Shown one piece after another: positions 1 through 64,000 of a stretch of DNA of 64,000 nucleotides. The stretch is from DHVE2 group archaeon. Lineage in GTDB: Archaea; Thermoplasmatota; Thermoplasmata; Thermoplasmatales; Aciduliprofundaceae. The stretch covers positions 1-64,000 of the forward strand of contig JALWRZ010000003.1 of NCBI GenBank assembly GCA_026993785.1, in the 5' to 3' direction. The stretch's first letter is position 1; each line of letters begins with the position of its first letter. The translations under genes were made by a program, and so were the position numbers. The notes beneath the pieces were generated by a model. The model saw nothing but the letters and a program-made list of their open reading frames with translations. It had not been told where the DNA came from and searched no databases.

Positions 1-1263
1 ACAAAAAGCCCGGCAGGTAAATATCAATGGGTCGCGAAGGATGCTCCGGAGATGATCCCTGATGCCCACGACCCCTACAAAAAACACAAGCCCATGATGC
101 TCACATCAGATATGGCATTGAAATTCGATCCCATATACTCCAAGATAGCCAGAAGATTTCTGGAGAATCCCGAGGAGTTTGAGAAAGCATTCGCAAGGGC
201 GTGGTTCAAACTAACCCACAGGGATATGGGACCTAAATCATGCTACGTGGGTCCATATGTGCCCGAAGAGGAATTCGTATGGCAGGATCCACTCCCGCCG
301 AGGGACTACGAACTGATCGGGGAAAAAGAAATAGAAGAACTGAAAAAGAAGATACTGGGTTCCGGGTTGAGCATTCCCCAGCTGGTTTACACAGCGTGGT
401 CCTCGGCATCAACATACAGAGATTCTGACAGGAGGGGCGGCGCAAACGGTGCGAGAATCCGGCTGGACCCGATGAATCAGTGGGAAGTAAACCATCCGGA
501 AGATTTGAAGAAAGTCATCGGAGTGTACGAAAAGATTCAGCGGGAATTCAACGAGGAAAATGAGGGGAAAGGAAGTAATAAGAGGATTTCCATCGCTGAT
601 CTGATAGTTCTCGGCGGATGCGCTGCCATCGAAGAGGAGGCGAAGAATGCAGGATTTGACGTAAGTGTCCCATTCATCCCCGGTAGGGTGGATGCAAATC
701 AGGATCAGATCGAAATTGAATTTTACAGGGAAATAGAGCCCTTTGCCGACGGGTTCAGGAATTATTTCAGAGATCCGAGTGCCATCGACGAGAATGATGT
801 GTACACCACCCCAGAATATTTCTTGGTGGACAAAGCACAGCTTCTTCGACTCACTGTTCCAGAGATGACCGTGCTGATCGGAGGGTTGAGGGCATTGGGC
901 GTGATTTACAGGTACGAAAACCATGGAGTCCTCACTGACAGGCCTGGGGTATTGACCAACGATTTCTTCGTGAATCTGCTCGATATGAATATCGAATGGA
1001 AGCCTGTGGACAATTATAGCTATCTGTTCGAGGGATACGACAGAAAAACGGGTGAATTCAAATATAATGCAACAAGAGTTGATCTTATTTTCGGTCATCA
1101 CGACGAACTTCGGGCCATATCTGAGGTTTACGCTGCCAACGATGCGATGGAAAAATTTGTTAGAGATTTCATACGCGTATGGAATAAAGTTATGATGCTT
1201 GATAGATTTGATTTGAGGAATAAAAAATTGGATAAAAAAGGAGGTGAAAAAAATGATAGATAA
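1..1263 (+). CDS. katG: Catalase-peroxidase KatG, 5' truncated by the window edge
   Basis: The frame is open from base 1, so the ORF-track ATG at 52 is internal and the gene begins upstream of the window. About 420 C-terminal residues are visible. They start at TKSPAG, run through [14 protein letters not shown] (holding the Asp that pairs with the proximal His in KatG) and HRDMGP (the mobile Arg switch), then the full C-terminal peroxidase-like domain ending LDRFDLRNK. The haem-ligand His and the Met-Tyr-Trp adduct residues lie off the window. The enzyme disproportionates hydrogen peroxide and has peroxidase activity. The stop overlaps the ferritin start by 11 nt, so the two are probably co-transcribed. 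KatG is scattered in archaea and usually attributed to transfer from bacteria. Confidence 0.97.
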
Positions 1264-1768
1264 GGAAATAGAAGAAGCGATAAACAGGCAGATAAACGAG
1301 GAGATGTACTCATCGTATCTGTATCTGTCCATGTCTGCGTACTTTGAGTCCCTTGGACTCAAGGGCTTCGCCAACTGGATGTATGTGCAGTATCAGGAGG
1401 AGAAAGACCACGCGATGAAATTCTATAGGTATCTTATTGAACGCGGAGGTCGTGTGAAGCTCTACGCAATCAAGGAGCCGCCGCATGAGTGGAACTCGCC
1501 ACTGCACGCGTTCGAGGAGACGCTGAAGCACGAGAGACACATAACGAAGTGCATAAACGACCTCGTTGACCTTGTGGAGAAGAAGAAAGATAGGGCGACG
1601 TTTAACCTGCTTCAGTGGTACGTGGACGAGCAGGTTGAGGAGGAGGCGAACGATGAGGAGATCATACAGAAGTTGAAGATGATAGGTGATAACCCGCAGG
1701 GGTTGCTGATGCTGGACCGCGAACTCGCGGCCAGGACTTACACTCCTCTTGCCGATGAAGGAGAATAA
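1253..1768 (+). CDS. Ferritin (non-haem, 24-mer type)
   Basis: A 171-residue four-helix ferritin. Metal-ligand motifs are visible: [12 protein letters not shown] in helix [14 protein letters not shown] (ExxH) in helix B, and the EEQVEEE-like stretch [12 protein letters not shown] in helix D. It would oxidise Fe(II) and store Fe(III). The ORF track starts at a GTG (1244) that lies inside the ribosome-binding site. The ATG at 1253, 8 nt after GGAGG, is the better start. It overlaps katG and is followed 17 nt later by superoxide reductase, so iron sequestration is coupled to peroxide removal. Bacterioferritin is unlikely because no haem-ligand Met context is evident. Confidence 0.95.
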
Positions 1769-1785
1769 AAAGGAGGTGATGAAAA

Positions 1786-2133
1786 ATGTTGAGTGAGACC
1801 ATAAAGAGTGGAGATTGGAAAGGCGAGAAGCATGTGCCTGTGATAGAGTACAGAAAGGAAAACGGCACCATAGAGGTGGAAGTGTTTGTTGGAAAAGAAG
1901 TGCCGCATCCCAACACACCGGAGCATCATATAGCATGGATAGAGCTATACTTCAAGCCCGAAGACAGGCAGTTCCCAATAATGGTGGGACGCGTAGCTTT
2001 CACAACCCACAGCGATCCTCTCACAGAGCCAAGGGCGAAGTTCTACTTCAAGACCGAGAAGAAGGGCAAACTCATGGCCCTGAGCTACTGCAACATCCAT
2101 GGACTCTGGCAGAACGAAGTGGAGCTGACCTGA
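1786..2133 (+). CDS. sor: Superoxide reductase (neelaredoxin type)
   Basis: A 115-residue one-iron superoxide reductase. It reduces superoxide to hydrogen peroxide without making oxygen. The iron ligands are all present at family positions: EKHVPVIE (Glu14, His16), HPNTPEHH (His41, His47) and SYCNIHG (Cys102, His105). There is no N-terminal desulforedoxin domain, so it is the neelaredoxin class. A GGAGG lies 9 nt upstream of the ATG, in a leader segment identical to that of the peroxiredoxin gene nearby (GGAGGTGATGAAAAATG). It sits between ferritin and an HdeD-like gene. The peroxide it makes would be handled by KatG and the peroxiredoxin. Confidence 0.97.
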   Translation: MLSETIKSGDWKGEKHVPVIEYRKENGTIEVEVFVGKEVPHPNTPEHHIAWIELYFKPEDRQFPIMVGRVAFTTHSDPLTEPRAKFYFKTEKKGKLMALSYCNIHGLWQNEVELT

Positions 2134-2134
2134 G

Positions 2135-2665
2135 ATGGATAATGTGAGCATGAGTGGCTACGGAACAATCGACCCTAAGCCCTACAAGATTACAGGCATT
2201 ATTCTCCTAATTCTTGGGTTACTGGGCATAATCTTTCCTTACTTTTCCACAGCCTTTGTACTCTACTTCATCGCCTTCCTGGTAGTAGTTGGAGGCGCAC
2301 TGTTCCTGATTACAGGATTCAAGGGAGGAAAGAGTGCAGCGGGCGTAATACTCGTGGGCATACTGCTGCTGATAATGGGAATAATGATGTTCGTGTATCC
2401 TGTGCATTCGCTATCCGCCATGACGCTCTTGCTGGGGATCTTCTTCGTAATAGTGGGAATTGCATCGCTGTTCTTTGCCTACGGGATTCATCCCATCTCA
2501 GGCTGGCAGGCACCGGTGGTCACAGGGATACTCTCATTGATTCTGGGAATTCTGATATTCTTGGGCTGGCCAAGCAATTCCGAGTGGCTCATAGGAGTCT
2601 TTGTTGGCATAGAATTGCTGTTTCAGGGAATAGCGTTAATGGCGCTGGGTTACTATGCAACCTAA
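2135..2665 (+). CDS. HdeD family (DUF308) membrane protein, copy 1
   Basis: A 176-residue protein with six hydrophobic segments arranged as repeated pairs, e.g. IILLILGLLGIIFPY and GILSLILGILIFLGW. This is the pattern of the HdeD/DUF308 acid-resistance membrane family. The start follows the superoxide reductase stop by 1 nt, so it is translationally coupled. A second copy lies at 4158-4709 in the same gene cluster. The biochemical function of the family is not settled. Its repeated placement among redox and iron genes suggests a role in envelope stress, which is inference. Confidence 0.85.
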   Translation: MDNVSMSGYGTIDPKPYKITGIILLILGLLGIIFPYFSTAFVLYFIAFLVVVGGALFLITGFKGGKSAAGVILVGILLLIMGIMMFVYPVHSLSAMTLLLGIFFVIVGIASLFFAYGIHPISGWQAPVVTGILSLILGILIFLGWPSNSEWLIGVFVGIELLFQGIALMALGYYAT

Positions 2666-2731
2666 ATTTAGTATGGTGGTTGAAGGGGAGCCAATAGGCT
2701 CCGATAAAAATATGATTGGAGGTGATGAAAA

Positions 2732-3373
2732 ATGGTAGTGATAGGAGAAAAATTTCCGGAAGTGGAGGTAAATACGACGCATGGAAGAATGAAGCTGCCT
2801 GACCACTTCGCCGGTAAGTGGTTCGTCTTGTTCTCGCATCCAGCGGATTTTACGCCGGTCTGCACCACAGAGTTCTATGGAATGCAGATCCGCCTTAACA
2901 AGTTCAAAGAGCTGGGCGCGGAGGTAATAGGACTTAGCGTGGACCAGGTATTCTCGCATCTCAAATGGATGGAATGGATAAAGGATAACCTGGGTGTGGA
3001 AATAGAGTTCCCTGTGATAGCCGATGACCGTGGCGACCTTGCTGAGAAGCTGGGCATGATACCAAGCGGCTCTACGCAGACGGCAAGGGCTGTGTTCATA
3101 GTGGATCCCAAAGGTACAATAAGAGCAATAGTGTACTATCCAGCGGAAGTAGGTCGTGACTGGGATGAGATACTCCGCGCCCTAAAGGCATTGCAGGTGA
3201 GCGATAAGAACGGCGTGGCGCTTCCGCACAAGTGGCCCAACAATGAACTGATAAAAGATCGCGTAATCGTTCCACCTGCTGGAAGCGTTGAGGCCATAAA
3301 AGACAGAGAGGAGAGGAAAAAGAAGGGCGAGATCGAGTGCTACGACTGGTGGCTCTGCCACAAATCACTCTGA
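2732..3373 (+). CDS. Peroxiredoxin, Prx6/archaeal type
   Basis: A 213-residue peroxiredoxin. The peroxidatic Cys44 lies in [13 protein letters not shown]. Two C-terminal cysteines (Cys203 and Cys209, in CYDWWLC) match the layout of the archaeal thioredoxin peroxidases related to Aeropyrum pernix TPx. It would reduce hydrogen and alkyl peroxides using a thioredoxin-like donor. GGAGG lies 9 nt before the ATG. It is separated from HdeD copy 1 by 66 nt, so it may have its own promoter, and a T-rich tract follows the stop. Confidence 0.97.
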
Positions 3374-3380
3374 CACCCAC

Positions 3381-3400
3381 CTTTTCTTTTTTTATTTTTG
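3381..3400 (+). terminator. T-rich terminator after peroxiredoxin
   Basis: A pyrimidine tract with runs of 4, 7 and 5 T begins 8 nt after the peroxiredoxin stop and precedes the next TATA-like box. Archaeal RNA polymerase terminates at such T-runs without a required hairpin. This is inferred from sequence only. Confidence 0.5.
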
Positions 3401-3403
3401 AAT

Positions 3404-3414
3404 ATTTTTAAATA
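3404..3414 (+). promoter_or_regulatory. TATA-like box of the GDPD gene
   Basis: ATTTTTAAATA is centred about 27 nt before the ATG at 3437. That spacing fits a leaderless archaeal transcript, and no Shine-Dalgarno sequence precedes this start. Confidence 0.6.
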
Positions 3415-3436
3415 GCGGTGATGCATTATTTCTCCG

Positions 3437-4171
3437 ATGCTTATCCTCGGTCACAGGGGCTACTCCGCAAGGTATCCTCCTAATACCCTCAAGGCCTTTT
3501 TAATGGCTATAAAATATGGAGCAGATGGCGTGGAACTGGATGTTTGGCGTACTGCCGACGGAAAAATAATAATATCCCACGATGGAAATTTGAAGGATAC
3601 CGCTGGCGTAGATGTTGATGTGAAAAAAAGCACATATAATGAGTTGAAGAAATACGATGTTCAGGGAGAACCTTTGCCTCTCTTGGAGGAGGTTTATGAG
3701 GCTCTTCCGGAGGACGCCATAATAAATGTAGAGATAAAAGATATAGATGCAGTAAAAGGCGCACTGGATATCGTGAAAAGATATGATGCGATGGACAGAA
3801 CCCTATTCTCTTCCTTCAATATGAACGCCCTACGAAGGTTAAGGGAGGAATCAAAGGATGCATGGATAGGCATACTCATGAGCGATTTAAACAAGCTGCT
3901 TACAGCCCCTCGATGGATTTATTCTCTTCGAGCGCAATACCTCAATCTCCCCCATCTTCTTGCCCGTATGCCCGGCAAGAAACTTAGCAGAGCGCTCATT
4001 CGTTTCTATCGCCTTTTTGGAGTAAGAATTGCCATATGGACACCCAACACCTTGGAGGAGCTCAACCCTTTTAAGGGATTATGTGAAATGGTAATCACCG
4101 ATGAAGTGGAGCTTATGGTAAAGCATAGAAACGCCGCGATAAAAGGAGGTGCAGGGTTTGTCCAAGCTTAG
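3437..4171 (+). CDS. Glycerophosphodiester phosphodiesterase family protein
   Basis: A 244-residue GDPD-fold enzyme that would hydrolyse glycerophosphodiesters to glycerol phosphate and an alcohol. The N-terminus has LGHRGYS (catalytic His-Arg), GVELDVW (metal-binding Glu and Asp) and IISHDGN (second catalytic His). INVEIKD and later VITDEVE complete the TIM-barrel pattern. There is no signal peptide, so it is cytosolic. Transcription is probably leaderless from the box at 3404. Its 3' end overlaps the next HdeD-like gene. In an archaeon with ether lipids the physiological substrate is uncertain. Confidence 0.92.
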   Translation: MLILGHRGYSARYPPNTLKAFLMAIKYGADGVELDVWRTADGKIIISHDGNLKDTAGVDVDVKKSTYNELKKYDVQGEPLPLLEEVYEALPEDAIINVEIKDIDAVKGALDIVKRYDAMDRTLFSSFNMNALRRLREESKDAWIGILMSDLNKLLTAPRWIYSLRAQYLNLPHLLARMPGKKLSRALIRFYRLFGVRIAIWTPNTLEELNPFKGLCEMVITDEVELMVKHRNAAIKGGAGFVQA

Positions 4172-4709
4172 TTACAGGATTGAAGAGCGCATAAACTCTC
4201 ATCATATTGGTGGCATAATTCTCCTGATAATAGGAATCTTTGCCATAATTTTCCCCTACCTCTTTTCTCGGGCAATAATATATCTTGTAGGCATAGCCCT
4301 GCTGCTGGCCGGGCTATCCCAGGGCTTTATCTATTTCACCCATCCGGAAGGTAGGGGAGCGCTACTTCTCAAATCTCTCATTCTTATTTCCCTAGCGCTG
4401 GTCTCTTTTTTCTCCCCCGTTCTTGGATTAAAGATTCTCACCGCTGTGCTCATGCTTTTCTTCTTCTTTGCAGCTATCACCAACTTCATGCTTGCTAGAA
4501 GTATAAAAACGCAGAAGGGCACTGGTATGGCGATTCTTGTGGGCATACTCTCCCTTTTTCTGGATCTTCTCCTTCTCCTTGGTTGGGCGGAGACTACGCA
4601 GTTTTTTATTGGATTGTTTCTTGGAGTCCTATTTATTGTGGACGGTGCCCTATTTCTGATAGTGGGTGAAGAAGAGAGAATGGGAGTTAAAGACAAAGGA
4701 TTAAAATAA
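4158..4709 (+). CDS. HdeD family (DUF308) membrane protein, copy 2
   Basis: A 183-residue multi-span membrane protein. Paired segments such as IILLIIGIFAIIFPYLF and GILSLFLDLLLLLGW mirror copy 1 at 2135. The ORF track starts at a GTG (4149) inside the ribosome-binding site. The TTG at 4158, 8 nt after GGAGG, fits the spacing used by neighbours. It overlaps the GDPD gene by 14 nt and precedes the EncFtn-like gene. Function is not established. The duplication inside one cluster suggests dimerising or stress-specific paralogues. Confidence 0.82.
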   Translation: MSKLSYRIEERINSHHIGGIILLIIGIFAIIFPYLFSRAIIYLVGIALLLAGLSQGFIYFTHPEGRGALLLKSLILISLALVSFFSPVLGLKILTAVLMLFFFFAAITNFMLARSIKTQKGTGMAILVGILSLFLDLLLLLGWAETTQFFIGLFLGVLFIVDGALFLIVGEEERMGVKDKGLK

Positions 4710-4741
4710 TGGTAAGGCATTAAGAAAGGGAGGTGAATGAT

Positions 4742-5035
4742 ATGCTTTCCAAAATACCCTTTGATATAGAGAAACTTAAAAAATTGGGCAAAGAGGAGCC
4801 CGATGTGGAATTGATAAGAATTGGAATAATAGCAGAGCTGGACGCCATAAATCTCTACGAGCAGCTTGCAGCTCTTGCCAAAAGCGATCTCGTCAAGAAG
4901 GTCTTTTTGGATATAGCTAAAGAAGAAAAGGAGCACTTTGGTGAGTTCTTAGAGCTCCTAAAGGAATTTGATGAAGAGATTAATATGGCTATGGAAGAAG
5001 GTGCCAGTGAAGTTGATGAAATGAGAGAAAGTTAA
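4742..5035 (+). CDS. Encapsulated-ferritin (EncFtn)-like two-helix protein
   Basis: A 97-residue protein. IAELDAINLYEQLA and AKEEKEHFGEFLELL give Glu32, Tyr39, Glu62 and His65, the same numbering as the ferroxidase residues of the encapsulated ferritin family. It also resembles the ferritin-like domain fused in front of some archaeal encapsulin shells. The family forms annular decamers that oxidise Fe(II). The ATG at 4742 lies 8 nt after GGAGG; the ORF-track GTG at 4733 is inside that site. No encapsulin shell gene is present in the window and the acidic C-terminus shows no obvious loading peptide. Confidence 0.8.
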   Translation: MLSKIPFDIEKLKKLGKEEPDVELIRIGIIAELDAINLYEQLAALAKSDLVKKVFLDIAKEEKEHFGEFLELLKEFDEEINMAMEEGASEVDEMRES

Positions 5036-5048
5036 AGGAGGCGAAAGA

Positions 5049-5561
5049 ATGGAAATGAAAGACTATGACCTTAAGGACCTCATTCTTATAGGCATAAAAA
5101 GCGAAATTGAAGCGGGCAAGGTGTATAGGAGAACTGCAGCGCAGGCAAGAAACCCTTTTCTTAAAACGAAGCTTACGGCACTTGCTGAGGAGGAAGATAG
5201 ACATCGTGAAATTCTGGAGAAGCTTTTTAATAGTCTTTATCCCGGGGAAGATATGGTTCTGCCAGAGAATCCTGAGTATCTCCCCGAGTTCCCTGAGATA
5301 AAGATATTCGCGGAGCTAAACGGGGTTACGGATGTTAGAAAAATAATCGAGCAGGCTATGAAAGCTGAGCTAGCGGCGAAGAAATACTATGAGGATATTG
5401 CGGCCCTTGTAGATGATGAGAAGATAAAAAAGCTTATGCTTTATATGGCAAAGATAGAGGAAGGTCATTACCACATCCTGCAGAGTGAATACAAGGAAAT
5501 CGAGGAATTTGAGAGCATAATGAAAGACGAGGATTACATGCAATTCGATGCGAGATTCTGA
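5049..5561 (+). CDS. Rubrerythrin-like ferritin family protein (no rubredoxin domain)
   Basis: A 170-residue ferritin-superfamily diiron protein. Helical pairs carry GIKSEIEAGKVYR with AEEEDRHREIL, and AMKAELAAKKYYED with AKIEEGHYHIL, giving two Glu and ExxH half-sites. There are no CxxC rubredoxin motifs, so it is an erythrin-type protein that could act as a peroxidase or iron oxidase. GGAGG lies 7 nt before the ATG, 14 nt after the EncFtn-like stop, so the two are co-transcribed. It closes the iron/oxidant cluster and a T-tract follows. Confidence 0.88.
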   Translation: MEMKDYDLKDLILIGIKSEIEAGKVYRRTAAQARNPFLKTKLTALAEEEDRHREILEKLFNSLYPGEDMVLPENPEYLPEFPEIKIFAELNGVTDVRKIIEQAMKAELAAKKYYEDIAALVDDEKIKKLMLYMAKIEEGHYHILQSEYKEIEEFESIMKDEDYMQFDARF

Positions 5562-5568
5562 AAAACCT

Positions 5569-5582
5569 TCCTTTTTTCTTTA
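5569..5582 (+). terminator. T-rich terminator closing the iron/oxidant cluster
   Basis: A CCTTTTTTCTTT tract lies about 10 nt after the rubrerythrin-like stop and before the next TATA-like box. It fits an archaeal T-run terminator by sequence alone. Confidence 0.5.
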
Positions 5583-5605
5583 TCATCGATTTATTATTCA
5601 AAAAC

Positions 5606-5615
5606 TTAATATAAA
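5606..5615 (+). promoter_or_regulatory. TATA-like box of the DUF373 operon
   Basis: TTAATATAAA is centred about 25 nt before the GTG start at 5636. This is consistent with leaderless initiation on GTG, and there is no Shine-Dalgarno sequence. Confidence 0.6.
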
Positions 5616-5635
5616 GAGAAGGTTATTTAGATTCT

Positions 5636-6793
5636 GTGAAAACACTTATTCTCTGCATTGACAGAGATGATGATCTTGGACGCAAGGCCAACATTAAGGG
5701 CCCCATTATAGGAAGAGAGGAAAATCTAAAAGCGGCAACATCTCTGGCTCTTGCAGATCCTGAGGATTCCGATGCCAATGCGATTTTTGCGTCCATCTCC
5801 CTCTACGATCGACTTAAAAAGGAGGGAAAAGATGTTGTAATAGCTACCCTAACTGGGCATGAGAATGTGGGTATGAAGAGCGATGAAATTATAGCCAAAC
5901 AGCTTGATTTGGTCATAAAGAAGCTCAATCCAGACGATGTAATTTTTGTAAGCGATGGTAGCGAAGATGAATATGTCCTCCCCATAATTACCTCCAGAAG
6001 ACCTATTAAGCACATCCGCAAGGTTATCGTGAAGCAATCTAAAAACATTGAGAGCACATACTACATCATAAAGAGAGCCTTAGAGGATAAGAAACTCACC
6101 AGAAAAATTCTCATTCCCGTGGCTCTCATTTTTCTGGCCTACGCGGTATCGTCCCTGATAATTATGGCCATCCGTATGAGCAACCCTTCTTTTAGCTTCA
6201 TATCCCCTGGGACCCTCGCCCTCACGGTTATAACCCTTACCCTTGGCATTTATTTCATAGAGAGGGTTTATTCAGTAGGTTCTAAGATAAGAAGGCTTGT
6301 AGCCTCCGCTAAGAAGGCCATGGCCGAGGCGAAAATTACCATAATTTCAGATACCCTCGCAGTGCTCATAGTTCTAGCAGGCTTAGATTTCGCGTACAAT
6401 TCGGCTCTCACCAGCAGTGATATAATAATCCAGATACTTCTCTTCCTCCACACATTCGTTCTCTGGGTTGTCTTCGCAATTCTGGTGAGAGAGGGGGGCC
6501 GGACCTTCGACATCTGGGTACACAGGGGAGAATATACTCGCTCCTTCTGGATTGCGCTTCTTTCAACAATATCCACAGGCATCATAATCTATGCAAGTCT
6601 GGATTATCTTCTACTGATTCTTAACGCTGTGGGAAGCACCTCTTTCCTTCCCATCACCATCATGGTGATAAGCGGAATAATTATAGCCATCATTGCTGCT
6701 ATTTTAAGAAAGCAGCTGAGAGAGGAGGAAATGGAGGAAGTAGAGAATGAAGTGGGAGAAGTGGAAGAAGCTGTACAGGCTCATCGAGGATGA
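5636..6793 (+). CDS. DUF373 family archaeal membrane protein
   Basis: A 385-residue protein. The cytosolic N-terminal domain (about 1-150) opens KTLILCIDRDDDLG and includes IFVSDGSEDE. Several membrane spans follow from about residue 157, and the tail is acidic and coiled. This is the DUF373 pattern, found almost only in archaea and of unknown function. The GTG at 5636 is preceded by a well-placed TATA-like box. Its 3' end overlaps mptE by 47 nt in another frame, so the genes are coupled. Confidence 0.88.
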   Translation: MKTLILCIDRDDDLGRKANIKGPIIGREENLKAATSLALADPEDSDANAIFASISLYDRLKKEGKDVVIATLTGHENVGMKSDEIIAKQLDLVIKKLNPDDVIFVSDGSEDEYVLPIITSRRPIKHIRKVIVKQSKNIESTYYIIKRALEDKKLTRKILIPVALIFLAYAVSSLIIMAIRMSNPSFSFISPGTLALTVITLTLGIYFIERVYSVGSKIRRLVASAKKAMAEAKITIISDTLAVLIVLAGLDFAYNSALTSSDIIIQILLFLHTFVLWVVFAILVREGGRTFDIWVHRGEYTRSFWIALLSTISTGIIIYASLDYLLLILNAVGSTSFLPITIMVISGIIIAIIAAILRKQLREEEMEEVENEVGEVEEAVQAHRG

Positions 6794-7409
6794 TTTTAAA
6801 TTTCCTCGGGAGAGAGAGTACGAAGCCCGCGATAAGCTCTCTCAAATTCTCGGAAATAATTTTGTAGAGGAAAAAGAAATAAAGGAACTTGTGGGGGAGG
6901 AGGTATATGTGGTCGGCTTCTCTCCGAGCCTGGAAAAAGAAATCTCCCTAATACCGGAGGATGTTACCCTTATAGCGGCAGATGATGCAGCCCCTCTGCT
7001 CAATGAATATGGGATATCTCCCGCAATAGTACTCACAGATTTAGATGGTGATCTCTCCTCTCTCCTCAAATTGAAAGACGCGGTATTCGGTATCCATGCC
7101 CACGGGGATAATATTGAGCGACTTGAGAATGCCCGATACTTTACCAAAAGATTTGGCACTACACAGGTGGAGCCTGTATGGAATGTTTACAATTTCGGGG
7201 GTTTTACCGACGGAGATCGGGGAGTTTTCCTTGCAGCACATTTTGGGGCAAAGATACATCTTGTGGGCTTCGATTTCGAGAATCCCAGAATAAAGCCCGG
7301 AAAAGATTTGGAGAGAAAAAGAAAGAAGCTTCTCTGGGCCAGGTACCTAATAGATGAGCTCAGGAGAAGAGGGGCCACCATTATCTGGGAAAATTTAAAT
7401 GGAAGGTAA
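6747..7409 (+). CDS. mptE: 6-hydroxymethyl-7,8-dihydropterin pyrophosphokinase, MptE type
   Basis: A 220-residue DUF115-family protein. VYVVGFSPSLEKEI, LIAADDAAPLL, IVLTDLDGD and FGIHAHGDN are the conserved MptE segments, followed by GFTDGDRGVFLA and LVGFDFENP. The family transfers pyrophosphate from ATP to the dihydropterin alcohol in archaeal tetrahydromethanopterin/folate-type cofactor synthesis. GGAGG lies 9 nt before the ATG, inside the 3' end of the DUF373 gene. The next gene overlaps by 11 nt. The pterin end-product in this organism cannot be read from the window. Confidence 0.88.
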   Translation: MKWEKWKKLYRLIEDDFKFPREREYEARDKLSQILGNNFVEEKEIKELVGEEVYVVGFSPSLEKEISLIPEDVTLIAADDAAPLLNEYGISPAIVLTDLDGDLSSLLKLKDAVFGIHAHGDNIERLENARYFTKRFGTTQVEPVWNVYNFGGFTDGDRGVFLAAHFGAKIHLVGFDFENPRIKPGKDLERKRKKLLWARYLIDELRRRGATIIWENLNGR

Positions 7410-7839
7410 ATATTATTCCGATGGGATGATGATACTTAATCCGCAGATTGCAACGATTCTCAGCGCTCTACTTGTGATTTACATAGGCATAGTGGTGGAA
7501 AAGTACTATGTAAGTTGGAGCAGCGTTTATGCCAATACCCTTAGCTTTATAGTCCTTCTTGGCTCTATAGATATAAGCGAGATGGTATTCCTGTTTCTCC
7601 TTGCCTATACAATTCTGGGATACGTGGCTGTCAAGCTGCGCTGGAAAAGGATATTTCCGCTTTTTGGCTGCAAAACCTACGGCTCTCTTGTGCTTGTTCT
7701 GACTCTCGGCTCTCAGGGGTATTTCTTCGGGATCTACACAGTACAATCCGTACTTATCTCCTGGGTGATCGTTGCCTTAATTGTGCATGCGGTAGGAAAA
7801 TGGTATGTGAAATACTCCAGAAGGAGGCGCCGGGGATGA
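7399..7839 (+). CDS. Small membrane protein of unknown function
   Basis: A 146-residue protein with four probable membrane spans (e.g. ILSALLVIYIGIVVE, MVFLFLLAYTILGYVA, VLVLTLGSQGYFFGIY) and a very basic end (KYSRRRRRG). I do not recognise a family. The start is uncertain: ATG at 7399 overlaps mptE, while ATG codons at 7426 or 7429 would give a shorter protein. It sits inside a tight operon between mptE and a UPF0248 gene and overlaps the latter's start by 4 nt. Confidence 0.7.
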   Translation: MEGKYYSDGMMILNPQIATILSALLVIYIGIVVEKYYVSWSSVYANTLSFIVLLGSIDISEMVFLFLLAYTILGYVAVKLRWKRIFPLFGCKTYGSLVLVLTLGSQGYFFGIYTVQSVLISWVIVALIVHAVGKWYVKYSRRRRRG

Positions 7840-8102
7840 TAAGAGATATCCTCAACGAGTATAAATGGAGGAAGGATAGGGATTTTTCTCAGATAGAGGT
7901 GCATTACATAGATAGGCTATCTCCCCAGGGCTATGCCGTTTTGAAAGGTGAGGATATTTCGGATTTGGGAAGCAAGTTCATGTTCACCCGAACTGGGATG
8001 ATACCCTATCATAGGGTCATAAGAATCCTTTACCAAGGCAAGATCATTTATGAGAGAATTCCTGCAAATCCTGCACCACATACCAGAAAACGAGGGCGGT
8101 GA
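7836..8102 (+). CDS. UPF0248 (DUF504) family protein
   Basis: An 88-residue protein with the UPF0248 layout: IRDILNEYKWRKDRDFSQ, VHYIDRLSPQG, then TRTGMIPYHRVIRILYQG, the conserved hydrophobic-His-Arg motif. The ORF track starts 12 codons earlier. The ATG at 7836 has GGAGG 8 nt upstream and overlaps the previous stop, so it is preferred. Function is unknown, though the fold is linked to RNA-associated archaeal proteins. Its 3' end overlaps the convergent DUF2085 gene by 59 nt. Confidence 0.82.
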   Translation: MIRDILNEYKWRKDRDFSQIEVHYIDRLSPQGYAVLKGEDISDLGSKFMFTRTGMIPYHRVIRILYQGKIIYERIPANPAPHTRKRGR

Positions 8103-8616
8103 AGGTGCCTACAAGGGTACCTGTTATTATTCTCATCAGATTGCTACTCTCATAGGGAGTTAAAAGCTGAAGAACGCCATCCAATCCGAGAGGAACAACG
8201 CTCAGAAGATACAGAGAGAAGCCGATTCTAACCCTATAAAGTGCACCGATGAGAGAGCCAAAGGCGAGGCCCAAGAAGATCCCCGTGCATCTTGCGCAAT
8301 AAGCCATCTGGTTACCATGGATGAAGAAGGAGCGATTGGCATGCTGATGACACATGAAATCTCCAGAAAGATAAATCCAGCGTGCGATTTTGTTGTGGAT
8401 ATGCGTAGTGATATAAGCGGAGTTGTCCATCACACTTACCTTCCCCTCATTGCCCAGATAGATTGTGTGGGGCGGCTGCGTAAAAGGTGTTAGAAAAAGA
8501 AGTAGCACCCAGGTAAAAAGTAAAGCAAATGGTAAGAAACCAAGAATAGATAGCTTTTTCTTTTTACTTATCTCCAATGTTAGGGTTTCCAATAACAGTT
8601 CCCTGGTAATTTCCAC
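8044..8616 (-). CDS. DUF2085 family membrane protein
   Basis: A 190-residue protein with four predicted spans and the DUF2085 signature around CHQHANRSFFIHGN and YCARCTGIFLG (conserved Cys and His residues, perhaps metal-binding). The GTG at 8616 has AGAGGTGA just upstream, so this long start, overlapping pyrH by 53 nt, is favoured over a TTG at 8577. It is co-directional with and downstream of pyrH and converges with the UPF0248 gene. Its function is unknown. Confidence 0.8.
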   Translation of the reverse strand: MEITRELLLETLTLEISKKKKLSILGFLPFALLFTWVLLLFLTPFTQPPHTIYLGNEGKVSVMDNSAYITTHIHNKIARWIYLSGDFMCHQHANRSFFIHGNQMAYCARCTGIFLGLAFGSLIGALYRVRIGFSLYLLSVVPLGLDGVLQLLTPYESSNLMRIITGTLVGTFTALVFWYVVQDLQEFSHK

Positions 8617-9247
8617 CGTTTATCACCTCTTTCACCGTTGCTATTTCCCTGCCCACTATAACAATCTCTATTCCGCTCCTCTCTGCAATTTTAAGCGAGA
8701 GAAGATCAAAGGGGATGTTGAGGCCCGCGTTCATCTTCTCTTTCATAAACATATTCTTTGCGTCTTGATAGCTCATTCTCCTGATCAACCTCGCGTCTTT
8801 GTATTTTCTTGGATCCTTATCATATATGCCTCCTACGGAGGTCATGTTTATCACTCTCTTCTCCCCCAGTTTCTCTGCAAGGAGAAGTGATACAGCATCA
8901 GTGGTATGTCCTGGCTCCGTGCCACCCATAACCACCACATTATACGATGAAGATGCAGCGCAAGCCTCCTCCACACTTTTTGCCACCATGGGATAGGAGT
9001 ATCCCCCCAAAAGTAGATGTGCATTTAACCTGGTGGCAAGCACTCCTATCTCGTCAAGAGTGAATTGGTCCAGCCCCAATTCCTTCCCTGCTGCGATATA
9101 TTTCCTGGCAGTGGCACCACCTCCTACCACCACGAAGATTTTCCTCTGCCGGGATTCTTCCCTCAAAAATTGCCTAAATTCCTGGATGTACTTCACATCT
9201 ATTTCTCGGCCTGCAACTATGGAGCCTCCTAGGGATATCACAACCAT
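8564..9247 (-). CDS. pyrH: UMP kinase (archaeal PyrH)
   Basis: A 227-residue amino-acid-kinase-fold enzyme that phosphorylates UMP to UDP. MVVISLGGSIV gives the phosphate-binding start, VVVGGGATARKYI the glycine-rich loop and GGTEPGHTTDAVS the UMP-binding segment. NMTSVGGIYDKDPRK completes the pattern. The N-terminus lacks the bacterial extension, as in archaeal PyrH. It is the first gene of a two-gene unit with the DUF2085 protein. Pyrimidine genes pyrKD and pyrF occur elsewhere in the window. Confidence 0.95.
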   Translation of the reverse strand: MVVISLGGSIVAGREIDVKYIQEFRQFLREESRQRKIFVVVGGGATARKYIAAGKELGLDQFTLDEIGVLATRLNAHLLLGGYSYPMVAKSVEEACAASSSYNVVVMGGTEPGHTTDAVSLLLAEKLGEKRVINMTSVGGIYDKDPRKYKDARLIRRMSYQDAKNMFMKEKMNAGLNIPFDLLSLKIAERSGIEIVIVGREIATVKEVINGGNYQGTVIGNPNIGDK

Positions 9248-9281
9248 AGAAGATTATGGTCTTACCCTTTAAAAAATTTGT

Positions 9282-9412
9282 CTACGAAGGGGGCTGACGC
9301 CCCCTTTCTAAACCCCCACGAGTTTTGTTGGTTGCAGGAGGTAAAGGAACTCGCTGGTGGTTCCTGCCCCCTCTCTACACTCCCGCAGGTTAGGTTGGCT
9401 GCAAGAGAGGAA
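9282..9412. repeat. GC-rich intergenic repeat element, copy A
   Basis: Upstream of pyrH, CTACGAAGGGGGC pairs with GCCCCCTTT and is followed by CTAAACCCCCACG. This is one unit of the hairpin family seen at 35580, 47083 and 56650. The right part (TTGGTTGCAGGAGG ... GGTTCCTGCCCCCTC) resembles, in reverse complement, 46800-46860. The 60-residue ORF over this stretch is not credible as a gene. Confidence 0.6.
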
Positions 9413-9505
9413 GATGACCTTGTGAAATGCCGGGAGAAGGAATATATATTGCAGATATAGCTGCAGATAGCATAGCTATAAAGTTTGAAAACACACGCAT
9501 CTTTC

Positions 9506-10879
9506 TCACTTTCTCTTTTTAAAGTGGTAAATTACCGCCGCCGATACAAGCAATACTGCCGCTATTCCTATAGTGTAATACAGCCACAAATTTGTTGAAT
9601 TTTCTTTGCTTTCATTCACATAACCTTTTATTGCATATAAAATTCCATTTGTATCTCCAGCATATATCGTGCCTCCAATATAGATGGTGCCATTCTTATC
9701 TATCACCGGGTTTGTATAGCCACCAAGTACACCTTCAAGCCCTTCCATATGGAATTTTATATCACCATTTGGAGATACAGCATATATAAATCCACTATTA
9801 TTTTTTACAAATCCTCCAGAGATATAGACACTACCATCACCCCCAATGGTTCTAAAAAATGAAAGAGAAGGCCAATTCGGATATTCGCAGGTCATCAGGG
9901 TTACTCTCCATTTGATCCTGCCTGTGTTCATATCTAAAGAATACAACACAATATTGTCTTTATTGTCCTTAAAATGCTCTGATAGAAAATACAAACTCCT
10001 TCTTTCATCATCAATCACTGGATCATGTCCGCCTTTGGAATATTTCCATTTTATGCTACCATCTGGATTGACTCGGTAAAGAGTGCCGTTTTCATTAGCC
10101 ACATACACATTTCCATACTTATCAATTGCAGGTATGCTCGCCCACCATGTTCTGCCTATTTCCACTTTCCATCTTATATTTCCAGAGGGACTCAAAGAGT
10201 AAAGATAATTTCCAGAACATAGAAATATATTGCCATTGTTATCTATTGAGGGAATTGTGGTAGGATGGATTTTTCTCTCCCATATAATTTTGCCACTGGT
10301 AGAGATTGCATAAAGGCTCTCTCCATACGATGATATATAAATCCTATTCCTATACAGCACAGGGTCTCCCAAATCTGCAAAGCTTTTATTTAGTGTTATA
10401 TTCCATAACATATCCCCGTTTGAAGAATATGCAATTATTTTTCTGGGTAAAGGTTGCATATGCGGAAAAGGTGTAGCAAATGCAGAAACTTCATAGATTG
10501 TTCCATTTTCATCTACCGCAGGTGAATGTCCAACAGTATCTCCTTCAATTACCACTTTTCTTTTTAAAGAACCATTAGGATGTAACATATATAGCACCGT
10601 AGAACCCGAGGTTCTGAGGGTGAAATAAATTTCATTGTTTTTGTTAACTACAATATATCTAAGGAATCCGCTATCTTCAGTTTTGTATTTCCATAACACC
10701 TTATACTCGGTAGGAACATTTCCAAACGGAGTTTTACCTGTATGTCTGGCATCATGGAGAAATTGAGGCCAAGATACTGCTTCTCCTTGTGCAGAATATG
10801 AATCACTATGCATTATAGGAAAAAAAAGCAGTGTAATAAATACAAATAATATAACACTCATTAAAAATCTTCTTCTCAT
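9506..10879 (-). CDS. Secreted PQQ-like beta-propeller protein, membrane anchored
   Basis: A 457-residue protein. An N-terminal signal segment (LMSVILFVFITLLFFPI) precedes repeated blades of the form DENGTIY, DKYGNVYVANENGTLY and NGDIKFH. WPQFLHDARHTGKTP opens the propeller, as in PQQ-enzyme-like repeat proteins. A C-terminal span (IGIAAVLLVSAAVIYHF) and a basic tail anchor it, so the propeller faces outside. No PQQ-dehydrogenase catalytic residues could be assigned. It starts 4 nt after the clostripain 3' ORF, so it belongs to a secreted-protein operon and may be a scaffold or binding protein. Confidence 0.82.
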   Translation of the reverse strand: MRRRFLMSVILFVFITLLFFPIMHSDSYSAQGEAVSWPQFLHDARHTGKTPFGNVPTEYKVLWKYKTEDSGFLRYIVVNKNNEIYFTLRTSGSTVLYMLHPNGSLKRKVVIEGDTVGHSPAVDENGTIYEVSAFATPFPHMQPLPRKIIAYSSNGDMLWNITLNKSFADLGDPVLYRNRIYISSYGESLYAISTSGKIIWERKIHPTTIPSIDNNGNIFLCSGNYLYSLSPSGNIRWKVEIGRTWWASIPAIDKYGNVYVANENGTLYRVNPDGSIKWKYSKGGHDPVIDDERRSLYFLSEHFKDNKDNIVLYSLDMNTGRIKWRVTLMTCEYPNWPSLSFFRTIGGDGSVYISGGFVKNNSGFIYAVSPNGDIKFHMEGLEGVLGGYTNPVIDKNGTIYIGGTIYAGDTNGILYAIKGYVNESKENSTNLWLYYTIGIAAVLLVSAAVIYHFKKRK

Positions 10880-10883
10880 TTCT

Positions 10884-11564
10884 TCACCCCTGACTTGGAA
10901 ATAATGCTTTTAAAAAGTTATCCCATTCAGTATATTGGGCAAAGTCCGTGGCTCTATAAGTAGCGGATGTGCCCCAAGTTGAATTGTAGTACCATCTCCT
11001 ATCATCTGGCAGGAATATAGAAATTCCGTGGTAATCACCATTATTATGTTTCTCTTGCTCTACCACTTGTTCTATCGCATTCATCACATCACGTGCTGCC
11101 TCCCCTACCTTGCTATTTGAACCAAAACGATTTATCAGCAACTTGGAAAAGCTATACAGGTCCCTGTAGGAGTGGTTAAAAAACTCTCCGTTTCTTATAG
11201 GAACATTCATATGCTGTGTTACTGTAATTATATCCTTAATTTCATTTCCGTGACCTTCGTTCACTAAATTAATTAGTTCTTGAGCAAGGTTATTTATTGC
11301 AGGTATAAGTGTGGATATGGTTCTACCTACCCAGAGACTGGAAATAGTATGATTTCCATTATTAATTGGTTTGTAATTATTGATGATCTCTTGACTAACA
11401 TCTTCTACGTGCAATTCTACTCCTCGGGCCGGATAGTTTGCTGCCAAATGGTTAAAAAGACTGGAGTATTCCTCTGCATCCTCCCAGCTCGTTTCTTCGC
11501 TACCAACAATCATATCCGCATATCCCCGTAACTGATAAATTACCTCGCTCATCTGCATAAGCAA
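10884..11564 (-). CDS. Clostripain-like (C11) peptidase, 3' part after a frame break
   Basis: 226 residues that continue the C11 peptidase domain of the upstream ORF in another frame. The start LMQMSEVIYQLRGYADMIVG and the following GSEE are the segment that directly follows the catalytic DAC motif in clostripains. The ORF-track start is a TTG inside the overlap and is probably not a true start. The tail (DYHGISIFLPDD and YTEWDNFLKALF) is family-like and intact. A one-base deletion, or a -1 frameshift at TGCTTATG, separates it from the N-terminal part. Confidence 0.75.
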   Translation of the reverse strand: MLMQMSEVIYQLRGYADMIVGSEETSWEDAEEYSSLFNHLAANYPARGVELHVEDVSQEIINNYKPINNGNHTISSLWVGRTISTLIPAINNLAQELINLVNEGHGNEIKDIITVTQHMNVPIRNGEFFNHSYRDLYSFSKLLINRFGSNSKVGEAARDVMNAIEQVVEQEKHNNGDYHGISIFLPDDRRWYYNSTWGTSATYRATDFAQYTEWDNFLKALFPSQG

Positions 11565-13162
11565 GCATCAAACCACACTAGGTTTATATGGGTTTTCATA
11601 TCCCCAAACGCCCTTTTGAGCTCATTCATATCTGTATAATTGTCACCACTTACACTATCATCCCATAATAAGCCATCCCAGCCGCCACCATGATCCATTA
11701 TTATTAGCGCTCTTCTATTCGGTTGCCAGTATTTACTAGCTGCCCAGTTTACAAAATCTGAAAGTGTACGTGGCTCGCACATTGCCAGATCTCCCCATGA
11801 GTCAACTTTAACTTTTTCCCATTGCCAGGTGGCAGTGTTAAATCTTATCTCATATCTTCCACTATCACCCCATTCTTTCCCATCGTACTCTATCACAATG
11901 TGCATGACCCTGTTTATCCTCTCACCATCAGATGTTAGACCCGATAAGCCCTGGAATACTTTGTCTACCACATCACTCATATACTTATAAAGACTGTTAT
12001 CTGCATCCATATAGAGCATGAATAGCCAATTATGGAACTCATCGTTATCGCTTATACCATTCTCATCTGAGTCCCATGTATAAGCATAGGTCCCATACGT
12101 GTAGATTTCCTCAGAATCATTTAGTCCATCATCATCGGTATCACTATCCTCAGGATCCGTGCCGTGATCATACTCCGCCTTGTCATCCACACCATCGTTA
12201 TCCGTATCCTTGTAATGAGGATCAGAGTATACCTTTATATGATGCCATGTGGTTCCAGATGTGCACACCCAGATATACCATCCCGCCTCTTCTGTGGAGT
12301 CGCTCAACCCATCTCCATCTGAATCTGGATCGCTACCTCCACCTCCGGAATCCCATGCCATGAGGCCGTAAGCATCAACAACCCTGCTCTCTTCACTCTT
12401 TAGCATCTTCCCGTTGCTCTCATCCTCCACTATCTCCATATTAACCCTATCTTCAACATCAAATTTCAAGGTTTTGTATCTCAGCTTCTCCCTTTCCCAG
12501 TTCGAACCGAATTCTTTCACCCCATTCTTCCACGCAACCACTATATCTTGCCCATCCTCGAATTCCATCTTCCCCTGTATTGTGCCATTATATATCACCC
12601 TCCTTGCATGCCCTTCCTTAAACGGCGCTCTCGTCTCTCCCGTGCCATTGTCTATCACCTCAAACCAGTTCGTCGCAATGCCTTCATATCTCCACACAAC
12701 CCTATGCTCCACACTTTTATTGAAATAGAGGAGCAAAAGAGGATACAAAGGCGCTCCTTCTCCCACCTTTTTTCTCTGATAGTATTCTAAAAATCCGCGC
12801 ACAGCAATCTTACCTGTATGCGCGAATCCTATGGCTACGGTGTGCCAGCCTCCATGATTTTGCACCTCTATAAACTTCTCTTCAAATTCTATCTCTCTCC
12901 ACTCTTTTCCTTCTTTTATCTCTATCACCGGATACGCTTTCTCTACCAGCGTTTCTCCATCCTTCGCATTTTTTATAGTTGCATAATCCTCATTTATCTC
13001 CACCATTATCCGCAGATTATTGAACACATTGCCCTTGAAAAATCCATGCATCTTTTTCTCTTCCACCCCGCTTGCCATCCCACCCATACTGCTCAAAACT
13101 AGTAGCATTATTATACCTGTTATTATTACTCCTCTAAGCATATTAGCCACCGATTCATACAT
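11549..13162 (-). CDS. Clostripain-like (C11) secreted peptidase, 5' part ending at the catalytic Cys
   Basis: A 537-residue ORF. An N-terminal signal/anchor (GVIITGIIMLLVLSSM) is followed by a beta-rich domain. Thrombospondin type 3-like calcium repeats lie at about 285-375 (DPDSDGDGLSDS, DTDNDGVDDKAE, DSDTDDDGLNDSEE). The C11 domain then has MLYMDADNSL and the catalytic His in IIMDHGGGWDG. The frame ends LVWFDACLCR, three codons after the catalytic Cys. The rest of the domain is in the overlapping ORF at 10884-11564. Family knowledge says C11 enzymes are Arg/Lys-specific secreted cysteine peptidases. The gene may be a pseudogene, a sequencing error or recoded. Confidence 0.8.
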   Translation of the reverse strand: MYESVANMLRGVIITGIIMLLVLSSMGGMASGVEEKKMHGFFKGNVFNNLRIMVEINEDYATIKNAKDGETLVEKAYPVIEIKEGKEWREIEFEEKFIEVQNHGGWHTVAIGFAHTGKIAVRGFLEYYQRKKVGEGAPLYPLLLLYFNKSVEHRVVWRYEGIATNWFEVIDNGTGETRAPFKEGHARRVIYNGTIQGKMEFEDGQDIVVAWKNGVKEFGSNWEREKLRYKTLKFDVEDRVNMEIVEDESNGKMLKSEESRVVDAYGLMAWDSGGGGSDPDSDGDGLSDSTEEAGWYIWVCTSGTTWHHIKVYSDPHYKDTDNDGVDDKAEYDHGTDPEDSDTDDDGLNDSEEIYTYGTYAYTWDSDENGISDNDEFHNWLFMLYMDADNSLYKYMSDVVDKVFQGLSGLTSDGERINRVMHIVIEYDGKEWGDSGRYEIRFNTATWQWEKVKVDSWGDLAMCEPRTLSDFVNWAASKYWQPNRRALIIMDHGGGWDGLLWDDSVSGDNYTDMNELKRAFGDMKTHINLVWFDACLCR

Positions 13163-13220
13163 GGAGATTTCATTAGTTAAGTTTTTCTATTCTATGTTTT
13201 AAAAGCAAAGATACAGTATT

Positions 13221-13237
13221 TTTACGACTTTCGTAAA
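13221..13237. promoter_or_regulatory. 7-bp inverted repeat upstream of the clostripain operon
   Basis: TTTACGA-CTT-TCGTAAA is a perfect dyad about 60 nt upstream of the protease start at 13162. It could bind a dimeric regulator. Nothing else supports this, and the rest of 13163-13337 shows no gene. Confidence 0.3.
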
Positions 13238-13337
13238 TTATGCGGATATAGGTTAAAGTAATATCTGGCTCCTTGTTCTACTTGCTAAAGAGAGTTGAGT
13301 TGGTCTATGCAGAGACAAGAGGCAAAAAAGTATTGTG

Positions 13338-13533
13338 ATTTGTGAGCAAACCTCGCTTTAGCGGGGCAATGCATATGTGCCACTAAACTCTGTTTAAAGA
13401 AGGGAGAGGGGTAGGGGGAGAACGAGCAACGGAAGATGCGAGCTTTCCCTCCTGCGGGGACTAAACAAGCAAGTCCCGTGGATTTGCGAGCAAGCCCTGC
13501 GTAGAAGGGCGAGGCATAGGTGCCCCTTCGTAG
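13338..13533. repeat. Two copies of a GC-rich hairpin repeat (minus orientation)
   Basis: The 400-nt gap 13163-13563 has no convincing ORF. GTGGATTTGCGAGCAAGCCC at 13478 onward to CTTCGTAG at 13533 is, in reverse complement, close to the units at 46861 and 46988 (ACGAAGGGGCACCTACGCAG ... GCAGGGCTTGCTCGCAAA). A more diverged copy lies at about 13338-13375 (GATTTGTGAGCAAACCTCGC). Each has an internal hairpin. They look like copies of one intergenic element. Confidence 0.6.
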
Positions 13534-13563
13534 AGTTTATCACCGAGAAAAGATATTAAGGGT

Positions 13564-14241
13564 ATGATGATAGCTCTCATCTCCGATATTCATGGGAATC
13601 TTCCAGCATTAAAAGTTGTTATGGAGAGGATCGAAGAATCAGGAGTGAAGCTAATTCTCTGCGCGGGAGATCTGGTGGGATACAATCCCTGGCCCAACGA
13701 GGTCATTTGGGAGATCAGAAGAAGAGAGATTCCCTGCATTAGGGGTAACCATGATAGGGCAGTGATTTTTGATGATTACTCTCATTTCAATCCCTATGCA
13801 GCCGCTGCCGCCAAATGGAGCAGGGAGCAACTTAGCGAAGAGAACATGAATTACCTAATCTCCTTAAAGGACCATATGCTGTGGAGCTGGGAGAATTTCA
13901 GGATTTCAGTGCATCACGGAGCGCCCTTTGACGAGGATTACTATGTGTATCCGGATATGGCGGATGAATCCTTGCTGGAATATGAGAATCCAGATGTGCT
14001 TGTTTTAGGACATACCCACGTGCCCTTCATTAAGAAATTCACCAAAGGGGTGATAATAAATCCAGGTAGCGTGGGGCAGCCTCGGGATGGTGATCCAAGA
14101 GCATCTTATGCTCTGGTAGACCTAAAAAGAGGGATATACAAAATAATACGGGTTGAATATCCGATTGATGAAGTTGCCGATAAAATAATGGAGGTTGGTC
14201 TTCCCGAATTTCTGGCAAGAAGGCTTTACATAGGCTATTGA
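13564..14241 (+). CDS. Calcineurin-like phosphoesterase (YfcE/MJ0936-like)
   Basis: A 225-residue metallophosphoesterase. ALISDIHGN gives the first metal motif, CAGDLVGYNPWPNE the second, IRGNHDRAV the GNHD motif, and VLGHTHVPF the last His pair. IINPGSVGQPRD is the typical close of this compact phosphodiesterase subfamily. It is cytosolic. The start may be ATG 13564 or 13567. Its stop overlaps the convergent secreted protein by 7 nt. The substrate is unknown. Confidence 0.9.
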   Translation: MMIALISDIHGNLPALKVVMERIEESGVKLILCAGDLVGYNPWPNEVIWEIRRREIPCIRGNHDRAVIFDDYSHFNPYAAAAAKWSREQLSEENMNYLISLKDHMLWSWENFRISVHHGAPFDEDYYVYPDMADESLLEYENPDVLVLGHTHVPFIKKFTKGVIINPGSVGQPRDGDPRASYALVDLKRGIYKIIRVEYPIDEVADKIMEVGLPEFLARRLYIGY

Positions 14242-14975
14242 TTCTTAATTTTCTTTATTTTCTCCCTTACCTCTTCCTCAAGTTCCCTGTATTTACCCTT
14301 TAGGCGATATATAGATTCATCACCCCGCTTGATAGCACCTTCCTCCTTGAGATACGTGTAGAAGGCAGCAATTCCCACCACTGTTGTTAGGGCAATTAGC
14401 ACATAGAGAACCCACATTAAGCTGCTTTTTACACTGAAGGAGGAGTCCGGAACTATCCCGTCCACGGGCTCTCCAAGCACCTGGCTAAGATACGTTAAAT
14501 TCAATTGATGGTTCTTGGTGGCATTATCCCATTCTTCCTTGGTGAAGTAACCAGGAGACCACATCTTATACTCACTTCCATTATAGCGGAAGAATATGGA
14601 GAAACGAACAAAATACACACCATCGGGAGTGTGGGAAAAGGTGCGAATATGAAACACCACCGGTTTAAGCTCTCCGCTTTGAATGTCTCCAAGATGGAGA
14701 GTATACTTGAAGCTTCCAGATTCTTGGATAATGGGGGCATCTCTCACCTCGCCAATGTTCTTGCACTCCTGCTCTGTAGCCCACATGTAGATTTCGATAT
14801 TGAGCGTCACATCCTGCATGGTTGCAGCGTATCTATTCTCCACAGTAAAATTGAATTTTCCAGATTTTCCCGGTTCAATCACTGGTGTGGTAAAGTTATC
14901 GAAATTGGGAACGTGGGCTGGCGAGCTAACATAGGAGGAGAGGAGAATGAGAACCAGAAACAAAGCGAGCCTCAT
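14235..14975 (-). CDS. Membrane-anchored surface protein of unknown function
   Basis: A 246-residue protein. A signal peptide (LALFLVLILLSSYVSS) is followed by a beta-sandwich-like region of about 170 residues that starts FTTPVIEPGKSGKFNFTVEN, the kind of opening seen in CARDB/NEW3-type surface domains. A span at about 185-207 (LMWVLYVLIALTTVVGIAAF) leads to a charged cytosolic coiled tail (YRELEEEVREKIKKIKNQ). A TATA-like GATTAAAAGG sits about 26 nt before the start. I cannot name a family. Confidence 0.7.
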   Translation of the reverse strand: MRLALFLVLILLSSYVSSPAHVPNFDNFTTPVIEPGKSGKFNFTVENRYAATMQDVTLNIEIYMWATEQECKNIGEVRDAPIIQESGSFKYTLHLGDIQSGELKPVVFHIRTFSHTPDGVYFVRFSIFFRYNGSEYKMWSPGYFTKEEWDNATKNHQLNLTYLSQVLGEPVDGIVPDSSFSVKSSLMWVLYVLIALTTVVGIAAFYTYLKEEGAIKRGDESIYRLKGKYRELEEEVREKIKKIKNQ

Positions 14976-15015
14976 CCTATGGAAATCTGCTTTCTCCTTT
15001 TAATCTTTTTCCAAG

Positions 15016-15025
15016 ATTTTTATAG
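15016..15025 (+). promoter_or_regulatory. TATA-like box of the zinc-ribbon/SDR unit
   Basis: TTTTTATAGG is centred about 26 nt before the GTG at 15046, which supports a leaderless GTG start. The divergent gene at 14975 has its own box near 14998-15006. Confidence 0.55.
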
Positions 15026-15045
15026 GAGGATGCCCATACCTTCCC

Positions 15046-15234
15046 GTGAAGAAGATAAAGGTATGTCCTATGTGTGGCAGTCCCCATATACATTATGTTG
15101 CGGGAATGATAACGGGTGAGAAGTACATCTGCGAGGATTGCGGATATCAAGGCTCGCTCATCCTGGAAATGACCGTGGAGGAATATAAAAGGTGGATGAA
15201 GGAAAGGGGGAAGAAAAATGGAGCTGAAAAATAA
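15046..15234 (+). CDS. Small zinc-ribbon protein
   Basis: A 62-residue protein with two CxxC knuckles, CPMCGSPHIHY and CEDCGYQG, spaced for one zinc ribbon, then a short helix. The function is unknown; such proteins are often nucleic-acid or complex adaptors. The GTG start is backed by the TATA-like box at 15016. AGGAGG at 15024 is too far away to serve it. It overlaps the SDR gene by 17 nt, so they form one transcript. Confidence 0.72.
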   Translation: MKKIKVCPMCGSPHIHYVAGMITGEKYICEDCGYQGSLILEMTVEEYKRWMKERGKKNGAEK

Positions 15235-15940
15235 AGTTGCCCTGGTTACAGGAGGAGATAGAGGCATTGGAAGAGCCATCGTTCTTGCCCTGGCAAGAAA
15301 GGGCGCAAGGGTCATAGTAAATTATCATCGCAATTTACAGGCGGCGCAAGAAACAAAGAAGCAGGTGGAAGAGCTGGGAGCGGATGCCTACATTTTGAAA
15401 TTTGATGTATCAAAAAGGAAAGAAGTACGAGATGCGCTTCTCTCTTTACCTGAGGATTGGAGGTGCATAGAGATTCTCATAAACAACGCCGGCATACTGG
15501 GCTCTAAGTTCCAATTTATGCATATAGATGACGAAGAGTGGGACAGGGTTTTCAACATCAATGTGAAGGGAGCGTTCATTGTAACCCAGGAAGTACTAAG
15601 ATTCATGAAAAAGGGCAAAATTGTTAACATAGCCTCCATTGCAGGTAGAAATGGAGGTACCGTGGGTGCGCATTATGCGGCATCTAAAGCGGCGCTTATA
15701 GGGCTCACCTTCGCCCTTGCTAGCCAACTTGCACCTGAGATCCTTGTCAACGCTGTAGCTCCTGGACCAGTGGACACGGAGCTTATACCCGAGGACCGAA
15801 AATCTTCCCTGGCAAAGCTTTCTCTACTTGGGAGAATAGCAACCTCCGATGAAGTTGCACATGCTGTGATATTCCTGCTTGAGAATGATTATATCACCGG
15901 AAGCGTGGTGGATGTCAACGGCGGAAGGTATATGATATAG
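15218..15940 (+). CDS. SDR family oxidoreductase (FabG-like)
   Basis: A 240-residue classical short-chain dehydrogenase/reductase. ALVTGGDRGIGRAI is the cofactor loop, NNAGILG the NNAG motif, IVNIASIAG the Ser region and YAASKAAL the YxxxK catalytic pair. Loss of acid near the end of beta-2 (VIVNYHRN) suggests NADPH preference. It resembles 3-oxoacyl-ACP reductases, but archaea lack a standard fatty-acid system, so the true substrate is open. Start: purine-rich GGGGG 7 nt before the ATG. Confidence 0.92.
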   Translation: MELKNKVALVTGGDRGIGRAIVLALARKGARVIVNYHRNLQAAQETKKQVEELGADAYILKFDVSKRKEVRDALLSLPEDWRCIEILINNAGILGSKFQFMHIDDEEWDRVFNINVKGAFIVTQEVLRFMKKGKIVNIASIAGRNGGTVGAHYAASKAALIGLTFALASQLAPEILVNAVAPGPVDTELIPEDRKSSLAKLSLLGRIATSDEVAHAVIFLLENDYITGSVVDVNGGRYMI

Positions 15941-16021
15941 AGTCCCCTTACTGCATCCGCGCATCTTATTCCACGCACTTTGCCATAAGATTAAAATACC
16001 CAACTATTATAATCCCCTATA

Positions 16022-16096
<75 letters not shown>

Positions 16097-16175
16097 TCTC
16101 TATCATCCATTTCCCTTGTAGTATAAAAAGAGATAAGCCCATTTTTCATCGGAGTTTAATTTTTGAACCATAACA

Positions 16176-16188
16176 TTTTTTATATATG
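16176..16188 (+). promoter_or_regulatory. TATA-like box of the kor operon
   Basis: TTTTTTATATATG lies about 40 nt before the ribosome-binding site AGGAGG at 16222, giving a short leader. It is the only strong box between the tRNA and korD. Confidence 0.55.
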
Positions 16189-16236
16189 GTGTAATCTCCA
16201 TTTCCACTGTGAATATAATTTAGGAGGATGAAAAAA

Positions 16237-16485
16237 TTGCCTCAAAAAAATGCACCACCCAAAAAAAGAGGTACTGTAAAGATAATGGAAGAAAGATGCA
16301 AGGGCTGCTGGTACTGTGTAAACTACTGCCCCACAAAGGTGCTCGTGGTATCCCCTCGGCTTAATTCCAAGGGTTATCATCCTCCAGAGCTTAAGGAGGA
16401 GCCCCCTGATAAGGTTTGCATTGCATGCCACCTATGTGAGCTATTCTGTCCCGATTTTGCATTAGTTGTGGAGGAGTTAAAATGA
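16237..16485 (+). CDS. korD: 2-oxoacid:ferredoxin oxidoreductase, ferredoxin (delta) subunit
   Basis: About 82 residues with two 4Fe-4S motifs, CKGCWYCVNYCP and CIACHLCELFCP. It passes electrons from the TPP site to soluble ferredoxin. The ORF-track ATG at 16228 directly abuts AGGAGG and cannot be served by it. The in-frame TTG at 16237 is 9 nt from GGAGG, the spacing used by neighbouring genes, so it is the likelier start. It overlaps korA by 4 nt and leads the korDABC operon. Confidence 0.9.
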   Translation: MPQKNAPPKKRGTVKIMEERCKGCWYCVNYCPTKVLVVSPRLNSKGYHPPELKEEPPDKVCIACHLCELFCPDFALVVEELK

Positions 16486-17603
16486 AGCCCGGATACTATT
16501 TCTGGAGCGGGGATATAGCAGCTGCAGAGGGTGCGATTTTTGCCGGTTGCCGCTTCTATGCGGGATACCCGATCACTCCCAGCAGCGAGATAGCAGAGAG
16601 GATGGCACTGCGTCTTCCCCAGGTTGGCGGTAAGTTCATAGAGATGGAAGATGAGATAGGCTCCATCGCCGCGATTATAGGGGCCTCCTGGACCGGGGAG
16701 AAGGTAATGACTGCCACTTCAGGTCCAGGAATATCGCTTATGAATGAGAATATCGGACTTGCTGCCATGACAGAGGTACCCATAGTTATTGTGAATGCCA
16801 TGCGAGGAGCGCCATCCACAGGGTTACCCACCCTCGTGGGTCAGGGAGACCTTATGCAGGCCAAGTGGGGGTCCCATGGCAGCTATGAAATCATCTCTCT
16901 ATATCCCGACAGTGTGCAGGAAACCTTTGATTTGATGGTAGATGCCTTCAACTACGCGGAAAAATATCGGGTGCCCGTACTATTCCTCATCGACGGGATG
17001 CTTGCCCATATGTACGAGAAAATCTATGTTCCTCCGGAAGATGCCGTGGAGAGAATTGAGAGAAAGAGACCTACCAAGCCCCCAGGAGAGCAGTTGATTT
17101 ATGAGCCCGATGAGGATCTCATACCGCCCATGCCGAGAATAGGCGAGGGCTACAAGATTCATGCTTCTGGGCTCACACACAACGAGAAGGGTTATCCCGA
17201 ACTGACTCCCCAGGCCCAAGAAAGGCTGATAAGGAGACTCAACGATAAGATAAGGAAGCATGCCGAGGAGATATGGAAAGTGGAGGAATATCGCACAGAT
17301 AATGCGGATGTAATTGTGGTAGCCATGGGAAGCAATGCCAGGGCTGTTAGAACCGCGGTTGATGAGGCGAGAAAGGAGGGAATAAAAGCAGGATTACTCA
17401 GACCCATCACCATCTGGCCCTTCCCCTACAAGTACATAGAGAAGTATGCCGTGGACTACATTGTAGCAGAAATCAATTACGGGCAGATATACCACAAGGT
17501 TAAAGAATACGCGTCGGGAAATGTGGAGCTACTTCCCAAAATGGGTGGTGAGCTACACACACCACAAGAAATTCTTCACGCTTTAAGGAGGTATAAAAAA
17601 TGA
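16482..17603 (+). CDS. korA: 2-oxoacid:ferredoxin oxidoreductase, alpha subunit
   Basis: A 373-residue subunit of the enzyme that oxidatively decarboxylates a 2-oxoacid to acyl-CoA, reducing ferredoxin. FYAGYPITPSSEIAE and FIEMEDEIGSIAAI are the hallmark pyrimidine-binding-domain motifs, and SGPGISLM and GLPTLVGQGD follow. The C-terminal part (VVAMGSNARAV, GLLRPITIWPFPY) is the transketolase-C-like domain. The order D-A-B-C fits the 2-oxoglutarate type, though other 2-oxoacids cannot be excluded. It overlaps both neighbours by 4 nt. Confidence 0.95.
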   Translation: MKPGYYFWSGDIAAAEGAIFAGCRFYAGYPITPSSEIAERMALRLPQVGGKFIEMEDEIGSIAAIIGASWTGEKVMTATSGPGISLMNENIGLAAMTEVPIVIVNAMRGAPSTGLPTLVGQGDLMQAKWGSHGSYEIISLYPDSVQETFDLMVDAFNYAEKYRVPVLFLIDGMLAHMYEKIYVPPEDAVERIERKRPTKPPGEQLIYEPDEDLIPPMPRIGEGYKIHASGLTHNEKGYPELTPQAQERLIRRLNDKIRKHAEEIWKVEEYRTDNADVIVVAMGSNARAVRTAVDEARKEGIKAGLLRPITIWPFPYKYIEKYAVDYIVAEINYGQIYHKVKEYASGNVELLPKMGGELHTPQEILHALRRYKK

Positions 17604-18454
17604 TAAGCGCTGGTAAAAAATCAACCATGGAGCTGCTCAGGGAGGAGGTAGAGTCTCTCCTGCGCATAGATCGTCTTCCTCATGTTTGGTGTCCCGGCTG
17701 TGGCATAGGCATTACGCTTAACGCATTTTTGAGGGCATTAATAAGAGCAAAGATTGATCCTAACAAAACGGTAGTGGTGTCAGGTATAGGATGCACAGGT
17801 CGAGCTGCCGGATATGTGAATATGGATTCCTTCCACACAACCCATGGCAGGGCCATACCCTTTGCTGTAGGAATAAAATTCGCAAGGCCCGAGCTTAATG
17901 TGGTGGTGTTCAGCGGAGATGGCGATCTATTTGCTATCGGAGGAAACCATTTTGTGAATGCTGCGCGAAGGAATCACGACATTCTTGTGATAGCAGTGAA
18001 TAACTTTACTTACGGAATGACAGGAGGACAGCATGGACCCACTACACCCACAGGCGCATATACAACGACTACGCCCTATGGAAATCCAGATAGACCGTTT
18101 AACATTCCGCATCTTGCGATTTCCTTGGGGGCACCCTATGTGGCAAGATGGACCACCTATCATCTTATGCAGCTTCAGAACTCCATATACACGGCGCTGC
18201 ATCGCAAGGGGTTCCGCGTTATAGAGGTAATTTCGCAATGTCCCACGGTGTATGGTAGGAGAAATGAGATGAAAAGCCCACTGGAGATGATGGAGTACTT
18301 CCGCAAGTTCTCCGTGAGGAAGGACGATGCCACCTTTGACGAAATGGAGCTCACCTACAATGGAAGGATTGTGGTGGGCGTGTTTAGAGATGTTCAGGGC
18401 ATACCAACCTACGAAGAAAGGTATAATGACATAATAAGGAGGGCTCAGAAATGA
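17600..18454 (+). CDS. korB: 2-oxoacid:ferredoxin oxidoreductase, beta subunit
   Basis: A 284-residue TPP-binding subunit. WCPGCGIGITL carries the conserved CxxC that ligates a cluster in this family, GIGCTGRAAGYV follows, and VVVFSGDGDLFAIGGNH is the GDG...N TPP/Mg motif. FTYGMTGGQHGPTTP is also diagnostic. GGAGG lies 8 nt before the ATG inside the korA end. It pairs with KorA to form the catalytic site. Confidence 0.96.
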   Translation: MISAGKKSTMELLREEVESLLRIDRLPHVWCPGCGIGITLNAFLRALIRAKIDPNKTVVVSGIGCTGRAAGYVNMDSFHTTHGRAIPFAVGIKFARPELNVVVFSGDGDLFAIGGNHFVNAARRNHDILVIAVNNFTYGMTGGQHGPTTPTGAYTTTTPYGNPDRPFNIPHLAISLGAPYVARWTTYHLMQLQNSIYTALHRKGFRVIEVISQCPTVYGRRNEMKSPLEMMEYFRKFSVRKDDATFDEMELTYNGRIVVGVFRDVQGIPTYEERYNDIIRRAQK

Positions 18455-19002
18455 GAATCGAGATAAAGTTCGGGGGCCTAGGCGGCCAGGGTATAATAAC
18501 CGCCGGGTACATTACAGCGAAGGCCGCGGCAATTTATGATGGCAAGGAAAGTGCCTTCACCCAAGATTACAGCGCTGAGGCAAGGGGTGGTGCCAGTACC
18601 AGCGAAGTCGTAATATCCGATGAGAAGATCAACTATCCCCAGGTGCTGCATGCTGATTATCTCATTGTGATGAGCCAGAGCGCCTACAATGATTACCTTT
18701 ACAAGCTCAAGAAGGGTGGTGTGCTCATAATCGAAGAAGATTTGGTGAAACCGGATGAGAGGGCTAAAGATTTCAAGGTCTATGGGATTCCAGCTACAAG
18801 ATTCGCCGAGGAGATAGGAAATCCCATAGTAGCCAACATCGTCATGCTTGGGTTCTTCACCGCAGTTACAGGCGTAGTTTCCAAGGAAGCCATGTGGAAG
18901 TCCATAGAGGAGCGGATACCCAAGAGATTTCTTGAGATGAATCAGAAGGCATTCCTTAAGGGCTACGATTACGGGCAGAAGATTCTGCAGGAGAGTTCCT
19001 GA
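18451..19002 (+). CDS. korC: 2-oxoacid:ferredoxin oxidoreductase, gamma subunit
   Basis: A 183-residue CoA-binding gamma subunit. KFGGLGGQGIITAGYI is the signature start, SAEARGGASTSEVVIS the substrate-side loop, and the NPIVANIVMLGFFTAV segment completes the domain. GGAGG lies 8 nt before the ATG, and the start overlaps korB by 4 nt. It is the last gene of the operon. A 73-nt gap with a new TATA-like box separates it from serS. Confidence 0.95.
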   Translation: MRIEIKFGGLGGQGIITAGYITAKAAAIYDGKESAFTQDYSAEARGGASTSEVVISDEKINYPQVLHADYLIVMSQSAYNDYLYKLKKGGVLIIEEDLVKPDERAKDFKVYGIPATRFAEEIGNPIVANIVMLGFFTAVTGVVSKEAMWKSIEERIPKRFLEMNQKAFLKGYDYGQKILQESS

Positions 19003-19048
19003 GCCTCTCTTTCTTAATATTTATTTGGAACGCGGTTAACCCATATTC

Positions 19049-19056
19049 TTTAAATA
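19049..19056 (+). promoter_or_regulatory. TATA-like box of serS
   Basis: TTTAAATA is centred about 24 nt before the serS ATG at 19076, implying a leaderless transcript. Confidence 0.6.
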
Positions 19057-19075
19057 ATCCAACACATTCCTCATT

Positions 19076-20401
19076 ATGCTTGACATAAAGCTTATAAGGG
19101 AAAATCCAGAGCTTGTAAAGGAGGTACTTCGCAAGAGATTTGATGATCCGGGAATTGTGGACGAGATTTTGAGCTATGATATATCATGGAGAAAGACACT
19201 TAAGGAGATCGAGGAGCTGAGGCATCTAAGGAATAGAAAAAGTGTGGAAATAGGTAAGCTTGTTAAGGAGGGAAAGGATGTATCGACTCTCCGGGAGGAG
19301 ATGAAGTCCATCAACAGAAGAATTAAAGAGCTTGAAGTTGAGGTGGAGGATTACAAGAGCAAAAGAGATTACCTTCTGATGAGACTTCCAAATCTTCTGG
19401 ACGAGAACACACCTATCTGCGAGGGGGAGGAGAATTCGCCAGTAATAAGAACATGGGGTGTGGCCATGGTATTGAAAGAGAATCTGGAAGAATTCAGAAA
19501 ATTTGCAGGGAATATGAGCTATGAGCTTATTGAGAAGCCAAAAATTAGCCACGTGGATATCCTTGAGAAATATGGTCTCGCGGATATAGCTCGGGCAGCG
19601 AAGGTTGCAGGCTCCCGATTCTATTATCTCAAAAATTATCTGGTGCTTTTAGAGCTGGCACTCATTCGCTTCGCCTTGGATCTCATGGTAAAGAAGGGCT
19701 ATGTCCCTATCTCCCCACCGTTTATGATAAGAAGGGAAGCTCTTGAAGGTGTAACAGATTTTGCAACCTTTGAAGAGATGATCTACAAAATTGAGGGAGA
19801 GAACCTCTACATGATTGCCACAGCGGAGCATCCCCTGGTAGCTATGCATATGAACGAGATCCTAGAAAAAGAGGAGCTGCCGCTGAAGTATGTTGGAATA
19901 TCTCCATGCTTTCGAAAAGAGGCCGGTGCCCACGGCAAGGATACTAAGGGCATTTTCCGCGTTCATAACTTCTACAAGGTGGAGCAGGTGATAATCTCTC
20001 TACCAGAAGACTCCCCTACATTTATGGAAGAGCTCATAAGCAATGCGGAGGAAATAATGCAGAAGCTGGAACTCCCCTACAGGGTGATAAACATATGCAG
20101 CGGAGAGCTCGGTGCGGTTGCAGCTAAGAAATACGATATCGAGGTGTGGATGCCCGCGCAGCAGAGGTTCCGCGAGGTAGTATCATGCTCCAACTGCCTT
20201 GAGTATCAGGCCAGGAGATTGAAGATAAGGTACAGAAGCAGCGAGGGAAACAAATTCGTACACACGCTAAACAGCACGGCTCTTGCAACCACGAGAACCA
20301 TGGTGGCAATAATTGAGAATTTCCAGGAAAAGGATGGCATCGTGATTCCAAAGGCACTTAGGTCTTACACGGGCTTTGATTATATTCCCTTTGAAAAGTA
20401 A
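19076..20401 (+). CDS. serS: Seryl-tRNA synthetase
   Basis: A 441-residue class II synthetase of the common type, not the methanogenic rare form. The N-terminal long helical arm (about 30-110) binds the tRNA-Ser variable arm. Motif 2 is seen as GISPCFRKEAGAHG, and motif 3 includes TLNSTALATTRTMVAIIENFQ. TAEHPLVAMH carries the Ser/Thr-Ala-Glu motif. It charges tRNA-Ser with serine. It is monocistronic with a clear TATA-like box and a leaderless ATG. Confidence 0.97.
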   Translation: MLDIKLIRENPELVKEVLRKRFDDPGIVDEILSYDISWRKTLKEIEELRHLRNRKSVEIGKLVKEGKDVSTLREEMKSINRRIKELEVEVEDYKSKRDYLLMRLPNLLDENTPICEGEENSPVIRTWGVAMVLKENLEEFRKFAGNMSYELIEKPKISHVDILEKYGLADIARAAKVAGSRFYYLKNYLVLLELALIRFALDLMVKKGYVPISPPFMIRREALEGVTDFATFEEMIYKIEGENLYMIATAEHPLVAMHMNEILEKEELPLKYVGISPCFRKEAGAHGKDTKGIFRVHNFYKVEQVIISLPEDSPTFMEELISNAEEIMQKLELPYRVINICSGELGAVAAKKYDIEVWMPAQQRFREVVSCSNCLEYQARRLKIRYRSSEGNKFVHTLNSTALATTRTMVAIIENFQEKDGIVIPKALRSYTGFDYIPFEK

Positions 20402-20488
20402 CCCTTGAATCACTTCTTAATTCTTATGCGCAAAAGATATTTTTGTATGGACGAAAAATTATTATGAGAGGATTAAATTTGTGTTGCT

Positions 20489-21022
20489 ATGAAAAGTAGG
20501 GTTATTAAGGGTAGAATATGGATGCTCCGGGATTCAGAGGGAAAGAGAATAGACAATGTGGATACAGATATGATTTTTCACAACAAATATCTTTACATCA
20601 CAGATATAAAAGAGATGGGAAAATATGCCTTTTCAAACCTTCCAGGCTGGGAGGATTTCCCCCAGAAGGCTAAGCCTGGAGATATTCTTGTTGTTGGCCG
20701 AAATTTCGGTGCAGGGTCTTCCAGGCAGCAGGCTGTGGATTGCTTCATCTCCCTGGGAATAGCTGCAATAATAGGTGAGAGCTTTGGAGCCATATACAAG
20801 AGAAATGTGATAAATTCAGGTTTGCCTCTTATCGAGGCCCCGGGAATTTTCGATACTGAGCTTCAAAGTGGTGATGTTATAGAAGTACATCTAGAAACAG
20901 GTGAAATATTTAAGGATGGAAAGCTCGTTATGAAAGCCAAGCCCATGTCCAAAGTCGCCTTAGACATCTACGATGCAGGTGGAATATTCCAGTATGGAAA
21001 GATACTGAGCGGGGATGCGTAG
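20489..21022 (+). CDS. Aconitase-superfamily small (swivel) subunit, LeuD-like
   Basis: A 177-residue swivel-domain protein of the LeuD/homoaconitase small-subunit family. NVDTDMIFHNKYL matches the DxDTDxI...YL start, and NFGAGSSRQQAVDCF replaces the usual GCGSSREHA motif. IIGESFGAIYKRNVINSGLP is conserved. It would complete a hydro-lyase acting on an isopropylmalate- or homocitrate-like acid. No large catalytic subunit is in the window, so the substrate is undetermined. It overlaps the EamA gene by 8 nt. Confidence 0.85.
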   Translation: MKSRVIKGRIWMLRDSEGKRIDNVDTDMIFHNKYLYITDIKEMGKYAFSNLPGWEDFPQKAKPGDILVVGRNFGAGSSRQQAVDCFISLGIAAIIGESFGAIYKRNVINSGLPLIEAPGIFDTELQSGDVIEVHLETGEIFKDGKLVMKAKPMSKVALDIYDAGGIFQYGKILSGDA

Positions 21023-21863
21023 CTCCTTAGCTCTTCTCTACATCTTTCTTGTGGGTCTTATATGGGGTCTTACATTCCCTGTGATAAAGATAACCTTGGC
21101 TTATATCTCTCCTCTTGGCCTAATATTTCTTAGATTTCTCTTAGCCTCCGCATTTCTTTTTTTCATTTTCCGGAAGAAGATAAAGGCCCTCACTTTTGAT
21201 ATTTTCAAAGCCGGGGCCTTTATAGCTATCTTTCTTTTCCTTGGTCATCTATTTCAGACCCTCGGCTTGGAGTACACCTCCGCGTCCCATTCGGGATTCA
21301 TCACAGGGATGTATGTGGTTTTCACGCCCATATTCGCGTCTTTCTTGCTCGGGGAGAGATTTACTCCGCAGATATTCGCAGCAATCGCTCTTTCATTAAT
21401 TGGCTTATATCTTCTTTCAGGGTTTCATGGTATGCCAAATATCGGCGATATAATCACACTATTCTGCGCTCTCTCCTACGCTCTTCAGGTGGTTTTCGTG
21501 GCAAAATATAGCAGAATTTATGATCCCACACTAATAACCTTAGTGGAGCTGGCCTTCGTGACCCTTCTCTCTTCTGCAGGATGGTCCATGGAAGGTTTCT
21601 TTCTTCGACCCTCTCTCCTTCTGGCTTTGGGAATAACTTTTATAGGATTTATAGCCACGGGATTAGCGATTCTCATGCAAGCCCACGCCCAGAAATTCGT
21701 TCCGGCATCCCAAGCAGCTATAATTTTTACAGGAGAACCTGTCTTTGCCGTCATTTTTTCCCATTTTATCCTGGGTGAAATCCTAGATATTCCTGGAGCA
21801 ATAGGCGCTTCTCTCATTCTTCTTGGAATACTTTTAGCAGCTCTTTATAGATCTCATCCATAG
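21015..21863 (+). CDS. EamA/DMT family transporter
   Basis: A 282-residue protein with ten probable membrane spans in two EamA halves: FLVGLIWGLTFPVIK with SPLGLIFLRFLLAS in the first, and LFCALSYALQVVFVAK with AAIIFTGEPVFAVIF in the second. Such carriers export amino acids or metabolites. Coupling to the LeuD-like gene by an 8-nt overlap suggests a substrate tied to that pathway, which is inference. The 3' end overlaps the convergent sirtuin gene by 50 nt. Confidence 0.9.
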   Translation: MRSSLALLYIFLVGLIWGLTFPVIKITLAYISPLGLIFLRFLLASAFLFFIFRKKIKALTFDIFKAGAFIAIFLFLGHLFQTLGLEYTSASHSGFITGMYVVFTPIFASFLLGERFTPQIFAAIALSLIGLYLLSGFHGMPNIGDIITLFCALSYALQVVFVAKYSRIYDPTLITLVELAFVTLLSSAGWSMEGFFLRPSLLLALGITFIGFIATGLAILMQAHAQKFVPASQAAIIFTGEPVFAVIFSHFILGEILDIPGAIGASLILLGILLAALYRSHP

Positions 21864-22551
21864 CCTTCGTTGCAGGTTCCCGGAATATGAAATCTGCATA
21901 GCTGCTTACCGGTGTTTCCTCGGGATTTATCTCCACAACCTTGGCTCCATGGCTCCACGCCACGCGGGGAATATATGCTGCGGGATAAACCTGCGCCGAA
22001 GTGCCTATGACAAACATAACATCACAGCTTTCAGCGATGGAGTACGCCTTATCCATATCATATACAGGTTCTCCAAACCACACAACGTCAGGCCGAAGTA
22101 ATCCGCTGCATCTCTTACACCTTGGCGGGATTTCGCGCAGTGGAACCTCGTAGTTATAATAACTTATGCCGCACTCTGTGCATTTTACGCGCCAGATGTT
22201 CCCATGAAGCTCAATCACGTTATTGCTTCCGGCTCTGCTGTGCAACCCATCAATATTCTGTGTGATAACCCACATATCGTAGAAATTTTCCATTAATGCT
22301 AGGACCTCGTGAGCCCTGTTGGGTTTTGCCTTGGAGATATTGACTCTTCTTTCATCGTAAAATCTCCACACCATTGCTGGATCTTTTTCGAACCCCTCAG
22401 GAGTAGCCACCTTTTCCACGGAATATCCTTCCCACAGGCCTCCCTGGCCACGGAAAGTCGGTATCCCGCTCTCGGCACTTATACCCGCACCGGTTAAGGC
22501 AGCAACTCTCTTCGCTTCTACAAGTGCATCTATGAGCAGCTTGGGAACCAT
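21814..22551 (-). CDS. NAD-dependent protein deacylase, Sir2 family (class III)
   Basis: A 245-residue sirtuin. ALTGAGISAESGIPTFRG is the NAD loop, TQNIDGLH and ELHGN the catalytic His region, and CTECG plus CKRCSG the zinc site. FYDERR supplies the Tyr-x-x-Arg pair that marks class III sirtuins, which favour acidic acyl groups such as succinyl. VIGTSAQVYPAA and VEINPEETP finish the Rossmann part. It releases nicotinamide, which links to the NAD-salvage genes at 34.6-35.5 kb. Confidence 0.95.
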   Translation of the reverse strand: MVPKLLIDALVEAKRVAALTGAGISAESGIPTFRGQGGLWEGYSVEKVATPEGFEKDPAMVWRFYDERRVNISKAKPNRAHEVLALMENFYDMWVITQNIDGLHSRAGSNNVIELHGNIWRVKCTECGISYYNYEVPLREIPPRCKRCSGLLRPDVVWFGEPVYDMDKAYSIAESCDVMFVIGTSAQVYPAAYIPRVAWSHGAKVVEINPEETPVSSYADFIFREPATKAMDEIYKELLKVFQEE

Positions 22552-22580
22552 ATTTTAAGATATAGATGCAGATATATAAT

Positions 22581-23459
22581 TCATTGCCTCATCGCTAAAC
22601 CGTTTTTCTCCCTTAATTTTTCCACAAGCCTTCTTGCGGTTGGAGTCGCAGCTATACCTCCTTTTCCCGTCTCCCTCAGGCTCTCGGGAAGGCTCCTTCC
22701 TACCCTGCGCATGGCCTCTACCACCTCGTCAAAGGGTATCACACTCTCTATACCAGCCAAGGCCATCTCCGCCGCAGCTATTGCTATATTTGTAGCAATA
22801 CCATTTCTTTTCACGCAGGGCACTTCAACGAATCCTCCCACAGGGTCGCATACGAGACCCATAAGGGATTTGAGAGCCAGAGCGGCGGCATGGGAGCATT
22901 TCATTCCATCCCTGGAAAAGTAGTAAGTTAGCGCTGCCGCAGCCATAGCAGTGGCAGAGCCTATTTCCGCTTGACAACCTCCCTCTGCACCTGAGAGCGT
23001 TGCATTGCGGGATATAACCCAGCCAACACCACCTGCAACTATGAACGCGTCAATTAGCTCTTCTTTGCTGGCGTTTTCCAACTTCCACAAGGAATAAAGG
23101 ATTCCGGATAATACCCCGCATGAACCTGCTGTGGGGCAAGCAACAACCCGTCCCATGGCAGCGTTGCTCTCAGCCATGGAAAGCGCCGCCACCATAGCCG
23201 TATGATTGAATGAGCTAATCATCTTTGGGCTCGCTTTTCTCATAAGATATCCATTGCTCCCAGTCATACCTGTTAGAGTTCTCTGCCTTTTTCCATACTT
23301 CTTATTTGCCTCCTCAAGCATTGTTTCAAGCATTCCCCCGATGTACTGTCTCAACTTCTCACGGGGTACACCGGTCTTCTCCTCCTCTCTTTCAAGTATA
23401 ACTCGAGGTAAAGGAAGTCCTGTTTCCTTGGACCTTGCTACAAATTCAGAAAATTTCAA
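22581..23459 (-). CDS. sdaAA: L-serine dehydratase, alpha subunit
   Basis: A 292-residue iron-sulfur dehydratase subunit. GMTGSNGYLMRK, ACPTAGSCGVLSG (cluster Cys), LSGAEGGCQAEIG and LVCDPVGGFVEVPC carry the conserved cysteines. With the beta subunit it deaminates serine to pyruvate and ammonia through a 4Fe-4S cluster that is oxygen sensitive. The beta gene lies 1 nt upstream. Pyruvate from this step would feed ferredoxin-dependent oxidoreductases. Confidence 0.96.
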   Translation of the reverse strand: MKFSEFVARSKETGLPLPRVILEREEEKTGVPREKLRQYIGGMLETMLEEANKKYGKRQRTLTGMTGSNGYLMRKASPKMISSFNHTAMVAALSMAESNAAMGRVVACPTAGSCGVLSGILYSLWKLENASKEELIDAFIVAGGVGWVISRNATLSGAEGGCQAEIGSATAMAAAALTYYFSRDGMKCSHAAALALKSLMGLVCDPVGGFVEVPCVKRNGIATNIAIAAAEMALAGIESVIPFDEVVEAMRRVGRSLPESLRETGKGGIAATPTARRLVEKLREKNGLAMRQ

Positions 23460-23460
23460 C

Positions 23461-24111
23461 CTAATCCCTCCCTATGTAATAGCACTCTATCACGCATTTA
23501 TTCTCTCTCATTTTAACCCTATCCTCCTCGGGCACTTCATCATCCGTTTCTATTATAGCGGTTGCCAGCCTCTCCACCGCGCTTATTCTTCTCAGATAGA
23601 GATTCGTAATATTTACACTCATCTCCCGTAGGATTCTCTCCAGGGAGCCCGGAACATCGCGTATTACCACCACCAAAGTGTGGTATTCCCAGGAGATGTT
23701 ACATGATACTCCGTTAATCTCGACTATTCTTATCTCCCCACCACCTATAGACGACCCCATTATCCTGTATTTTTTACCATTTCTCCAAGCTTCTATTAGT
23801 ACAGTATTGGCATGAACCTCTCCAAGATCATCAAACTCAAAGGAGTATTTGAGTGAGCTGCGAGCTGCTATTTCCTGGGCATCCCTAATTCTCTCATCCT
23901 GGGGACTCATACCCATAATTCCTGCCAGCAGAGCTTTATCCGTGCCGTGCCCTCTCCAGGTTTCCGCGAAGGAGCCATGGAGCACAAACCTCACCCTGGA
24001 GGGTATGCCTCCTATGAATTTATACACGAATCTTGCAATTCTAAGAGAGCCCAGGGTATGGGAGCTTGAAGGCCCTACCATCACGGGTCCCATAACATCC
24101 AGTAGACTCAT
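23461..24111 (-). CDS. sdaAB: L-serine dehydratase, beta subunit
   Basis: A 216-residue subunit. VMGPVMVGPSSSHTLGSLRI is the signature, LHGSFAETWRGHGTDKAL follows, and a C-terminal ACT-type regulatory domain begins near HTLVVVIRDVPGSLERIL. It is separated from sdaAA by 1 nt and leads that operon. Divergent from the CDF transporter, with a 77-nt shared upstream region. Confidence 0.95.
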   Translation of the reverse strand: MSLLDVMGPVMVGPSSSHTLGSLRIARFVYKFIGGIPSRVRFVLHGSFAETWRGHGTDKALLAGIMGMSPQDERIRDAQEIAARSSLKYSFEFDDLGEVHANTVLIEAWRNGKKYRIMGSSIGGGEIRIVEINGVSCNISWEYHTLVVVIRDVPGSLERILREMSVNITNLYLRRISAVERLATAIIETDDEVPEEDRVKMRENKCVIECYYIGRD

Positions 24112-24188
24112 ACTGAAGCCATGAGATTAGCGATTATAAGGTTATCCATCGCGGCAAAGTAAATGAAGGAGAAGAGCATCATATTTCC

Positions 24189-25058
24189 GTGCATGCCAAC
24201 ACGACTAAGAGAAAACTTGCATTTTCCGTGGTATTCAACCTCATCATAACAGGAGTGGAGATTGCAGGAGCTCTTCTCTCCGGGAGCCTAGCCCTGCTCA
24301 GTGACTCTTTTCACAATTTCAACGATGCGACGGCAATAGCCATAAGCTACATAGCTTTAAAACTGGGAGAAAGGGAAAGGAATGAGAAATACACCTTCGG
24401 TTACAGAAGAGCAGAGATTCTGGCGGCATTCATCAATTCCGTAATACTCCTTTCTGCGGCCATCTTTCTGATTTACGAGGCCTATGAAAGATTGTTGCAT
24501 CCTGCACCCATAAAAGGCATGGTTATGCTCACGGTGGCTTTTGTGGGTCTATTTGCCAATCTCATAGTGGCTATTCTACTTCATTCTCCCTCTAAGGAGA
24601 GTATGAACATAAAGGCTGCCTATTTACACATAATTGGAGATACCATATCCTCTGTGGCGGTGATAATTGGAGGCTTTGCCATCCTCTTATGGGATGTAAT
24701 ATGGGTAGATCCACTAATTACCATTCTTATTTCCCTTTATCTGATATACAGTGCATTCAAAATCCTCAAGGATTCTGTGGAAATACTTATGGAAGCCGCA
24801 CCGCCAATTGATATTCAGAAGGTGAAGAGGGAAATAGAAAGTATTGAGGGGGTAATTAATGCACACCATTTTCACATATGGAGGATAGGGGAGGGAGATG
24901 TGCTCTTGGAGTGCCATGTGGATGTGGAGGATATGCCCGTAAGCCAGGCTCAGGGAATAATAGATGAGATTTCTTCAAGGCTCAGGAAATACGGCATAAC
25001 CCATGTCACGGTGCAGATAGAGTGTAGAAGATGTAGGAGAAAAGATGTAATACCCTGA
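24189..25058 (+). CDS. Cation diffusion facilitator (CDF) family transporter
   Basis: A 289-residue metal exporter with six spans. ALLSDSFHNFNDATAI carries the metal-binding HxxxD of helix 2 (SFHNFND), and LHIIGDTISSVAVIIGG the HxxxD of helix 5. The C-terminal cytosolic domain (VINAHHFHIWRIGEGDVLLECHV) ends in CRRCRR. It would export Zn, Fe or Mn using a proton gradient. The start is uncertain. The ORF-track GTG has no properly spaced ribosome-binding site, the frame is open upstream, and AAGGAG better fits an ATT at 24183. Iron export would suit the oxidant theme, but the metal is not shown. Confidence 0.92.
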   Translation: MHANTTKRKLAFSVVFNLIITGVEIAGALLSGSLALLSDSFHNFNDATAIAISYIALKLGERERNEKYTFGYRRAEILAAFINSVILLSAAIFLIYEAYERLLHPAPIKGMVMLTVAFVGLFANLIVAILLHSPSKESMNIKAAYLHIIGDTISSVAVIIGGFAILLWDVIWVDPLITILISLYLIYSAFKILKDSVEILMEAAPPIDIQKVKREIESIEGVINAHHFHIWRIGEGDVLLECHVDVEDMPVSQAQGIIDEISSRLRKYGITHVTVQIECRRCRRKDVIP

Positions 25059-25910
25059 TTATGCAATCTCTCTTATAGCTCGAGCCACCACCGAGGCCAC
25101 GGTTATCTTGCTGTTGCCGCTCTCTATGGTATCCGTCGCAGCAAAATCATTAACCTTTTTCATGTTCTCCAGGGCGCGGCCTATAAACAGGCCATGGGTG
25201 CATACCGCATAGATTCTTGAGGCACCCTGCTCTCTAAGCTGCTCCGCAGCTCTTGCTATTGTTCCTCCTGTAGATATTATATCGTCAACTATGCCCACGA
25301 TTTTACCCTCAGCATCCAGATTTTTAGGCTTGATGATCACTTCCGTACCGCTCAGCCTCGTTTTTTCCAGATAATCGAATTCCACACCCATTTTCTGGGC
25401 AACTAACCGAGCACGCTCATAGCCTCCCTTGTCCGGGGAGATTACCATATTCACCCCCTTGGCCTTGAGCCACTCAGCAATAGGCTCTGTGGCATGGAGA
25501 TGCATCACGGGTACCCTAAACCATTTAAGCAACTCTTCCGAATGCAGATCTATGCCTATAAAATAATCGGAATTCAGGGAGATATGGTGCACCATGGCCC
25601 TGGCACTTATAGCCTCTCCTGGCTGGAACAATTTATCCTGGCGCGAATATCCAAAGTAGGGAATCACCGTAATGATTTTCCTGACCCCCATCTCCCGTAG
25701 AGCATCCTGTAGCAGAAATAGCTCTATGATTTTTTCATTGGGATATGTGGTTTGAACGAGAACCACTTCCTCATCCACATCGCCATCTATCCGCACATAA
25801 ATCTCGCCATCTGGAAATCTCTCCACATGGGGTTTTATAAACTCCAGGTCAAGCTCTCTTGCCACTTTCTCCCCCAGACCCAGGGATGCACTCCCGGCAA
25901 CCACATTCAT
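25059..25910 (-). CDS. prs: Ribose-phosphate pyrophosphokinase (PRPP synthetase)
   Basis: A 283-residue enzyme making PRPP from ribose 5-phosphate and ATP. VERFPDGEIYVRI, TVIPYFGYSRQDK, GIDLHSEE and the PRPP loop IVDDIISTGGTI are all present. The short length and lack of the bacterial regulatory extension fit archaeal Prs. A TATA-like AAAATATTTTAATG lies about 25-35 nt before the start. The stop directly abuts the convergent CDF stop. PRPP feeds the pyrimidine and NAD genes in this window. Confidence 0.97.
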   Translation of the reverse strand: MNVVAGSASLGLGEKVARELDLEFIKPHVERFPDGEIYVRIDGDVDEEVVLVQTTYPNEKIIELFLLQDALREMGVRKIITVIPYFGYSRQDKLFQPGEAISARAMVHHISLNSDYFIGIDLHSEELLKWFRVPVMHLHATEPIAEWLKAKGVNMVISPDKGGYERARLVAQKMGVEFDYLEKTRLSGTEVIIKPKNLDAEGKIVGIVDDIISTGGTIARAAEQLREQGASRIYAVCTHGLFIGRALENMKKVNDFAATDTIESGNSKITVASVVARAIREIA

Positions 25911-26094
25911 AGAAAGGTGATGCCATTGCGCATTAAAATATTTTTGTGGCCATTTTTAATACCCATTTCAAGAAGCTTATCCACAAACTAATAGAGAATG
26001 TAAAGACTGCTGTCTTGAAAGTTCTTCAAGCTCCGGCGCTTCGGGAAACTCATATTACTATGAGGAGAGCGGCGTATGTTATTATGGCTGCAGT

Positions 26095-26403
26095 ATGAGC
26101 TGTACCAGTGATGGCTGGTCTACAGTCTGCTCCGGTTCTTGTACTCTCACATCCAATGAAGCTTGTACTGCAAACGGATGTGTAGAAACCTGTGGTTATC
26201 AAGGTGGACATTGTTGTCCAGGTAATACTTGTGATTCTGGGTTAACTTGCTGCTCGGATAATACTTGTCAAAGTAGTTGTGGGGGAGGTACGTGTACTCA
26301 AGATTCTGAATGTAATAGCGGATGCTGTTATTATACAGTAGGTGGACCTAAAAGTTGTGCAAATATAGGAGATATTTATGGAAATTGGCTTTGTGCCGGT
26401 TGA
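26095..26403 (+). CDS. Cys-rich protein fragment, start codon missing upstream
   Basis: The 102-residue track ORF has 19 cysteines in patterns such as GGHCCPGNTC, LTCCSDNTC and ECNSGCC, and ends GNWLCAG. The frame is open back to 25960 without any ATG, GTG or TTG, and that extension is also Cys-rich (ECKDCCLESSSSSS). So the true coding sequence seems longer and 5' truncated, or starts unconventionally. It may be the C-terminal piece of a secreted disulfide-rich or metal-binding protein. Codon choice (TGT, GGT, ACT) is more AT-rich than in neighbours. It abuts the convergent Ig-like gene through a shared TGATCA. Confidence 0.5.
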   Translation: MSCTSDGWSTVCSGSCTLTSNEACTANGCVETCGYQGGHCCPGNTCDSGLTCCSDNTCQSSCGGGTCTQDSECNSGCCYYTVGGPKSCANIGDIYGNWLCAG

Positions 26404-29397
26404 TCACTCACGACTCCAGTATCTGTACAGTTGAATGGAAGGAAGATATATATCTGCATAAAAAGATTTATCATCTATAATTGGTTCAAGTCTAGAAGCG
26501 AATATATGGTATGCAAATGTTTTCTTATCCAACTCCATTAGAAGTTGTTTAGAAGAACGATTATAGAGTAATTGGATATCTGAAGGAGTTATTATGAAAG
26601 AAGGACTGCCATGAAACCAACCAGGTCCAGGATGGTCACAATCTGGTGGATAAGAAACATCTCCTCGGAATCCAGGTAGCCCTATTGACCAAAGATCACC
26701 AATAGTTTGTTCTACTCTTATTTCATCAAATCTACTGCCGTTTGTACCATTATTACTATAAACTAATTCATCAGCTAAAGCTTTTCCATACATCAGTATT
26801 CCTATTTTTGCAATTTCTGAACCATTATTATAAAGTAACTTGAAATCTTTCAATGATTCATTTACAGTATGTGGAAAGTAATTTCCCATGTAGTAAATTT
26901 CATCTCTAACTAATTGGTATGCTGTCTTTTTTACATGGCCAATTTGAAACTCTTCATCCGGGTGATTTATCAAATAAACGGAATCGTTGTGCAACTTTTC
27001 AAATGCCTTTATATTATCTGCAGCAACTTTCAACGCAACTTCTGGTCTAAACACCTTAAACCAAGGTACGGAAGGCCCATTTCCAACCTCTCCAGTCCAT
27101 GCAAAATCTTTGTAAACTTCCCATGCGAATATGGCCTTGGGCCAGATGGTGTAGAACATTGCCTGTGGCAGCAACTTCTCTCTCATCCAGTTATCCGCAA
27201 TTCTATTCTTATGCGAATTATTTGAAGGTATGAGATTCAAAAGTTCTTCAGGTTTTAATCCAAGCACCATATCTCCAGATTTTGTGTAATTTGCAATTTT
27301 TCTAAAATCTTCATTCACAATTTCACGCATTGAATAGTTTGTGCCATTGAAACTCAATTTATCTGTGTAATTCAATCCTAACCATTTTGAAATTATGCCC
27401 GCCTGCTTCACCAACGCCCATACTGCGTACGGATAAAGATACGCGTATTTTTTATCATCCATTATCAAGTATGCTAAAATCTCAGTCTCACTTCCATTTA
27501 CCCATTCTTTATTCAATCCAGACAACGCTATTTTCTCTCTATCTGTGTAATTTAAAACATCGCTCAGGTTTTTGAACTCTTTTGCTACTTCATCTCCCTT
27601 GTAATTTGTGAAATTTGACAAGTACCAGATGCTCCAGTCTCTCAACTCATCTTTCCCTATATCGTACAGGGATTTTGCCATGTTCAAAAGCACTAATTCT
27701 TTATCTTTTATCACATCGTTCTTCTCCACTATCTCATCACTTTTGCTCAAAAGCGTGGAATTGTCTTTCCAAAGCTCCATTGTTTTCAATACCCCACTTC
27801 TGTCGCTCATATAGAATTTCTTAACAAGCGATGTGTAGTTATTGTAAAAATTGAGAGCATCTGTGACATTGAATCCATTTTTCACGCTAAAATAGATAAA
27901 AGCATCCTTGAGAAGCCAGTATATACAGCTCTTCATCTCACTTGTTTGATTAAACGGATCTTTTGCAATAGCATAAAAACTCAAGTTTTCGGGATTTTCT
28001 CCCATTGAAACATTGAGAAAATAAGTTCCGTTGTCCAATTTTTTCATCTCTTTATAACTTCCGTTGAGATATATCTCTGCATCTTTTATTCCTGAAGTAT
28101 CCGTGGCGTTCATAAGTATCTCTACCAGTCCTTTAGATGCGTATTTTTTCACACTCAGATAATGAATGATCGGTGAATCTAAAGATGATATGCTTCCATT
28201 GTAATAGGTTTTATCATTGAATGGATCTATGAACACTGCAGAAAAATCGTATTTCGGTTCTTCTTTCACCGGAAATACAAACGTGTAGTTATCTCCTTTT
28301 ATTATAGGCGTGATGTTTGTTATCTTTCCATCCGGTGCTTTCACTAACATGTAAGAATTAACTATGCCCGATGTATCCTTCGTCTCTATTATTATTGTCT
28401 CATTCTCTCCGGGAAGTACATGTGGCGAATACTGCACATTCAAAATCTTTGGATTGTCTTTTGAAACTATTGTACCGTTGGTAAATGCTTTGTTATCGAA
28501 CGGGTCTTCAAAAACTGCTGAGAATTTGTATTTCGGCTCTTCTTTTATTGGAAAAATAAATGTGTAATTATCTCCTCTCTTAGTAGGAACAATTTTCTCC
28601 ACGCTTCCGTCTGGAGAATGTAACAATAGATATGCGTCTTTTATTCCAGAAGTATCTCTTGCTTCTATGACTATTTTCTCATTCTCTCCTGGTTTAAGCT
28701 GAGGTTGGTAAGATACTCTCAAGATTTGTGGATTATCTCTTGATATTACAGTACCATTGGCGGAAGCCGTGTTGTTGAACGGGTCTTTGAATATTGCAGA
28801 AAATTTGTATTCTGGCTCTTCTTTGACTGCAAATTTGAATAGATATTCTCCCACAGTACCATTCATTCCTTTTACTCTTTTTATTTTTCCATCTGGAGAG
28901 TAGAGTAATAGATAAGCTTCTTTTATTCCAGAAGTGTCCCTGGCATAAATCTTAACAGTTTCATTCTCTCCAGGTTTCAGTTTTTTATCATAAATCATCT
29001 TTTCAATAATTGGATCATCAAATGCTTTTAGTGTAGCATTTACATACTTCTTCGCAGAACTGTTTCCTTTGACTGCATAAACATAATCTATTTTGTATAT
29101 TCCCTCTTTGACAGGAACGTTGAGATGAAAATCATTGTTTTTCTCAGCGGTGTAATTCTTCATCACTCCATTTATGTCCATCTGAACAAACACTTTGTCT
29201 GCAGTGGCATTGATGCGTATAGTGAGAAAACTGTTTGTTTTTAATTCTTTGGGATAATTTATGCTCACAATCTTTGCTTCGATTTCAGATGACTTTTTGC
29301 TTTGATTTGGAACCTTTGCGATTTCATAAACTGCAAAACCTGCTCCTATGAGCACTATAACCGCAACCAATGCCACTACCTTCACACTCAGGCCCAT
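26404..29397 (-). CDS. Large membrane-anchored surface protein with Ig-like repeats
   Basis: A 997-residue protein. An N-terminal anchor (VVALVAVIVLIGAGFAVY) is followed by about four beta-sandwich repeats of 90-95 residues between residues 125 and 510. Each holds LKPGENE, ARDTSGIK, LLLHSPDG, KEEPKYKFSAVF and a DPFN-like step. A large, mostly helical C-terminal domain (about 510-997) is unknown to me and ends YLPSIQLYRYWSRE. Many NxS/T sequons fit a glycosylated surface protein. Base composition is AT-rich against the flanks. It shares a palindromic stop with the Cys-rich ORF. Confidence 0.82.
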   Translation of the reverse strand: MGLSVKVVALVAVIVLIGAGFAVYEIAKVPNQSKKSSEIEAKIVSINYPKELKTNSFLTIRINATADKVFVQMDINGVMKNYTAEKNNDFHLNVPVKEGIYKIDYVYAVKGNSSAKKYVNATLKAFDDPIIEKMIYDKKLKPGENETVKIYARDTSGIKEAYLLLYSPDGKIKRVKGMNGTVGEYLFKFAVKEEPEYKFSAIFKDPFNNTASANGTVISRDNPQILRVSYQPQLKPGENEKIVIEARDTSGIKDAYLLLHSPDGSVEKIVPTKRGDNYTFIFPIKEEPKYKFSAVFEDPFDNKAFTNGTIVSKDNPKILNVQYSPHVLPGENETIIIETKDTSGIVNSYMLVKAPDGKITNITPIIKGDNYTFVFPVKEEPKYDFSAVFIDPFNDKTYYNGSISSLDSPIIHYLSVKKYASKGLVEILMNATDTSGIKDAEIYLNGSYKEMKKLDNGTYFLNVSMGENPENLSFYAIAKDPFNQTSEMKSCIYWLLKDAFIYFSVKNGFNVTDALNFYNNYTSLVKKFYMSDRSGVLKTMELWKDNSTLLSKSDEIVEKNDVIKDKELVLLNMAKSLYDIGKDELRDWSIWYLSNFTNYKGDEVAKEFKNLSDVLNYTDREKIALSGLNKEWVNGSETEILAYLIMDDKKYAYLYPYAVWALVKQAGIISKWLGLNYTDKLSFNGTNYSMREIVNEDFRKIANYTKSGDMVLGLKPEELLNLIPSNNSHKNRIADNWMREKLLPQAMFYTIWPKAIFAWEVYKDFAWTGEVGNGPSVPWFKVFRPEVALKVAADNIKAFEKLHNDSVYLINHPDEEFQIGHVKKTAYQLVRDEIYYMGNYFPHTVNESLKDFKLLYNNGSEIAKIGILMYGKALADELVYSNNGTNGSRFDEIRVEQTIGDLWSIGLPGFRGDVSYPPDCDHPGPGWFHGSPSFIITPSDIQLLYNRSSKQLLMELDKKTFAYHIFASRLEPIIDDKSFYADIYLPSIQLYRYWSRE
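27870..29030 (-). repeat. Tandem Ig-like repeats within the surface protein gene
   Basis: About four coding repeats of roughly 275 nt each (90-95 codons). The protein motifs GENE, DTSGIK, SPDG and KEEPKY recur in order. The first copies are closest in sequence, suggesting recent duplication; the last is diverged. Confidence 0.7.
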
Positions 29398-29467
29398 CTC
29401 TATGCGCCTGGGTTTTAATCTATTAGAGCTATTTTAATGTTTTCTTTAATTTTCTATAATCCCGCAA

Positions 29468-29477
29468 ACTATAAAAG
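29468..29477 (+). promoter_or_regulatory. TATA-like box of the 29496 gene
   Basis: ACTATAAAAG is centred about 24 nt before the ATG at 29496. The divergent Ig-like gene has TTAAAATA on its own strand near 29430. Confidence 0.55.
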
Positions 29478-29495
29478 CTCTGGTGATATCTATTT

Positions 29496-30266
29496 ATGAT
29501 GCGCATTAGCTTTGAGCTGAAACTGGCAATACTCCTTGTGATAAGCGCTGTAGTTTTCTATATTTTCAATTATTTCCTTTTTCACGACCTCAATTTCATT
29601 GAGAGATATCTTCTGGCCCAGCTAGGATTCCTTCCTATCTCCGTGCTACTGGTAACCCTCGTGCTCAACAAGCTAATGGTGAGGAGAGAGAAAATGGAGA
29701 GGATAGAAAAGCTGAACATTGTGATAGGCACATTCTTTGCGGAGATAGGCAAGGACCTTCTGAGATACCTTTCCAAATATGATGAGAATGTTAAGGATAT
29801 AGCCTGGGAGCTTATGCACATTGAGAATTTTGAGGAGAAAGATTTTAAGAATTTTAAAGAAAAGGTTCTTGCAAGAGAGTGTCATATAAATCTGGAGAAG
29901 ATGAATCTTCTGGAACTTCACAAGTTTCTTATGGAGCATAAAGAGTTTGCAATAAATCTTCTTGACAACCCCGCCATAATAGAGCATGAGACCTTCACGG
30001 ACCTTCTTTGGAACGTCCTCCATGTTACCGAAGAGCTTCGCCGCGTATCCAATTTCAGAAAGCTCTCCGCAGAGGATTATAAGGATCTTAAGGGAGACAT
30101 AGAGAAACTTTATAGGCTACTTATCTATGAATGGGTTAACTATGTACAGTATCTACGGAGAAGGCATCCCCATATCTTCGTGTACGAGGTAAAGACCAAC
30201 CCCCTAATCCCCCATTCCTACGATGTGAAAAGGAGAAATCTGGAGCTGAGATTTACAGGGAAGTAA
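29496..30266 (+). CDS. Two-span membrane protein with helical cytosolic domain, unknown
   Basis: A 256-residue protein. Two N-terminal spans (LAILLVISAVVFYIFNYF and LGFLPISVLLVTLVL) precede a helical region rich in charged residues, with LMHIENFEEKDF and LLWNVLHVTEELRRVSNF. I do not recognise a named family. The box at 29468 suggests a leaderless ATG at 29496 (or 29499). It is separated by 52 nt and a fresh promoter from the next gene. Confidence 0.72.
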   Translation: MMRISFELKLAILLVISAVVFYIFNYFLFHDLNFIERYLLAQLGFLPISVLLVTLVLNKLMVRREKMERIEKLNIVIGTFFAEIGKDLLRYLSKYDENVKDIAWELMHIENFEEKDFKNFKEKVLARECHINLEKMNLLELHKFLMEHKEFAINLLDNPAIIEHETFTDLLWNVLHVTEELRRVSNFRKLSAEDYKDLKGDIEKLYRLLIYEWVNYVQYLRRRHPHIFVYEVKTNPLIPHSYDVKRRNLELRFTGK

Positions 30267-30286
30267 AGAATGTTTGGTTGTGAAAA

Positions 30287-30295
30287 TTTTAAATA
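30287..30295 (+). promoter_or_regulatory. TATA-like box of the 30319 gene
   Basis: TTTTAAATA is centred about 28 nt before the ATG at 30319, giving a leaderless transcript. Confidence 0.6.
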
Positions 30296-30318
30296 CTATC
30301 TAACTTTCCTCTCCCTGT

Positions 30319-30873
30319 ATGAAAAGGGCAGTGATCACCTTGGTTATAGCTTCGCTTCTCCTGTTTAGCACAGGATTTGTGAATGCCCAAGAAAAGGAGA
30401 AAAGCGCGTATCCCACCATAACGGTTACATTTGCGGATGGAAAGGTTTATAACATAACGGGTAAGATGTGGGGGGCTACAATATATCCCTATATCGAAGG
30501 CAGAATTAAATCCTTTAACTGGATTAACAAGATAACCTATTTATTCTTTGACAGAACACTCAAGGGCCTGAATCCCTACGGGCTCGATTTTGTCCGTGCG
30601 CTGGAAATGCATACCTATAAAGAGTTCAACAAGAATATATTCTTGGTGATAGGCGAGGCTCTTAATGCCACTGATTACCTAGATTCAGATCACGATGGAT
30701 ATCTCAATATTCAGGAACTAAACAATGGAACCTATCCGGGGGATCCCAATGATTATCCAGGCAAAAATCAGAAGAGTTTCTGGGAGGAAAATCAGGGCTA
30801 CATTATAATAGGGGTAATCATGGCCTCCGTATTCGTTCTGTACTTTGTCTTCAACCGGGAGGAGAAAAGCTAG
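30319..30873 (+). CDS. Secreted membrane-anchored protein with a calcium-loop motif
   Basis: A 184-residue protein. The signal peptide is VITLVIASLLLFSTGFVNA. A single Asp-rich loop, DYLDSDHDGYLNIQEL, resembles an EF-hand or dockerin loop and is followed by DPNDYPG, like a thrombospondin type 3 step. A C-terminal span (YIIIGVIMASVFVLYFVF) anchors it. The family is not recognised. The clostripain N-terminal part carries similar calcium loops. The stop overlaps the convergent ABC permease by 4 nt. Confidence 0.72.
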   Translation: MKRAVITLVIASLLLFSTGFVNAQEKEKSAYPTITVTFADGKVYNITGKMWGATIYPYIEGRIKSFNWINKITYLFFDRTLKGLNPYGLDFVRALEMHTYKEFNKNIFLVIGEALNATDYLDSDHDGYLNIQELNNGTYPGDPNDYPGKNQKSFWEENQGYIIIGVIMASVFVLYFVFNREEKS

Positions 30874-32219
30874 AAATATTTCCACTTTTCCTTGATCTTT
30901 CTGAAATTGCGAATTATTACTAGAATCATAGCGCCAGCGGTAATGCCCATTGTGATTATACTAAGGAGAGAGATCTCTGTGGAGGCAACAAGAAGTATCA
31001 TACCGGGGATGAGGGTATAGATGCTGAATCTGAGAACTATGCCTGGATTAAAGAGCATACTGTTTATTCTGTATCCCGATAGATTGGCGGTTAAAGATAT
31101 CAAATACAAGCTGGTAAGGTAGAATAGGGCTATGGATGGAAAAATAAGCGTGGGGGTAGCAACATTGAAAATGATAAGTATGGGCAGGGAAATGACAGAA
31201 ATCAAGATTATGTGCACATGAATGAGAGCGTAGATAATTTCTGAGGCTGTAAATGGCAAGGTTTGAAAGTAGCCAAAATCCTCTATAACTGTAAGCCAGC
31301 TGTATATTACCACGGAAAATAGGGAGAGCATAAGGGAGAGGGAGAGAGAGTTGTAAATCTGCGTATTCATAGCCATATTTATCAATCTGATGAAGAGGAA
31401 AAGAAGAAGCATGGGGAAGAAATAGGTAAGCACAGATTTATATACCACACCGCCTCTAACCGCATCCTCCATTATCTTAGCCAACAGTGGCTTATGGAAA
31501 ATACGTAAATAAAGAAGATATCTAAAATTTCTTCTTCTCTCACTCCTCCTCCTTTCTAAGGGAGTTAGAAAATAAGCCGCTGGAATGAGCGACGCCACTA
31601 CTATTATGCTTATACCAAGCCATAGCGACTCTTTCCCTCTCTGAAATAGCTCCACGGTAAAGGGAACTATGTTCAGAAGGAAGAGAAGAACATACAGAAG
31701 GAAGGAAACGATAAAAATTAGATAGAGGAGGCGTGATCGTCCTTCCAAGGCGAAGGAGAGATATCCCAAAGAATAGCCTATGAGCATTGAGACGAAAAGA
31801 GATAGAACGAAGATGGATACCTGAGAGACCGTTAGCGAGGAAATAAGCGTGCCTGCAAGCAATCCAAGATAGAGGGGGAGAATGAAGAGGGAGGAATAAT
31901 AGATGATATCCCTGAGAAACGCGTAGAAATAGCTCTTTCTTGGAGATATCGGGAGCAGGGAGGAGATGGTGAGCAAGCTGCCTTTTTCACCGCTTCTACC
32001 TAAAAACTCGAAGGAACTTACCCCAAATCCGTACAGCAGGGTGCTTATCAGCATGAGCTTAATAAAATTCGCATAGGAAAATATAGAGAATATGTAGGTG
32101 GAAAAGTAGGATGCGAAAAGGGAAGAAAGAAATACATACGCAGGAAATATTAGAAGCGAGAATTTCTTAGCGATGTATATGTGGTGTCGATATTCCTCCC
32201 TTAGATAGAACTCAAGCAT
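30870..32219 (-). CDS. ABC transporter permease
   Basis: A 449-residue protein with about 12 hydrophobic spans and little sequence between them. It resembles large ABC-2-type permeases only in layout. SPRKSYFYAFLRDI and LPFTASEIIYALI mark two cytosolic connecting stretches. It overlaps the ATPase gene by 8 nt, so together they form an exporter or a membrane-processing ABC system. The substrate is unknown. Confidence 0.8.
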   Translation of the reverse strand: MLEFYLREEYRHHIYIAKKFSLLIFPAYVFLSSLFASYFSTYIFSIFSYANFIKLMLISTLLYGFGVSSFEFLGRSGEKGSLLTISSLLPISPRKSYFYAFLRDIIYYSSLFILPLYLGLLAGTLISSLTVSQVSIFVLSLFVSMLIGYSLGYLSFALEGRSRLLYLIFIVSFLLYVLLFLLNIVPFTVELFQRGKESLWLGISIIVVASLIPAAYFLTPLERRRSERRRNFRYLLYLRIFHKPLLAKIMEDAVRGGVVYKSVLTYFFPMLLLFLFIRLINMAMNTQIYNSLSLSLMLSLFSVVIYSWLTVIEDFGYFQTLPFTASEIIYALIHVHIILISVISLPILIIFNVATPTLIFPSIALFYLTSLYLISLTANLSGYRINSMLFNPGIVLRFSIYTLIPGMILLVASTEISLLSIITMGITAGAMILVIIRNFRKIKEKWKYF

Positions 32220-32892
32220 GGGAAAACTCCCTCAAGAACTCCTTCTCCAGGTTATCAAGATCCTCGATAATTCTCACTATTCTCCCATTCTTAATTATGC
32301 CAACCCTGTCGCACATTCTCCTGGCAATCTCCAGTATATGAGTAGCCATGAACACAGTGTTTCCCTTGGCAACATAATCTTCTATAAGCTCTCTCATCTT
32401 TCTCTGATAAAGCGGATCCAGATTGATGAAGGGCTCATCCAGAAAGAGAAGAGGAGGAGAATGAATGAGCGAAGCTGCAAGCATCAATCTCTGCTTTGTT
32501 CCTTTGGATAAATCGCGGCATACCTTATCCCTTTCCCCTTCAAGCTCGAAGATCTTAATGGTTTTCTCCACTTCCTCACTCTCCAAATTTCTTACCTTGG
32601 CCACAAAGTGAAGATACTCCTCCACAGTCAAATAGTTGGGTACAGATTCCTCCTCGGGCACGATCCCCACGAGTTTTCTCACCTCCACAGGATTTTTAAG
32701 AGGATTTAAACCTGCAACCCTCACAAATCCTGTCGCGTGGGTTTGTCCAGTCAGCACCTTAATCAGCGTAGTTTTTCCAGCGCCGTTGGGCCCCAAGAGT
32801 CCGAAAATCTCTCCCTCCCGAACCTCGAGGCTTAGGTTCCTGAGAACATGCGCTTTACCATACCACTTGTTGAGCTTTTTTACCCATATCAT
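32212..32892 (-). CDS. ABC transporter ATP-binding protein
   Basis: A 226-residue ATPase. Walker A is GLLGPNGAGKTT, the signature is DLSKGTKQRL (in place of LSGGQ), Walker B is LLFLDEPFINLD and the switch His is ATHILE. It is the CcmA/ABC-2 exporter type, without an extra domain. It overlaps the permease and the upstream pyrK gene by 4 nt, so it may share the pyr transcript. Confidence 0.92.
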   Translation of the reverse strand: MIWVKKLNKWYGKAHVLRNLSLEVREGEIFGLLGPNGAGKTTLIKVLTGQTHATGFVRVAGLNPLKNPVEVRKLVGIVPEEESVPNYLTVEEYLHFVAKVRNLESEEVEKTIKIFELEGERDKVCRDLSKGTKQRLMLAASLIHSPPLLFLDEPFINLDPLYQRKMRELIEDYVAKGNTVFMATHILEIARRMCDRVGIIKNGRIVRIIEDLDNLEKEFLREFSHA

Positions 32893-33641
32893 AGAGGAAC
32901 CCTTCTTCCCGCCTTGTCCCTCTTATACTTACCCAGATCCTTCATTTTCACAAGCTCATCTTTAAAAAATACAGGGCCGTCCACGCACACACGATATCCA
33001 TTTATACTGCAGGAATCACAGATTCCTATGCCGCATTTCATCAGACGCTCGAGAGAGGCCTGAACATCTATACCCTTTGATATCGCTATATCTATAATTT
33101 TTCTCATCATAAGCTCCGGTCCGCAGGTGTAGATTATCTCATAATCCTCCTGGTGCAGTAATTTCTCAACCAGTTCATGGGCAAAGCCTTTGAATCCTTC
33201 ACTTCCATCATCGGTGGCTAGATACACCTTTCTCCCGGCAAATCTCTTACGAAAGAGCAGCTCATCCCTTGTTCTGGCTGCGATTACCACATCTCCAGGC
33301 ATCATATCGATTAGAGGTGCCAGGGTAGCCATCCCGCTTCCTCCACCCACGAAAAGAGCCTTTTTCTGCGATATCCTAAATCCCCGCCCATAAGGGCCAC
33401 GGATCCAGAGTTTATCCCCTTTTTGCAGCTGGTGCATCCTTGCAGTTCCAGCACCTACTCTTTTCACTGTGAAGCCCTTTATCTCTCCGATATAGGAGAT
33501 GCTCATGGGAAACTCATCCACACCGGGGAGCCATATCATATAGAACTGACCCGGCTGAGGCTCTGAATTATCCCGAAAAAAGAAGGTTTTTATGGTTGGG
33601 GTTTCAGTAACGACCTCTTCTATCTCTACCACTCGATACAT
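32889..33641 (-). CDS. pyrK: Dihydroorotate dehydrogenase electron-transfer subunit
   Basis: A 250-residue FAD and 2Fe-2S protein. TARMHQLQKGDKLWIRGPYG is the FAD-binding region, FVGGGSGMATLAPL the NAD loop, and CGIGICDSCSINGYRVC the 2Fe-2S ligands. It lets the PyrD catalytic subunit use NAD as acceptor. It begins 1 nt after pyrD ends. The ABC ATPase overlaps its 3' end. Confidence 0.95.
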   Translation of the reverse strand: MYRVVEIEEVVTETPTIKTFFFRDNSEPQPGQFYMIWLPGVDEFPMSISYIGEIKGFTVKRVGAGTARMHQLQKGDKLWIRGPYGRGFRISQKKALFVGGGSGMATLAPLIDMMPGDVVIAARTRDELLFRKRFAGRKVYLATDDGSEGFKGFAHELVEKLLHQEDYEIIYTCGPELMMRKIIDIAISKGIDVQASLERLMKCGIGICDSCSINGYRVCVDGPVFFKDELVKMKDLGKYKRDKAGRRVPL

Positions 33642-33642
33642 T

Positions 33643-34542
33643 TCACCTCACCTGCGCCAAACCTATAAGCTCGGTAAAGTGTGCATATCCATGCTTCTCC
33701 ATCCATTCCTCCATCTCCTTGGCTATCAGGGAAAACACTTCTATGCCGCGAAGATATACAGCGGTGCCCACCTGCAAAGCGGTTGCCCCGGCCATAAGAT
33801 ACTCAATGGCATCCCTGCCGTATGTTATCCCGCCTACCCCTATGATTGGTTTTTCCACCTCACGATAAACTTCGTACACAGCCCTTACCCCTATGGGCTT
33901 TATACACGGCCCCGATAGCCCACCAAATTTGTTGGAGAGCACAGGCATACCTGCCTCTATATCTATGGCCATAGCCTTCACAGTGTTGATCAGAACGAGA
34001 GCATCTGCGCCTTCCACCGCCTTGGCTATCTTCACCAGATTCTCTGTATTGGGTGTGATCTTCGCCCATACCGGGATGCTTATTTCTTTTTTGACTCCTT
34101 CCACTATTTCCTCCACAAGAGCTATGTCTGTACCCACCTCCATCCCGTAGCCCTTGGCATGGGGACAGGAGAGATTAAGTTCAACGGCATCTGCACCATA
34201 CTCTTCCATCTTTTTTGCAAGATAAACGAATCCTTCCACGGTGCTGCCGAACACACTACCTATCACCGGCACCCCGCCTTTTTTGGCAACTTTTATCTCC
34301 TCCCCATAATTTTCAATGCCTGGGTTTGCCAGCCCTATGGCGTTGAGCAAACCATAGGGTAGTTCATAAATAACCGGGTTTTCGTAACCCTCCCTTGGTT
34401 TTCTTCCGATAGATTTGGTGACCACTCCACCGGCTCCATGCTCTATTACCTTCAACATGGTCTCTCCGCTTTCATCCAGAATACCCGAGGCAAGAATAAG
34501 CGGATTTTTGAATCTCAATCCATTGAGTGTAAAGGAAAGCAT
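33643..34542 (-). CDS. pyrD: Dihydroorotate dehydrogenase, class 1B catalytic subunit
   Basis: A 299-residue FMN enzyme of pyrimidine synthesis. FKNPLILASGI, VVTKSIGRKPREG, NLSCPHAKGYG (with the catalytic Cys typical of class 1B), and IGVGGITYGRDAIEYLMAGA are present. It works with the PyrK gene directly downstream. PyrF and PyrH lie elsewhere in the window. Confidence 0.96.
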   Translation of the reverse strand: MLSFTLNGLRFKNPLILASGILDESGETMLKVIEHGAGGVVTKSIGRKPREGYENPVIYELPYGLLNAIGLANPGIENYGEEIKVAKKGGVPVIGSVFGSTVEGFVYLAKKMEEYGADAVELNLSCPHAKGYGMEVGTDIALVEEIVEGVKKEISIPVWAKITPNTENLVKIAKAVEGADALVLINTVKAMAIDIEAGMPVLSNKFGGLSGPCIKPIGVRAVYEVYREVEKPIIGVGGITYGRDAIEYLMAGATALQVGTAVYLRGIEVFSLIAKEMEEWMEKHGYAHFTELIGLAQVR

Positions 34543-34571
34543 ATATGAGCTAATGAGAGCCAGATATTAAA

Positions 34572-35039
34572 TCATTTCTGCAGAGAGAGCAACGCATCCC
34601 TTAGAGCCTGTTCTGCAATTTTTCTTTTAATCTCGCTCCTGCTCCCAGAAAAAATATAGCGATTTGTCCTAAGACTCCAGGGCGTTTTTATCCCAATATA
34701 CACAAGCCCCACAGGTTTTTCCGGTGTCCCTCCACCCGGCCCCGCTATACCAGTAGTTGAAATTGCCACATCCGCATTAAAAATCCTACTCGCGGATTTC
34801 ACCATCTCCAGGGCACATTCTTCACTTACCGCACCATACTTCAAAATCGTTTCCTCTTTCACCCCAAGGATTTTAATCTTGGCATCATTGCTATAAGCCA
34901 CAATCCCACCTAAGAAATATTCTGAAGCTCCAGGTATCTCTGTGATGAAATGCCCGATGAGTCCTCCTGTGCAAGACTCTGCGACCGCCAGCTTCAGTCC
35001 TCTATCTCTCAATACTCTACCAAGCTGCTCAGCTATCAT
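34572..35039 (-). CDS. CinA C-terminal domain protein (NMN amidohydrolase type)
   Basis: A 155-residue stand-alone CinA/PncC domain. LAVAESCTGGLIGHFIT has the catalytic Ser-Cys-Thr region, ILKYGAVSEECALEM and ISTTGIAGPGGGTPEKPVG the rest. It deamidates nicotinamide mononucleotide to nicotinic acid mononucleotide in the bacterial pathway. It overlaps the NMN adenylyltransferase gene by 4 nt, which argues strongly for a role in NAD salvage here. Confidence 0.92.
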   Translation of the reverse strand: MIAEQLGRVLRDRGLKLAVAESCTGGLIGHFITEIPGASEYFLGGIVAYSNDAKIKILGVKEETILKYGAVSEECALEMVKSASRIFNADVAISTTGIAGPGGGTPEKPVGLVYIGIKTPWSLRTNRYIFSGSRSEIKRKIAEQALRDALLSLQK

Positions 35040-35548
35040 TCTTCATCACTGAGTGCAAGTTCTCTTAGCCTGGAAATACCATCGATCTCCTTTATGGTCT
35101 CCGCCACGGGCTCAGGAACTAAATGCTCCCAGGGCTTTCCCAGAATTATTCTTCTTCTTATTTCTCGACCCGAGTATTTTCTCCTATCGTAGAATGGCGG
35201 AACTTCCACCTTGTAGCCTTTCTCCTTGAAAAGTCTCTTGGTAAGGGGATTGTTTGCGAATACCACATCAAAGGGTGGAGCTATCGCCTCCACATGGGCC
35301 ACCCAGATGGCATTACGGTGCAGGTCTTCGATGGGTACAAGATAGTAATTGTGAATACCCTCAGCTTCAAGACTTCTCGAAATCATAAGATGTCTTTCAC
35401 CTGCGGTAAAGGGATTATCAAGAGTATGAGAATACTGTGCACTACCTATACCAATTATTACCGCTTCGTACTTGGAGATTATATATTTTACCACTTCCAT
35501 ATGCCCCTTGTGGAAGGGCTGAAATCTGCCAATTACCAGTGCACGCAT
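35036..35548 (-). CDS. Nicotinamide-nucleotide adenylyltransferase (archaeal NadM)
   Basis: A 170-residue nucleotidyltransferase. ALVIGRFQPFHKGHMEVV holds the HxGH-type site, GIGSAQYSHTLDNPFTAGER the archaeal insert, and YSGREIRRRI the second catalytic segment. It joins NMN and ATP to NAD. It overlaps the CinA gene by 4 nt. A perfect palindromic repeat lies in its upstream region. Confidence 0.96.
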   Translation of the reverse strand: MRALVIGRFQPFHKGHMEVVKYIISKYEAVIIGIGSAQYSHTLDNPFTAGERHLMISRSLEAEGIHNYYLVPIEDLHRNAIWVAHVEAIAPPFDVVFANNPLTKRLFKEKGYKVEVPPFYDRRKYSGREIRRRIILGKPWEHLVPEPVAETIKEIDGISRLRELALSDEE

Positions 35549-35579
35549 AAATCCATTATCTATTATTCAAATTAAAACC

Positions 35580-35616
35580 TTTCCTACGAAGGGGGCGAAG
35601 CCCCCTTCGTAGGAAA
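35580..35616. repeat. Perfect 17-bp palindrome, hairpin-repeat family copy B
   Basis: TTTCCTACGAAGGGGGC, loop GAA, then GCCCCCTTCGTAGGAAA. The arms match exactly over 17 bp. It sits between the divergent starts of nadM and the 35660 gene. It is one symmetrical unit of the family also at 9282, 47083 and 56650. Confidence 0.85.
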
Positions 35617-35659
35617 AATTTAATTACCCCTGGTCTTTATGGGCACAGGGTGAAAAAAT

Positions 35660-35941
35660 ATGTATGTGGTACTCAAATTCAAACCCGGTGAGAAAAAAAT
35701 CGAGGAGCTGTATAGGGACGATGTGGTAGGAAGACAGAGCATAATAAAGAGAGATGCTAAAAGTCTTGGGCTCGAAGGTAACGAAATCTATCTTCTTGTG
35801 GAAGGAAGTAAAGAAGCAATCAAGAGAGTCCGCGAAATAGCGGGGGATAATGAGTTAAAGGAAGGTGTAGAGAAAATTTACCAGAAAATAAAAGAGGCCG
35901 AGGAAGAGGCCTCCCTGGGAATGGGGGCAATATTTGGATGA
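35660..35941 (+). CDS. Small conserved-context protein, unknown
   Basis: A 93-residue alpha/beta protein, acidic and helical at the C-terminus (KIKEAEEEASLGMGAIFG). The start has GGGTG about 8 nt before the ATG. It overlaps nep1 by 4 nt, so it is co-expressed with ribosome-biogenesis factors Nep1 and a CRM-domain protein. I do not recognise the family. A role near ribosome assembly is inference from context. Confidence 0.7.
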   Translation: MYVVLKFKPGEKKIEELYRDDVVGRQSIIKRDAKSLGLEGNEIYLLVEGSKEAIKRVREIAGDNELKEGVEKIYQKIKEAEEEASLGMGAIFG

Positions 35942-36618
35942 TGCATCTAATTTTGGGAGATGCAGAGCTCGAAATTGTGCCACATCCCATTCAGGGGCAT
36001 CCCGCGGTGGTAAAGCATGCGCGCATAAGAAAGAAGAAGCCTTCGCGTATTCTTTTAGATGCTTCATACCACCATCAGGCCATAAGAAGCAAGTATCCCG
36101 AGGAAGCAGAAAGGAGAGGCAGACCGGATATTGTGCATCTATTTCTCATGAACGCGCAGGAATCTATACTCAATAAATCGGGCCTTCTTCGGGTATATGT
36201 GCATACCCGTAACAATGATGTTATAAAAATAAGACCGGAAACACGGCTGCCCAAGGCGTATCATCGCTTTGTAGGGCTTATGGAGCATGTGTTCCAGAAC
36301 AGGTATGTGCCGGATAAGGAGAATCCGCTGCTCTACCTGGAGAAGATGAGTTTACCCGCACTGGCCAAGGAATGCGGGGGCAAAATAGTGGTTCTTTCCG
36401 AGCATGGGAGGAAAGTATCACTGGGAAAATATGAGATTCCTAAGAATGTGACCTTCATAATAGGGGGTTTCCCCAGCGGTGATTTTCTCACCAATATCAA
36501 TTTTGCGGATGATATCATTTCCATTCATTCAGAGACACTTATGGCCTGGGTTGCGGCCTATGAAATAATCGCAGAATATGAGAGAAGATACCTCGACGAG
36601 CTTACCGGAGGGAATTAA
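35938..36618 (+). CDS. nep1: rRNA pseudouridine N1-methyltransferase Nep1
   Basis: A 226-residue SPOUT methyltransferase. The diagnostic segments are KPSRILLDASYHH, RGRPDIVHLFLMNAQ and RVYVHTRNNDVI, plus FIIGGFPSGDF for the knot that binds SAM. It methylates a pseudouridine in helix 35 of 16S rRNA and assists small-subunit assembly. It is adjacent to the CRM-domain gene, whose GTG start follows its stop immediately. Confidence 0.95.
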   Translation: MMHLILGDAELEIVPHPIQGHPAVVKHARIRKKKPSRILLDASYHHQAIRSKYPEEAERRGRPDIVHLFLMNAQESILNKSGLLRVYVHTRNNDVIKIRPETRLPKAYHRFVGLMEHVFQNRYVPDKENPLLYLEKMSLPALAKECGGKIVVLSEHGRKVSLGKYEIPKNVTFIIGGFPSGDFLTNINFADDIISIHSETLMAWVAAYEIIAEYERRYLDELTGGN

Positions 36619-36840
36619 GTGGAGCTGAAAGCTACAGTGCAGGTAGGCAAGAAAGGAATTACCCCGGAACTGATAGAGGAAATAAGAGCACAGCTTAAAA
36701 AGAGAAAGATTGTAAAAATAAAATTTCTGAAGAATGCAGAACGGGAAAATTTCAAGGATAAGGTGAAGGAAATCGCCTCAAAGGTAGACGCAGAAATTGT
36801 GGAAATAAGAGGCTTCACCTTCATCCTTCGGAAGAAATAG
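36619..36840 (+). CDS. YhbY/CRM-domain RNA-binding protein
   Basis: A 73-residue protein. VQVGKKGITPELIEEI and LKKRKIVKIKFLKNA match the CRM (YhbY) fold, which has a GxxG-like loop and binds rRNA. The GTG start follows the nep1 stop directly. It probably acts in large-subunit maturation. The 3' end overlaps the convergent HIT gene by 20 nt. Confidence 0.88.
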   Translation: MELKATVQVGKKGITPELIEEIRAQLKKRKIVKIKFLKNAERENFKDKVKEIASKVDAEIVEIRGFTFILRKK

Positions 36841-37315
36841 TTTTTATGGCTTCCTTGAGCTCCCGGTAGTTTTCCCTTATCCCTTGAACAATGACCTTGG
36901 TATCTGCTATCACAGGCATAAAGTTGGTATCACCATTCCATCGTGGCACAATGTGTATGTGGATATGTCCTTCGATTCCTGCACCTGCAACCCTGCCTAT
37001 GTTTATGCCTATGTTGAAGCCCTGGGGCTTCATAGCCTTTTTTATGGCTTTGATCGCCAGGGAAGATAGGGCATGCATCTCCAGAATTTCCTCGCTGCTC
37101 AACTCTTCTAAACAGGCCACATGGCGATAGGGGGCAACCATTACATGGCCCGGATTGTAGGGGTAGTTGTTCATAATGATGAATGCGTATTTACCCCGGT
37201 GAAGAATAAGGTTCTCCTCATCTTTCCTCTCTTTAGGAAATTTGCAGAATATGCACTCCTCAATTTTCTCCATTCGCACATACTCTATCCTCCAAGGCGC
37301 CCACAGCCTATCCAT
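36821..37315 (-). CDS. HIT family hydrolase/phosphorylase
   Basis: A 164-residue protein. LWAPWRIEYV and CIFCKF open the GalT-like branch, and GHIHIHIVPRWNGDTNF contains the HxHxHxxP catalytic triad of HIT proteins. It likely cleaves dinucleoside polyphosphates such as Ap4A. The start is leaderless from a TATA-like region shared with truA. Confidence 0.93.
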   Translation of the reverse strand: MDRLWAPWRIEYVRMEKIEECIFCKFPKERKDEENLILHRGKYAFIIMNNYPYNPGHVMVAPYRHVACLEELSSEEILEMHALSSLAIKAIKKAMKPQGFNIGINIGRVAGAGIEGHIHIHIVPRWNGDTNFMPVIADTKVIVQGIRENYRELKEAIKTISSEG

Positions 37316-37329
37316 AAAGGGTTATCGCA

Positions 37330-37343
37330 AATATTATTAAAAA
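37330..37343. promoter_or_regulatory. Shared bidirectional TATA-like region, HIT gene and truA
   Basis: AATATTATTAAAAA is centred about 22 nt from the HIT start (37315) and 25 nt from the truA start (37362). The two leaderless starts are only 47 nt apart and no second box is seen. Confidence 0.5.
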
Positions 37344-37361
37344 CTATATCTCTCATAACCT

Positions 37362-38102
37362 ATGCTCCTGAAGTTTGCCTACGACGGCACCAAATTCTTC
37401 GGATATCAGAGACAGAAAGATCTACCCACCGTGGAAGGTAGCATTCTGCAGGTTCTTAAAGAATATAATATTGCTACAAAACTAAGAAGTGCATCAAGAA
37501 CAGACCGGGGTGTGAGCGCTCTTGGTAATGTTATATGGATTTCCACAGAAAAAGATGCCAGGGATGTAATAGGAATACTCAACTCTAATCTGGAGTATAT
37601 ATTCTTTCACTCCTTTGCCCTTCAGGACATCAATCCACGCCATGCAGAGCTGAGATGGTACCGGTATCATATGCTGAGGGGAGATTATGATATCGCGAGA
37701 CTGAAAGAGGCTGCAAGAATATTTGTGGGAAAACACGATTTTCGCAATTTCACTAGAGCAAGGAAAAACACCGTGCTGGAAATAAAAGATATAAAGGTTA
37801 AGGAGGAAGGGGATTTTATTTTCATAGATTTCTATGCCAGAAATTATCTCTGGAACTTAATAAGGAGGATCGTTGCAGCAATGCAGAGATATGCCTTGGG
37901 AACTGAATTCGGAGAGGAAGTGTTTGGAAGAAAAATCAATTTTGGGCTTGCTCCTCCAGAGCCCCTCATCCTGATGGATATCGTTTATCCCTTCCAATTT
38001 CAGAGAGTAAAGATGAAGAGGAGATGGAGATTTGAAAGGAAATTTTTCAGCAGTCTTATCTATTATTATCTAGCGTTGCAGGAAGAACCCGGAAAAAGGT
38101 AG
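37362..38102 (+). CDS. truA: tRNA pseudouridine synthase A
   Basis: A 246-residue enzyme that converts uridines at tRNA positions 38-40. LLKFAYDGTKFFGYQRQ and SASRTDRGVSALGN (catalytic Asp) are the family hallmarks. FVGKHDFRNFTR and LWNLIRRIV complete the fold. It is leaderless. TruA is followed by an unrelated regulator with its own promoter. Confidence 0.95.
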   Translation: MLLKFAYDGTKFFGYQRQKDLPTVEGSILQVLKEYNIATKLRSASRTDRGVSALGNVIWISTEKDARDVIGILNSNLEYIFFHSFALQDINPRHAELRWYRYHMLRGDYDIARLKEAARIFVGKHDFRNFTRARKNTVLEIKDIKVKEEGDFIFIDFYARNYLWNLIRRIVAAMQRYALGTEFGEEVFGRKINFGLAPPEPLILMDIVYPFQFQRVKMKRRWRFERKFFSSLIYYYLALQEEPGKR

Positions 38103-38134
38103 TAAATTTTCCGAGTGCTATGAAAACTTAGAGA

Positions 38135-38146
38135 AAATTATAAATT
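38135..38146 (+). promoter_or_regulatory. TATA-like box of the winged-helix regulator
   Basis: AAATTATAAATT is centred about 28 nt before the ATG at 38169. The TTG used by the ORF track (38145) lies inside this box, so it is not a start. Confidence 0.6.
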
Positions 38147-38168
38147 GTTTGAGTTTATTCAACTTCTA

Positions 38169-38711
38169 ATGAAAGAAATTGAAGTGGTGGACGACCCAGA
38201 GAGGATTAAAATTATAATTGAGGAAACAAGAAGCAAAATCCTGCATCTTTTGAGATTTCGTGATATGACCATATCTGAGCTGGCCTCTATTCTCAATAAG
38301 GACATCTCCACCATTTTTCGTCACATAAAAAAGCTGGAAAAAGCCGGTTTTGTTCGCGTTACCGGCGAGAGAAAATTACATAACGTGCCCGAGAAGATTT
38401 ATGGTAGAACCGCAAGGACCTTTCTCCTTGCCCCGGAGAGCTACAAAAAAGATGAAATGATAAAGAAGTTCAGCAGAAGGAGAATGGAAACCGTTCTTAT
38501 AGCCCTTGAATCGCTGGGTTACAAGATAAAAAATAAGAAAGAGCTGGAGGATCTTCTTCTGGAGCTGGAGGAGATACCCCTCAAGGAGATCGAGAATCTT
38601 AAAATGGATCTGGATTGGGGAGCCCTGAGAAGGCTTATGAACATCATACTCTTTTTAAAAATTGATGATGAAAAATTGAAAAAGATAAGAGAGATGGTGG
38701 AGAAGGACTAA
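38169..38711 (+). CDS. ArsR-like winged-helix transcriptional regulator
   Basis: About 180 residues from the ATG. IIIEETRSKILHLLRF, MTISELASILN and STIFRHIKKLEKAGFVRVTGE form a winged helix. A long helical C-terminal part (about 100-180) may mediate dimerisation. The leaderless start at 38169 is chosen over TTG 38145. Its stop overlaps the convergent YjbQ-family gene by 4 nt. Target genes are unknown. Confidence 0.85.
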   Translation: MKEIEVVDDPERIKIIIEETRSKILHLLRFRDMTISELASILNKDISTIFRHIKKLEKAGFVRVTGERKLHNVPEKIYGRTARTFLLAPESYKKDEMIKKFSRRRMETVLIALESLGYKIKNKKELEDLLLELEEIPLKEIENLKMDLDWGALRRLMNIILFLKIDDEKLKKIREMVEKD

Positions 38712-39124
38712 TCACCCATCACCTGCACGGCGATTCTCCTGCTTCTTTTTCTCACATCAAGTTCCACAAAGACTATCTGCTGCCAGGTGCCCAGCACAAG
38801 ATTTCCGTCCACCACAGGCACGCACAGATCCGGCTTGAGGAAAGAGGCGCGTATATGTGAATGCCCATTGCCATCATGCCATGTTTTTTCATGCTCGTAG
38901 TTTATACCCTTAGGAAACAGTCTTTCTAGAGCTGCAGGCAGATCCTTCTTAAGTCCCGGCTCGTATTCTATGGTGGTGATAGCGGCGGTGGAGCCTATGG
39001 CAAATACAAGAACCATACCGTTCTTTATCCCCGATCTATCTACTACGCTTTGCACCATCCCCGTGATATCTATTATATCTACCTCCCCCGCGGTCATGAG
39101 ATTTATCTCCTCGTAGTAATTCAT
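38708..39124 (-). CDS. YjbQ family protein (UPF0047)
   Basis: A 138-residue protein. FAIGSTAAITTIEYEPGLKKD, NGHSHIRASFLKP and LVLGTWQQIVFVELD are the conserved signature, with the His pair of the YjbQ fold. Some homologues show weak thiamine-phosphate synthase activity; the cellular role is unclear. It overlaps the upstream small gene by 4 nt. Confidence 0.92.
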   Translation of the reverse strand: MNYYEEINLMTAGEVDIIDITGMVQSVVDRSGIKNGMVLVFAIGSTAAITTIEYEPGLKKDLPAALERLFPKGINYEHEKTWHDGNGHSHIRASFLKPDLCVPVVDGNLVLGTWQQIVFVELDVRKRSRRIAVQVMGD

Positions 39125-39360
39125 TCTCTCACCCTCATGGCCAGATGTGTTATGACATCGCCAACCCTTCCAAACTGCTCCACAAATTTAGATGCAAGCT
39201 CCTCATTTTTCGCCTCGAAAATCACCACAATATCCGGCTTTCCAAAAATTTCTAATTTTTCTCTCACAACAACACCTTCTGGAATCCTGGCCTTTCGAAG
39301 CATATGAAAGAGATCCGCGTACCTCTCGGGATGCGCCGTAGCGAACATTACAAACAGCAT
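39121..39360 (-). CDS. Small alpha/beta protein, GYD-like, unknown
   Basis: A 79-residue protein of the order beta-alpha-beta-beta-alpha (LFVMFATAHPER, EIFGKPDIVVIFEAKNEELA, GDVITHLAMRV). The pattern resembles dimeric ferredoxin-like GYD/DUF3303 domains, but the identity is weak. It is the first gene of a unit with the YjbQ protein. Confidence 0.6.
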   Translation of the reverse strand: MLFVMFATAHPERYADLFHMLRKARIPEGVVVREKLEIFGKPDIVVIFEAKNEELASKFVEQFGRVGDVITHLAMRVRE

Positions 39361-39391
39361 AATTAAGAAAAATTGGGAAAAGATATAAATT

Positions 39392-41245
39392 TTACTTTTT
39401 GAGAATCTCCCGGATGTTGAACTCTACACCTTCCTTGAGCCTCTTGTTGAAGAACTCTATGAAGAGCTTGTATCTTTTCATCCGATGTCTGGGCGTGCCA
39501 CGAACGCTATGTCCATGCTCGCCCTTCTTAAAGATGGCAATGTAGGCTTCCTTGCCCATGCTCTTGAGTACATGGTAGAACATGAGACTCTGGTCCAGGG
39601 GGCATCGATAATCCTCCAGACTATGTATAAGAAGCAGCGGGGTTTTCACCCTATCCGCGTAGTAAATGGGACTTAACCTCTTATAATTCCTGTTTTTGAA
39701 GGGATCTCTGCCAACCATTTCCCTGTCGTACCATAGTCCTATATCTGAGAAGGCATAGGAAGTAAACCAGTTGGATATGCCATTCTCACTTATCGCTGCC
39801 CTAAATTTATCCGTCTGGGTAATTGCCCAGTTGGTCATGAAACCGCCATAGCTTATACCCGTTATTCCTATTCTCTCAGGGTCCACGTTTTCGTGGTTTA
39901 TCATCCATTCCACACCCTTCATTATGTCCTGGAAATCCTCAAGTCCCAGTCTCTCCATCACTGCAAGCGCGAAATCTTCATCGTAGCCTGCACTGCCCCG
40001 GGGATTGACCATCATCACATAGAAGCCATGGTCTGCTAGCATCTGCGCCTCTATGTTGAAAATATGGCCGTACATACCCTTAGGTCCACCATGCACCTTC
40101 ACAACCATGGGTGCCTTCTTTCGCACTCTAGGCCTCACAAACCATCCATCTATCTTCTTTCCATCGAAGCTTTCATACTGGAAATGCTCGTAGTTACGAG
40201 GCTTAAGCTTCTTTATTATTTCGTCGTTGTAGGAAGTGTGCTTTCTTAACTTTCCATCATAGATGTACAGTTCCCCAGGGGTTGTCTCGTTCATCATCAG
40301 TAGCGCTATTTTGCCATCATCACTGACATCGAAATCGTAGACATAATTCCCCTCGGCGACTAATCTTTCTCTTTTTCCATCGCCGAACTTCTCAAGATAT
40401 AGGGTTCCGCTATCGGGGGTTAAGGCATAGACATTTCCCTTTCCATCTAACTTTCCAAGGTAATTGGTGAGTCCATATGAAGAGGTGATATCCTGAACCT
40501 TCTTTCCGTCGAAGATATGCAGATATCTATGTTCTGATATATACTTCATCTTTTTCTTTCCATGGAGCAGCAGGAGTTTTCCATTGGAATGCGCCGCATA
40601 AAAGGATACTTTCTTGAAGAGAGTTCTTTTTCTCCCACCCTTCCACGAGATTATGTCGAAGAAAAGAAACGGGTTCTCCACATAGTTCTTGGAGTAAACA
40701 ATCGCGTTACCATGCCACAGCGCACCTTCAATCCTTTCATCTTCAAAGCTGTCCAGGGAGGTCTCTCCCTCTGTGTCATAGATTTCAATTACATTTTTCT
40801 CCATATCTCGAAAGCCTTTGCCGTTGAACCACGCTGGAATACTGTCATCGAATATGAGATCCTCATCCTCCAGCTTTTTGGAATAGAGAATAAGGATTCT
40901 CCGGGAATCAGGGTTCCAGTCTACCCCTACTATATTCTTTGCCTCAATCAATCTCTTGGATGTCATATTCTCCAGTTCCAGAAGATATAAATCGCTTTTC
41001 TTTTTCTCCTCGTCTCTCTTTAGATAGAGCATCTTCTTGCCATCGGGGGAGAATTTGGGCATTACACCATCTTCCACGTACCTCCTCATTCCACTTTTCA
41101 GATCCTCTATAACAATGGTATTCTCGTATTTGTTATCCTTTATGTTGGCTTTTTTCAACACATAGGCAACGAGCTCACCGTTCCTGCTTATGGCAACGTT
41201 CTCAAGATAAGTAAACTTGGCGAATGTATCCTCCTTCCACCTCAT
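39392..41245 (-). CDS. S9 family peptidase (acylaminoacyl-peptidase type)
   Basis: A 617-residue protein. The N-terminal beta-propeller (about 1-340) is followed by an alpha/beta hydrolase domain. The nucleophile Ser is in GITGISYGGFMTNW, KVHGGPKGMYG forms the oxyanion region, the acid is near SLEDYRCP and the His in FKKGEHGHSVRGTP. There is no signal peptide, so it acts on imported peptides in the cytosol. Family members release acylated or N-terminal residues from short peptides. Confidence 0.95.
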   Translation of the reverse strand: MRWKEDTFAKFTYLENVAISRNGELVAYVLKKANIKDNKYENTIVIEDLKSGMRRYVEDGVMPKFSPDGKKMLYLKRDEEKKKSDLYLLELENMTSKRLIEAKNIVGVDWNPDSRRILILYSKKLEDEDLIFDDSIPAWFNGKGFRDMEKNVIEIYDTEGETSLDSFEDERIEGALWHGNAIVYSKNYVENPFLFFDIISWKGGRKRTLFKKVSFYAAHSNGKLLLLHGKKKMKYISEHRYLHIFDGKKVQDITSSYGLTNYLGKLDGKGNVYALTPDSGTLYLEKFGDGKRERLVAEGNYVYDFDVSDDGKIALLMMNETTPGELYIYDGKLRKHTSYNDEIIKKLKPRNYEHFQYESFDGKKIDGWFVRPRVRKKAPMVVKVHGGPKGMYGHIFNIEAQMLADHGFYVMMVNPRGSAGYDEDFALAVMERLGLEDFQDIMKGVEWMINHENVDPERIGITGISYGGFMTNWAITQTDKFRAAISENGISNWFTSYAFSDIGLWYDREMVGRDPFKNRNYKRLSPIYYADRVKTPLLLIHSLEDYRCPLDQSLMFYHVLKSMGKEAYIAIFKKGEHGHSVRGTPRHRMKRYKLFIEFFNKRLKEGVEFNIREILKK

Positions 41246-41286
41246 AGAACCACCATGGAACTATTACACGCATCTATAATAAATTT

Positions 41287-41727
41287 TTATAGGTTATGGA
41301 GGTATACATCCGCCTCCTTCTTAACAGCTGCATAGGAATAGGTGATTTCTATAACTGCGTACACCGAACCTATGAAGAGAGTTATGAGAGCAAATATAAA
41401 TGTGGATAGAGCAAAATACTGAAAGGGTTCCCATACCGCTGAGAGAAAGATGAAAAGAGAAGATACCGCGGTGAACATCACCGTAAGATGATAATGAACA
41501 AGTGAGTTCTTGCACATCTTTCCCCGCGAGAGAAGTATCTTTTTCTGCTGCAAGATAACCTTCATCCTTTCCGACGATATTTCACTGCTTCTTGCCTCCC
41601 GCGAAAATTCGCGTAACCTGTCTATAATTCTTCCCAGCCTTGTACCTAGGCCTAAGATTAGCAACCCTGTAGCGGATATAAGAAGGAGTGGTGCGAGCGT
41701 TGTAGTGATTATGGGGAGTAGATCCAT
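41287..41727 (-). CDS. DUF2721 family membrane protein
   Basis: About 146 residues from the ATG at 41727. MDLLPIITTTLAPLLLISAT and LGTRLGRIIDRLRE are the family start, and two further spans follow (VMFTAVSSLFIFLSAV, FALITLFIGSVYAVIEI). The longer track start is less likely because a TATA-like AAATTATA lies about 27 nt upstream of 41727, inside the trmJ-like gene. Function is unknown. Confidence 0.78.
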   Translation of the reverse strand: MDLLPIITTTLAPLLLISATGLLILGLGTRLGRIIDRLREFSREARSSEISSERMKVILQQKKILLSRGKMCKNSLVHYHLTVMFTAVSSLFIFLSAVWEPFQYFALSTFIFALITLFIGSVYAVIEITYSYAAVKKEADVYLHNL

Positions 41728-41734
41728 GGGAAAT

Positions 41735-42454
41735 TTATGTGCTTTCATCCATATAATTTTTTCCTTGGAGCGCATATTGAATTCTACGCAGTACACCCAT
41801 CATACTGTGATACTCCCACTTGGTGAGCATGGCCCGCCCCATAATGCGGCGAAACATCACCTCGGTGTTTTTTCTTTTATGCTCCGGAAAGTTAATCATA
41901 CTCAATATTTCAGAGAATCTCTTATTAAGGAGATCAAGTTCAAAACCTTCAGCCACAGGTCTCTCCACCCTATCTATGGAGGAGATGTAGAGTTCATAAA
42001 AAATCACTGCGGCGGCGTGGGTCACATTCATTATAGGATAACGCTCGCTTGTGGGTATTCTAACGAGAAGGTCGCATCTTTCTATCTCTTCGTTGAAAAG
42101 TCCATAATTTTCGCGTCCGAAGATTATCCCAACTTTCCCGCCCAGAGAGGAGATCTTGGAAGCAAATTCTCTCGGAGTTATGGATATCCTTTTGAATTTC
42201 TTTGGAGAAGAGGTATCCACACCGCTGGTTGCCACTGCATAATCCAGAAACTCCCGCAGCTCATTGAAATCACGCATTATTTTAGCGTTCCTCACAATAT
42301 ATCCTGCATGCTTTGCAAATCTGAAAACATCCTCATCTAAAGGCGGAGGATTCACCAAGATAAGATTTTCAAGGTCGAAATTGGCCATGGTCCTGGCCAT
42401 AAATCCTATATTTCCAGTAAATTGGGGTTCAACGAAGGCCACATAGAGTTCCAT
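41735..42454 (-). CDS. SPOUT RNA methyltransferase, TrmJ-like
   Basis: A 239-residue SpoU-family enzyme. FVEPQFTGNIGFMARTMANF is the motif-1 start, VGIIFGRENYGLFNEEIERC motif 2 and YPIMNVTHAAAVIFYEL motif 3. Family members 2'-O-methylate tRNA position 32. The C-terminal helical extension of about 70 residues fits TrmJ. Exact target unproven. Confidence 0.9.
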   Translation of the reverse strand: MELYVAFVEPQFTGNIGFMARTMANFDLENLILVNPPPLDEDVFRFAKHAGYIVRNAKIMRDFNELREFLDYAVATSGVDTSSPKKFKRISITPREFASKISSLGGKVGIIFGRENYGLFNEEIERCDLLVRIPTSERYPIMNVTHAAAVIFYELYISSIDRVERPVAEGFELDLLNKRFSEILSMINFPEHKRKNTEVMFRRIMGRAMLTKWEYHSMMGVLRRIQYALQGKNYMDEST

Positions 42455-42488
42455 AGATCCCCATGGCCATCACTCTATATTTTTTATT

Positions 42489-43691
42489 CTATCGCCTGGC
42501 CACTATCTTAATGACATCTCCGTCTCTGAGAACATAATCATGGCCGAGAATTTTCTTGCTCCGCCCATCAATGGCCCTTATGAAGTTCTCCCCAAGCTCG
42601 GTATGAACCTTGTAGGCAAGGTCAATAGCGGTGCTGCCTTCACGGAAAAGGTAAACATCCGGAAGCACATTGCCATCCTTATCCGTCCATTTGTGCTCAT
42701 CTTCCACAGGATAAACTGCAATCATGCGAAGAACATTGAATACTGTGTGCTCTATTACCTTCTGAACCCCCGTACCTCCATATTTCTTCATGAACTCCCT
42801 GATCTTCTCCAGGGCATCCAGCTGCCTGCGATTAAGCTTGTTCTCCTGAAGAATTTCAAAATCTTCATCGCCTGGATAATAGCTTATCAGCCCAGCTTTG
42901 GCTGCCTTCTTAAGCGCCAGTTCATAATCCGCGGATACGGGAATTGCATGGTATCCCCTATCTGCGCATTTCCTTATGAATTCCTTAAGATAATCTTCAT
43001 CGGCAGCATCAGCCTTGTTAGCTGCTATCACAAGGGGTTTTGCGATCCTTCTTATTTCGAAGGCAAGCTTGAGAATATCCTGCTCGTTCCACTGTGTAGG
43101 CTTCTTTTTGAGCTCAATATTTTGCAGGGCTGCGTGAATCTCCTTCTCTCCAATATTCAATCCTGAGAGACGCTCTGCCAGAGCGATCTCGATTTTTACC
43201 TTCTCCGCCTCCAGTCTTCGGGCTATGCGAATCCAACCCCGCCCTATTATGTCTGCAATCCAGAAAGCTATTTCCTTTTCCAGAAAATTCACATCTTCCC
43301 AAGGGTCTCTGGTTTTTGGTGCCACAAAATTTCCCTCAGCATCTGTAGCTCCTGTGGAATCCACGATATGAATAAGAGCATCGGCATGCCTCAAATCATC
43401 CAGAAATTTGTTTCCAAGACCGCGGCCGGCGTGGGCTTCCGGGACAAGCCCTGCAACATCAATAAGCTCCACCGGTATGTATCTCGTGCCGTTGATGCAC
43501 AGTGATTTCTTGGGATTGCAGGGTGTTCCCAGCTCCACATGAGGACAGGTTTTTCTCACATACCCCACACCCTTGTTGGCATCTATGGTTGTGAAGGGAT
43601 AATTTGCAATCTCAACGGTATGCATGGTGGCAGCTGCAAAGAAGGTGCTCTTTCCTACATTGGGTTTGCCTACAAGCCCTATCTCTACCAT
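42489..43691 (-). CDS. YchF-type GTPase/ATPase (OBG family)
   Basis: A 400-residue P-loop protein of the translation factor class. GLVGKPNVGKSTFFAA is the P-loop, LIDVAGLVPEAHAGRGLG the G3 region, and AANKAD the G4 motif. A C-terminal TGS domain begins near AYKVHTELGENF. It probably acts near the ribosome or in stress responses. It overlaps the upstream UPF0179 gene by 7 nt. Confidence 0.95.
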   Translation of the reverse strand: MVEIGLVGKPNVGKSTFFAAATMHTVEIANYPFTTIDANKGVGYVRKTCPHVELGTPCNPKKSLCINGTRYIPVELIDVAGLVPEAHAGRGLGNKFLDDLRHADALIHIVDSTGATDAEGNFVAPKTRDPWEDVNFLEKEIAFWIADIIGRGWIRIARRLEAEKVKIEIALAERLSGLNIGEKEIHAALQNIELKKKPTQWNEQDILKLAFEIRRIAKPLVIAANKADAADEDYLKEFIRKCADRGYHAIPVSADYELALKKAAKAGLISYYPGDEDFEILQENKLNRRQLDALEKIREFMKKYGGTGVQKVIEHTVFNVLRMIAVYPVEDEHKWTDKDGNVLPDVYLFREGSTAIDLAYKVHTELGENFIRAIDGRSKKILGHDYVLRDGDVIKIVARR

Positions 43692-44110
43692 GTTACCAGA
43701 ACCTTCTTCAGGTTCTTCTTACCATTACAATTTACATCTTCCAGAACCTTTACTATTTTCACCTTGAAACCTTCTCTCAGACCTATGGGATGACAGAGCT
43801 GATAATACTCGCATGATGTGTCCTTGCAGTTGATGGGTTTGTAGGCTATTGTCTCTCCCTCCACCACATTTTTTCCGCTGATAACTATTGGCACAGGGAT
43901 CTCTTCTACCTCGACGGTTACTACCTTGCCACCCTCATGTACCTTGCACTCGTGCTCCTTATCCCTCACCTTGGTGATGCGATACCATTTTCCCTCATCC
44001 AGATTGAAACACACATTCTTCAATTTGCAGCTCCTGCACTCCAGCAGAGGACCCCGGTACTGAAACTCAAGACCCTCTTGGGCCAGAGATTTACCTATCA
44101 GGGTAATCAT
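43685..44110 (-). CDS. UPF0179 family protein
   Basis: A 141-residue archaeal protein. CRSCKLKNVCFNLDEGKWYRI and CKDTSCEYYQLCHP carry conserved cysteines that could bind a metal. Function is unknown. Between egsA and ychF, overlapping ychF. Confidence 0.88.
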   Translation of the reverse strand: MITLIGKSLAQEGLEFQYRGPLLECRSCKLKNVCFNLDEGKWYRITKVRDKEHECKVHEGGKVVTVEVEEIPVPIVISGKNVVEGETIAYKPINCKDTSCEYYQLCHPIGLREGFKVKIVKVLEDVNCNGKKNLKKVLVTW

Positions 44111-44114
44111 CCTA

Positions 44115-45176
44115 TCACCTCCCTATCACACCAGTTATTCTGGCAAGATTTTCTGCCGCCTCCCTCGTAAGGCCCCTCACCCCTAAAATGGTGTATCTGT
44201 CTCTAATTCTGTGGGCCATGGTGAGGGCCTGTATAATCTCTTCGTCTTCCACTCCCAGCTCTCTAGCTGTCGTGGGAGCACCTATCTTTTTAAGCGTATC
44301 CCTTATCATTTTCCAGTCCCCACCATGGAGATACATCATCATTATGGTGCCCACCCCGACCATCTCTCCATGCAAAGCTTTTCCCGGGCTAATTCTTTCA
44401 AGCGCATGGGCAAAAAGATGTTCCGAGCCACTTGCAGGCCTTGAAGAATTGGCTATGCTCATGGCCATCCCTGACACGATGATAGCTTTTACCACAATCC
44501 AGGCAGATTCTTCCAGATTCGGCTTTATTAGATCTGCATTCTCTATTATCGCCTCTGCCGAGTATTTCGCAATCCCATAAGCCGTGCTGCTGAAACTTTC
44601 GTTTCTAAGTTTGTGGGCCAGTTCCCAATCTCGAATAGCTGTGATATTCGCAATTACATCCGCTGCACCCGCGGCAAGATATCTGTATGGGGCTTGCACG
44701 ATTATCCCCGTGTCTGCTACAACTGCCATGGGTTCTTGGGCTAACATGGATACAGAGCTCCCATTCTCCCGGATAGATGCCCGAGGACTGGCTATGCCGT
44801 CATGGGCTGCATTGGTGGGCACGCTTATAAATGGGATACCCAAATCGTAGGATGCTTTTTTCGCAATATCTATCTTGCTTCCTCCCCCTACACCCAGAAG
44901 AAAATCGCAATCCTCTGCTTTTTCTTTTACAAGCTCCACATTCCTCATATTCGCTTCTCCAGTTTTGATAACATCCACCGTGAATCCGCTTTCCTCCAGA
45001 ATGCCTTCTACGCTCTTTCCTGCAATCTCATAGGTCTTCTCACCTGTTACTATCAGGGCATGCTCACCAAACCCAAATCTATGGCACATATCCCCAATAT
45101 TTTTTAGAACGTCATGCCCCGCGTAAATCTCCCTGGGCAACTGCATCCATTTTGATTTTTCAAAGCTCATTTTCAC
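44115..45176 (-). CDS. egsA: sn-Glycerol-1-phosphate dehydrogenase
   Basis: A 353-residue enzyme that reduces dihydroxyacetone phosphate to sn-glycerol 1-phosphate, the defining step of archaeal lipid stereochemistry. LGVGGGSKIDIAKKASYDLG is the NAD-binding region. SVPTNAAHDGIASP carries a metal Asp, and SGSEHLFAHALE and LHGEMVGVGTIMMM the metal His residues. The TATA-like region lies at about 45188-45203. UppS, also of isoprenoid metabolism, lies at 51.7 kb. This gene is the clearest archaeal marker here. Confidence 0.97.
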   Translation of the reverse strand: MKMSFEKSKWMQLPREIYAGHDVLKNIGDMCHRFGFGEHALIVTGEKTYEIAGKSVEGILEESGFTVDVIKTGEANMRNVELVKEKAEDCDFLLGVGGGSKIDIAKKASYDLGIPFISVPTNAAHDGIASPRASIRENGSSVSMLAQEPMAVVADTGIIVQAPYRYLAAGAADVIANITAIRDWELAHKLRNESFSSTAYGIAKYSAEAIIENADLIKPNLEESAWIVVKAIIVSGMAMSIANSSRPASGSEHLFAHALERISPGKALHGEMVGVGTIMMMYLHGGDWKMIRDTLKKIGAPTTARELGVEDEEIIQALTMAHRIRDRYTILGVRGLTREAAENLARITGVIGR

Positions 45177-45187
45177 ATCCCTAACCC

Positions 45188-45203
45188 TTTTTTATTTATT
45201 AAA
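45188..45203 (-). promoter_or_regulatory. TATA-like region of egsA
   Basis: On the minus strand TTTTAATAAATAAAAA lies about 15-27 nt before the egsA start at 45176. It is the only AT-rich box in the 34-nt gap after the TPR gene. Confidence 0.45.
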
Positions 45204-45210
45204 ATTGCGT

Positions 45211-46746
45211 CTACGATTCCAGTAATCTTTTAAGAAGCGCCGCGAGGGTCTTGTTTTTCATTCTTTTCACATTTCCAATTCTTGCCCCTTTCTCTTTCGC
45301 AATGTGCTTTATCGCAAGAATTAGCGATTCCCTGAGTTCTGTATTTTCCTCCTCAAGCCTTTGAATATCTTCCTTGGAGATGCTCAATGCTCTTTTCAGA
45401 GCCCCCGCTAGCTCATTCTTCTCCACAAGTTCACCAAGTTCCTTATCTCCCTTTTCCTTCGCAAACTCCCGGAGCAGCTCTCTCATTTCTTTTAAAGCAG
45501 AATCCATCTTCTCTCTATCCCTATCTGTCCAGGAAATACGCTTTAAAAGCTCTCTTGCCTCAAGATTTCCAGGTTCAAGTTTGAGCGCCTCCTGAAGGGC
45601 ATCCTCTGCATCCTTTCTTCTCCCTCTTTTCAGATAAATCTGTGCAAGGAGAACCCATCCCCTCGCATCCGATTTTCTCTTAAGATATTCCATAACTTCG
45701 TTCTGTGCCTTTTCGTATTTTCTCCTATCGAAGTAAAGATACGCTTTGTTAAGATAGGCATCTGCAAAATCGGGATTAAATTTAAGAGCCGTGTTGTAGC
45801 TTTGCAGGGCCTCATCATACTTGCCCAAGTACTTCAATGCAATTCCCCTGTTGTTCCAAATTTCCGGTAGGTCCTCCCTTATTTTGAGGGCATTTTCATA
45901 GCAAAGGAGAGCCTCCTGATATTTATCTTGCTGAAGCATTATATTACCGCGATTTATCCAGCAAGCCACATTTCTACTGTTGAATCTGACGCATTGCTGA
46001 TACGCCTTCTCTGCCTCATCGTAATCTCCAATCTCCTCCAGTATTTCGCCCAGTAGAAGCCAGGCAGAGTCGTCTTCCACATTTTCCTCTAGCACTGAAG
46101 TGAGCAGAGGGATGGCCTCTTCTCCTCTTCCCATTTTGAAAAGAATCTCCGCCTTGAGTTTTTTGGCTCGCGAGGTTTCCTTTATTCTGAGCGCCCTATT
46201 TACATATTCCAATGCTCTCTCGTAATTCTTGCTTCTCAAAAACTCCTCTGCCCACTGAAGCATAGAGTCCAGCTCTCCAGCACTCGGTAGATATCTGCCT
46301 TCCCGCGCCTCTTCACCCCTCTTCTCCTGTAGCAAATCCTCTTTAAGTCCAAAATTGGTGAGTAACCTATCAAAATCGCGCCACTCCATAAGCGTGACAT
46401 TATCGCTTTCTAGACTTTTTGCATCATCCTCAAACTCTCCCGTGGTGATAATCATCCATCGCAGCTCCACGGTTTCCTCGGAGAAAATCATATCCAATAG
46501 CTCTTCCTTACTAACCTTTTCTTTTCTCAAAAAAACAATTACATAGTGAAGGGCATTTCCAGGAATGTGCATATATGCATCCAGAACCACCACATCTTCC
46601 CGATACACACTTTTCCTTATTTTAAATCCCATAAGGGATGCAAGGCGGTTGCAGAGACGGGCAAAGCTCTCAAGATCCATCTCCAATATCTTTTTTCTAA
46701 GCTCCCCGCTTGAGGCTTCCCTGCCCTTCAATCCCTTAACTTCCAC
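45211..46746 (-). CDS. Mrr-like N-terminal domain fused to TPR repeats
   Basis: A 511-residue protein. Residues about 20-140 resemble the Mrr/restriction-endonuclease-like fold (SFARLCNRLASLMGFKIRKS, VVVLDAYMHIPG, WMIITTGEFEDDAKSL). The usual catalytic Gln-x-Lys is not evident and the region may be inactive. Eight or so TPR units follow (about 165-400, e.g. AWLLLGEILEEIGDYDEAEKAY). A coiled, charged C-terminus ends the protein. It starts on GTG with a TATA-like box about 24 nt upstream. Role unknown. Confidence 0.75.
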   Translation of the reverse strand: MEVKGLKGREASSGELRKKILEMDLESFARLCNRLASLMGFKIRKSVYREDVVVLDAYMHIPGNALHYVIVFLRKEKVSKEELLDMIFSEETVELRWMIITTGEFEDDAKSLESDNVTLMEWRDFDRLLTNFGLKEDLLQEKRGEEAREGRYLPSAGELDSMLQWAEEFLRSKNYERALEYVNRALRIKETSRAKKLKAEILFKMGRGEEAIPLLTSVLEENVEDDSAWLLLGEILEEIGDYDEAEKAYQQCVRFNSRNVACWINRGNIMLQQDKYQEALLCYENALKIREDLPEIWNNRGIALKYLGKYDEALQSYNTALKFNPDFADAYLNKAYLYFDRRKYEKAQNEVMEYLKRKSDARGWVLLAQIYLKRGRRKDAEDALQEALKLEPGNLEARELLKRISWTDRDREKMDSALKEMRELLREFAKEKGDKELGELVEKNELAGALKRALSISKEDIQRLEEENTELRESLILAIKHIAKEKGARIGNVKRMKNKTLAALLKRLLES

Positions 46747-46795
46747 AATACACTAACTGCATAATGGAATAAAAGTTTTTCTTAGGCTATGGGAA

Positions 46796-47040
46796 CCTCC
46801 GGCGGGTTCCCATTCCCTCCTGCGACCAAACGATGCGATGAACCTCCGGCAGGTTCCCCACGAAGGGGCACCTACGCAGCGCCCTGCTAAAAAGCAGGGC
46901 TTGCTCGCAAACCCGCAGGATTTGCTCGTTTCCCCTTTCTAAACCCCTCCCTTTTATGGGGATTTAGAAAAGGGGCTATGCCCACCTTCTTGGGGCATCT
47001 ACGCAGCGCCCTGCTAAAAAGCAGGGCTTGCTCGCATCTC
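46796..47040. repeat. Repeat-rich intergenic region with two 45-nt direct repeats
   Basis: This is most of the 499-nt gap between the TPR gene and tRNA-Val. GGGGCACCTACGCAGCGCCC onward recurs at 46865-46909 and 46992-47036 with one mismatch. Each copy holds the hairpin GCCCTGCTAAAAAGCAGGGC. A further segment (46800-46860) matches 9325-9400 in reverse. The 82-residue track ORF over the area is a repeat artefact. Confidence 0.8.
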
Positions 47041-47082
47041 ACGATGCTCATTTCCCCTCTACCCTCTCCCTTTTATTGGGGG

Positions 47083-47208
47083 TGTAGAGAGGGGGTGAAA
47101 CCCCCTTCGAGGTTTAGAAAGGGGGCTTCGCCCCCTTCGTGGGGGTGTAGAGAGGGGGCTGTTCCCTCCTTCGGGGGTTTAGAAAGGGGGCTTCGCCCCC
47201 TTCTTGCC
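47083..47208. repeat. Four tandem ~32-nt GC-rich hairpin units
   Basis: Units at 47083, 47113, 47146 and 47178 alternate TGTAGAGA and TTTAGAAA heads, each followed by GGGGGC-TTCG-CCCCC-like hairpins and TTCG. The same units occur in reverse order at 56650. The array sits 37 nt upstream of a tRNA gene. Confidence 0.8.
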
Positions 47209-47245
47209 ACAAAATTTAAAAGCTAAATCAACATTTACCATCTCA

Positions 47246-47321
<76 letters not shown>

Positions 47322-47332
47322 TCTTGTTGTAT

Positions 47333-47698
47333 TTAAGAAGCCCCTACTTCACGGGTATATTTTTGGATGAGATCCAGAAGCTCCCGGTATTTAAACGGCT
47401 TCTTGAGAACTTCCAACGCACCTGCCTGAAGCATTGCATCCACAAATCTGTCATGGTACGCAGTGGCACCTATAATCTTCGCATCTTTATCATATTCCTT
47501 TATTCTACGGGTAGCCTCCACTCCATCCATAAGGGGCATCTTGATGTCCATAATCACAATATCCGGTTTCTCTTTCTTGTAAAGCTCCACCCCCTCCGCC
47601 CCGTTTTTAGCGGTAATAACCTCATATCTCCTCAAGAAGATGGTGTATAGTTTAAGAAGCTCCTCATTATCATCCACTACAAGGATTTTTAGACCCAC
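47333..47698 (-). CDS. Response regulator receiver-domain protein (CheY-like)
   Basis: A 121-residue single receiver domain. ILVVDDNEE gives the acidic pair, VIMDIKMPLMDG the phosphoacceptor Asp51, and EVLKKPFKY the conserved Lys. It has no output domain. The start is GTG with a TATA-like TTATATTATT close upstream. No histidine kinase is in the window, so the partner is unknown. It ends 13 nt from the tRNA. Confidence 0.93.
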   Translation of the reverse strand: MGLKILVVDDNEELLKLYTIFLRRYEVITAKNGAEGVELYKKEKPDIVIMDIKMPLMDGVEATRRIKEYDKDAKIIGATAYHDRFVDAMLQAGALEVLKKPFKYRELLDLIQKYTREVGAS

Positions 47699-47735
47699 GA
47701 ATTAAAATAATATAAGCAATAATATTTAGATTTTT

Positions 47736-48056
47736 CTATAAGCCCTCCTCTGAAAGTGTGGTTTTTATATCTTCTCTCCAGCAAACAAGCACCAGGGCGG
47801 GTTTTCTTGCAATAGGCCTATGCATCTTTCCAGCGGGAATCACATGATAATCCATTTGTGAGAGATGCACTTTCTTATCCTCTTCTTCGATTTCTATCTC
47901 CCCCTCTAGAACAAGAACAAACTGCTCTCCGTTGTGCTTATGCATAGGATACTCCCCATAGTATCTGACCAGGCGAAGAACATTGCCATTTATGGCCGCA
48001 ACAATTTTCTGCATCCAGGGTCTATCCAGCTCCTTCCCAATATCAATAAGATTCAT
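47736..48056 (-). CDS. Cupin-domain protein
   Basis: A 106-residue single cupin. YGEYPMHKHNGEQFVLVLEGE is motif 1 (His, His, Glu) and HVIPAGKMHRPIARK motif 2. These suggest a metal-binding site, with function unknown. It lies between the CheY-like and TrmB-type genes, separated by short gaps. Confidence 0.88.
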   Translation of the reverse strand: MNLIDIGKELDRPWMQKIVAAINGNVLRLVRYYGEYPMHKHNGEQFVLVLEGEIEIEEEDKKVHLSQMDYHVIPAGKMHRPIARKPALVLVCWREDIKTTLSEEGL

Positions 48057-48087
48057 GCTAAAAATTAAGGATTGCCACTATAAATAT

Positions 48088-48801
48088 CTATTCACCCCTC
48101 TCAATGAGCAGGGAGATGAAATGGGTGAGATGCTTGGCTAGTGCCGGATTATCCGTATAGCCACACGCATTAAGCTCGGGAGCTGCAAGAAGGGCCTTAC
48201 GATCATCGCAAACTATATCGGTGGCAATAAGCCCTGTTCTCCGGTAAACAATTACACCTTCAGGAGCTTTTTGGGTGGGGAGGGTGACAACCACGATTCT
48301 CACTCCCCTTTTCAGCGCGCGTTCTAAATTCTTTTTCAGGTTTCTTCTTATCTCTGAAATTTTAGGGGTGGAGATAATTATCTCCTTCTCTGCAGAGTCT
48401 ATCATCTCTGCAATCTTTCGCATAACCTTGTCCTTACCGTAGATGGTGTAAACGAGCTGGGGCTCACCCTTCTCTGCGAAGATTTCCTCCACAAACTCCA
48501 ATTTCTCAAAAAGCTCCTCTATCTCCCCCAAGATTCTCTCCTTAAGAATCTTCAGGTCCTCGGGCTTGTATATCTTGGGACGTCCTTTAGAGGAGATCAC
48601 GAATCCCTTTCTCTCAAGGCTATCCAGCACTTTATAGGCCGATGTTCTGGGTATTCGCGCATTATCCGCTATTACCTCCGCTGACCCTACACCCAAAAGG
48701 ATGAGTGCTAAAAATGCCTTGGTTTCGTAAAGAGATAACCCCAGTTTCTGCAAAGCATTGACGATGTTCTGATACTCCTCCATGGGATCTATTATCTCCA
48801 T
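48088..48801 (-). CDS. TrmB family transcriptional regulator
   Basis: About 237 residues from the ATG at 48801. The N-terminal winged helix (GLSLYETKAFLALILLGVGS, RIPRTSAYKVLDSLERKGFV) is followed by a coiled linker and a C-terminal phospholipase D-like effector domain (EKEIIISTPKISEIRRNL). The track start at 48822 lies inside the TATA-like box, so 48801 is preferred. It may bind sugars or other ligands, with targets unknown. It is divergent from the COG1325 gene. Confidence 0.88.
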   Translation of the reverse strand: MEIIDPMEEYQNIVNALQKLGLSLYETKAFLALILLGVGSAEVIADNARIPRTSAYKVLDSLERKGFVISSKGRPKIYKPEDLKILKERILGEIEELFEKLEFVEEIFAEKGEPQLVYTIYGKDKVMRKIAEMIDSAEKEIIISTPKISEIRRNLKKNLERALKRGVRIVVVTLPTQKAPEGVIVYRRTGLIATDIVCDDRKALLAAPELNACGYTDNPALAKHLTHFISLLIERGE

Positions 48802-48818
48802 GGGTTGGATATAGACAA

Positions 48819-48830
48819 ACATATATTTGG
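48819..48830. promoter_or_regulatory. Shared bidirectional TATA-like box, TrmB-type and COG1325 genes
   Basis: ACATATATTTGG reads as TATA-like on both strands. It is centred 24 nt from the start of each gene (48801 minus, 48849 plus), so both would be leaderless. No second box is present in the 47-nt space. Confidence 0.55.
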
Positions 48831-48848
48831 GTTCTTCTATTCCTGCCT

Positions 48849-49268
48849 ATGATTCAGAGTGTGCAGTTTCGATGCATTGCCCATGCCACCGAGGACCTGG
48901 ATAAGGTTAGAAAAGCCATGGAATTCGTCACAGGTCGCAGCGATTTTGAGGTTAAAAAGGAAAAGGGGTATTATGGCAACGAGATAATCATTCTTCATCT
49001 GGAGATAAGGAAGAAAAAGGAGATTGAAAATTTCTGGCGAAGAATGAAGGAGTATGGTATTGTAGACGAAATTCTTCCCATTCTCGAGGATATCGTGGAT
49101 TCCCATGGAACACTTTATCTTCGATTCGACAAGCAGGAAGCATATCTAGGAAAACTAGCACTGGCTACCCACGGAGATGTTATAGCCCTCAGAGCTAAGA
49201 TTAAGAGCTATCCCATGAAAAAGAGAATTGCCATGGAGAATTTCAAAAAATTTATTCAGAGGATTTGA
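48849..49268 (+). CDS. Predicted exosome-associated RNA-binding protein (COG1325)
   Basis: A 139-residue protein. IAHATEDLDKVRKAMEFVTG, GYYGNEIIILHLEIRKKKE, LYLRFDKQEAYLG and IALRAKIKSYPMKK match the archaeal COG1325 family, predicted to bind RNA and to associate with exosome or ribosome-related genes. Function inferred only. The 3' end overlaps the FKBP gene by 17 nt. Confidence 0.85.
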   Translation: MIQSVQFRCIAHATEDLDKVRKAMEFVTGRSDFEVKKEKGYYGNEIIILHLEIRKKKEIENFWRRMKEYGIVDEILPILEDIVDSHGTLYLRFDKQEAYLGKLALATHGDVIALRAKIKSYPMKKRIAMENFKKFIQRI

Positions 49269-50076
49269 TGCTTATCACAGTGACCACGAAATAAAGCGTT
49301 TTTCCTGCCACTTCCTTGTTGTAATTCACCCTAAAATGACCATCCCATACCTTGTCTATTATACCTCCATCCGGAAGCAGGATGGGCAGCTTGCCAATGA
49401 TGAATTTCACATGTATTACACCGTTCTTTATACTCTCCACATACACCTTGAAATCCGTTACATTCTTGTAGGGAGTATAGCTTTGACCAGCCACGGGATT
49501 ATTCAGCACGGTAACTCTATCCTCCGTAGGCTTAACTTCCAGAACCAGGAGGGTCCATCCATAATTTTTATCCCTGTATACAGTGTTATCCGCGGGATTC
49601 TGATTTCCAGTTCTCTGCTGAAACTGTTCCAGAGTGAGGTTCTGAATTACCGGCACTTCTTCCTCAAGGGAGTAATTTTTCACATCCTTCCAGGAGAAGA
49701 CGTATCCCTTATCTGGTGGAACCACTATGGTGCGCGTTTCACCTTCCTTCATTCCCCGCACTCCTTCATCAAAGCCCTTAATCATAGTTCCATCGCCCAC
49801 AGTGAAGTTAAGGGGCTTGAAGTTACCGGACCATTTGTATGTAAGAGTTTTGGGATATGTAGTGTTATCCACAGCCACTTCCCTTATATTGGTATCGAAT
49901 ATTCTCCTTTCCCCTCCATAGTAAATGTAGCCGTAATACCACACGGAGATTTCATCACCCTCCTTTACCACCTTAACACTTTTCTGACCGAAGCTCCCTG
50001 TGCTCCAGATGTAGGCACCTATGCCTGCGGATACCATTATTGCCACGATAATCACTGCGTACACCGAAGCTTTCAT
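49252..50076 (-). CDS. FKBP-type peptidyl-prolyl isomerase, membrane anchored
   Basis: About 274 residues from the ATG at 50076. An N-terminal span (VYAVIIVAIMVSAGIGAYIW) is followed by an FKBP domain (EGDEISVWYYGY, NFTVGDGTMIKGFDEGVRGMK, TRTIVVPPDKGY) with an IF-like flap and a further C-terminal domain. It would fold secreted proteins outside the membrane. The track start 33 codons earlier is rejected because a TATA-like box lies 23-32 nt before 50076. Confidence 0.88.
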   Translation of the reverse strand: MKASVYAVIIVAIMVSAGIGAYIWSTGSFGQKSVKVVKEGDEISVWYYGYIYYGGERRIFDTNIREVAVDNTTYPKTLTYKWSGNFKPLNFTVGDGTMIKGFDEGVRGMKEGETRTIVVPPDKGYVFSWKDVKNYSLEEEVPVIQNLTLEQFQQRTGNQNPADNTVYRDKNYGWTLLVLEVKPTEDRVTVLNNPVAGQSYTPYKNVTDFKVYVESIKNGVIHVKFIIGKLPILLPDGGIIDKVWDGHFRVNYNKEVAGKTLYFVVTVISIKSSE

Positions 50077-50098
50077 ACCCCGCTTAATACCTATGCAC

Positions 50099-50108
50099 AA
50101 TATATAAC
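50099..50108 (-). promoter_or_regulatory. TATA-like box of the FKBP gene
   Basis: On the minus strand GTTATATATT lies 23-32 nt before the ATG at 50076, which supports the short start and leaderless transcription. Confidence 0.55.
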
Positions 50109-50147
50109 TTACGCTTAGGAGGTGAGAGTAAAATCTAAATTGTAAAC

Positions 50148-51107
50148 ATGCATATACACCACATAATGCCATCATCGCTATCGCTCAAGAACAGGCTCAT
50201 CATCTTTTTTCTGATGCTCATTTCCACCATACTTGTGGGGAGCCTGGGGTATGTTGTAATCAAAATTTATGTGGAGCATCAATCTCCAACTCTAACAGAT
50301 GCTATCTTCTTTAGCGTGGCCACAATTTCCACACTGGGCCATTATCCCCGCGGCATAGAACTGAGTAGCCCAGTGGGAGAGTGGTTCACAATCCTCTACC
50401 TGATTCTGGGTATGGGCACCATATTCGGAGGTATTCAAGCGTTGGTTAGTCCGTGGATTGAGCTTAGAATAAGGAACGCCATAAAAGAGCATCGCATACC
50501 GATACCTCAGGATGCGCATGTAGTAATCTGCGGATGGAACGATGTTGCCAGGCTTATTCAAGAAAAACTCCGTATGCTGGATATCCCGTATGTAATAGTG
50601 GCCCCCGACGCTCCTGCCGAGCTCCCTGCGGTTGCAGGAGATCCGGGAAGCAGTGAGGCTTTAACCCACGCTAATATTAATCGAGCGGTGGCACTTCTCG
50701 CCCTTATGGATGATAAGAAAAACGCCGTTACTATACTTGCCGCAAGAAGGTTGAACGGAGAGCTGAGAATAATTTCTCTCTGTGAAAGGGAAGAAAACAA
50801 AGAGCTTCTTCTCAGATCGGGAGCGGATGTAGTGGTCTCAAGAGATGCCATACTCAACTCCATAATGCAACACTGGGTAAATGGAGATTTCACACATCTT
50901 TTCACCAGTGAAATTCTTGGAGGACTGGAGGTAAGAGAGTTCTCTGTGGATAAGGACACCGCCGGGAAGAGTCTTAAGGAGCTTAAATTCAGGGAGAGAT
51001 TCGGCAATGCCCTAGCGCTATATAGGAGAGGAAATATCCTTGTGAATCCACCGGCAGAGGAAAAGCTCGTGGAGGGGGATGTAGTGATATTCCTGGAGGG
51101 AGAATAA
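50148..51107 (+). CDS. Two-span channel-like protein with RCK (TrkA-N/C) domain, divergent filter
   Basis: A 319-residue protein. Span 1 (LIIFFLMLISTILVGSLGYVV), a pore loop and span 2 (WFTILYLILGMGTIFGGIQAL) are followed by an NAD-binding RCK domain (HVVICGWNDVARLI, VAGDPGSSEALTHA) and a TrkA-C domain. The pore loop reads SVATISTLGHYPRG rather than TVGYGD, so K+ selectivity is uncertain. It overlaps a second RCK gene by 1 nt. Confidence 0.85.
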   Translation: MHIHHIMPSSLSLKNRLIIFFLMLISTILVGSLGYVVIKIYVEHQSPTLTDAIFFSVATISTLGHYPRGIELSSPVGEWFTILYLILGMGTIFGGIQALVSPWIELRIRNAIKEHRIPIPQDAHVVICGWNDVARLIQEKLRMLDIPYVIVAPDAPAELPAVAGDPGSSEALTHANINRAVALLALMDDKKNAVTILAARRLNGELRIISLCEREENKELLLRSGADVVVSRDAILNSIMQHWVNGDFTHLFTSEILGGLEVREFSVDKDTAGKSLKELKFRERFGNALALYRRGNILVNPPAEEKLVEGDVVIFLEGE

Positions 51108-51730
51108 TGCTCATTCTGGGCTACAACGAAGTGACAAAAAATTTCAATAGCGTTATCGTGGACAAAAATGTGCCGGAAGGAGAGCATTTTGTTAGGGGAG
51201 ATCCCACTGATAAAAATACCCTTTTAAGGGCAGGGATAATGAAGGAGGATACCCTGATAGTAGCACTTGACAACGATGATGATGCTATCTTCGCCGTTTT
51301 GCTGGCAAAGCATCTAAATCCCCGCATAAAGATAGGGGCAATAGTAAAGAAGGAGGAGAGTATGGAGAAGATGTACCGTGCAGGTGCCGATTATGTTCTC
51401 CTGGAGAGTGAGATTTTGAGCAGCGAGATTCTCAGATTTCTTCTATCCCCTCAAGTGGCCAGCTTCCTTGATCGCATTATTCTCACGCGAGAACTCGAGA
51501 TCACGGGATTTCCTGTGCCTGAAGAGTACGTGGGCAAAAGAATCAGGGACACGGATATCCGCAGAAAAATTGGCACCGTTATAGGAGTGAAGAGGGGAGG
51601 TAAGTTGATAAAGAATCCGCGAGGAGATTTTGTCCTCAAGAAAGGAGATATCCTCCTCTTTCTCCTTGAAAGAAAAGAAATAAATAAGATAAGGGAAATG
51701 ATGGGGCGATGGATCTCTCGCAGGGATTAG
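51107..51730 (+). CDS. Stand-alone RCK (TrkA-N/TrkA-C) protein with shortened Rossmann start
   Basis: A 207-residue protein. MLILGYNEVTKNFNSVIVDK lacks the first full helix of the usual fold. Segments VRGDPTDKNTLLRAG and ALDNDDDAIFAVLLAKHL are typical, and a TrkA-C domain follows (VGKRIRDTDIRRKIG). GGAGG lies 7 nt before the ATG. It probably assembles with the channel gene next door as a gating ring. Its start overlaps the channel stop by 1 nt and its end overlaps uppS by 22 nt. Confidence 0.85.
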   Translation: MLILGYNEVTKNFNSVIVDKNVPEGEHFVRGDPTDKNTLLRAGIMKEDTLIVALDNDDDAIFAVLLAKHLNPRIKIGAIVKKEESMEKMYRAGADYVLLESEILSSEILRFLLSPQVASFLDRIILTRELEITGFPVPEEYVGKRIRDTDIRRKIGTVIGVKRGGKLIKNPRGDFVLKKGDILLFLLERKEINKIREMMGRWISRRD

Positions 51731-52485
51731 TGGATACAGCGTACAGAGCTTACGAGAAGAAGCTTCTAAGCATTATCAAGAAGGGAGAGATCCCCAAGCA
51801 TATAGGCATAATAATGGATGGAAATAGAAGATTTGCAAAGGAGCTTTGGATGGAGCCCACCAAGGGGCACGAATTGGGTAAGGATAAACTGGAGGAGGTG
51901 CTTGAGTGGTGCAGAGAAATAGGGGTGAAAATTTTAACGGTATATGCCTTTTCCACGGAGAATTTCAGAAGAAGCCGGGAGGAGGTTGAGCGGCTCATAA
52001 AACTTTTTATAGAGAGTCTGAAGAAGGCTGCAGATGATGAAAGGGTAAAGAAATACGGAATACGCATAAGAGTAATTGGACAAACTGAGCTCCTTCCGGA
52101 GCAGCTAAGAGATGCCATAAAATACGCGGAAGAAAAAACGAAGGACCACAACAAGTTTCATCTCAATGTAGCGATAGCCTATGGAGGGAGGGAGGAAATA
52201 GTTCGTGCCATAAGGGAGATAGCTAAGGAGGTCAAAGAAGGGAAGCTTGAGATTGATGAAATAACGGAGGAAACAGTGAGGAGACACCTCTATACCGGGG
52301 ATCTTCCAGACCCAGATCTAATCCTTCGAACCTCTGGAGAGGAGAGAATAAGTAATTTCCTTCTATGGCAAAGCGCATACAGTGAGTTCTACTTCGCAGA
52401 TATCTACTGGCCAACCTTTCGCAAGATAGATTTTCTTCGGGCCATAAGGGCGTATCAGTTAAGGCACAGAAGATTCGGAAGGTGA
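51709..52485 (+). CDS. uppS: Cis-prenyltransferase (polyprenyl diphosphate synthase, UppS type)
   Basis: A 258-residue enzyme. KHIGIIMDGNRRFAKE holds the catalytic Asp, followed by TVYAFSTENFRRSREEVE and DLILRTSGEERISNFLLWQS. It makes the long polyprenyl diphosphate used as glycan carrier, which serves the many glycosylated surface proteins here. The gene overlaps the RCK gene upstream. Confidence 0.95.
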   Translation: MDLSQGLVDTAYRAYEKKLLSIIKKGEIPKHIGIIMDGNRRFAKELWMEPTKGHELGKDKLEEVLEWCREIGVKILTVYAFSTENFRRSREEVERLIKLFIESLKKAADDERVKKYGIRIRVIGQTELLPEQLRDAIKYAEEKTKDHNKFHLNVAIAYGGREEIVRAIREIAKEVKEGKLEIDEITEETVRRHLYTGDLPDPDLILRTSGEERISNFLLWQSAYSEFYFADIYWPTFRKIDFLRAIRAYQLRHRRFGR

Positions 52486-52490
52486 AATTT

Positions 52491-53129
52491 ATGCGCCCTA
52501 GGGTCATTGTAAATGCAGCCATGAGCGTGGACGGAAAAATCGCATTGCGAGGGGGAAAGAGAATAAAGATTAGCAACGAAGAGGATTTTGAGAGGGTGCA
52601 CAGACTGAGAAATGAAGTGGATGCGATACTTGTGGGCATAAATACTGTGCTAATGGACAATCCTAAACTCACAGTGAAGGAAAAGTACGTTAAGAATCCT
52701 CGCAACCCTGTTCGTGTGGTGCTTGACTCCAAGCTCAAAATTCCTGCAAATGCAAGGGTCCTGAACAACATGGCAAGAACAATTATTATTACAACGGATA
52801 ATGCTCCTCAACGCAATTTGCCTGCGGAGATAATAAGGTGCGGGCAGGAAAAGGTGGATTTAAAATGCGCCCTGGAGGAGCTTTGGAAAAGAGGGATAAA
52901 GAGCGTGCTGGTAGAAGGTGGCGGCACAATTATTCACGCTTTTCTTAAAGAGAGGCTTGTGGATGAGTTATGGGTATTCATCGGTCCCTTAATAATTGGC
53001 GGAGGTGCCCCCACACTTGCCGAGGGCGAGGGTGCCGCCGATGAAAGAGATGTAATCCGATTAAAACTTCTGGAGCACAGACCCCTGGGAGACGGTTTGC
53101 TTCTTAAATACGGTGTTTTGAATGATTGA
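52491..53129 (+). CDS. 2,5-diamino-6-ribosylamino-pyrimidinone 5'-phosphate reductase (RibD C-type)
   Basis: A 212-residue reductase from the ATG at 52491, 8 nt after GAAGG. VIVNAAMSVDGKIAL, AILVGINTVLMDNPKLTV and VLVEGGGTIIHAFL are hallmarks. It acts in archaeal and fungal riboflavin synthesis with NADPH. The ORF-track GTG (52482) sits inside the ribosome-binding site. It overlaps the next phosphoesterase by 8 nt. Confidence 0.92.
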   Translation: MRPRVIVNAAMSVDGKIALRGGKRIKISNEEDFERVHRLRNEVDAILVGINTVLMDNPKLTVKEKYVKNPRNPVRVVLDSKLKIPANARVLNNMARTIIITTDNAPQRNLPAEIIRCGQEKVDLKCALEELWKRGIKSVLVEGGGTIIHAFLKERLVDELWVFIGPLIIGGGAPTLAEGEGAADERDVIRLKLLEHRPLGDGLLLKYGVLND

Positions 53130-53826
53130 GCATATTGCTGGAGAAAGAGCCTTCTTCATCTCGGATTTGAAAGCCATAGTAATTGCGGATCTTCATATAG
53201 GATATGAGAGGGAGCTGAGGGAAAAAGGAATAATCGTGCCCAGCCAGACGGAGGATATGAGGAAGAGGCTTAGCTCCCTTGTGAGAAAATACAACGCTGA
53301 GAAAATAATTATAGTCGGGGATTTAAAGCACGAAATAACAGGTTTTGCACCAGAGCTTTACAGATTTTTTGATGATATAGACGCGGAGATAATTCTCGCC
53401 AAGGGAAATCACGATGGAAAGATCGAGGACATGGTGGATTTCAAGGTCTATCCTTCGGAGGGTTTTAGATTGGGAAATTACGGCTTCTTTCATGGCCATT
53501 CATGGCCTGATACAGGGGTGATGAAGGCACCCTATATCTTCATGGGACATTTGCATCCCGAAATCGAACTTCAGGACTCTCTCCTTCACAGGCACAGGTA
53601 TCCCTGCCATCTTGTGGGAGAGCTTAGCTCCAAGGGAGAGGAGAAATATGGAAATTCGCCTAAAATCTTTGTGATCGCAGCGTTTAACAAATTGGTAGGT
53701 GCATCCATTGTAAAGCCCATAGGCCCTCTGCTCAAAAACGGTATGATAGAAAAATTCGAGGTTTATTTGCTCAACGGCGCTTATCTTGGAAAATATCCAT
53801 ATACCGAATTCTCAGGTTCGGAGTGA
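53122..53826 (+). CDS. Calcineurin-like phosphoesterase, COG1407 type
   Basis: A 234-residue archaeal metallophosphoesterase. IVIADLHIGYERELREKG is the diagnostic first motif, IIVGDLKHEI the second, LAKGNHDG the third, and FFHGHSW with IFMGHLHPEI the last. Cytosolic. The substrate is unknown. The stop is 56 nt inside the convergent glutamine amidotransferase gene. Confidence 0.9.
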   Translation: MIEHIAGERAFFISDLKAIVIADLHIGYERELREKGIIVPSQTEDMRKRLSSLVRKYNAEKIIIVGDLKHEITGFAPELYRFFDDIDAEIILAKGNHDGKIEDMVDFKVYPSEGFRLGNYGFFHGHSWPDTGVMKAPYIFMGHLHPEIELQDSLLHRHRYPCHLVGELSSKGEEKYGNSPKIFVIAAFNKLVGASIVKPIGPLLKNGMIEKFEVYLLNGAYLGKYPYTEFSGSE

Positions 53827-54421
53827 TTTCCGCAATTTTCCCGTTGGGCATGAGCTCCCCCATCCCCTCGGTGCTCACAATAATTCTTGAGTTTTCCCTG
53901 CGAAGATAAATGGTATGGTAGTCATCCCCCTCTGGGGTAACCCTAATCACATAAAGTTTTCCCCTGTGATAGAGGACTGCATTAAGGGATGTATATTTGT
54001 AATTCTCGGCTATATATCTCACTCCATCAACTATCCCGAGGTCAAGGAGGTGTAGAAAGTAGCTCTCGCTATCCGTCTCACCCCTTGCATAGAGATGTCT
54101 ATCTATTTCAACAATTCCGTTATGCATAAAAACGGAAGAATCGCGAATAAATGGATGTGTGTTTTCCAGAGCTATCCTGGCTCCATTTTTACCCCTTTTG
54201 CGAGCGTGAGCTAGGAGGATCTTTGCCCTTGGAAATTTCACCTCTCTCTTCCAGATAGGAGAAGTCTCCCGATGTATAAGCTCATACTCATTTTTAAGCC
54301 ACACCCCCCATCCATCCCCATGGGGGCTCTTTTTTCCTTCTTTTGCCTGGAGCTCCAGCTCCTTCAAATAAATTTCCGGGTCAAATTCCCGGGTGGAGAG
54401 AACGGCGATGAATCTACACAT
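53771..54421 (-). CDS. Class II glutamine amidotransferase (YafJ-like)
   Basis: A 216-residue Ntn-type domain. The nucleophile Cys2 is in MCRFIAV, SPHGDGWGVW and LLAHARKRG form the binding loops, and SVFMHNGIVE the oxyanion residues. GETDSESYFLHLL closes the pattern. It may release ammonia for an unknown acceptor. It overlaps the RNase PH gene by 8 nt. Confidence 0.88.
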   Translation of the reverse strand: MCRFIAVLSTREFDPEIYLKELELQAKEGKKSPHGDGWGVWLKNEYELIHRETSPIWKREVKFPRAKILLAHARKRGKNGARIALENTHPFIRDSSVFMHNGIVEIDRHLYARGETDSESYFLHLLDLGIVDGVRYIAENYKYTSLNAVLYHRGKLYVIRVTPEGDDYHTIYLRRENSRIIVSTEGMGELMPNGKIAEITPNLRIRYMDIFQDKRR

Positions 54422-55121
54422 TTTTCAATACCTCTCTCTGAATTTTTATCAGTTCCATAATGCCCTTCTCCGCAAGCTCAAGAAGCCTATTAAGGTTCTC
54501 CTTTGTGAGAGGCTCTTTTTCTGAAGTTCCTTGAATCTCCACATATCTTCCATCTGCGGTCATAGCTACATTGAGATCCACCTCCGCCTTGGAATCCTCC
54601 TCATAGGATAAATCAAGGAGCGGTTTTCCATCCACTATGCCTGCACTAACAGCTGCCACCTCATACCGTATGGGATTCTCCTTCAGTTTTCCCTCCTTCA
54701 TCAACCTTCTTATTGCGAGGGAGAGTGCCACAAAACCGGCTGTTATGCTTGCAGTTCTAGTCCCTCCATCCGCCTGGATTACATCGCAATCCACCCATAT
54801 GGTGCGTGGTCCGAGTTTTGTAAGCTCTACAGAAGCTCTCAAGCATCTCCCTATTATCCTTTCAATCTCCTTGCTTCTGCCATTAACATGGCCCCTATCT
54901 CTAAATATCCTCGTCTCCGTGGAGCCTGGGAGCATAGAGTATTCGGCGGTAACCCATCCTGAGTTGCTTTCCTTGAGCCAATCGGGTACATTTTCAAGAA
55001 CCTGTGCGGAGCATAGCACAACTGTGTCACCCTGATAAATCAGTGCTGAACCATAGGGCTTTTTTTGAAAATTCGGCACTATTTTCACCGGTCTTAACTC
55101 ATCGTATCTTCTATTTCTCAT
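54414..55121 (-). CDS. rph: RNase PH, bacterial type
   Basis: A 235-residue phosphorolytic exonuclease from the ATG at 55121. GWVTAEYSMLPGSTETR, VNGRSKEIERIIGRCL, VDCDVIQADGGTRTASITAG and DLNVAMTADGRYVEIQGTSE match bacterial RNase PH more closely than archaeal Rrp41. The 68-codon track extension overlaps another promoter and is rejected. A TATA-like AAAATATTTTTATGG lies upstream. It would trim tRNA 3' ends. Confidence 0.92.
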   Translation of the reverse strand: MRNRRYDELRPVKIVPNFQKKPYGSALIYQGDTVVLCSAQVLENVPDWLKESNSGWVTAEYSMLPGSTETRIFRDRGHVNGRSKEIERIIGRCLRASVELTKLGPRTIWVDCDVIQADGGTRTASITAGFVALSLAIRRLMKEGKLKENPIRYEVAAVSAGIVDGKPLLDLSYEEDSKAEVDLNVAMTADGRYVEIQGTSEKEPLTKENLNRLLELAEKGIMELIKIQREVLKNV

Positions 55122-55199
55122 CCTCAACCCATGGCTTTTCCCATAAAAATATTTTCTCAAAGCAAAAAAATAATAAAAAAGTAGGACATGGGGTTGCCG

Positions 55200-55850
55200 A
55201 TGGCTGAGATAATCGAAGGTGTGAAACCTACGCGAATGCAGCTCCTGGAAATAAGAAAAAAGAAAACTCTCGCGAAGAATGGTCATAAGCTGCTCAGCGA
55301 AAAGAGGGATGCGCTTATCTCGCAATTCTTCCAGATTATAGATGTAAGGGAAAATCTCAGAAAGAAGGTGGAAAGCAAGCTTAAAGATGCCTATACGTCC
55401 CTTTTAGAGGCTGAGATGATTATGGGCGACACCGCCGTTGCAGATGTAGCCAGACAGGTAAAGAATTATGGGGAGGTAGAGGCTACAACCCTTAACATTA
55501 TGGGTGTTCTTACCCCCCAAATGGAAATCGGTGAGATTGAGAAGAAAATAGACTATGGATTTTTGAGCACTACCGCCAAGCTGGATGAGGCTGCCTTTAA
55601 GTTTCGAGATCTTCTGAAAGACATTGTTAAGCTTGCCGAAGTGGAAGGTGCCCTGGAAAACCTTGCCAGGGAGATTGAGAAGACCAAGAGACGCGTTAAT
55701 GCCCTGGAGCACATATTCATCCCGAGATTCGAGGCCACGGAGAAATACATAGAGCTGGTGCTGGATGAGAGAGAACGTGAGGACTTTTTCAGAAGAAAAA
55801 GAATTAAGGCTCTTTTAGCGGCGAAGGAAAATGCTCAAAAAGGTTCCTGA
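55200..55850 (+). CDS. atpD: A/V-type ATP synthase subunit D
   Basis: A 216-residue central-stalk subunit. MAEIIEGVKPTRMQLLEIRK is the conserved start, and a long helical hairpin follows to LEHIFIPRFEATEKYIELVLDE. It transmits torque to the catalytic head. ATG 55200 is preferred over 55188 from family N-termini and the AT box at about 55165-55175. No other ATPase subunits are nearby, so the operon may be split. It overlaps a 52-residue gene. Confidence 0.95.
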   Translation: MAEIIEGVKPTRMQLLEIRKKKTLAKNGHKLLSEKRDALISQFFQIIDVRENLRKKVESKLKDAYTSLLEAEMIMGDTAVADVARQVKNYGEVEATTLNIMGVLTPQMEIGEIEKKIDYGFLSTTAKLDEAAFKFRDLLKDIVKLAEVEGALENLAREIEKTKRRVNALEHIFIPRFEATEKYIELVLDEREREDFFRRKRIKALLAAKENAQKGS

Positions 55851-55989
55851 AAATCTTAAGAACTTAGATGTAGAGAGAAGAATCAAAATCTACCGTATGA
55901 TTTTTTACGCGCAGCTCATTTCCACTGTGCTAATAGCGCTTGGATTCATCCTCTTTATTCTTATCCTTGCTGGAATTATACATACCTGA
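55831..55989 (+). CDS. Small single-span membrane protein (not in the ORF track)
   Basis: A 52-residue ORF (ATG 55831 to TGA 55987). The N-terminal part is basic and soluble (VPENLKNLDVERRIK) and the C-terminal half one strong span (LISTVLIALGFILFILILAG). It overlaps the atpD end by 20 nt with GAAGG-like sequence upstream, so it is probably co-translated with AtpD. The family is not recognised. An ATPase-linked role is inference. Confidence 0.65.
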   Translation: MLKKVPENLKNLDVERRIKIYRMIFYAQLISTVLIALGFILFILILAGIIHT

Positions 55990-55990
55990 A

Positions 55991-56623
55991 TTACAGAGTT
56001 TCCTGATATAATCTTTTAGCGGCTTCCCTTGGATTTTCCGAGTTATATATGCTTCTTCCCACGATAATATAATCAGCTCCGTTTTCTATGGCTTCTCTAG
56101 CTTTTCCACCCTGGACGCCTACCCCTGGAGCCAGAATTTCCATGCTTCCTGCAAGCTCTCTTATTCTCCTCAATCTCTCAGGTCTGGTGGCAGGTGCAAT
56201 GAGTCCATAGGCACCCTCTTTTTTTGCCATTTCTATTATTCCTTCAGTATGAGGTTGCATGAAATCCAGAGCTCCAGGATGCGACATCTCTGCCACCACA
56301 TATACCTTCATATCTCCCGCAGCATCAATAGCTGCTCTCAGAGAATCATGACCCACGAAACCATGCACAATGATTCCTGATGCTCCATGCCTCCTTGCCT
56401 GCTCCACTATCAATCTGGTTGTGTTGGGTATATCCGCCACCTTGAAATCACAAATAACCTCGGTTATTTTTGCCACTTCATCTACTATTTCCATTCCTGC
56501 CGAGAGAACAACCGGCCAGCCAATCTTTACAGCGTGCAGATACTCTTTCGTTTCTTCCACTATTTCCAGAGCTCTTCTCTTATCTGCGATATCCAGAGCA
56601 AGTATCACGCTACTCATTACCAC
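55991..56623 (-). CDS. pyrF: Orotidine 5'-phosphate decarboxylase
   Basis: A 210-residue TIM-barrel enzyme making UMP. ILALDIADKRRALEI, VICDFKVADIPNTTRLI (the DxKxxD catalytic motif) and ILAPGVGVQGGKAREAI are diagnostic. The start may be 56623 or the later ATG at 56617. It is convergent with the small membrane gene by 1 nt and preceded by a hairpin-repeat region. Confidence 0.96.
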   Translation of the reverse strand: MVMSSVILALDIADKRRALEIVEETKEYLHAVKIGWPVVLSAGMEIVDEVAKITEVICDFKVADIPNTTRLIVEQARRHGASGIIVHGFVGHDSLRAAIDAAGDMKVYVVAEMSHPGALDFMQPHTEGIIEMAKKEGAYGLIAPATRPERLRRIRELAGSMEILAPGVGVQGGKAREAIENGADYIIVGRSIYNSENPREAAKRLYQETL

Positions 56624-56649
56624 TCCATAGCTTTCCTATACTTAAACCA

Positions 56650-56738
56650 TTCCTACGAAGGGGGCGAAGCCCCCTTTCTAAACCCCCGAAGGGGGGCACA
56701 GCCCCCCTCTCTACACCCCCACGAAGGGGGCTACACCC
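56650..56738. repeat. GC-rich hairpin repeat array, copy C
   Basis: TCCTACGAAGGGGGCGAAGC, CCCCCTTTCTAAA, CCCCCGAAGGGGGGCACAGC and CTCTCTACA appear in series, then CCCCCACGAAGGGGGC. These are the units at 47083 in reverse complement. It lies between pyrF and the 57179 gene. Confidence 0.8.
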
Positions 56739-56747
56739 TTTCTCTAT

Positions 56748-57179
56748 TCATAGATCCATATTTTCAATTTTCGAATCTTTCAACTTTATGATATTGCCAC
56801 CTTTATCGCTTAGTATTATCACCTTCCCGCGCTCTCCACTCAATTCCTTATCTACAAGATCATAATTCTCAAGAAGCAGCTTTAGCGCTTTCTCTATTCT
56901 CCTCTCCCGAGACACTACGGGCAGAAATATATTTTTTATCCTCATTATATTAGGGCCAAACTGATAACCCAGAAGCACTGGCACATCCCAAAGGATGCTC
57001 ACTATACCCTTGGCCTTTTCCTTGCTTCCATGCTTCTCCTCTTCCGGAGAGGTGTTTTTCCTTCTTTCAAGAAGCTGATAGCCGTCTTTTCTTACTTCGA
57101 AGATCAAAAATTCTTCCCCTTCGCCGAAATGATCGGGGGTCAGTGTTATGCCATCTTGGGTGCTCACGGCAACCTTCAT
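56748..57179 (-). CDS. NifX/NafY-type (dinitrogenase Fe-Mo cofactor) domain protein
   Basis: A 143-residue protein. MKVAVSTQDGITLTPDHFGE is the typical start of this Fe-Mo-cofactor-binding-like domain, and IVSILWDVPVLLGYQFGPN with IEKALKLLLENYD finishes it. Such stand-alone domains occur in many anaerobes without nitrogenase. A role in iron-sulfur cofactor handling is inference. Confidence 0.75.
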   Translation of the reverse strand: MKVAVSTQDGITLTPDHFGEGEEFLIFEVRKDGYQLLERRKNTSPEEEKHGSKEKAKGIVSILWDVPVLLGYQFGPNIMRIKNIFLPVVSRERRIEKALKLLLENYDLVDKELSGERGKVIILSDKGGNIIKLKDSKIENMDL

Positions 57180-57218
57180 GGTTTAGGGATGCCGAAAATG
57201 TATAAAAAATTATCTCGT

Positions 57219-58247
57219 TCATTTCTTCAATTTGTTCCTGGCTACCGGAAAGATATGGATAGTGGCGAGATAAATAAGATATGCTCCAGAGATTAGCATG
57301 AGAGCATTGAGAATATTAGCCTTAAGGAATATACCTATATGCAACGCAATTCCGTAGGCCAGACGATAGGCATAGGAATCATCCACCGGAAGTTTAACTA
57401 CGCTGTAGCTCACTCCTTTAGAGCTTACATTTACCACGACGTAGTGATAAAAATAATGCTCTTTGTCTATTCCCCCGATAATCTCTCCACCGGCGCCTCC
57501 GGTGATTATATATGGCGTCTTTCCCCAAGTTCCATGGAAATACCCGTGAATATGTCCACAGAGAACAAGGGTAACGTTGTATGCATCAAATAAAGCATTA
57601 AGCTCTCTGGCATTGGTCACATTGCCCAAGGAATGGCCAGGCTGCTTTTCCTCAGAAAACCGAGGATCAAAAAGGGGTACATGCATCGCAACAAATCTAT
57701 ATCTGTATTCCTGGCCCTTCTGCAATTCTTTTTCGAGCCATTGCATTTGAGTCTCATTCACATACTCCTCATTGGAATCGTCGAGAACTATGAAATAGCT
57801 GTTCCCCAGGGAGAAGGAATAGTAATAGGGTCCAAAAATCTGAGAGTAATATTCACGTCCAGTTCCATACATTTCATGGTTGCCAGGCACCGTGAGAATG
57901 GGTGTGGTGGAAGATTCTATCTGTTTCAAAAAGGAGGAAAAATACACAGGTTCTCCTTTCATAACTGTGTCTCCGGTATCTAAGGCAAAGATAACATCTT
58001 CCCCATCAATCCTTTTAAGAAGATCTTGAAATATCCTTTTGGAGTTTTTGTTATCTCCCAAAACCGCAAAGCTGAAATTACCCCCCTCAATACTGCCATA
58101 TTCCGTCTTTATTTTCCCTATCTCCCGAGCGTTCCAATTTTTAACTTGAATCTCATATCCCCCTCCGGATACCTTGAGCGCTGCACTCAAGAGAAGGAGA
58201 AGCACCATAGCCGCGATTATATACCTGTTCAGGGACTTATTTTTCAT
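57219..58247 (-). CDS. Membrane-anchored metallophosphoesterase
   Basis: A 342-residue protein. An N-terminal span (IIAAMVLLLLLSAALKV) precedes a phosphoesterase domain (AVLGDNKNSK, FALDTGDTVMKG, TVPGNHEMYGTG, LVLCGHIHGY). A C-terminal span (ILNALMLISGAYLIYLATI) follows. The catalytic part lies outside the membrane. It resembles purple-acid-phosphatase-like proteins but the substrate is unknown. Confidence 0.88.
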   Translation of the reverse strand: MKNKSLNRYIIAAMVLLLLLSAALKVSGGGYEIQVKNWNAREIGKIKTEYGSIEGGNFSFAVLGDNKNSKRIFQDLLKRIDGEDVIFALDTGDTVMKGEPVYFSSFLKQIESSTTPILTVPGNHEMYGTGREYYSQIFGPYYYSFSLGNSYFIVLDDSNEEYVNETQMQWLEKELQKGQEYRYRFVAMHVPLFDPRFSEEKQPGHSLGNVTNARELNALFDAYNVTLVLCGHIHGYFHGTWGKTPYIITGGAGGEIIGGIDKEHYFYHYVVVNVSSKGVSYSVVKLPVDDSYAYRLAYGIALHIGIFLKANILNALMLISGAYLIYLATIHIFPVARNKLKK

Positions 58248-58441
58248 TCTCCCGCCATCTTAAGGTTCATCCTTAATAAAACTATCCTTATTGCTACTCC
58301 CCTATGAGGTACTAGGTAAAATATATAAAAATGGATCCTTCTGTGGCGAAACCTTAGGAAATAAATCTCAAATAGTGGATACATGACCATACTGGAAAGA
58401 TTTTATAAATCATAATCTCATATATTCAAGGGGTGCAGAGA

Positions 58442-59287
58442 ATGGTTAGAATATGTGCAGTTCAGATGAACATTGCCCACAACGATGTGGAAAAGAACCA
58501 TAAAAAGGCAGAAAATTACGTTATGGAAGCAGGCAAGAAAGAATGTGATTTTCTTGTCTTCCCTGAAATATTCTTGGAGGGAGTTATAAGAGATAAAGAA
58601 TCTTTGCGTAAGCTTGCAAGGCCTATACCTGGAGAATACACTGATTGGTTCACCAAATACGCGGAAGAATACGGAATGCATATAGTTATGGGCTCAATTC
58701 ACGAGCGAACAGAGAATGGATTCTATAACACTTCTGTTCTCATAGATGATAAGGGCAACATAATTGGCAAGTACCGAAAGAACTTTCTCTGGGCCTCTGA
58801 AACAAGGTTCTTAAAATATTCCAAAGAGAGACCCGTGTTTGATACCAAATTTGGTAAGGTTGGAATAAACATATGCTGGGACCTAGCCTTCCCTGAGGTA
58901 GCCAACGATATGGCTAAAAAAGGAGCAAGGATTCTCTTTGCTCCATCGTTCTGGTGCCTGGAGGATAAATATGGAATGGCGAAAAATAATAGCACTATTG
59001 ATAAGCTCAGTAACATTGAGCCAGAACCCCAGTTTGTAGATACCATTGTGGCAGCCAGAGCCTACGAGAATGAGATGCTTGTCATCTATGTGAATCCCTA
59101 TGGAGAATATGAGCTTGGAAATTATAAGATAAACTTATTTGGACACACGCAGCTAGCCATGCCTTTCTTTGGCACATTTGCCAAGATGCATGATGATGAG
59201 GGGATGCTTGTTGTGGATGCCCACACAGAATGGCTCGATATAGCAGAGGAAGTATATGCCATAAGGAGAACTTACAAACAGTTTTAA
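58442..59287 (+). CDS. Carbon-nitrogen hydrolase (nitrilase superfamily)
   Basis: A 281-residue enzyme from the ATG at 58442. The Glu42-Lys113-Cys145 triad is visible in LVFPEIFLEG, KYRKNFLW and GINICWDLAFPE. Its substrate is an amide or carbamoyl compound. The track GTG (58433) is part of an AAGGGGTG ribosome-binding site. A TATA-like TTTTATAAATC lies about 35 nt upstream. It overlaps the convergent BPL_N gene by 4 nt. Confidence 0.92.
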   Translation: MVRICAVQMNIAHNDVEKNHKKAENYVMEAGKKECDFLVFPEIFLEGVIRDKESLRKLARPIPGEYTDWFTKYAEEYGMHIVMGSIHERTENGFYNTSVLIDDKGNIIGKYRKNFLWASETRFLKYSKERPVFDTKFGKVGINICWDLAFPEVANDMAKKGARILFAPSFWCLEDKYGMAKNNSTIDKLSNIEPEPQFVDTIVAARAYENEMLVIYVNPYGEYELGNYKINLFGHTQLAMPFFGTFAKMHDDEGMLVVDAHTEWLDIAEEVYAIRRTYKQF

Positions 59288-60300
59288 GTTCCAGCTAGCC
59301 AGAGTATCTCAACCCTAAATACCTTTAAAAAATCCTCTCTATTCTCCTGTGAGTAATGGGTATCGAATTCTGGATGAAAACCGAATAACATGACCCTTCC
59401 GTTCTTGTACTGGAACTTTATAGCTGCCGGTTTTTGAACCTTATCATATATTGCCAAAACCTTCACATTATCAACCGGTGTGAAATAGGGGCCTCCCCAG
59501 TATGTTACATTAAATTTCTCCCCATTGTACCAGGTTATATTAGTTGGATACTGAGGGTTGTGTATGGTATTTGTATCGTAATCCCCAATCTCTTTAATAG
59601 GACCTACAGCCTTTCCAGAATACAGATCAAGAACATAGCCAGATTCATCACCATATTCTGCTCCATGCCATACTGTATAGTTGCTTGCAAAATATGAGCC
59701 TGCACATACACCCATATACGAGCCCCCCACCGCAACATACTCTCGAATAATATCTATTTGCTCTCTGGATAATCCGGAGATCATATGATCTGCTCTTCCA
59801 CCAGGGAACACTATAATATCGAAATTGAACAAATCATAAAGCCTGTTGAAATTCTCAGGAATTAAAAATTGTGTATCAAACCCCATATTCAAGAGAAGCA
59901 TGCTGAGCATTCTGTAACTCCCAGTATCAGCTCCATATCCTGCGTATATCCCTGCAGTGAGGGATACATTCTCCACATCGCTCAGATCAACACAATAGGA
60001 AGAATATTCCTCTCCATCCTTAAGTTCTAAAATACGCATGTGTCCCTCTTTTTTCGTATATGGTACAACCAGTTTATGGAGCATCTTTTCTGAGCTCTCA
60101 TTGTACATAACTCCGTTTATCTCTATGCTGCCCATAGTTGATTCGTTAGAACTCCATCTCACAAACATTTTATCCCCCATTATAGTTACTCTGAAATTAG
60201 GAGGCTTGCTTATTGGATTGGAACTGATTACAAGATAATAAAAGATAGAAAATCCAACTATCAAGATGGTGATAATAGCAATGATCTTGATCCAGCTCAT
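59284..60300 (-). CDS. BPL_N (biotin-protein ligase N-terminal-like) membrane-anchored protein
   Basis: A 338-residue protein. An N-terminal span (IIAIITILIVGFSIFYYLVI) precedes a short beta domain and a glutamine-amidotransferase-like fold: DIIVFPGGRADHM, GVCAGSYFAS with the elbow Cys, and FGFHPEFDTH with a His. This is the BPL_N type. It overlaps the peptide-transporter ATPase by 4 nt, so it may process or bind imported compounds; this is inference. Confidence 0.82.
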   Translation of the reverse strand: MSWIKIIAIITILIVGFSIFYYLVISSNPISKPPNFRVTIMGDKMFVRWSSNESTMGSIEINGVMYNESSEKMLHKLVVPYTKKEGHMRILELKDGEEYSSYCVDLSDVENVSLTAGIYAGYGADTGSYRMLSMLLLNMGFDTQFLIPENFNRLYDLFNFDIIVFPGGRADHMISGLSREQIDIIREYVAVGGSYMGVCAGSYFASNYTVWHGAEYGDESGYVLDLYSGKAVGPIKEIGDYDTNTIHNPQYPTNITWYNGEKFNVTYWGGPYFTPVDNVKVLAIYDKVQKPAAIKFQYKNGRVMLFGFHPEFDTHYSQENREDFLKVFRVEILWLAGT

Positions 60301-61409
60301 TTGTAAGCACCCTCAACGTATTTCCAGCAAGCCACCAGATGTCCATCTCCTACATCCACCAGGGGAGGAGCTAATTTCTTACAGACATCCTTTGCATAGG
60401 GACAGCGGGTATGGAACTTACATCCGGGAGGTGGATTTCTAGGGCTTGGTATTGTGCCGTAAAGAGGTTTAATCGTACCCTTTTTATCAGGATCTGGGTA
60501 GGGTATGGATTCCATAAGTGCTTTGGTATAGGGATGTTTCATCTCCTCAAAAACCTGTTCTGTAGTGCCCAATTCAACAATGTTACCCAAGTACATCACT
60601 GCAATTTTATCGCTTATGTAATGTACCACGCTCAAATCGTGGGAGATAAAGAGATAGGTAAGTTTCATATCCTTTTGGAGCTCTTGCATGAGATCCAGAA
60701 TTTGAGCTTGTACTGATACATCCAGGGCGGATGTAGGCTCATCCATAACTATGAACTCTGGATTTAAGGCCAGTGCCCGGGCTATTGAGGCTCTCTGCAG
60801 CTCTCCCCCGGATAACTGATGTGGGAATCTTCTCAGATGTCTTTTAGCTAAGCCACATTTTTCTAAGAGTTCTAAAACACGCTCATCAATATCTTTACCA
60901 GAGAGTTCGGGGTAATGAGTCTTTAGAATTACTCCTATGTTATCCCTCATGTTCATCCTCGGATTGAAGGATGTATAAGGATCTTGAAAAACTATCTGCA
61001 TCTTCCTTCTTATACTTCGCATCTCTTTTTTATCCTTCTTCATCAAATCATACCTTTTCTTCAGCTCTTCCAATCTTTTCTTATCTCTATCACTCAACCT
61101 CTCCTTGGTTTCCAGTTTCTTTATCTCCATCATAACTTCTGAAGGAGCGTCAAATATAATCTCCCCCTCCGTGGGCTCTATGAGCCTGAGTATGGAAAGA
61201 CCCATGGTTGTCTTTCCACTTCCAGATTCGCCAACAACCCCGAAGGTTTCCGATCTATAAACATCAAAACTCACACCGTCAACAGCCTTGACATAGCCTA
61301 CAACTTTCTGCATAACTCCCGCTTTTATGGGAAAGTATTTTTTCAGATTCCTTACCAGAAGAAGTGGATGACTAATCTTCCTCACCCCCATGGAGCCAGC
61401 AGGCAACAT
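60297..61409 (-). CDS. Oligopeptide/dipeptide ABC transporter ATPase (DppF/OppF type)
   Basis: About 370 residues from the ATG at 61409, 8 nt after GGAGA. Walker A is GESGSGKTTM, the signature is LSGGELQRASIARAL, and Walker B is FIVMDEPTSALD. The C-terminal oligopeptide motif (PSPRNPPPGCKFHTRCPYA) carries cysteines. A charged stretch of about 30-40 residues lies between Walker A and the Q-loop. The track TTG start is less likely. It pairs with the DppD-type gene. Confidence 0.93.
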   Translation of the reverse strand: MLPAGSMGVRKISHPLLLVRNLKKYFPIKAGVMQKVVGYVKAVDGVSFDVYRSETFGVVGESGSGKTTMGLSILRLIEPTEGEIIFDAPSEVMMEIKKLETKERLSDRDKKRLEELKKRYDLMKKDKKEMRSIRRKMQIVFQDPYTSFNPRMNMRDNIGVILKTHYPELSGKDIDERVLELLEKCGLAKRHLRRFPHQLSGGELQRASIARALALNPEFIVMDEPTSALDVSVQAQILDLMQELQKDMKLTYLFISHDLSVVHYISDKIAVMYLGNIVELGTTEQVFEEMKHPYTKALMESIPYPDPDKKGTIKPLYGTIPSPRNPPPGCKFHTRCPYAKDVCKKLAPPLVDVGDGHLVACWKYVEGAYK

Positions 61410-62349
61410 AATGATTCTCTCCAACCTTTACCATCCTTGGTTTCTCCTTTTTACATATTTCCATAGCATACTGGCATCTTGGATGGAACCTACACCCTTT
61501 TGGTGGATCTAGATAATTGGGTACTGAGCCCTTTATGGAAGGCAGTGGCTTGCCCTTGTGTTCAGGTCTAGGTATTGCACCCATCAGCCCCATTGTATAG
61601 GGATGTTTTGGATTCTTCAAGATATTATAAGTGCTGCCATAGGCAACGACACTTCCCGCATACATAACACCTATTCTATCGCATAGCTGTGCAACTACCC
61701 CCAAATCATGGGTTATGAAGAGCACAGACATTCCTAGCTTTTCTTGAAGCTCTTTTATCAATTTCAATATCTGTGCCTGGATAGTCACATCAAGAGCTGT
61801 TGTGGGTTCATCCGCTATCAATAACTTCGGTTTCGAGGAGATGGCCATGGCAATCATTACTCTCTGGGCCATTCCTCCCGATAATTCAAATGGATATGAT
61901 TCAAGAACTCTCTCGGGATCTGGCATATTCACAAGCTTTAGGAGCTTAAGGGCCTTATCTAGGGCAGTATCTTTATCCACTTCTTGATGGTTCATAATCA
62001 CATTTATCATCTGATCTTTAACTTTGAAAACGGGATTGAGAGAGCCAATGGGGTTCTGGAAGATCATGGATATCTCCTTACCTCTAATTCTGTTGAGCTC
62101 ACTCTCCGACATCTTCAATACGTCTTTACCGTTAAAGAGGATCCTTCCAGATCTGATATTTGCATTGTTTGCAACGAGTCCCATTATAAGGCGAGAGGTG
62201 ACACTTTTCCCACATCCCGATTCACCCACAAGCCCGAAGATTTCCCCCCTCTTTATCTTGAAATTCACATCATCGAGAACATGGAGGACTCCCTCGTAGG
62301 TGTAGAAGTCAACCGTTAGATTTTCCACTGAGAGTATCACATCTTCCAT
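61372..62349 (-). CDS. Oligopeptide/dipeptide ABC transporter ATPase (DppD/OppD type)
   Basis: About 325 residues from the ATG at 62349, with AGGTGA upstream. Walker A is GESGCGKSVTS, the signature LSGGMAQRVMIAMA, Walker B LLIADEPTTALD, and the C-terminal region is PPKGCRFHPRCQYA. The GTG in the track (62358) lies inside the ribosome-binding site. It overlaps the DppF-type gene by 38 nt. Confidence 0.94.
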   Translation of the reverse strand: MEDVILSVENLTVDFYTYEGVLHVLDDVNFKIKRGEIFGLVGESGCGKSVTSRLIMGLVANNANIRSGRILFNGKDVLKMSESELNRIRGKEISMIFQNPIGSLNPVFKVKDQMINVIMNHQEVDKDTALDKALKLLKLVNMPDPERVLESYPFELSGGMAQRVMIAMAISSKPKLLIADEPTTALDVTIQAQILKLIKELQEKLGMSVLFITHDLGVVAQLCDRIGVMYAGSVVAYGSTYNILKNPKHPYTMGLMGAIPRPEHKGKPLPSIKGSVPNYLDPPKGCRFHPRCQYAMEICKKEKPRMVKVGENHYVACWLHGGEED

Positions 62350-62354
62350 TTTTA

Positions 62355-63764
62355 TCACCTAAATCTCTTCAACCTGATCTTGGGATCCAAGAACTCTCTC
62401 AGGGCATCACCAATCAGATTGAAAGATATCACTGTGAGGAATATGAAGATGCCTGGAAACACCGAGGGCCACCATATTCCTTGGGTTATGTATGTTGCCT
62501 CTTGCGATATCATAAGACCCCAATCTGGAGTTGGAGGCTTGGCTCCCAATCCCAAGAATGCTAGAGCTGCTTCTGCAAGTATGACTGTGCCCATGTCTAG
62601 GGTTGCTTGGACTATTATGGGTGCGAGAGAATTTGGAAATATGAACTTGGTTATTATCGACATATTCTTTATTCCAGCTGCTTTTGCAGCCATCACATAC
62701 GCTCTTTCTCTTAGGGATAGAACCATGTTTCGCATTATTCTCGTGTACCACGGCCACCAGGCTATTGCTATGGCAAACATCGCATTCATCAGGTTTGGAC
62801 CTAGAGTCACCGATAATACCATGGCTAGGAGAAGTGCAGGAAATGCTAGGAATATGTCAGTAATTCTCATTATGACCTCATCTATAATTCCACCATAGTA
62901 GCCCGCAAAGGCTCCTAAAGGCACACCTATGAGCATTGATAGGGCTACAACCACAATGGCAACAAATAAGGCAATTCTTGTTCCGAAAAACACCCTGCTC
63001 ATCACATCCCTGTTATAATAATCGGTGCCAAAGGGATGCTCCCAGCTTGGAGCCTTCCAGAAATCCACGCCAATCTTTCCCATTTTGGATTCGGAGATTA
63101 TTATAACGTTTACCGTTGTGGTGGCATCCACCTTCACAGAATCAGAGCTGGCACTTATTGAGATAATGGTAGTCCATGCTATAGATACATTTGTTGTGGT
63201 ATTTGGCAAGGTTACATTTTCTCTACCTTTCATATTGAGATACGTTGGAAACTCCTGTCCAGGAGATACCATGCCCGATTCAACATCCGTAAGGTTTACA
63301 TATAAAGCTGTTACATTTTTTATCTCAATAAATACGGTTACGTTCATCTTGGCGCTAATCGGTGTATTCCGGGGTACGCTAACCGATAACTCAGTTTTAT
63401 TATCACTAACCATAGTCATAGAGGCATTACCCACAGTGACCGTAGCGGTACCTTCACCTCTGGGAGAGAACTTCCATTCTTCATAGTTTCCAATGAAAAC
63501 GGTGCCTGAGGAGGTGAAGGTTGAGTAAACCGTGGTGTTTCCAATTCCTCTATAGGATGTACCTACGGTCATAGCATCCTCAGGATGGGGAGAGATCCAA
63601 GGAGCAAATATGGCAATTATAACAAGGGCTAGCATAAGAAGTATGCCTATTTTCATTAGAGGGTTACACCAAACTATTTTGAAGCCTATTTTCCACTCCT
63701 TAAACTGTTCTTGATGATTTTCCAAGAACTTCCGATATCTCTCTCTTAACCCTGCAGAACTCAT
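62355..63764 (-). CDS. Oligopeptide/dipeptide ABC permease (DppC type) with large extracytoplasmic insert
   Basis: A 469-residue permease, against about 300 for the family. The first span (PLMKIGILLMLALVIIAIFA) is followed by about 150 beta-rich residues with NxS/T sequons. Then the regular core follows: FGTDYYNRDVMSRV, a series of spans, and the cytosolic EAA loop near YVMAAKAAGIKNMSII. It transports peptides with its DppB-type partner. It overlaps dppB by 4 nt. Confidence 0.92.
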   Translation of the reverse strand: MSSAGLRERYRKFLENHQEQFKEWKIGFKIVWCNPLMKIGILLMLALVIIAIFAPWISPHPEDAMTVGTSYRGIGNTTVYSTFTSSGTVFIGNYEEWKFSPRGEGTATVTVGNASMTMVSDNKTELSVSVPRNTPISAKMNVTVFIEIKNVTALYVNLTDVESGMVSPGQEFPTYLNMKGRENVTLPNTTTNVSIAWTTIISISASSDSVKVDATTTVNVIIISESKMGKIGVDFWKAPSWEHPFGTDYYNRDVMSRVFFGTRIALFVAIVVVALSMLIGVPLGAFAGYYGGIIDEVIMRITDIFLAFPALLLAMVLSVTLGPNLMNAMFAIAIAWWPWYTRIMRNMVLSLRERAYVMAAKAAGIKNMSIITKFIFPNSLAPIIVQATLDMGTVILAEAALAFLGLGAKPPTPDWGLMISQEATYITQGIWWPSVFPGIFIFLTVISFNLIGDALREFLDPKIRLKRFR

Positions 63765-64000
63765 GCTTTCTCCCCCAAACTGATCCTAGGATCTATATAT
63801 GCTTGAATTATATCCACCACCAGATTGACAATAACATAGAAGAGCGAGACTACCACCACCATACCCATTATCACTGTATAATCTAAGTTCAGCAATGCCA
63901 TACCTGCAAACCAGCCTATACCACCCCATCCAAATATCCATTCCACGTAGAATGCTCCTGTTAACATATAAGCAAAGTTCAATCCAGTGATGGTTAACGT
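63761..64000 (-). CDS. Oligopeptide/dipeptide ABC permease (DppB type), truncated by the window
   Basis: About 79 C-terminal residues. TGAFYVEWIFGWGGIGWFA, MVVVVSLFYVIVNLVVDIIQA and YIDPRISLG are typical of DppB ends. The frame stays open to base 64000, so the ORF-track start at 63982 is internal. It is upstream of dppC. Confidence 0.93.
   Translation of the reverse strand, partial: TLTITGLNFAYMLTGAFYVEWIFGWGGIGWFAGMALLNLDYTVIMGMVVVVSLFYVIVNLVVDIIQAYIDPRISLGEKA

Follow-up and report, generated by a model that had tools for sequence, protein, structure and literature searches.

A frame break directly after the catalytic cysteine codon of a secreted clostripain-like protease gene in a DHVE2 group archaeon

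Peptidase family C11 (clostripain; PF03415; PDB 9CIP, 6N9J, 3UWS and 4YEC) is the described family with which the two overlapping reading frames studied here share both parts of the peptidase domain, the order of the catalytic His and Cys, the S1 Asp in the motif FDAC and the EVIYQLR-type helix past the Cys; unlike the family, the present gene is archaeal, carries an extra N-terminal domain and TSP3 repeats, and is broken right after the Cys. Two overlapping frames in a -1 relation are likewise known from fucA1, the alpha-L-fucosidase gene of Saccharolobus solfataricus, for which an A-rich slippery heptamer and a product have been demonstrated (PMC8211752), whereas the present gene has neither. 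For archaeal -1 frameshifting, a slippery heptamer together with a downstream structure has been described (PMC8211752). A further likeness is to the singletons of the GeneTack survey, which are also frame transitions supported by homology that have no conserved partner or motif; for Antonov et al., such unclustered frameshifts probably stem from sequencing errors or from recent indels, with a leaning towards errors for part of them (PMC3711429).

The window, i.e. the whole stretch of 64,000 nucleotides that was analysed, lies on contig C3 of a genome of 1.66 Mb in 14 contigs (completeness 99.84%), and its archaeal gene content includes MptE-like and EMG1/UPF0179 proteins. The features of the protease locus are as follows.

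12561..12814, minus strand: 254 nt in the N-terminal domain, identical to the paralogue on contig C14 of the same genome (G000:C14), likely a gene-conversion tract
12032..12334, minus strand: Asp-rich TSP3-like calcium-binding repeats (DPDSDGDGLSDS..., DTDNDGVDD..., DSDTDDDGLND...), read in translation
11549..13162, minus strand: ORF1, 537 aa, with signal peptide, N-terminal domain, TSP3/calcium repeats and the beginning of the C11 domain, including His491 and Cys534
11690..11692, minus strand: codon of catalytic His491 (MDHGGGW), placed by homology to C11 peptidases (PMC4850289) and alignment
11561..11563, minus strand: codon of catalytic Cys534 (FDAC), read in the sequence
11549..11570, minus strand: frame-change stretch of 22 nt, from the last stop of the -1 frame to the ORF1 stop
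11549-11551, minus strand: ORF1 stop codon
10884..11564, minus strand, -1 frame: ORF2, the rest of the C11 domain; 226 aa when counted from the listed TTG and 225 aa when counted from 11561
9506..10879, minus strand: intact PQQ-type beta-propeller gene that encodes 457 aa, including a signal peptide and a membrane helix at the C-terminus

The sequence-only reading had placed a frame break at the catalytic Cys of a secreted clostripain-like protease, and both the break and the description of the protein were borne out. ORF1 ends in ...VWFDACLCR and a stop codon three codons past Cys534, while ORF2 continues in the -1 frame as LMQMSEVIYQ... and runs unbroken down to its own stop, 4 nt ahead of the start of the propeller gene. 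Signal peptide, calcium repeats and catalytic His are all present in ORF1, in which PF03415 was matched; the TSP3-like repeats gave an E-value of 0.0024 against PF18884, under the curated cut-off of that profile. ORF2 has no signal peptide and matches the clostripain structure 9CIP.

The PF03415 profile is covered from position 2 to 147 by ORF1 (E 1e-12) and from 146 to 357 by ORF2 (E 4e-15 to 5.7e-15), so that each half exceeds the curated cut-off alone and the whole domain needs both frames. Because the two matches are complementary, the arrangement is not a product of chance. Upstream of the junction the -1 frame holds 55 stops, the last at 11570; it is thus non-coding there, and the frame change is confined to 22 nt. 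The gene possesses the His-Cys dyad and the Asp two residues before the Cys (MDHGGGW, FDAC) by which C11 peptidases are recognised, and what it lacks is the single continuous reading frame of the family; for the intact relative these residues were aligned with 6N9J. Relative to intact homologues it carries one disabling lesion. A search of either half for additional stops or frame breaks returned none, which agrees with the earlier description of the halves as otherwise intact and fails to show the many lesions of a dead gene that the same reading had named as its refutation; relaxed selection is not seen either, the dN/dS of the C-terminal half being 0.24.

Comparison with relatives, which the sequence-only reading had suggested, separates this locus from the rest of its family. 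PF03415 is present in 17 of the 18 genomes of the same archaeal family, and in the search of these 18 genomes only the source genome showed complementary half-matches at one place; all other loci with the active-site motif read DAC, one residue, Met in a single frame. Among these loci are the closest C11 relatives, G013:C39 (DACFMQM) and G017:C167 (DACMMQM). The latter, like the window gene, has TSP3 repeats and a PQQ propeller gene directly after it; unlike the window gene, its C11 frame is open over 678 aa, and the C-terminal halves are just 44% identical. Across 300 genomes drawn from the class, nearly all of the matches listed lay in long open frames and one had an in-frame stop. The split is therefore a singleton. 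A search of genome contigs for close relatives of ORF2 retrieved only one distant elusimicrobial stretch. The phosphoesterase gene adjoining the protease occurs in 18/18 family genomes, mostly at high identity, and in the hits seen the protease does not stand beside it, which leaves strict synteny of no use for defining the orthologous locus.

Codon comparison of ORF2 gave a dN/dS of 0.24 against the G013 copy and of 0.23 against the G017 copy, for which synonymous sites are near saturation. These values point to purifying selection on the C-terminal half and imply selection that was active until recently; the frame would accordingly have been whole through most of the history of the gene, or would still be whole in the organism. 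A single lesion combined with a C-terminal dN/dS of 0.24 is what either a young pseudogene or a sequence error would show.

We hold it somewhat probable that a real and recent one-base indel just past the catalytic Cys codon truncates this secreted C11 protease. The break is unique among the readable loci of the family, and selection on the C-terminal half is preserved; in addition, C11 remnants beside propeller genes in G011, G013, G014 and G009 suggest that loss of the protease is common in the family, so that the genomic context appears to favour real decay. What speaks against a real indel is that it would be the sole lesion of an otherwise clean gene, which an error in one assembled base explains equally well. 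Such an error is the chief competing explanation, under which the gene is intact in the organism and yields a normal secreted C11 protease; we take this possibility seriously while stopping short of calling it probable. It would account for one lesion in a clean gene with a dN/dS of 0.24 and for two complete C11 halves, and homology-supported singletons are often sequencing errors (PMC3711429). Against it, no homopolymer longer than 3 occurs at the site, and genome completeness is high (99.84%). A scan of about 50 other proteins of the window, informative for those with a family match (a few had none), found no comparable break, and when frame breaks were sampled genome-wide through the ABC ATPase family, 34/34 domains above threshold were unbroken. 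Intact window genes and ABC domains argue for good base accuracy, which is compatible with one error. Of the three options offered by the sequence-only reading, recent break and sequence error thus both fit, while the third, recoding, found no shared break, slippery site or stimulatory fold.

Under recoding, ORF1 and ORF2 would be joined by programmed -1 ribosomal frameshifting at a fixed rate, and this would set the amount of active protease, as in fucA1. The -1 direction and the short overlap would suit it, and -1 frameshifting is established for one archaeal cellular gene (PMC8211752), but the X-XXY-YYZ heptamer is absent from the 22-nt overlap. At each usable codon in the overlap, slipping into the -1 frame would leave 0-1 of 3 bases matched; TTT at the overlap edge re-pairs at 2 of 3, but the -1 frame there meets a stop directly. 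The next 95 nt of RNA fold like their shuffles (z-score -0.43 for pseudoknot-free folds), and the break is found in no relative. With the break unshared, no slippery site and no stimulatory fold, recoding is unsupported, and we regard it as highly unlikely. Still more doubtful, to the point of being barely credible, is a truly split, translationally coupled protease of two subunits, in which ORF2 would be a chain of its own started through ATGA, after the manner of the self-cleaved two-chain C11 enzymes. ORF2 does hold ATG codons, at 11558 and at 11552, and the second of these shares bases with the ORF1 stop (ATGA); processing of PmC11 and clostripain takes place at Lys147/Arg190 (PMC4850289). 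Yet this natural cleavage lies elsewhere than immediately past the catalytic Cys, ORF1 would be exported while ORF2 has no signal peptide, and the same split occurs in no relative. It is likewise very improbable that the broken frame is an OFF state that recombination with other copies could reverse, with this gene as the complete copy in a recombining family of C11-tail-plus-propeller cassettes through which the cell would vary both the protease that it secretes and the propeller partner at its surface. Rather than a concealed regulatory device, the break seems to be a commonplace recent mutation or an error in the sequence.

Under the preferred reading, that of a recently acquired real indel right after the catalytic Cys, translation of ORF1 would yield an exported, truncated protein with signal, N-terminal domain, calcium repeats and the His-Cys pair. 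Since the peptidase domain would lack its final ~225 residues, this product is probably inactive, and any product of ORF2, having no signal, would remain in the cytoplasm. The gene would be a recently formed pseudogene that has not had the time to gather further lesions, at a type of locus whose C11 part has decayed repeatedly in related genomes. The host genome may tolerate the loss of one protease, given the C14 paralogue and a second C11 protein on contig C8, whose open frame of 1289 aa is intact in the listed frame. If real, the lesion would be one more case of an archaeal lineage losing one of its several secreted proteases; recoding, if shown, would be an unusual instance of -1 frameshifting in a cellular gene of archaea, but the sequence gives no support for it.

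The C14 paralogue (L057, gene 3368-5365, minus strand) has the same N-terminal domain and repeats, joined to a catalytic part that is weakly C13/caspase-like. The 254 identical nt (window 12561-12814) stand amid ~83% identity over the part shared by these two secreted protease paralogues on different contigs, which makes a recent gene conversion between them likely. The codon comparison of ORF1 with this paralogue is distorted by the identical tract and the unrelated catalytic part. The same N-terminal domain and TSP3 repeats are combined with varied caspase/legumain-like catalytic parts at L057:3368-5365 (minus), L053:3639-5519, L063:1-1188 and L065:45-1631, the calls resting on a C13 match in L053, a weak one in L057 and inspection by eye in L063 and L065; a C13 family search of the source genome itself gave nothing above threshold. 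As a side reading, N-terminal domain and TSP3 repeats may serve as a secretion module to which interchangeable peptidase domains are attached.

More interesting than the break are the arrays of remnants and propeller genes around C11 genes in relatives, which may merit separate study. A C11 gene followed by a propeller gene is also found in G017 and G013, and five family genomes have arrays in which short C-terminal C11 pieces, some of them intact small ORFs, adjoin PQQ propeller genes (loci L109:548-2304, L067:2-1640, L053:6712-10449, L055:3355-4902 and L110:3295-3534).

G011:C87: two C11 C-terminal pieces before propeller genes
G014:C135: two C11 C-terminal pieces, one at the contig end
G013:C39: one C11 piece of 269 aa and one short piece
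G017:C167: two C11 pieces past the complete gene, one with an in-frame stop
G009: one orphan C11 piece after a propeller gene

For one tail compared between G011 and G014 the dN/dS is 0.41, and for its propeller 0.24; a different tail, compared between G011 and G013, stands at 1.33, a value based on few changes. The simplest reading is tandem duplication of a unit of C11 3-prime end plus propeller, after which the protease part eroded, and such erosion would also fit protease loss in the source genome; the C11 tails may also have a role or recombine among themselves. Some assemblies of relatives are fragmented, so that single junctions (e.g. L054) may be chimeras: at L054:1-336 (G013:C49) a C11 piece is joined out of frame to the terminal part of a propeller gene, either a recombination product or an assembly chimera. 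The source genome holds a remnant of a propeller C-terminus at L111:2117-2266 (G000:C1) with one in-frame TAG. At L108:4158-4718 in another genus (G014:C2), a propeller fragment is 83% identical to the window propeller (dN/dS 0.17), far closer than the other family copies, and could indicate a possible propeller transfer between genera.

Follow-up and report, generated by a model that had tools for sequence, protein, structure and literature searches.

The window analysed here, a 64-kb stretch of DNA from a DHVE2-type archaeon, carries between two genes a tandem array of G+C-rich hairpin units of about 32 nt. The question raised by this locus is what kind of element such units belong to, and what determines where the copies stand. 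An earlier note, made from the sequence alone, had described the array as one site of a dispersed family of intergenic hairpins with alternating heads.

Hairpin modules of a composite element

The tandem units were found where the note had placed them, at 47081-47206 with heads in the order TGTAGAGA, TTTAGAAA, TGTAGAGA, TTTAGAAA, as were the reversed copies at about 56650-56743 and the further copies at 9282-9313 and 35580-35616. Each of these is intergenic when checked against gene calls, and it is agreed that no transposase or CRISPR gene lies beside the units. The sequence TTTAGAAAGGGGG has 12 matches in the window where 3.1 are expected (0 of 100 shuffles as high), and genome-wide the unit pattern gives 84 head matches compared to 6 for a reversed-pattern control. 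Strict alternation of the heads, as at the 47083 array, is a local trait; other loci read TTT-TTT-TTT or TGT-TGT, and alternation is not a defining property of the family, in which 33 of 75 units carry TGTAGAGA and 41 of 75 carry TTTAGAAA. The stem of the proposed GGGGGC-TTCG-CCCCC unit is kept and is nearly constant among copies, but the loop is variable (TGAAA, CTTCG, CGTCAG, CTCCG and others). The copy at 35580, previously taken for a single unit, is present but headless, being a perfect palindrome with a putative TATA box on each side.

The family of dispersed intergenic hairpins is therefore real as described, but the 32-nt unit is one module only of a composite element, and the 47083 array forms one extremity of an element of ~420 nt (Table 1). 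In this 1.66-Mb DHVE2-type Thermoplasmata genome, 51 element stretches, delimited by the depth of repeat coverage across stretches fetched around copies, amount to 12.1 kb, or ~0.7% of the sequence. The elements are mosaics of hairpin modules A, B and C, in which the 32-nt C-units are joined by at least two others. The A-module is a GGGAACC-loop-GGTTCCC hairpin with a conserved loop, and the B-module is a double hairpin composed of CTACGCAGC-GCCCTGC...GCAGGGC followed by CTCGC-stem-GCTCG. C-units are arranged mostly head-to-tail, and B-modules occur with occasional reversed heads. An Rfam search of the window returned two tRNAs only, with no match of the repeat units to any structured-RNA family; this agrees with the note's statement that the units match no element it could name, although their build resembles that of bacterial REP/BIME sequences and one of the heads has a GTAG-like tag.

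The second stem of the B-module varies among copies with its pairing kept (GCATC/GATGC, GCAAATCC/GGATTTGC, GCAATTCT/AGAATTGC and GCAACC/GGTTGC). In this hairpin 58 of 72 inner cells are paired, compared to 44.4 +/- 3.3 in shuffled sets, a value reached by 0 of 5000 shuffles when distinct full sequences are counted and by 191 of 5000 when distinct arm combinations alone are counted. The sixth pair of the C-unit is paired in 8 of 8 cases (equalled by 79 of 5000 shuffles), and covariation in the A-module is not significant, its arms being too uniform. Some C-unit loops of this genome, in the window and at other loci (L038-L077), occur in both orientations (CTCCG/CGGAG, GCTGTGC/GCACAGC and CTTCG/CGAAG). 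These look like loops inverted inside their stems; among 12 distinct loops, 4 occur both ways round, an excess that is suggestive only (reached by 47 of 5000 shuffles).

Table 1. Repeat elements, modules and adjoining promoter features in the 64-kb window
Feature	Position	Strand	Context
Whole mosaic element	46787..47208	+	Divergent gap between gene 45211-46746(-) and tRNA-Val 47246(+); ssDNA fold z = -6.95 vs shuffles
A-module hairpin GGGAACC...GGTTCCC	46791..46811	+	Outer end toward promoter of gene 45211-46746(-)
B-module, two hairpins: GCCCTGCT/AGCAGGGC, then GCAAACCC/GGATTTGC type	46865..46930	+	
Degenerate C-unit	46961..46991	+	Flanked by both B-modules
Second B-module: GCCCTGCT/AGCAGGGC, then GCATC/GATGC	46992..47055	+	
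C-unit with TGTAGAGA head	47081..47111	+	
C-unit with TTTAGAAA head	47111..47141	+	
C-unit with TGTAGAGA head, imperfect stem	47144..47174	+	
Terminal C-unit with TTTAGAAA head	47176..47206	+	Toward tRNA-Val promoter
Putative BRE/TATA CAAAATTTAAAAG of tRNA-Val 47246-47320	47210..47222	+	Directly past element end
Tandem C-units	56650..56743	-	Upstream of pyrF-like gene 55991-56617(-); TATA-like TACTTAAA (+ strand) at 56639-56646
C-unit (9282-9313), then hybrid module with second TGTAGAGA head (9367-9379)	9282..9411	-	Faces gene 8564-9247(-)
Perfect 37-nt palindrome TTTCCTACGAAGGGGGC-GAA-GCCCCCTTCGTAGGAAA	35580..35616	.	Between divergent genes 35036-35548(-) and 35660-35941(+); putative TATA both sides; z = -8.9
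B-type-module element without C-units	13337..13532	.	Right end GGTGCCCCTTCGTAG toward gene 13564(+)

Fixed register to core promoters

The reading of the array as a hairpin family is thus partly supported, but it missed the informative property of these elements, which is that their ends lie flush with core promoters, mostly between divergent genes. Gaps bearing an element are divergent in 35 of 49 cases, compared to 36 of 132 element-free gaps (odds ratio 6.7, p 1e-7), the background gaps being those of the window and of the DNA flanking these loci, not a whole-genome count, with simple gene calls made in this analysis. When the 38 terminal C-units are aligned, a BRE rich in purines and a TATA rich in T and A fall at a constant position beyond them. 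As scanned with a promoter matrix trained on the promoters of element-free genes only, a putative TATA starts 8-12 nt beyond the TTCG end of the terminal C-unit in 34 of the 38, and the register of the elements to core promoters is fixed. A-ends often lie 7-15 nt from a putative TATA and are less strictly placed than C-ends.

G+C-rich hairpins, with T-rich DNA after some of them, might also be read as transcription terminators, or as hairpins for processing RNA from the upstream genes. Most copies, however, stand between the starts of two genes, a position without transcript ends, and the T-run past the unit belongs to the next gene as its TATA box and is common to relatives without the hairpin; this explanation is considered very improbable.

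Promoter-guided placement has as its main rival a model in which copies insert at random and selection, acting on a compact genome, spares those in the only harmless spot, the short DNA just upstream of the BRE, so that the survivors look targeted. Element-free divergent gaps are indeed short, about 100 nt, and in most pairs 12-79 nt separate the two TATA boxes; in relatives the upstream genes themselves stop at the BRE (pyrB, cdc48 and topA). Compaction alone draws many neighbours near promoters. The spacing argues against it: when insertion was simulated at random, using the TATA spacing of 18 element-free divergent pairs (edges mostly 12-79 nt apart), the best 5-nt window held a fraction of at most 0.31, against the 89% observed (p about 5e-14), which is far tighter than random placement in such gaps. 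Orientation in tandem gaps likewise counts against it, as the C-end and not the A-end points toward the promoter in about 9/10 clear cases (nine such cases, at 9268 and 56635 in the window and at seven other loci, and one opposite case, L048, with the C-end toward a gene end). Random insertion with selection is held to be rather unlikely as the sole explanation.

Several tRNA promoters (Ser, Leu, Phe, Pro, Thr and Val) are adjoined by elements, at 47246 in the window and at four other loci, possibly more often than expected.

Distribution in relatives and entry into new DNA

The family reading called for further copies in the genome or in relatives, and copies are found in both. Strict matches number 11, 6 and 3 in three same-genus draft genomes and fewer in five genomes from elsewhere in the family, and none occur among 23 genomes of other families in the same order; a pattern scan of named genomes gave matches in Thermoplasmata/DHVE2 MAGs only. 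Among the genomes searched, copies are limited to one archaeal family. Copy numbers in draft relatives are probably undercounted because copies stand at contig ends (two contigs each in G001 and G002).

Orthologues of fourteen flanking genes were located with one chimeric protein query, and the upstream regions of twelve genes were compared in six relatives. The element is absent from 53 of the 60 orthologous upstream regions, a few of which are short because of contig ends, and element sequence is present in the other seven: topA (G003, G009), ipk (G001), nmnat (G007) and purC, rps8e and rps12 (G002). Element presence or absence thus differs between species, all such comparisons being between different species. 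Relatives without an element keep the same TATA/BRE, as read by eye, at rps12 (AATAAAATTTTTATAT), cdc48 (AAAGTTTATTAAC), pyrB (GGTAAATTTAAATATATC) and topA (TTTTTTTAC), which shows that at several of these genes (rps12, cdc48, pyrB) the promoter predates the element; the elements therefore came to stand directly before core promoters that already existed. At rps12 the promoter is abutted by a C-module in the present genome and by a different module, GGGGAACCGTAGGTGCCCC, in G002, as if each had reached this site independently.

These comparisons bear on a further explanation, that the elements are selected for a regulatory or topological role, in which hairpins extruded by negative supercoiling between divergent promoters would act as insulators or topoisomerase sites. 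Such a role would suit the divergent placement, the maintained stems and the strong ssDNA folding, as well as a gyrase B encoded by the genome itself and the elements that adjoin topA promoters in three species from two genera (L062, L088/L100 and L081/L101), other relatives being without. It is modelled on the BIMEs of E. coli, which bind gyrase, and the present elements might do so by analogy. Most orthologous promoters, however, lack an element even inside the genus, the flanking genes form no coherent regulon, and template switching can also keep palindromes perfect with no need of selection; selection for such a role appears improbable as the main cause. A separate link to the location of gyrB was rejected, the gyrB domain (C11:4051-4554) having its closest element about 2.5 kb off.

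Entry into new DNA is seen in an IS5-like transposase gene that contains an internal C-unit in three relatives (G007, G011 and G005), and of which G007 also has eight unit-free copies of 277 aa. Between empty and filled copies, TCGCA[TAGAAATGTAATTGA]A is swapped for the C-unit, with loss of both R and E from the Y-(2)-R-(3)-E motif, and the reading frame is preserved in the filled genes of G007 and G011. Target-site duplication was not observed; where a filled site could be cleanly compared with an empty one, at a single site, about 15 nt are replaced instead. Since empty and filled copies exist, a single C-unit can evidently enter new DNA, apparently by replacement and not by duplication. The dispersed, non-coding character of the elements and this unit within a transposase gene might suggest a MITE of a DDE insertion sequence, with the units as its terminal inverted repeats. 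But the C-unit is there an insert that replaces the catalytic R..E codons, empty copies exist, and the present genome holds only remnants of such transposase genes. Element borders vary by module, and the terminal inverted repeats and target-site duplication that a MITE has in common with an autonomous IS were not found, making this the least probable of the explanations weighed.

Searches for Y1, DDE and TnpB genes identified no mobilising enzyme. In the present genome neither a Y1 transposase or RAYT (PF01797) nor a DDE_Tnp_1 gene over the cut-off was found, and TnpB and DDE transposases were rejected as partners with sub-threshold remnants only. Y1 genes are present in 2 of 13 relatives, each beside a TnpB gene as in ordinary IS200/IS605 elements, and no hairpin modules matched in the stretches fetched around them; RAYT mobilisation was rejected on both grounds, that the genome is without a Y1 gene and that the relatives' IS200/IS605 elements are unlinked to the repeats. 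One of these TnpA+TnpB elements (L178, in G002) lies between genes resembling neighbours of two elements of the present genome (L065 and L067); the other (L179) is in G003. Viral carriage was also rejected, as two pattern matches in viral contigs were both read as chance, one lying in a G+C-rich tailed-phage-like region and the other being a simple terminator-like hairpin in an A+T-rich contig.

On balance, the units are probably non-autonomous mosaic palindromic repeats of REP/BIME-like build, belonging to Aciduliprofundum-type (DHVE2) archaea and added directly upstream of existing core promoters. Copies would be added by insertion or template-copying just upstream of a pre-existing core promoter, most often between two back-to-back promoters, with the outer hairpin stopping at the upstream BRE/TATA edge. 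The promoter itself may guide placement, through open or TBP/TFB-bound DNA or through microhomology with the BRE/TATA, and the spreading enzyme would not be a RAYT. Hairpins (cruciforms) between divergent promoters may be tolerated, or may be useful as a topological spacer. We propose more tentatively that these are archaeal mobile or amplifying hairpins whose integration is directed by the core promoter complex (TBP/TFB on BRE-TATA), so that a non-RAYT enzyme inserts them at a set distance on the upstream side of the TATA. If true, an archaeal family with nucleotide-level promoter register and no such transposase would point to another route by which palindromic DNA spreads, and its elements would be a natural archive of sites where initiation complexes form. 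The elements would also offer a ready test of whether hairpins insulate divergent genes from each other's supercoiling, and the system is testable because the archaeal family has cultivated members (Aciduliprofundum).

Comparison with known systems

Precise insertion beside an assembled initiation complex, including that of tRNA genes, is a property of eukaryotic elements of the Ty3/Tf1 type. The comparison extends to how the systems work only, as the archaeal elements are non-coding hairpins with no retroelement, integrase or LTR. Rickettsia palindromic elements are palindromes found in frame inside protein genes, and the C-unit in the relatives' IS5-like transposase resembles them in this respect. 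The likeness is one of description, and unlike those elements the copies seen in the present genome are all intergenic.

The closest likeness is to bacterial GTAG-class REP/BIME sequences, which are accompanied by RAYTs and for which no register to promoters is known. Like these, the archaeal units are short, G+C-rich, imperfect palindromes, present in many extragenic copies and in mosaic clusters. A GTAG tetranucleotide at the foot of the hairpin is not a feature of the family: in 33 of 75 units (TGTAGAGA) GTAG stands off the stem by a few nt, and 41 of 75 (TTTAGAAA) have TTTAG. A Y1 transposase that could serve as cognate RAYT is absent from the genome. The family is called REP-like, and is not filed as a member of the GTAG class, because of what was found for the tag and the cognate RAYT. 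The TGTAGAGA head with its GGGGGC...GCCCCC stem recalls the REPs of P. fluorescens (GTGGGAGGGGGCTTGCCCCCGAT) and S. maltophilia (TGTAGAGCCGAGCCCATGCTCGGCT) (PMC2817692). CGTC-class REPs are described as palindromic repeats without a dedicated transposase, a feature that the archaeal elements share, and the passages concerned make no mention of promoter abutment (PMC3733652); they occur in other taxa and have a CGTC end tag, whereas the archaeal units are flanked by TTTAG/TGTAG and TTCG. RepRanger reports REPs in other archaea, with no mention of Aciduliprofundum, Thermoplasma or promoters (PMC12306157), and neither this element family nor promoter abutment was described in the literature searched. 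Compared to REP/BIMEs, the archaeal elements are distinguished by head-to-tail arrays with other hairpin modules mixed in, by the fixed position of the outer end next to the TATA box, and by their enrichment between divergent genes.
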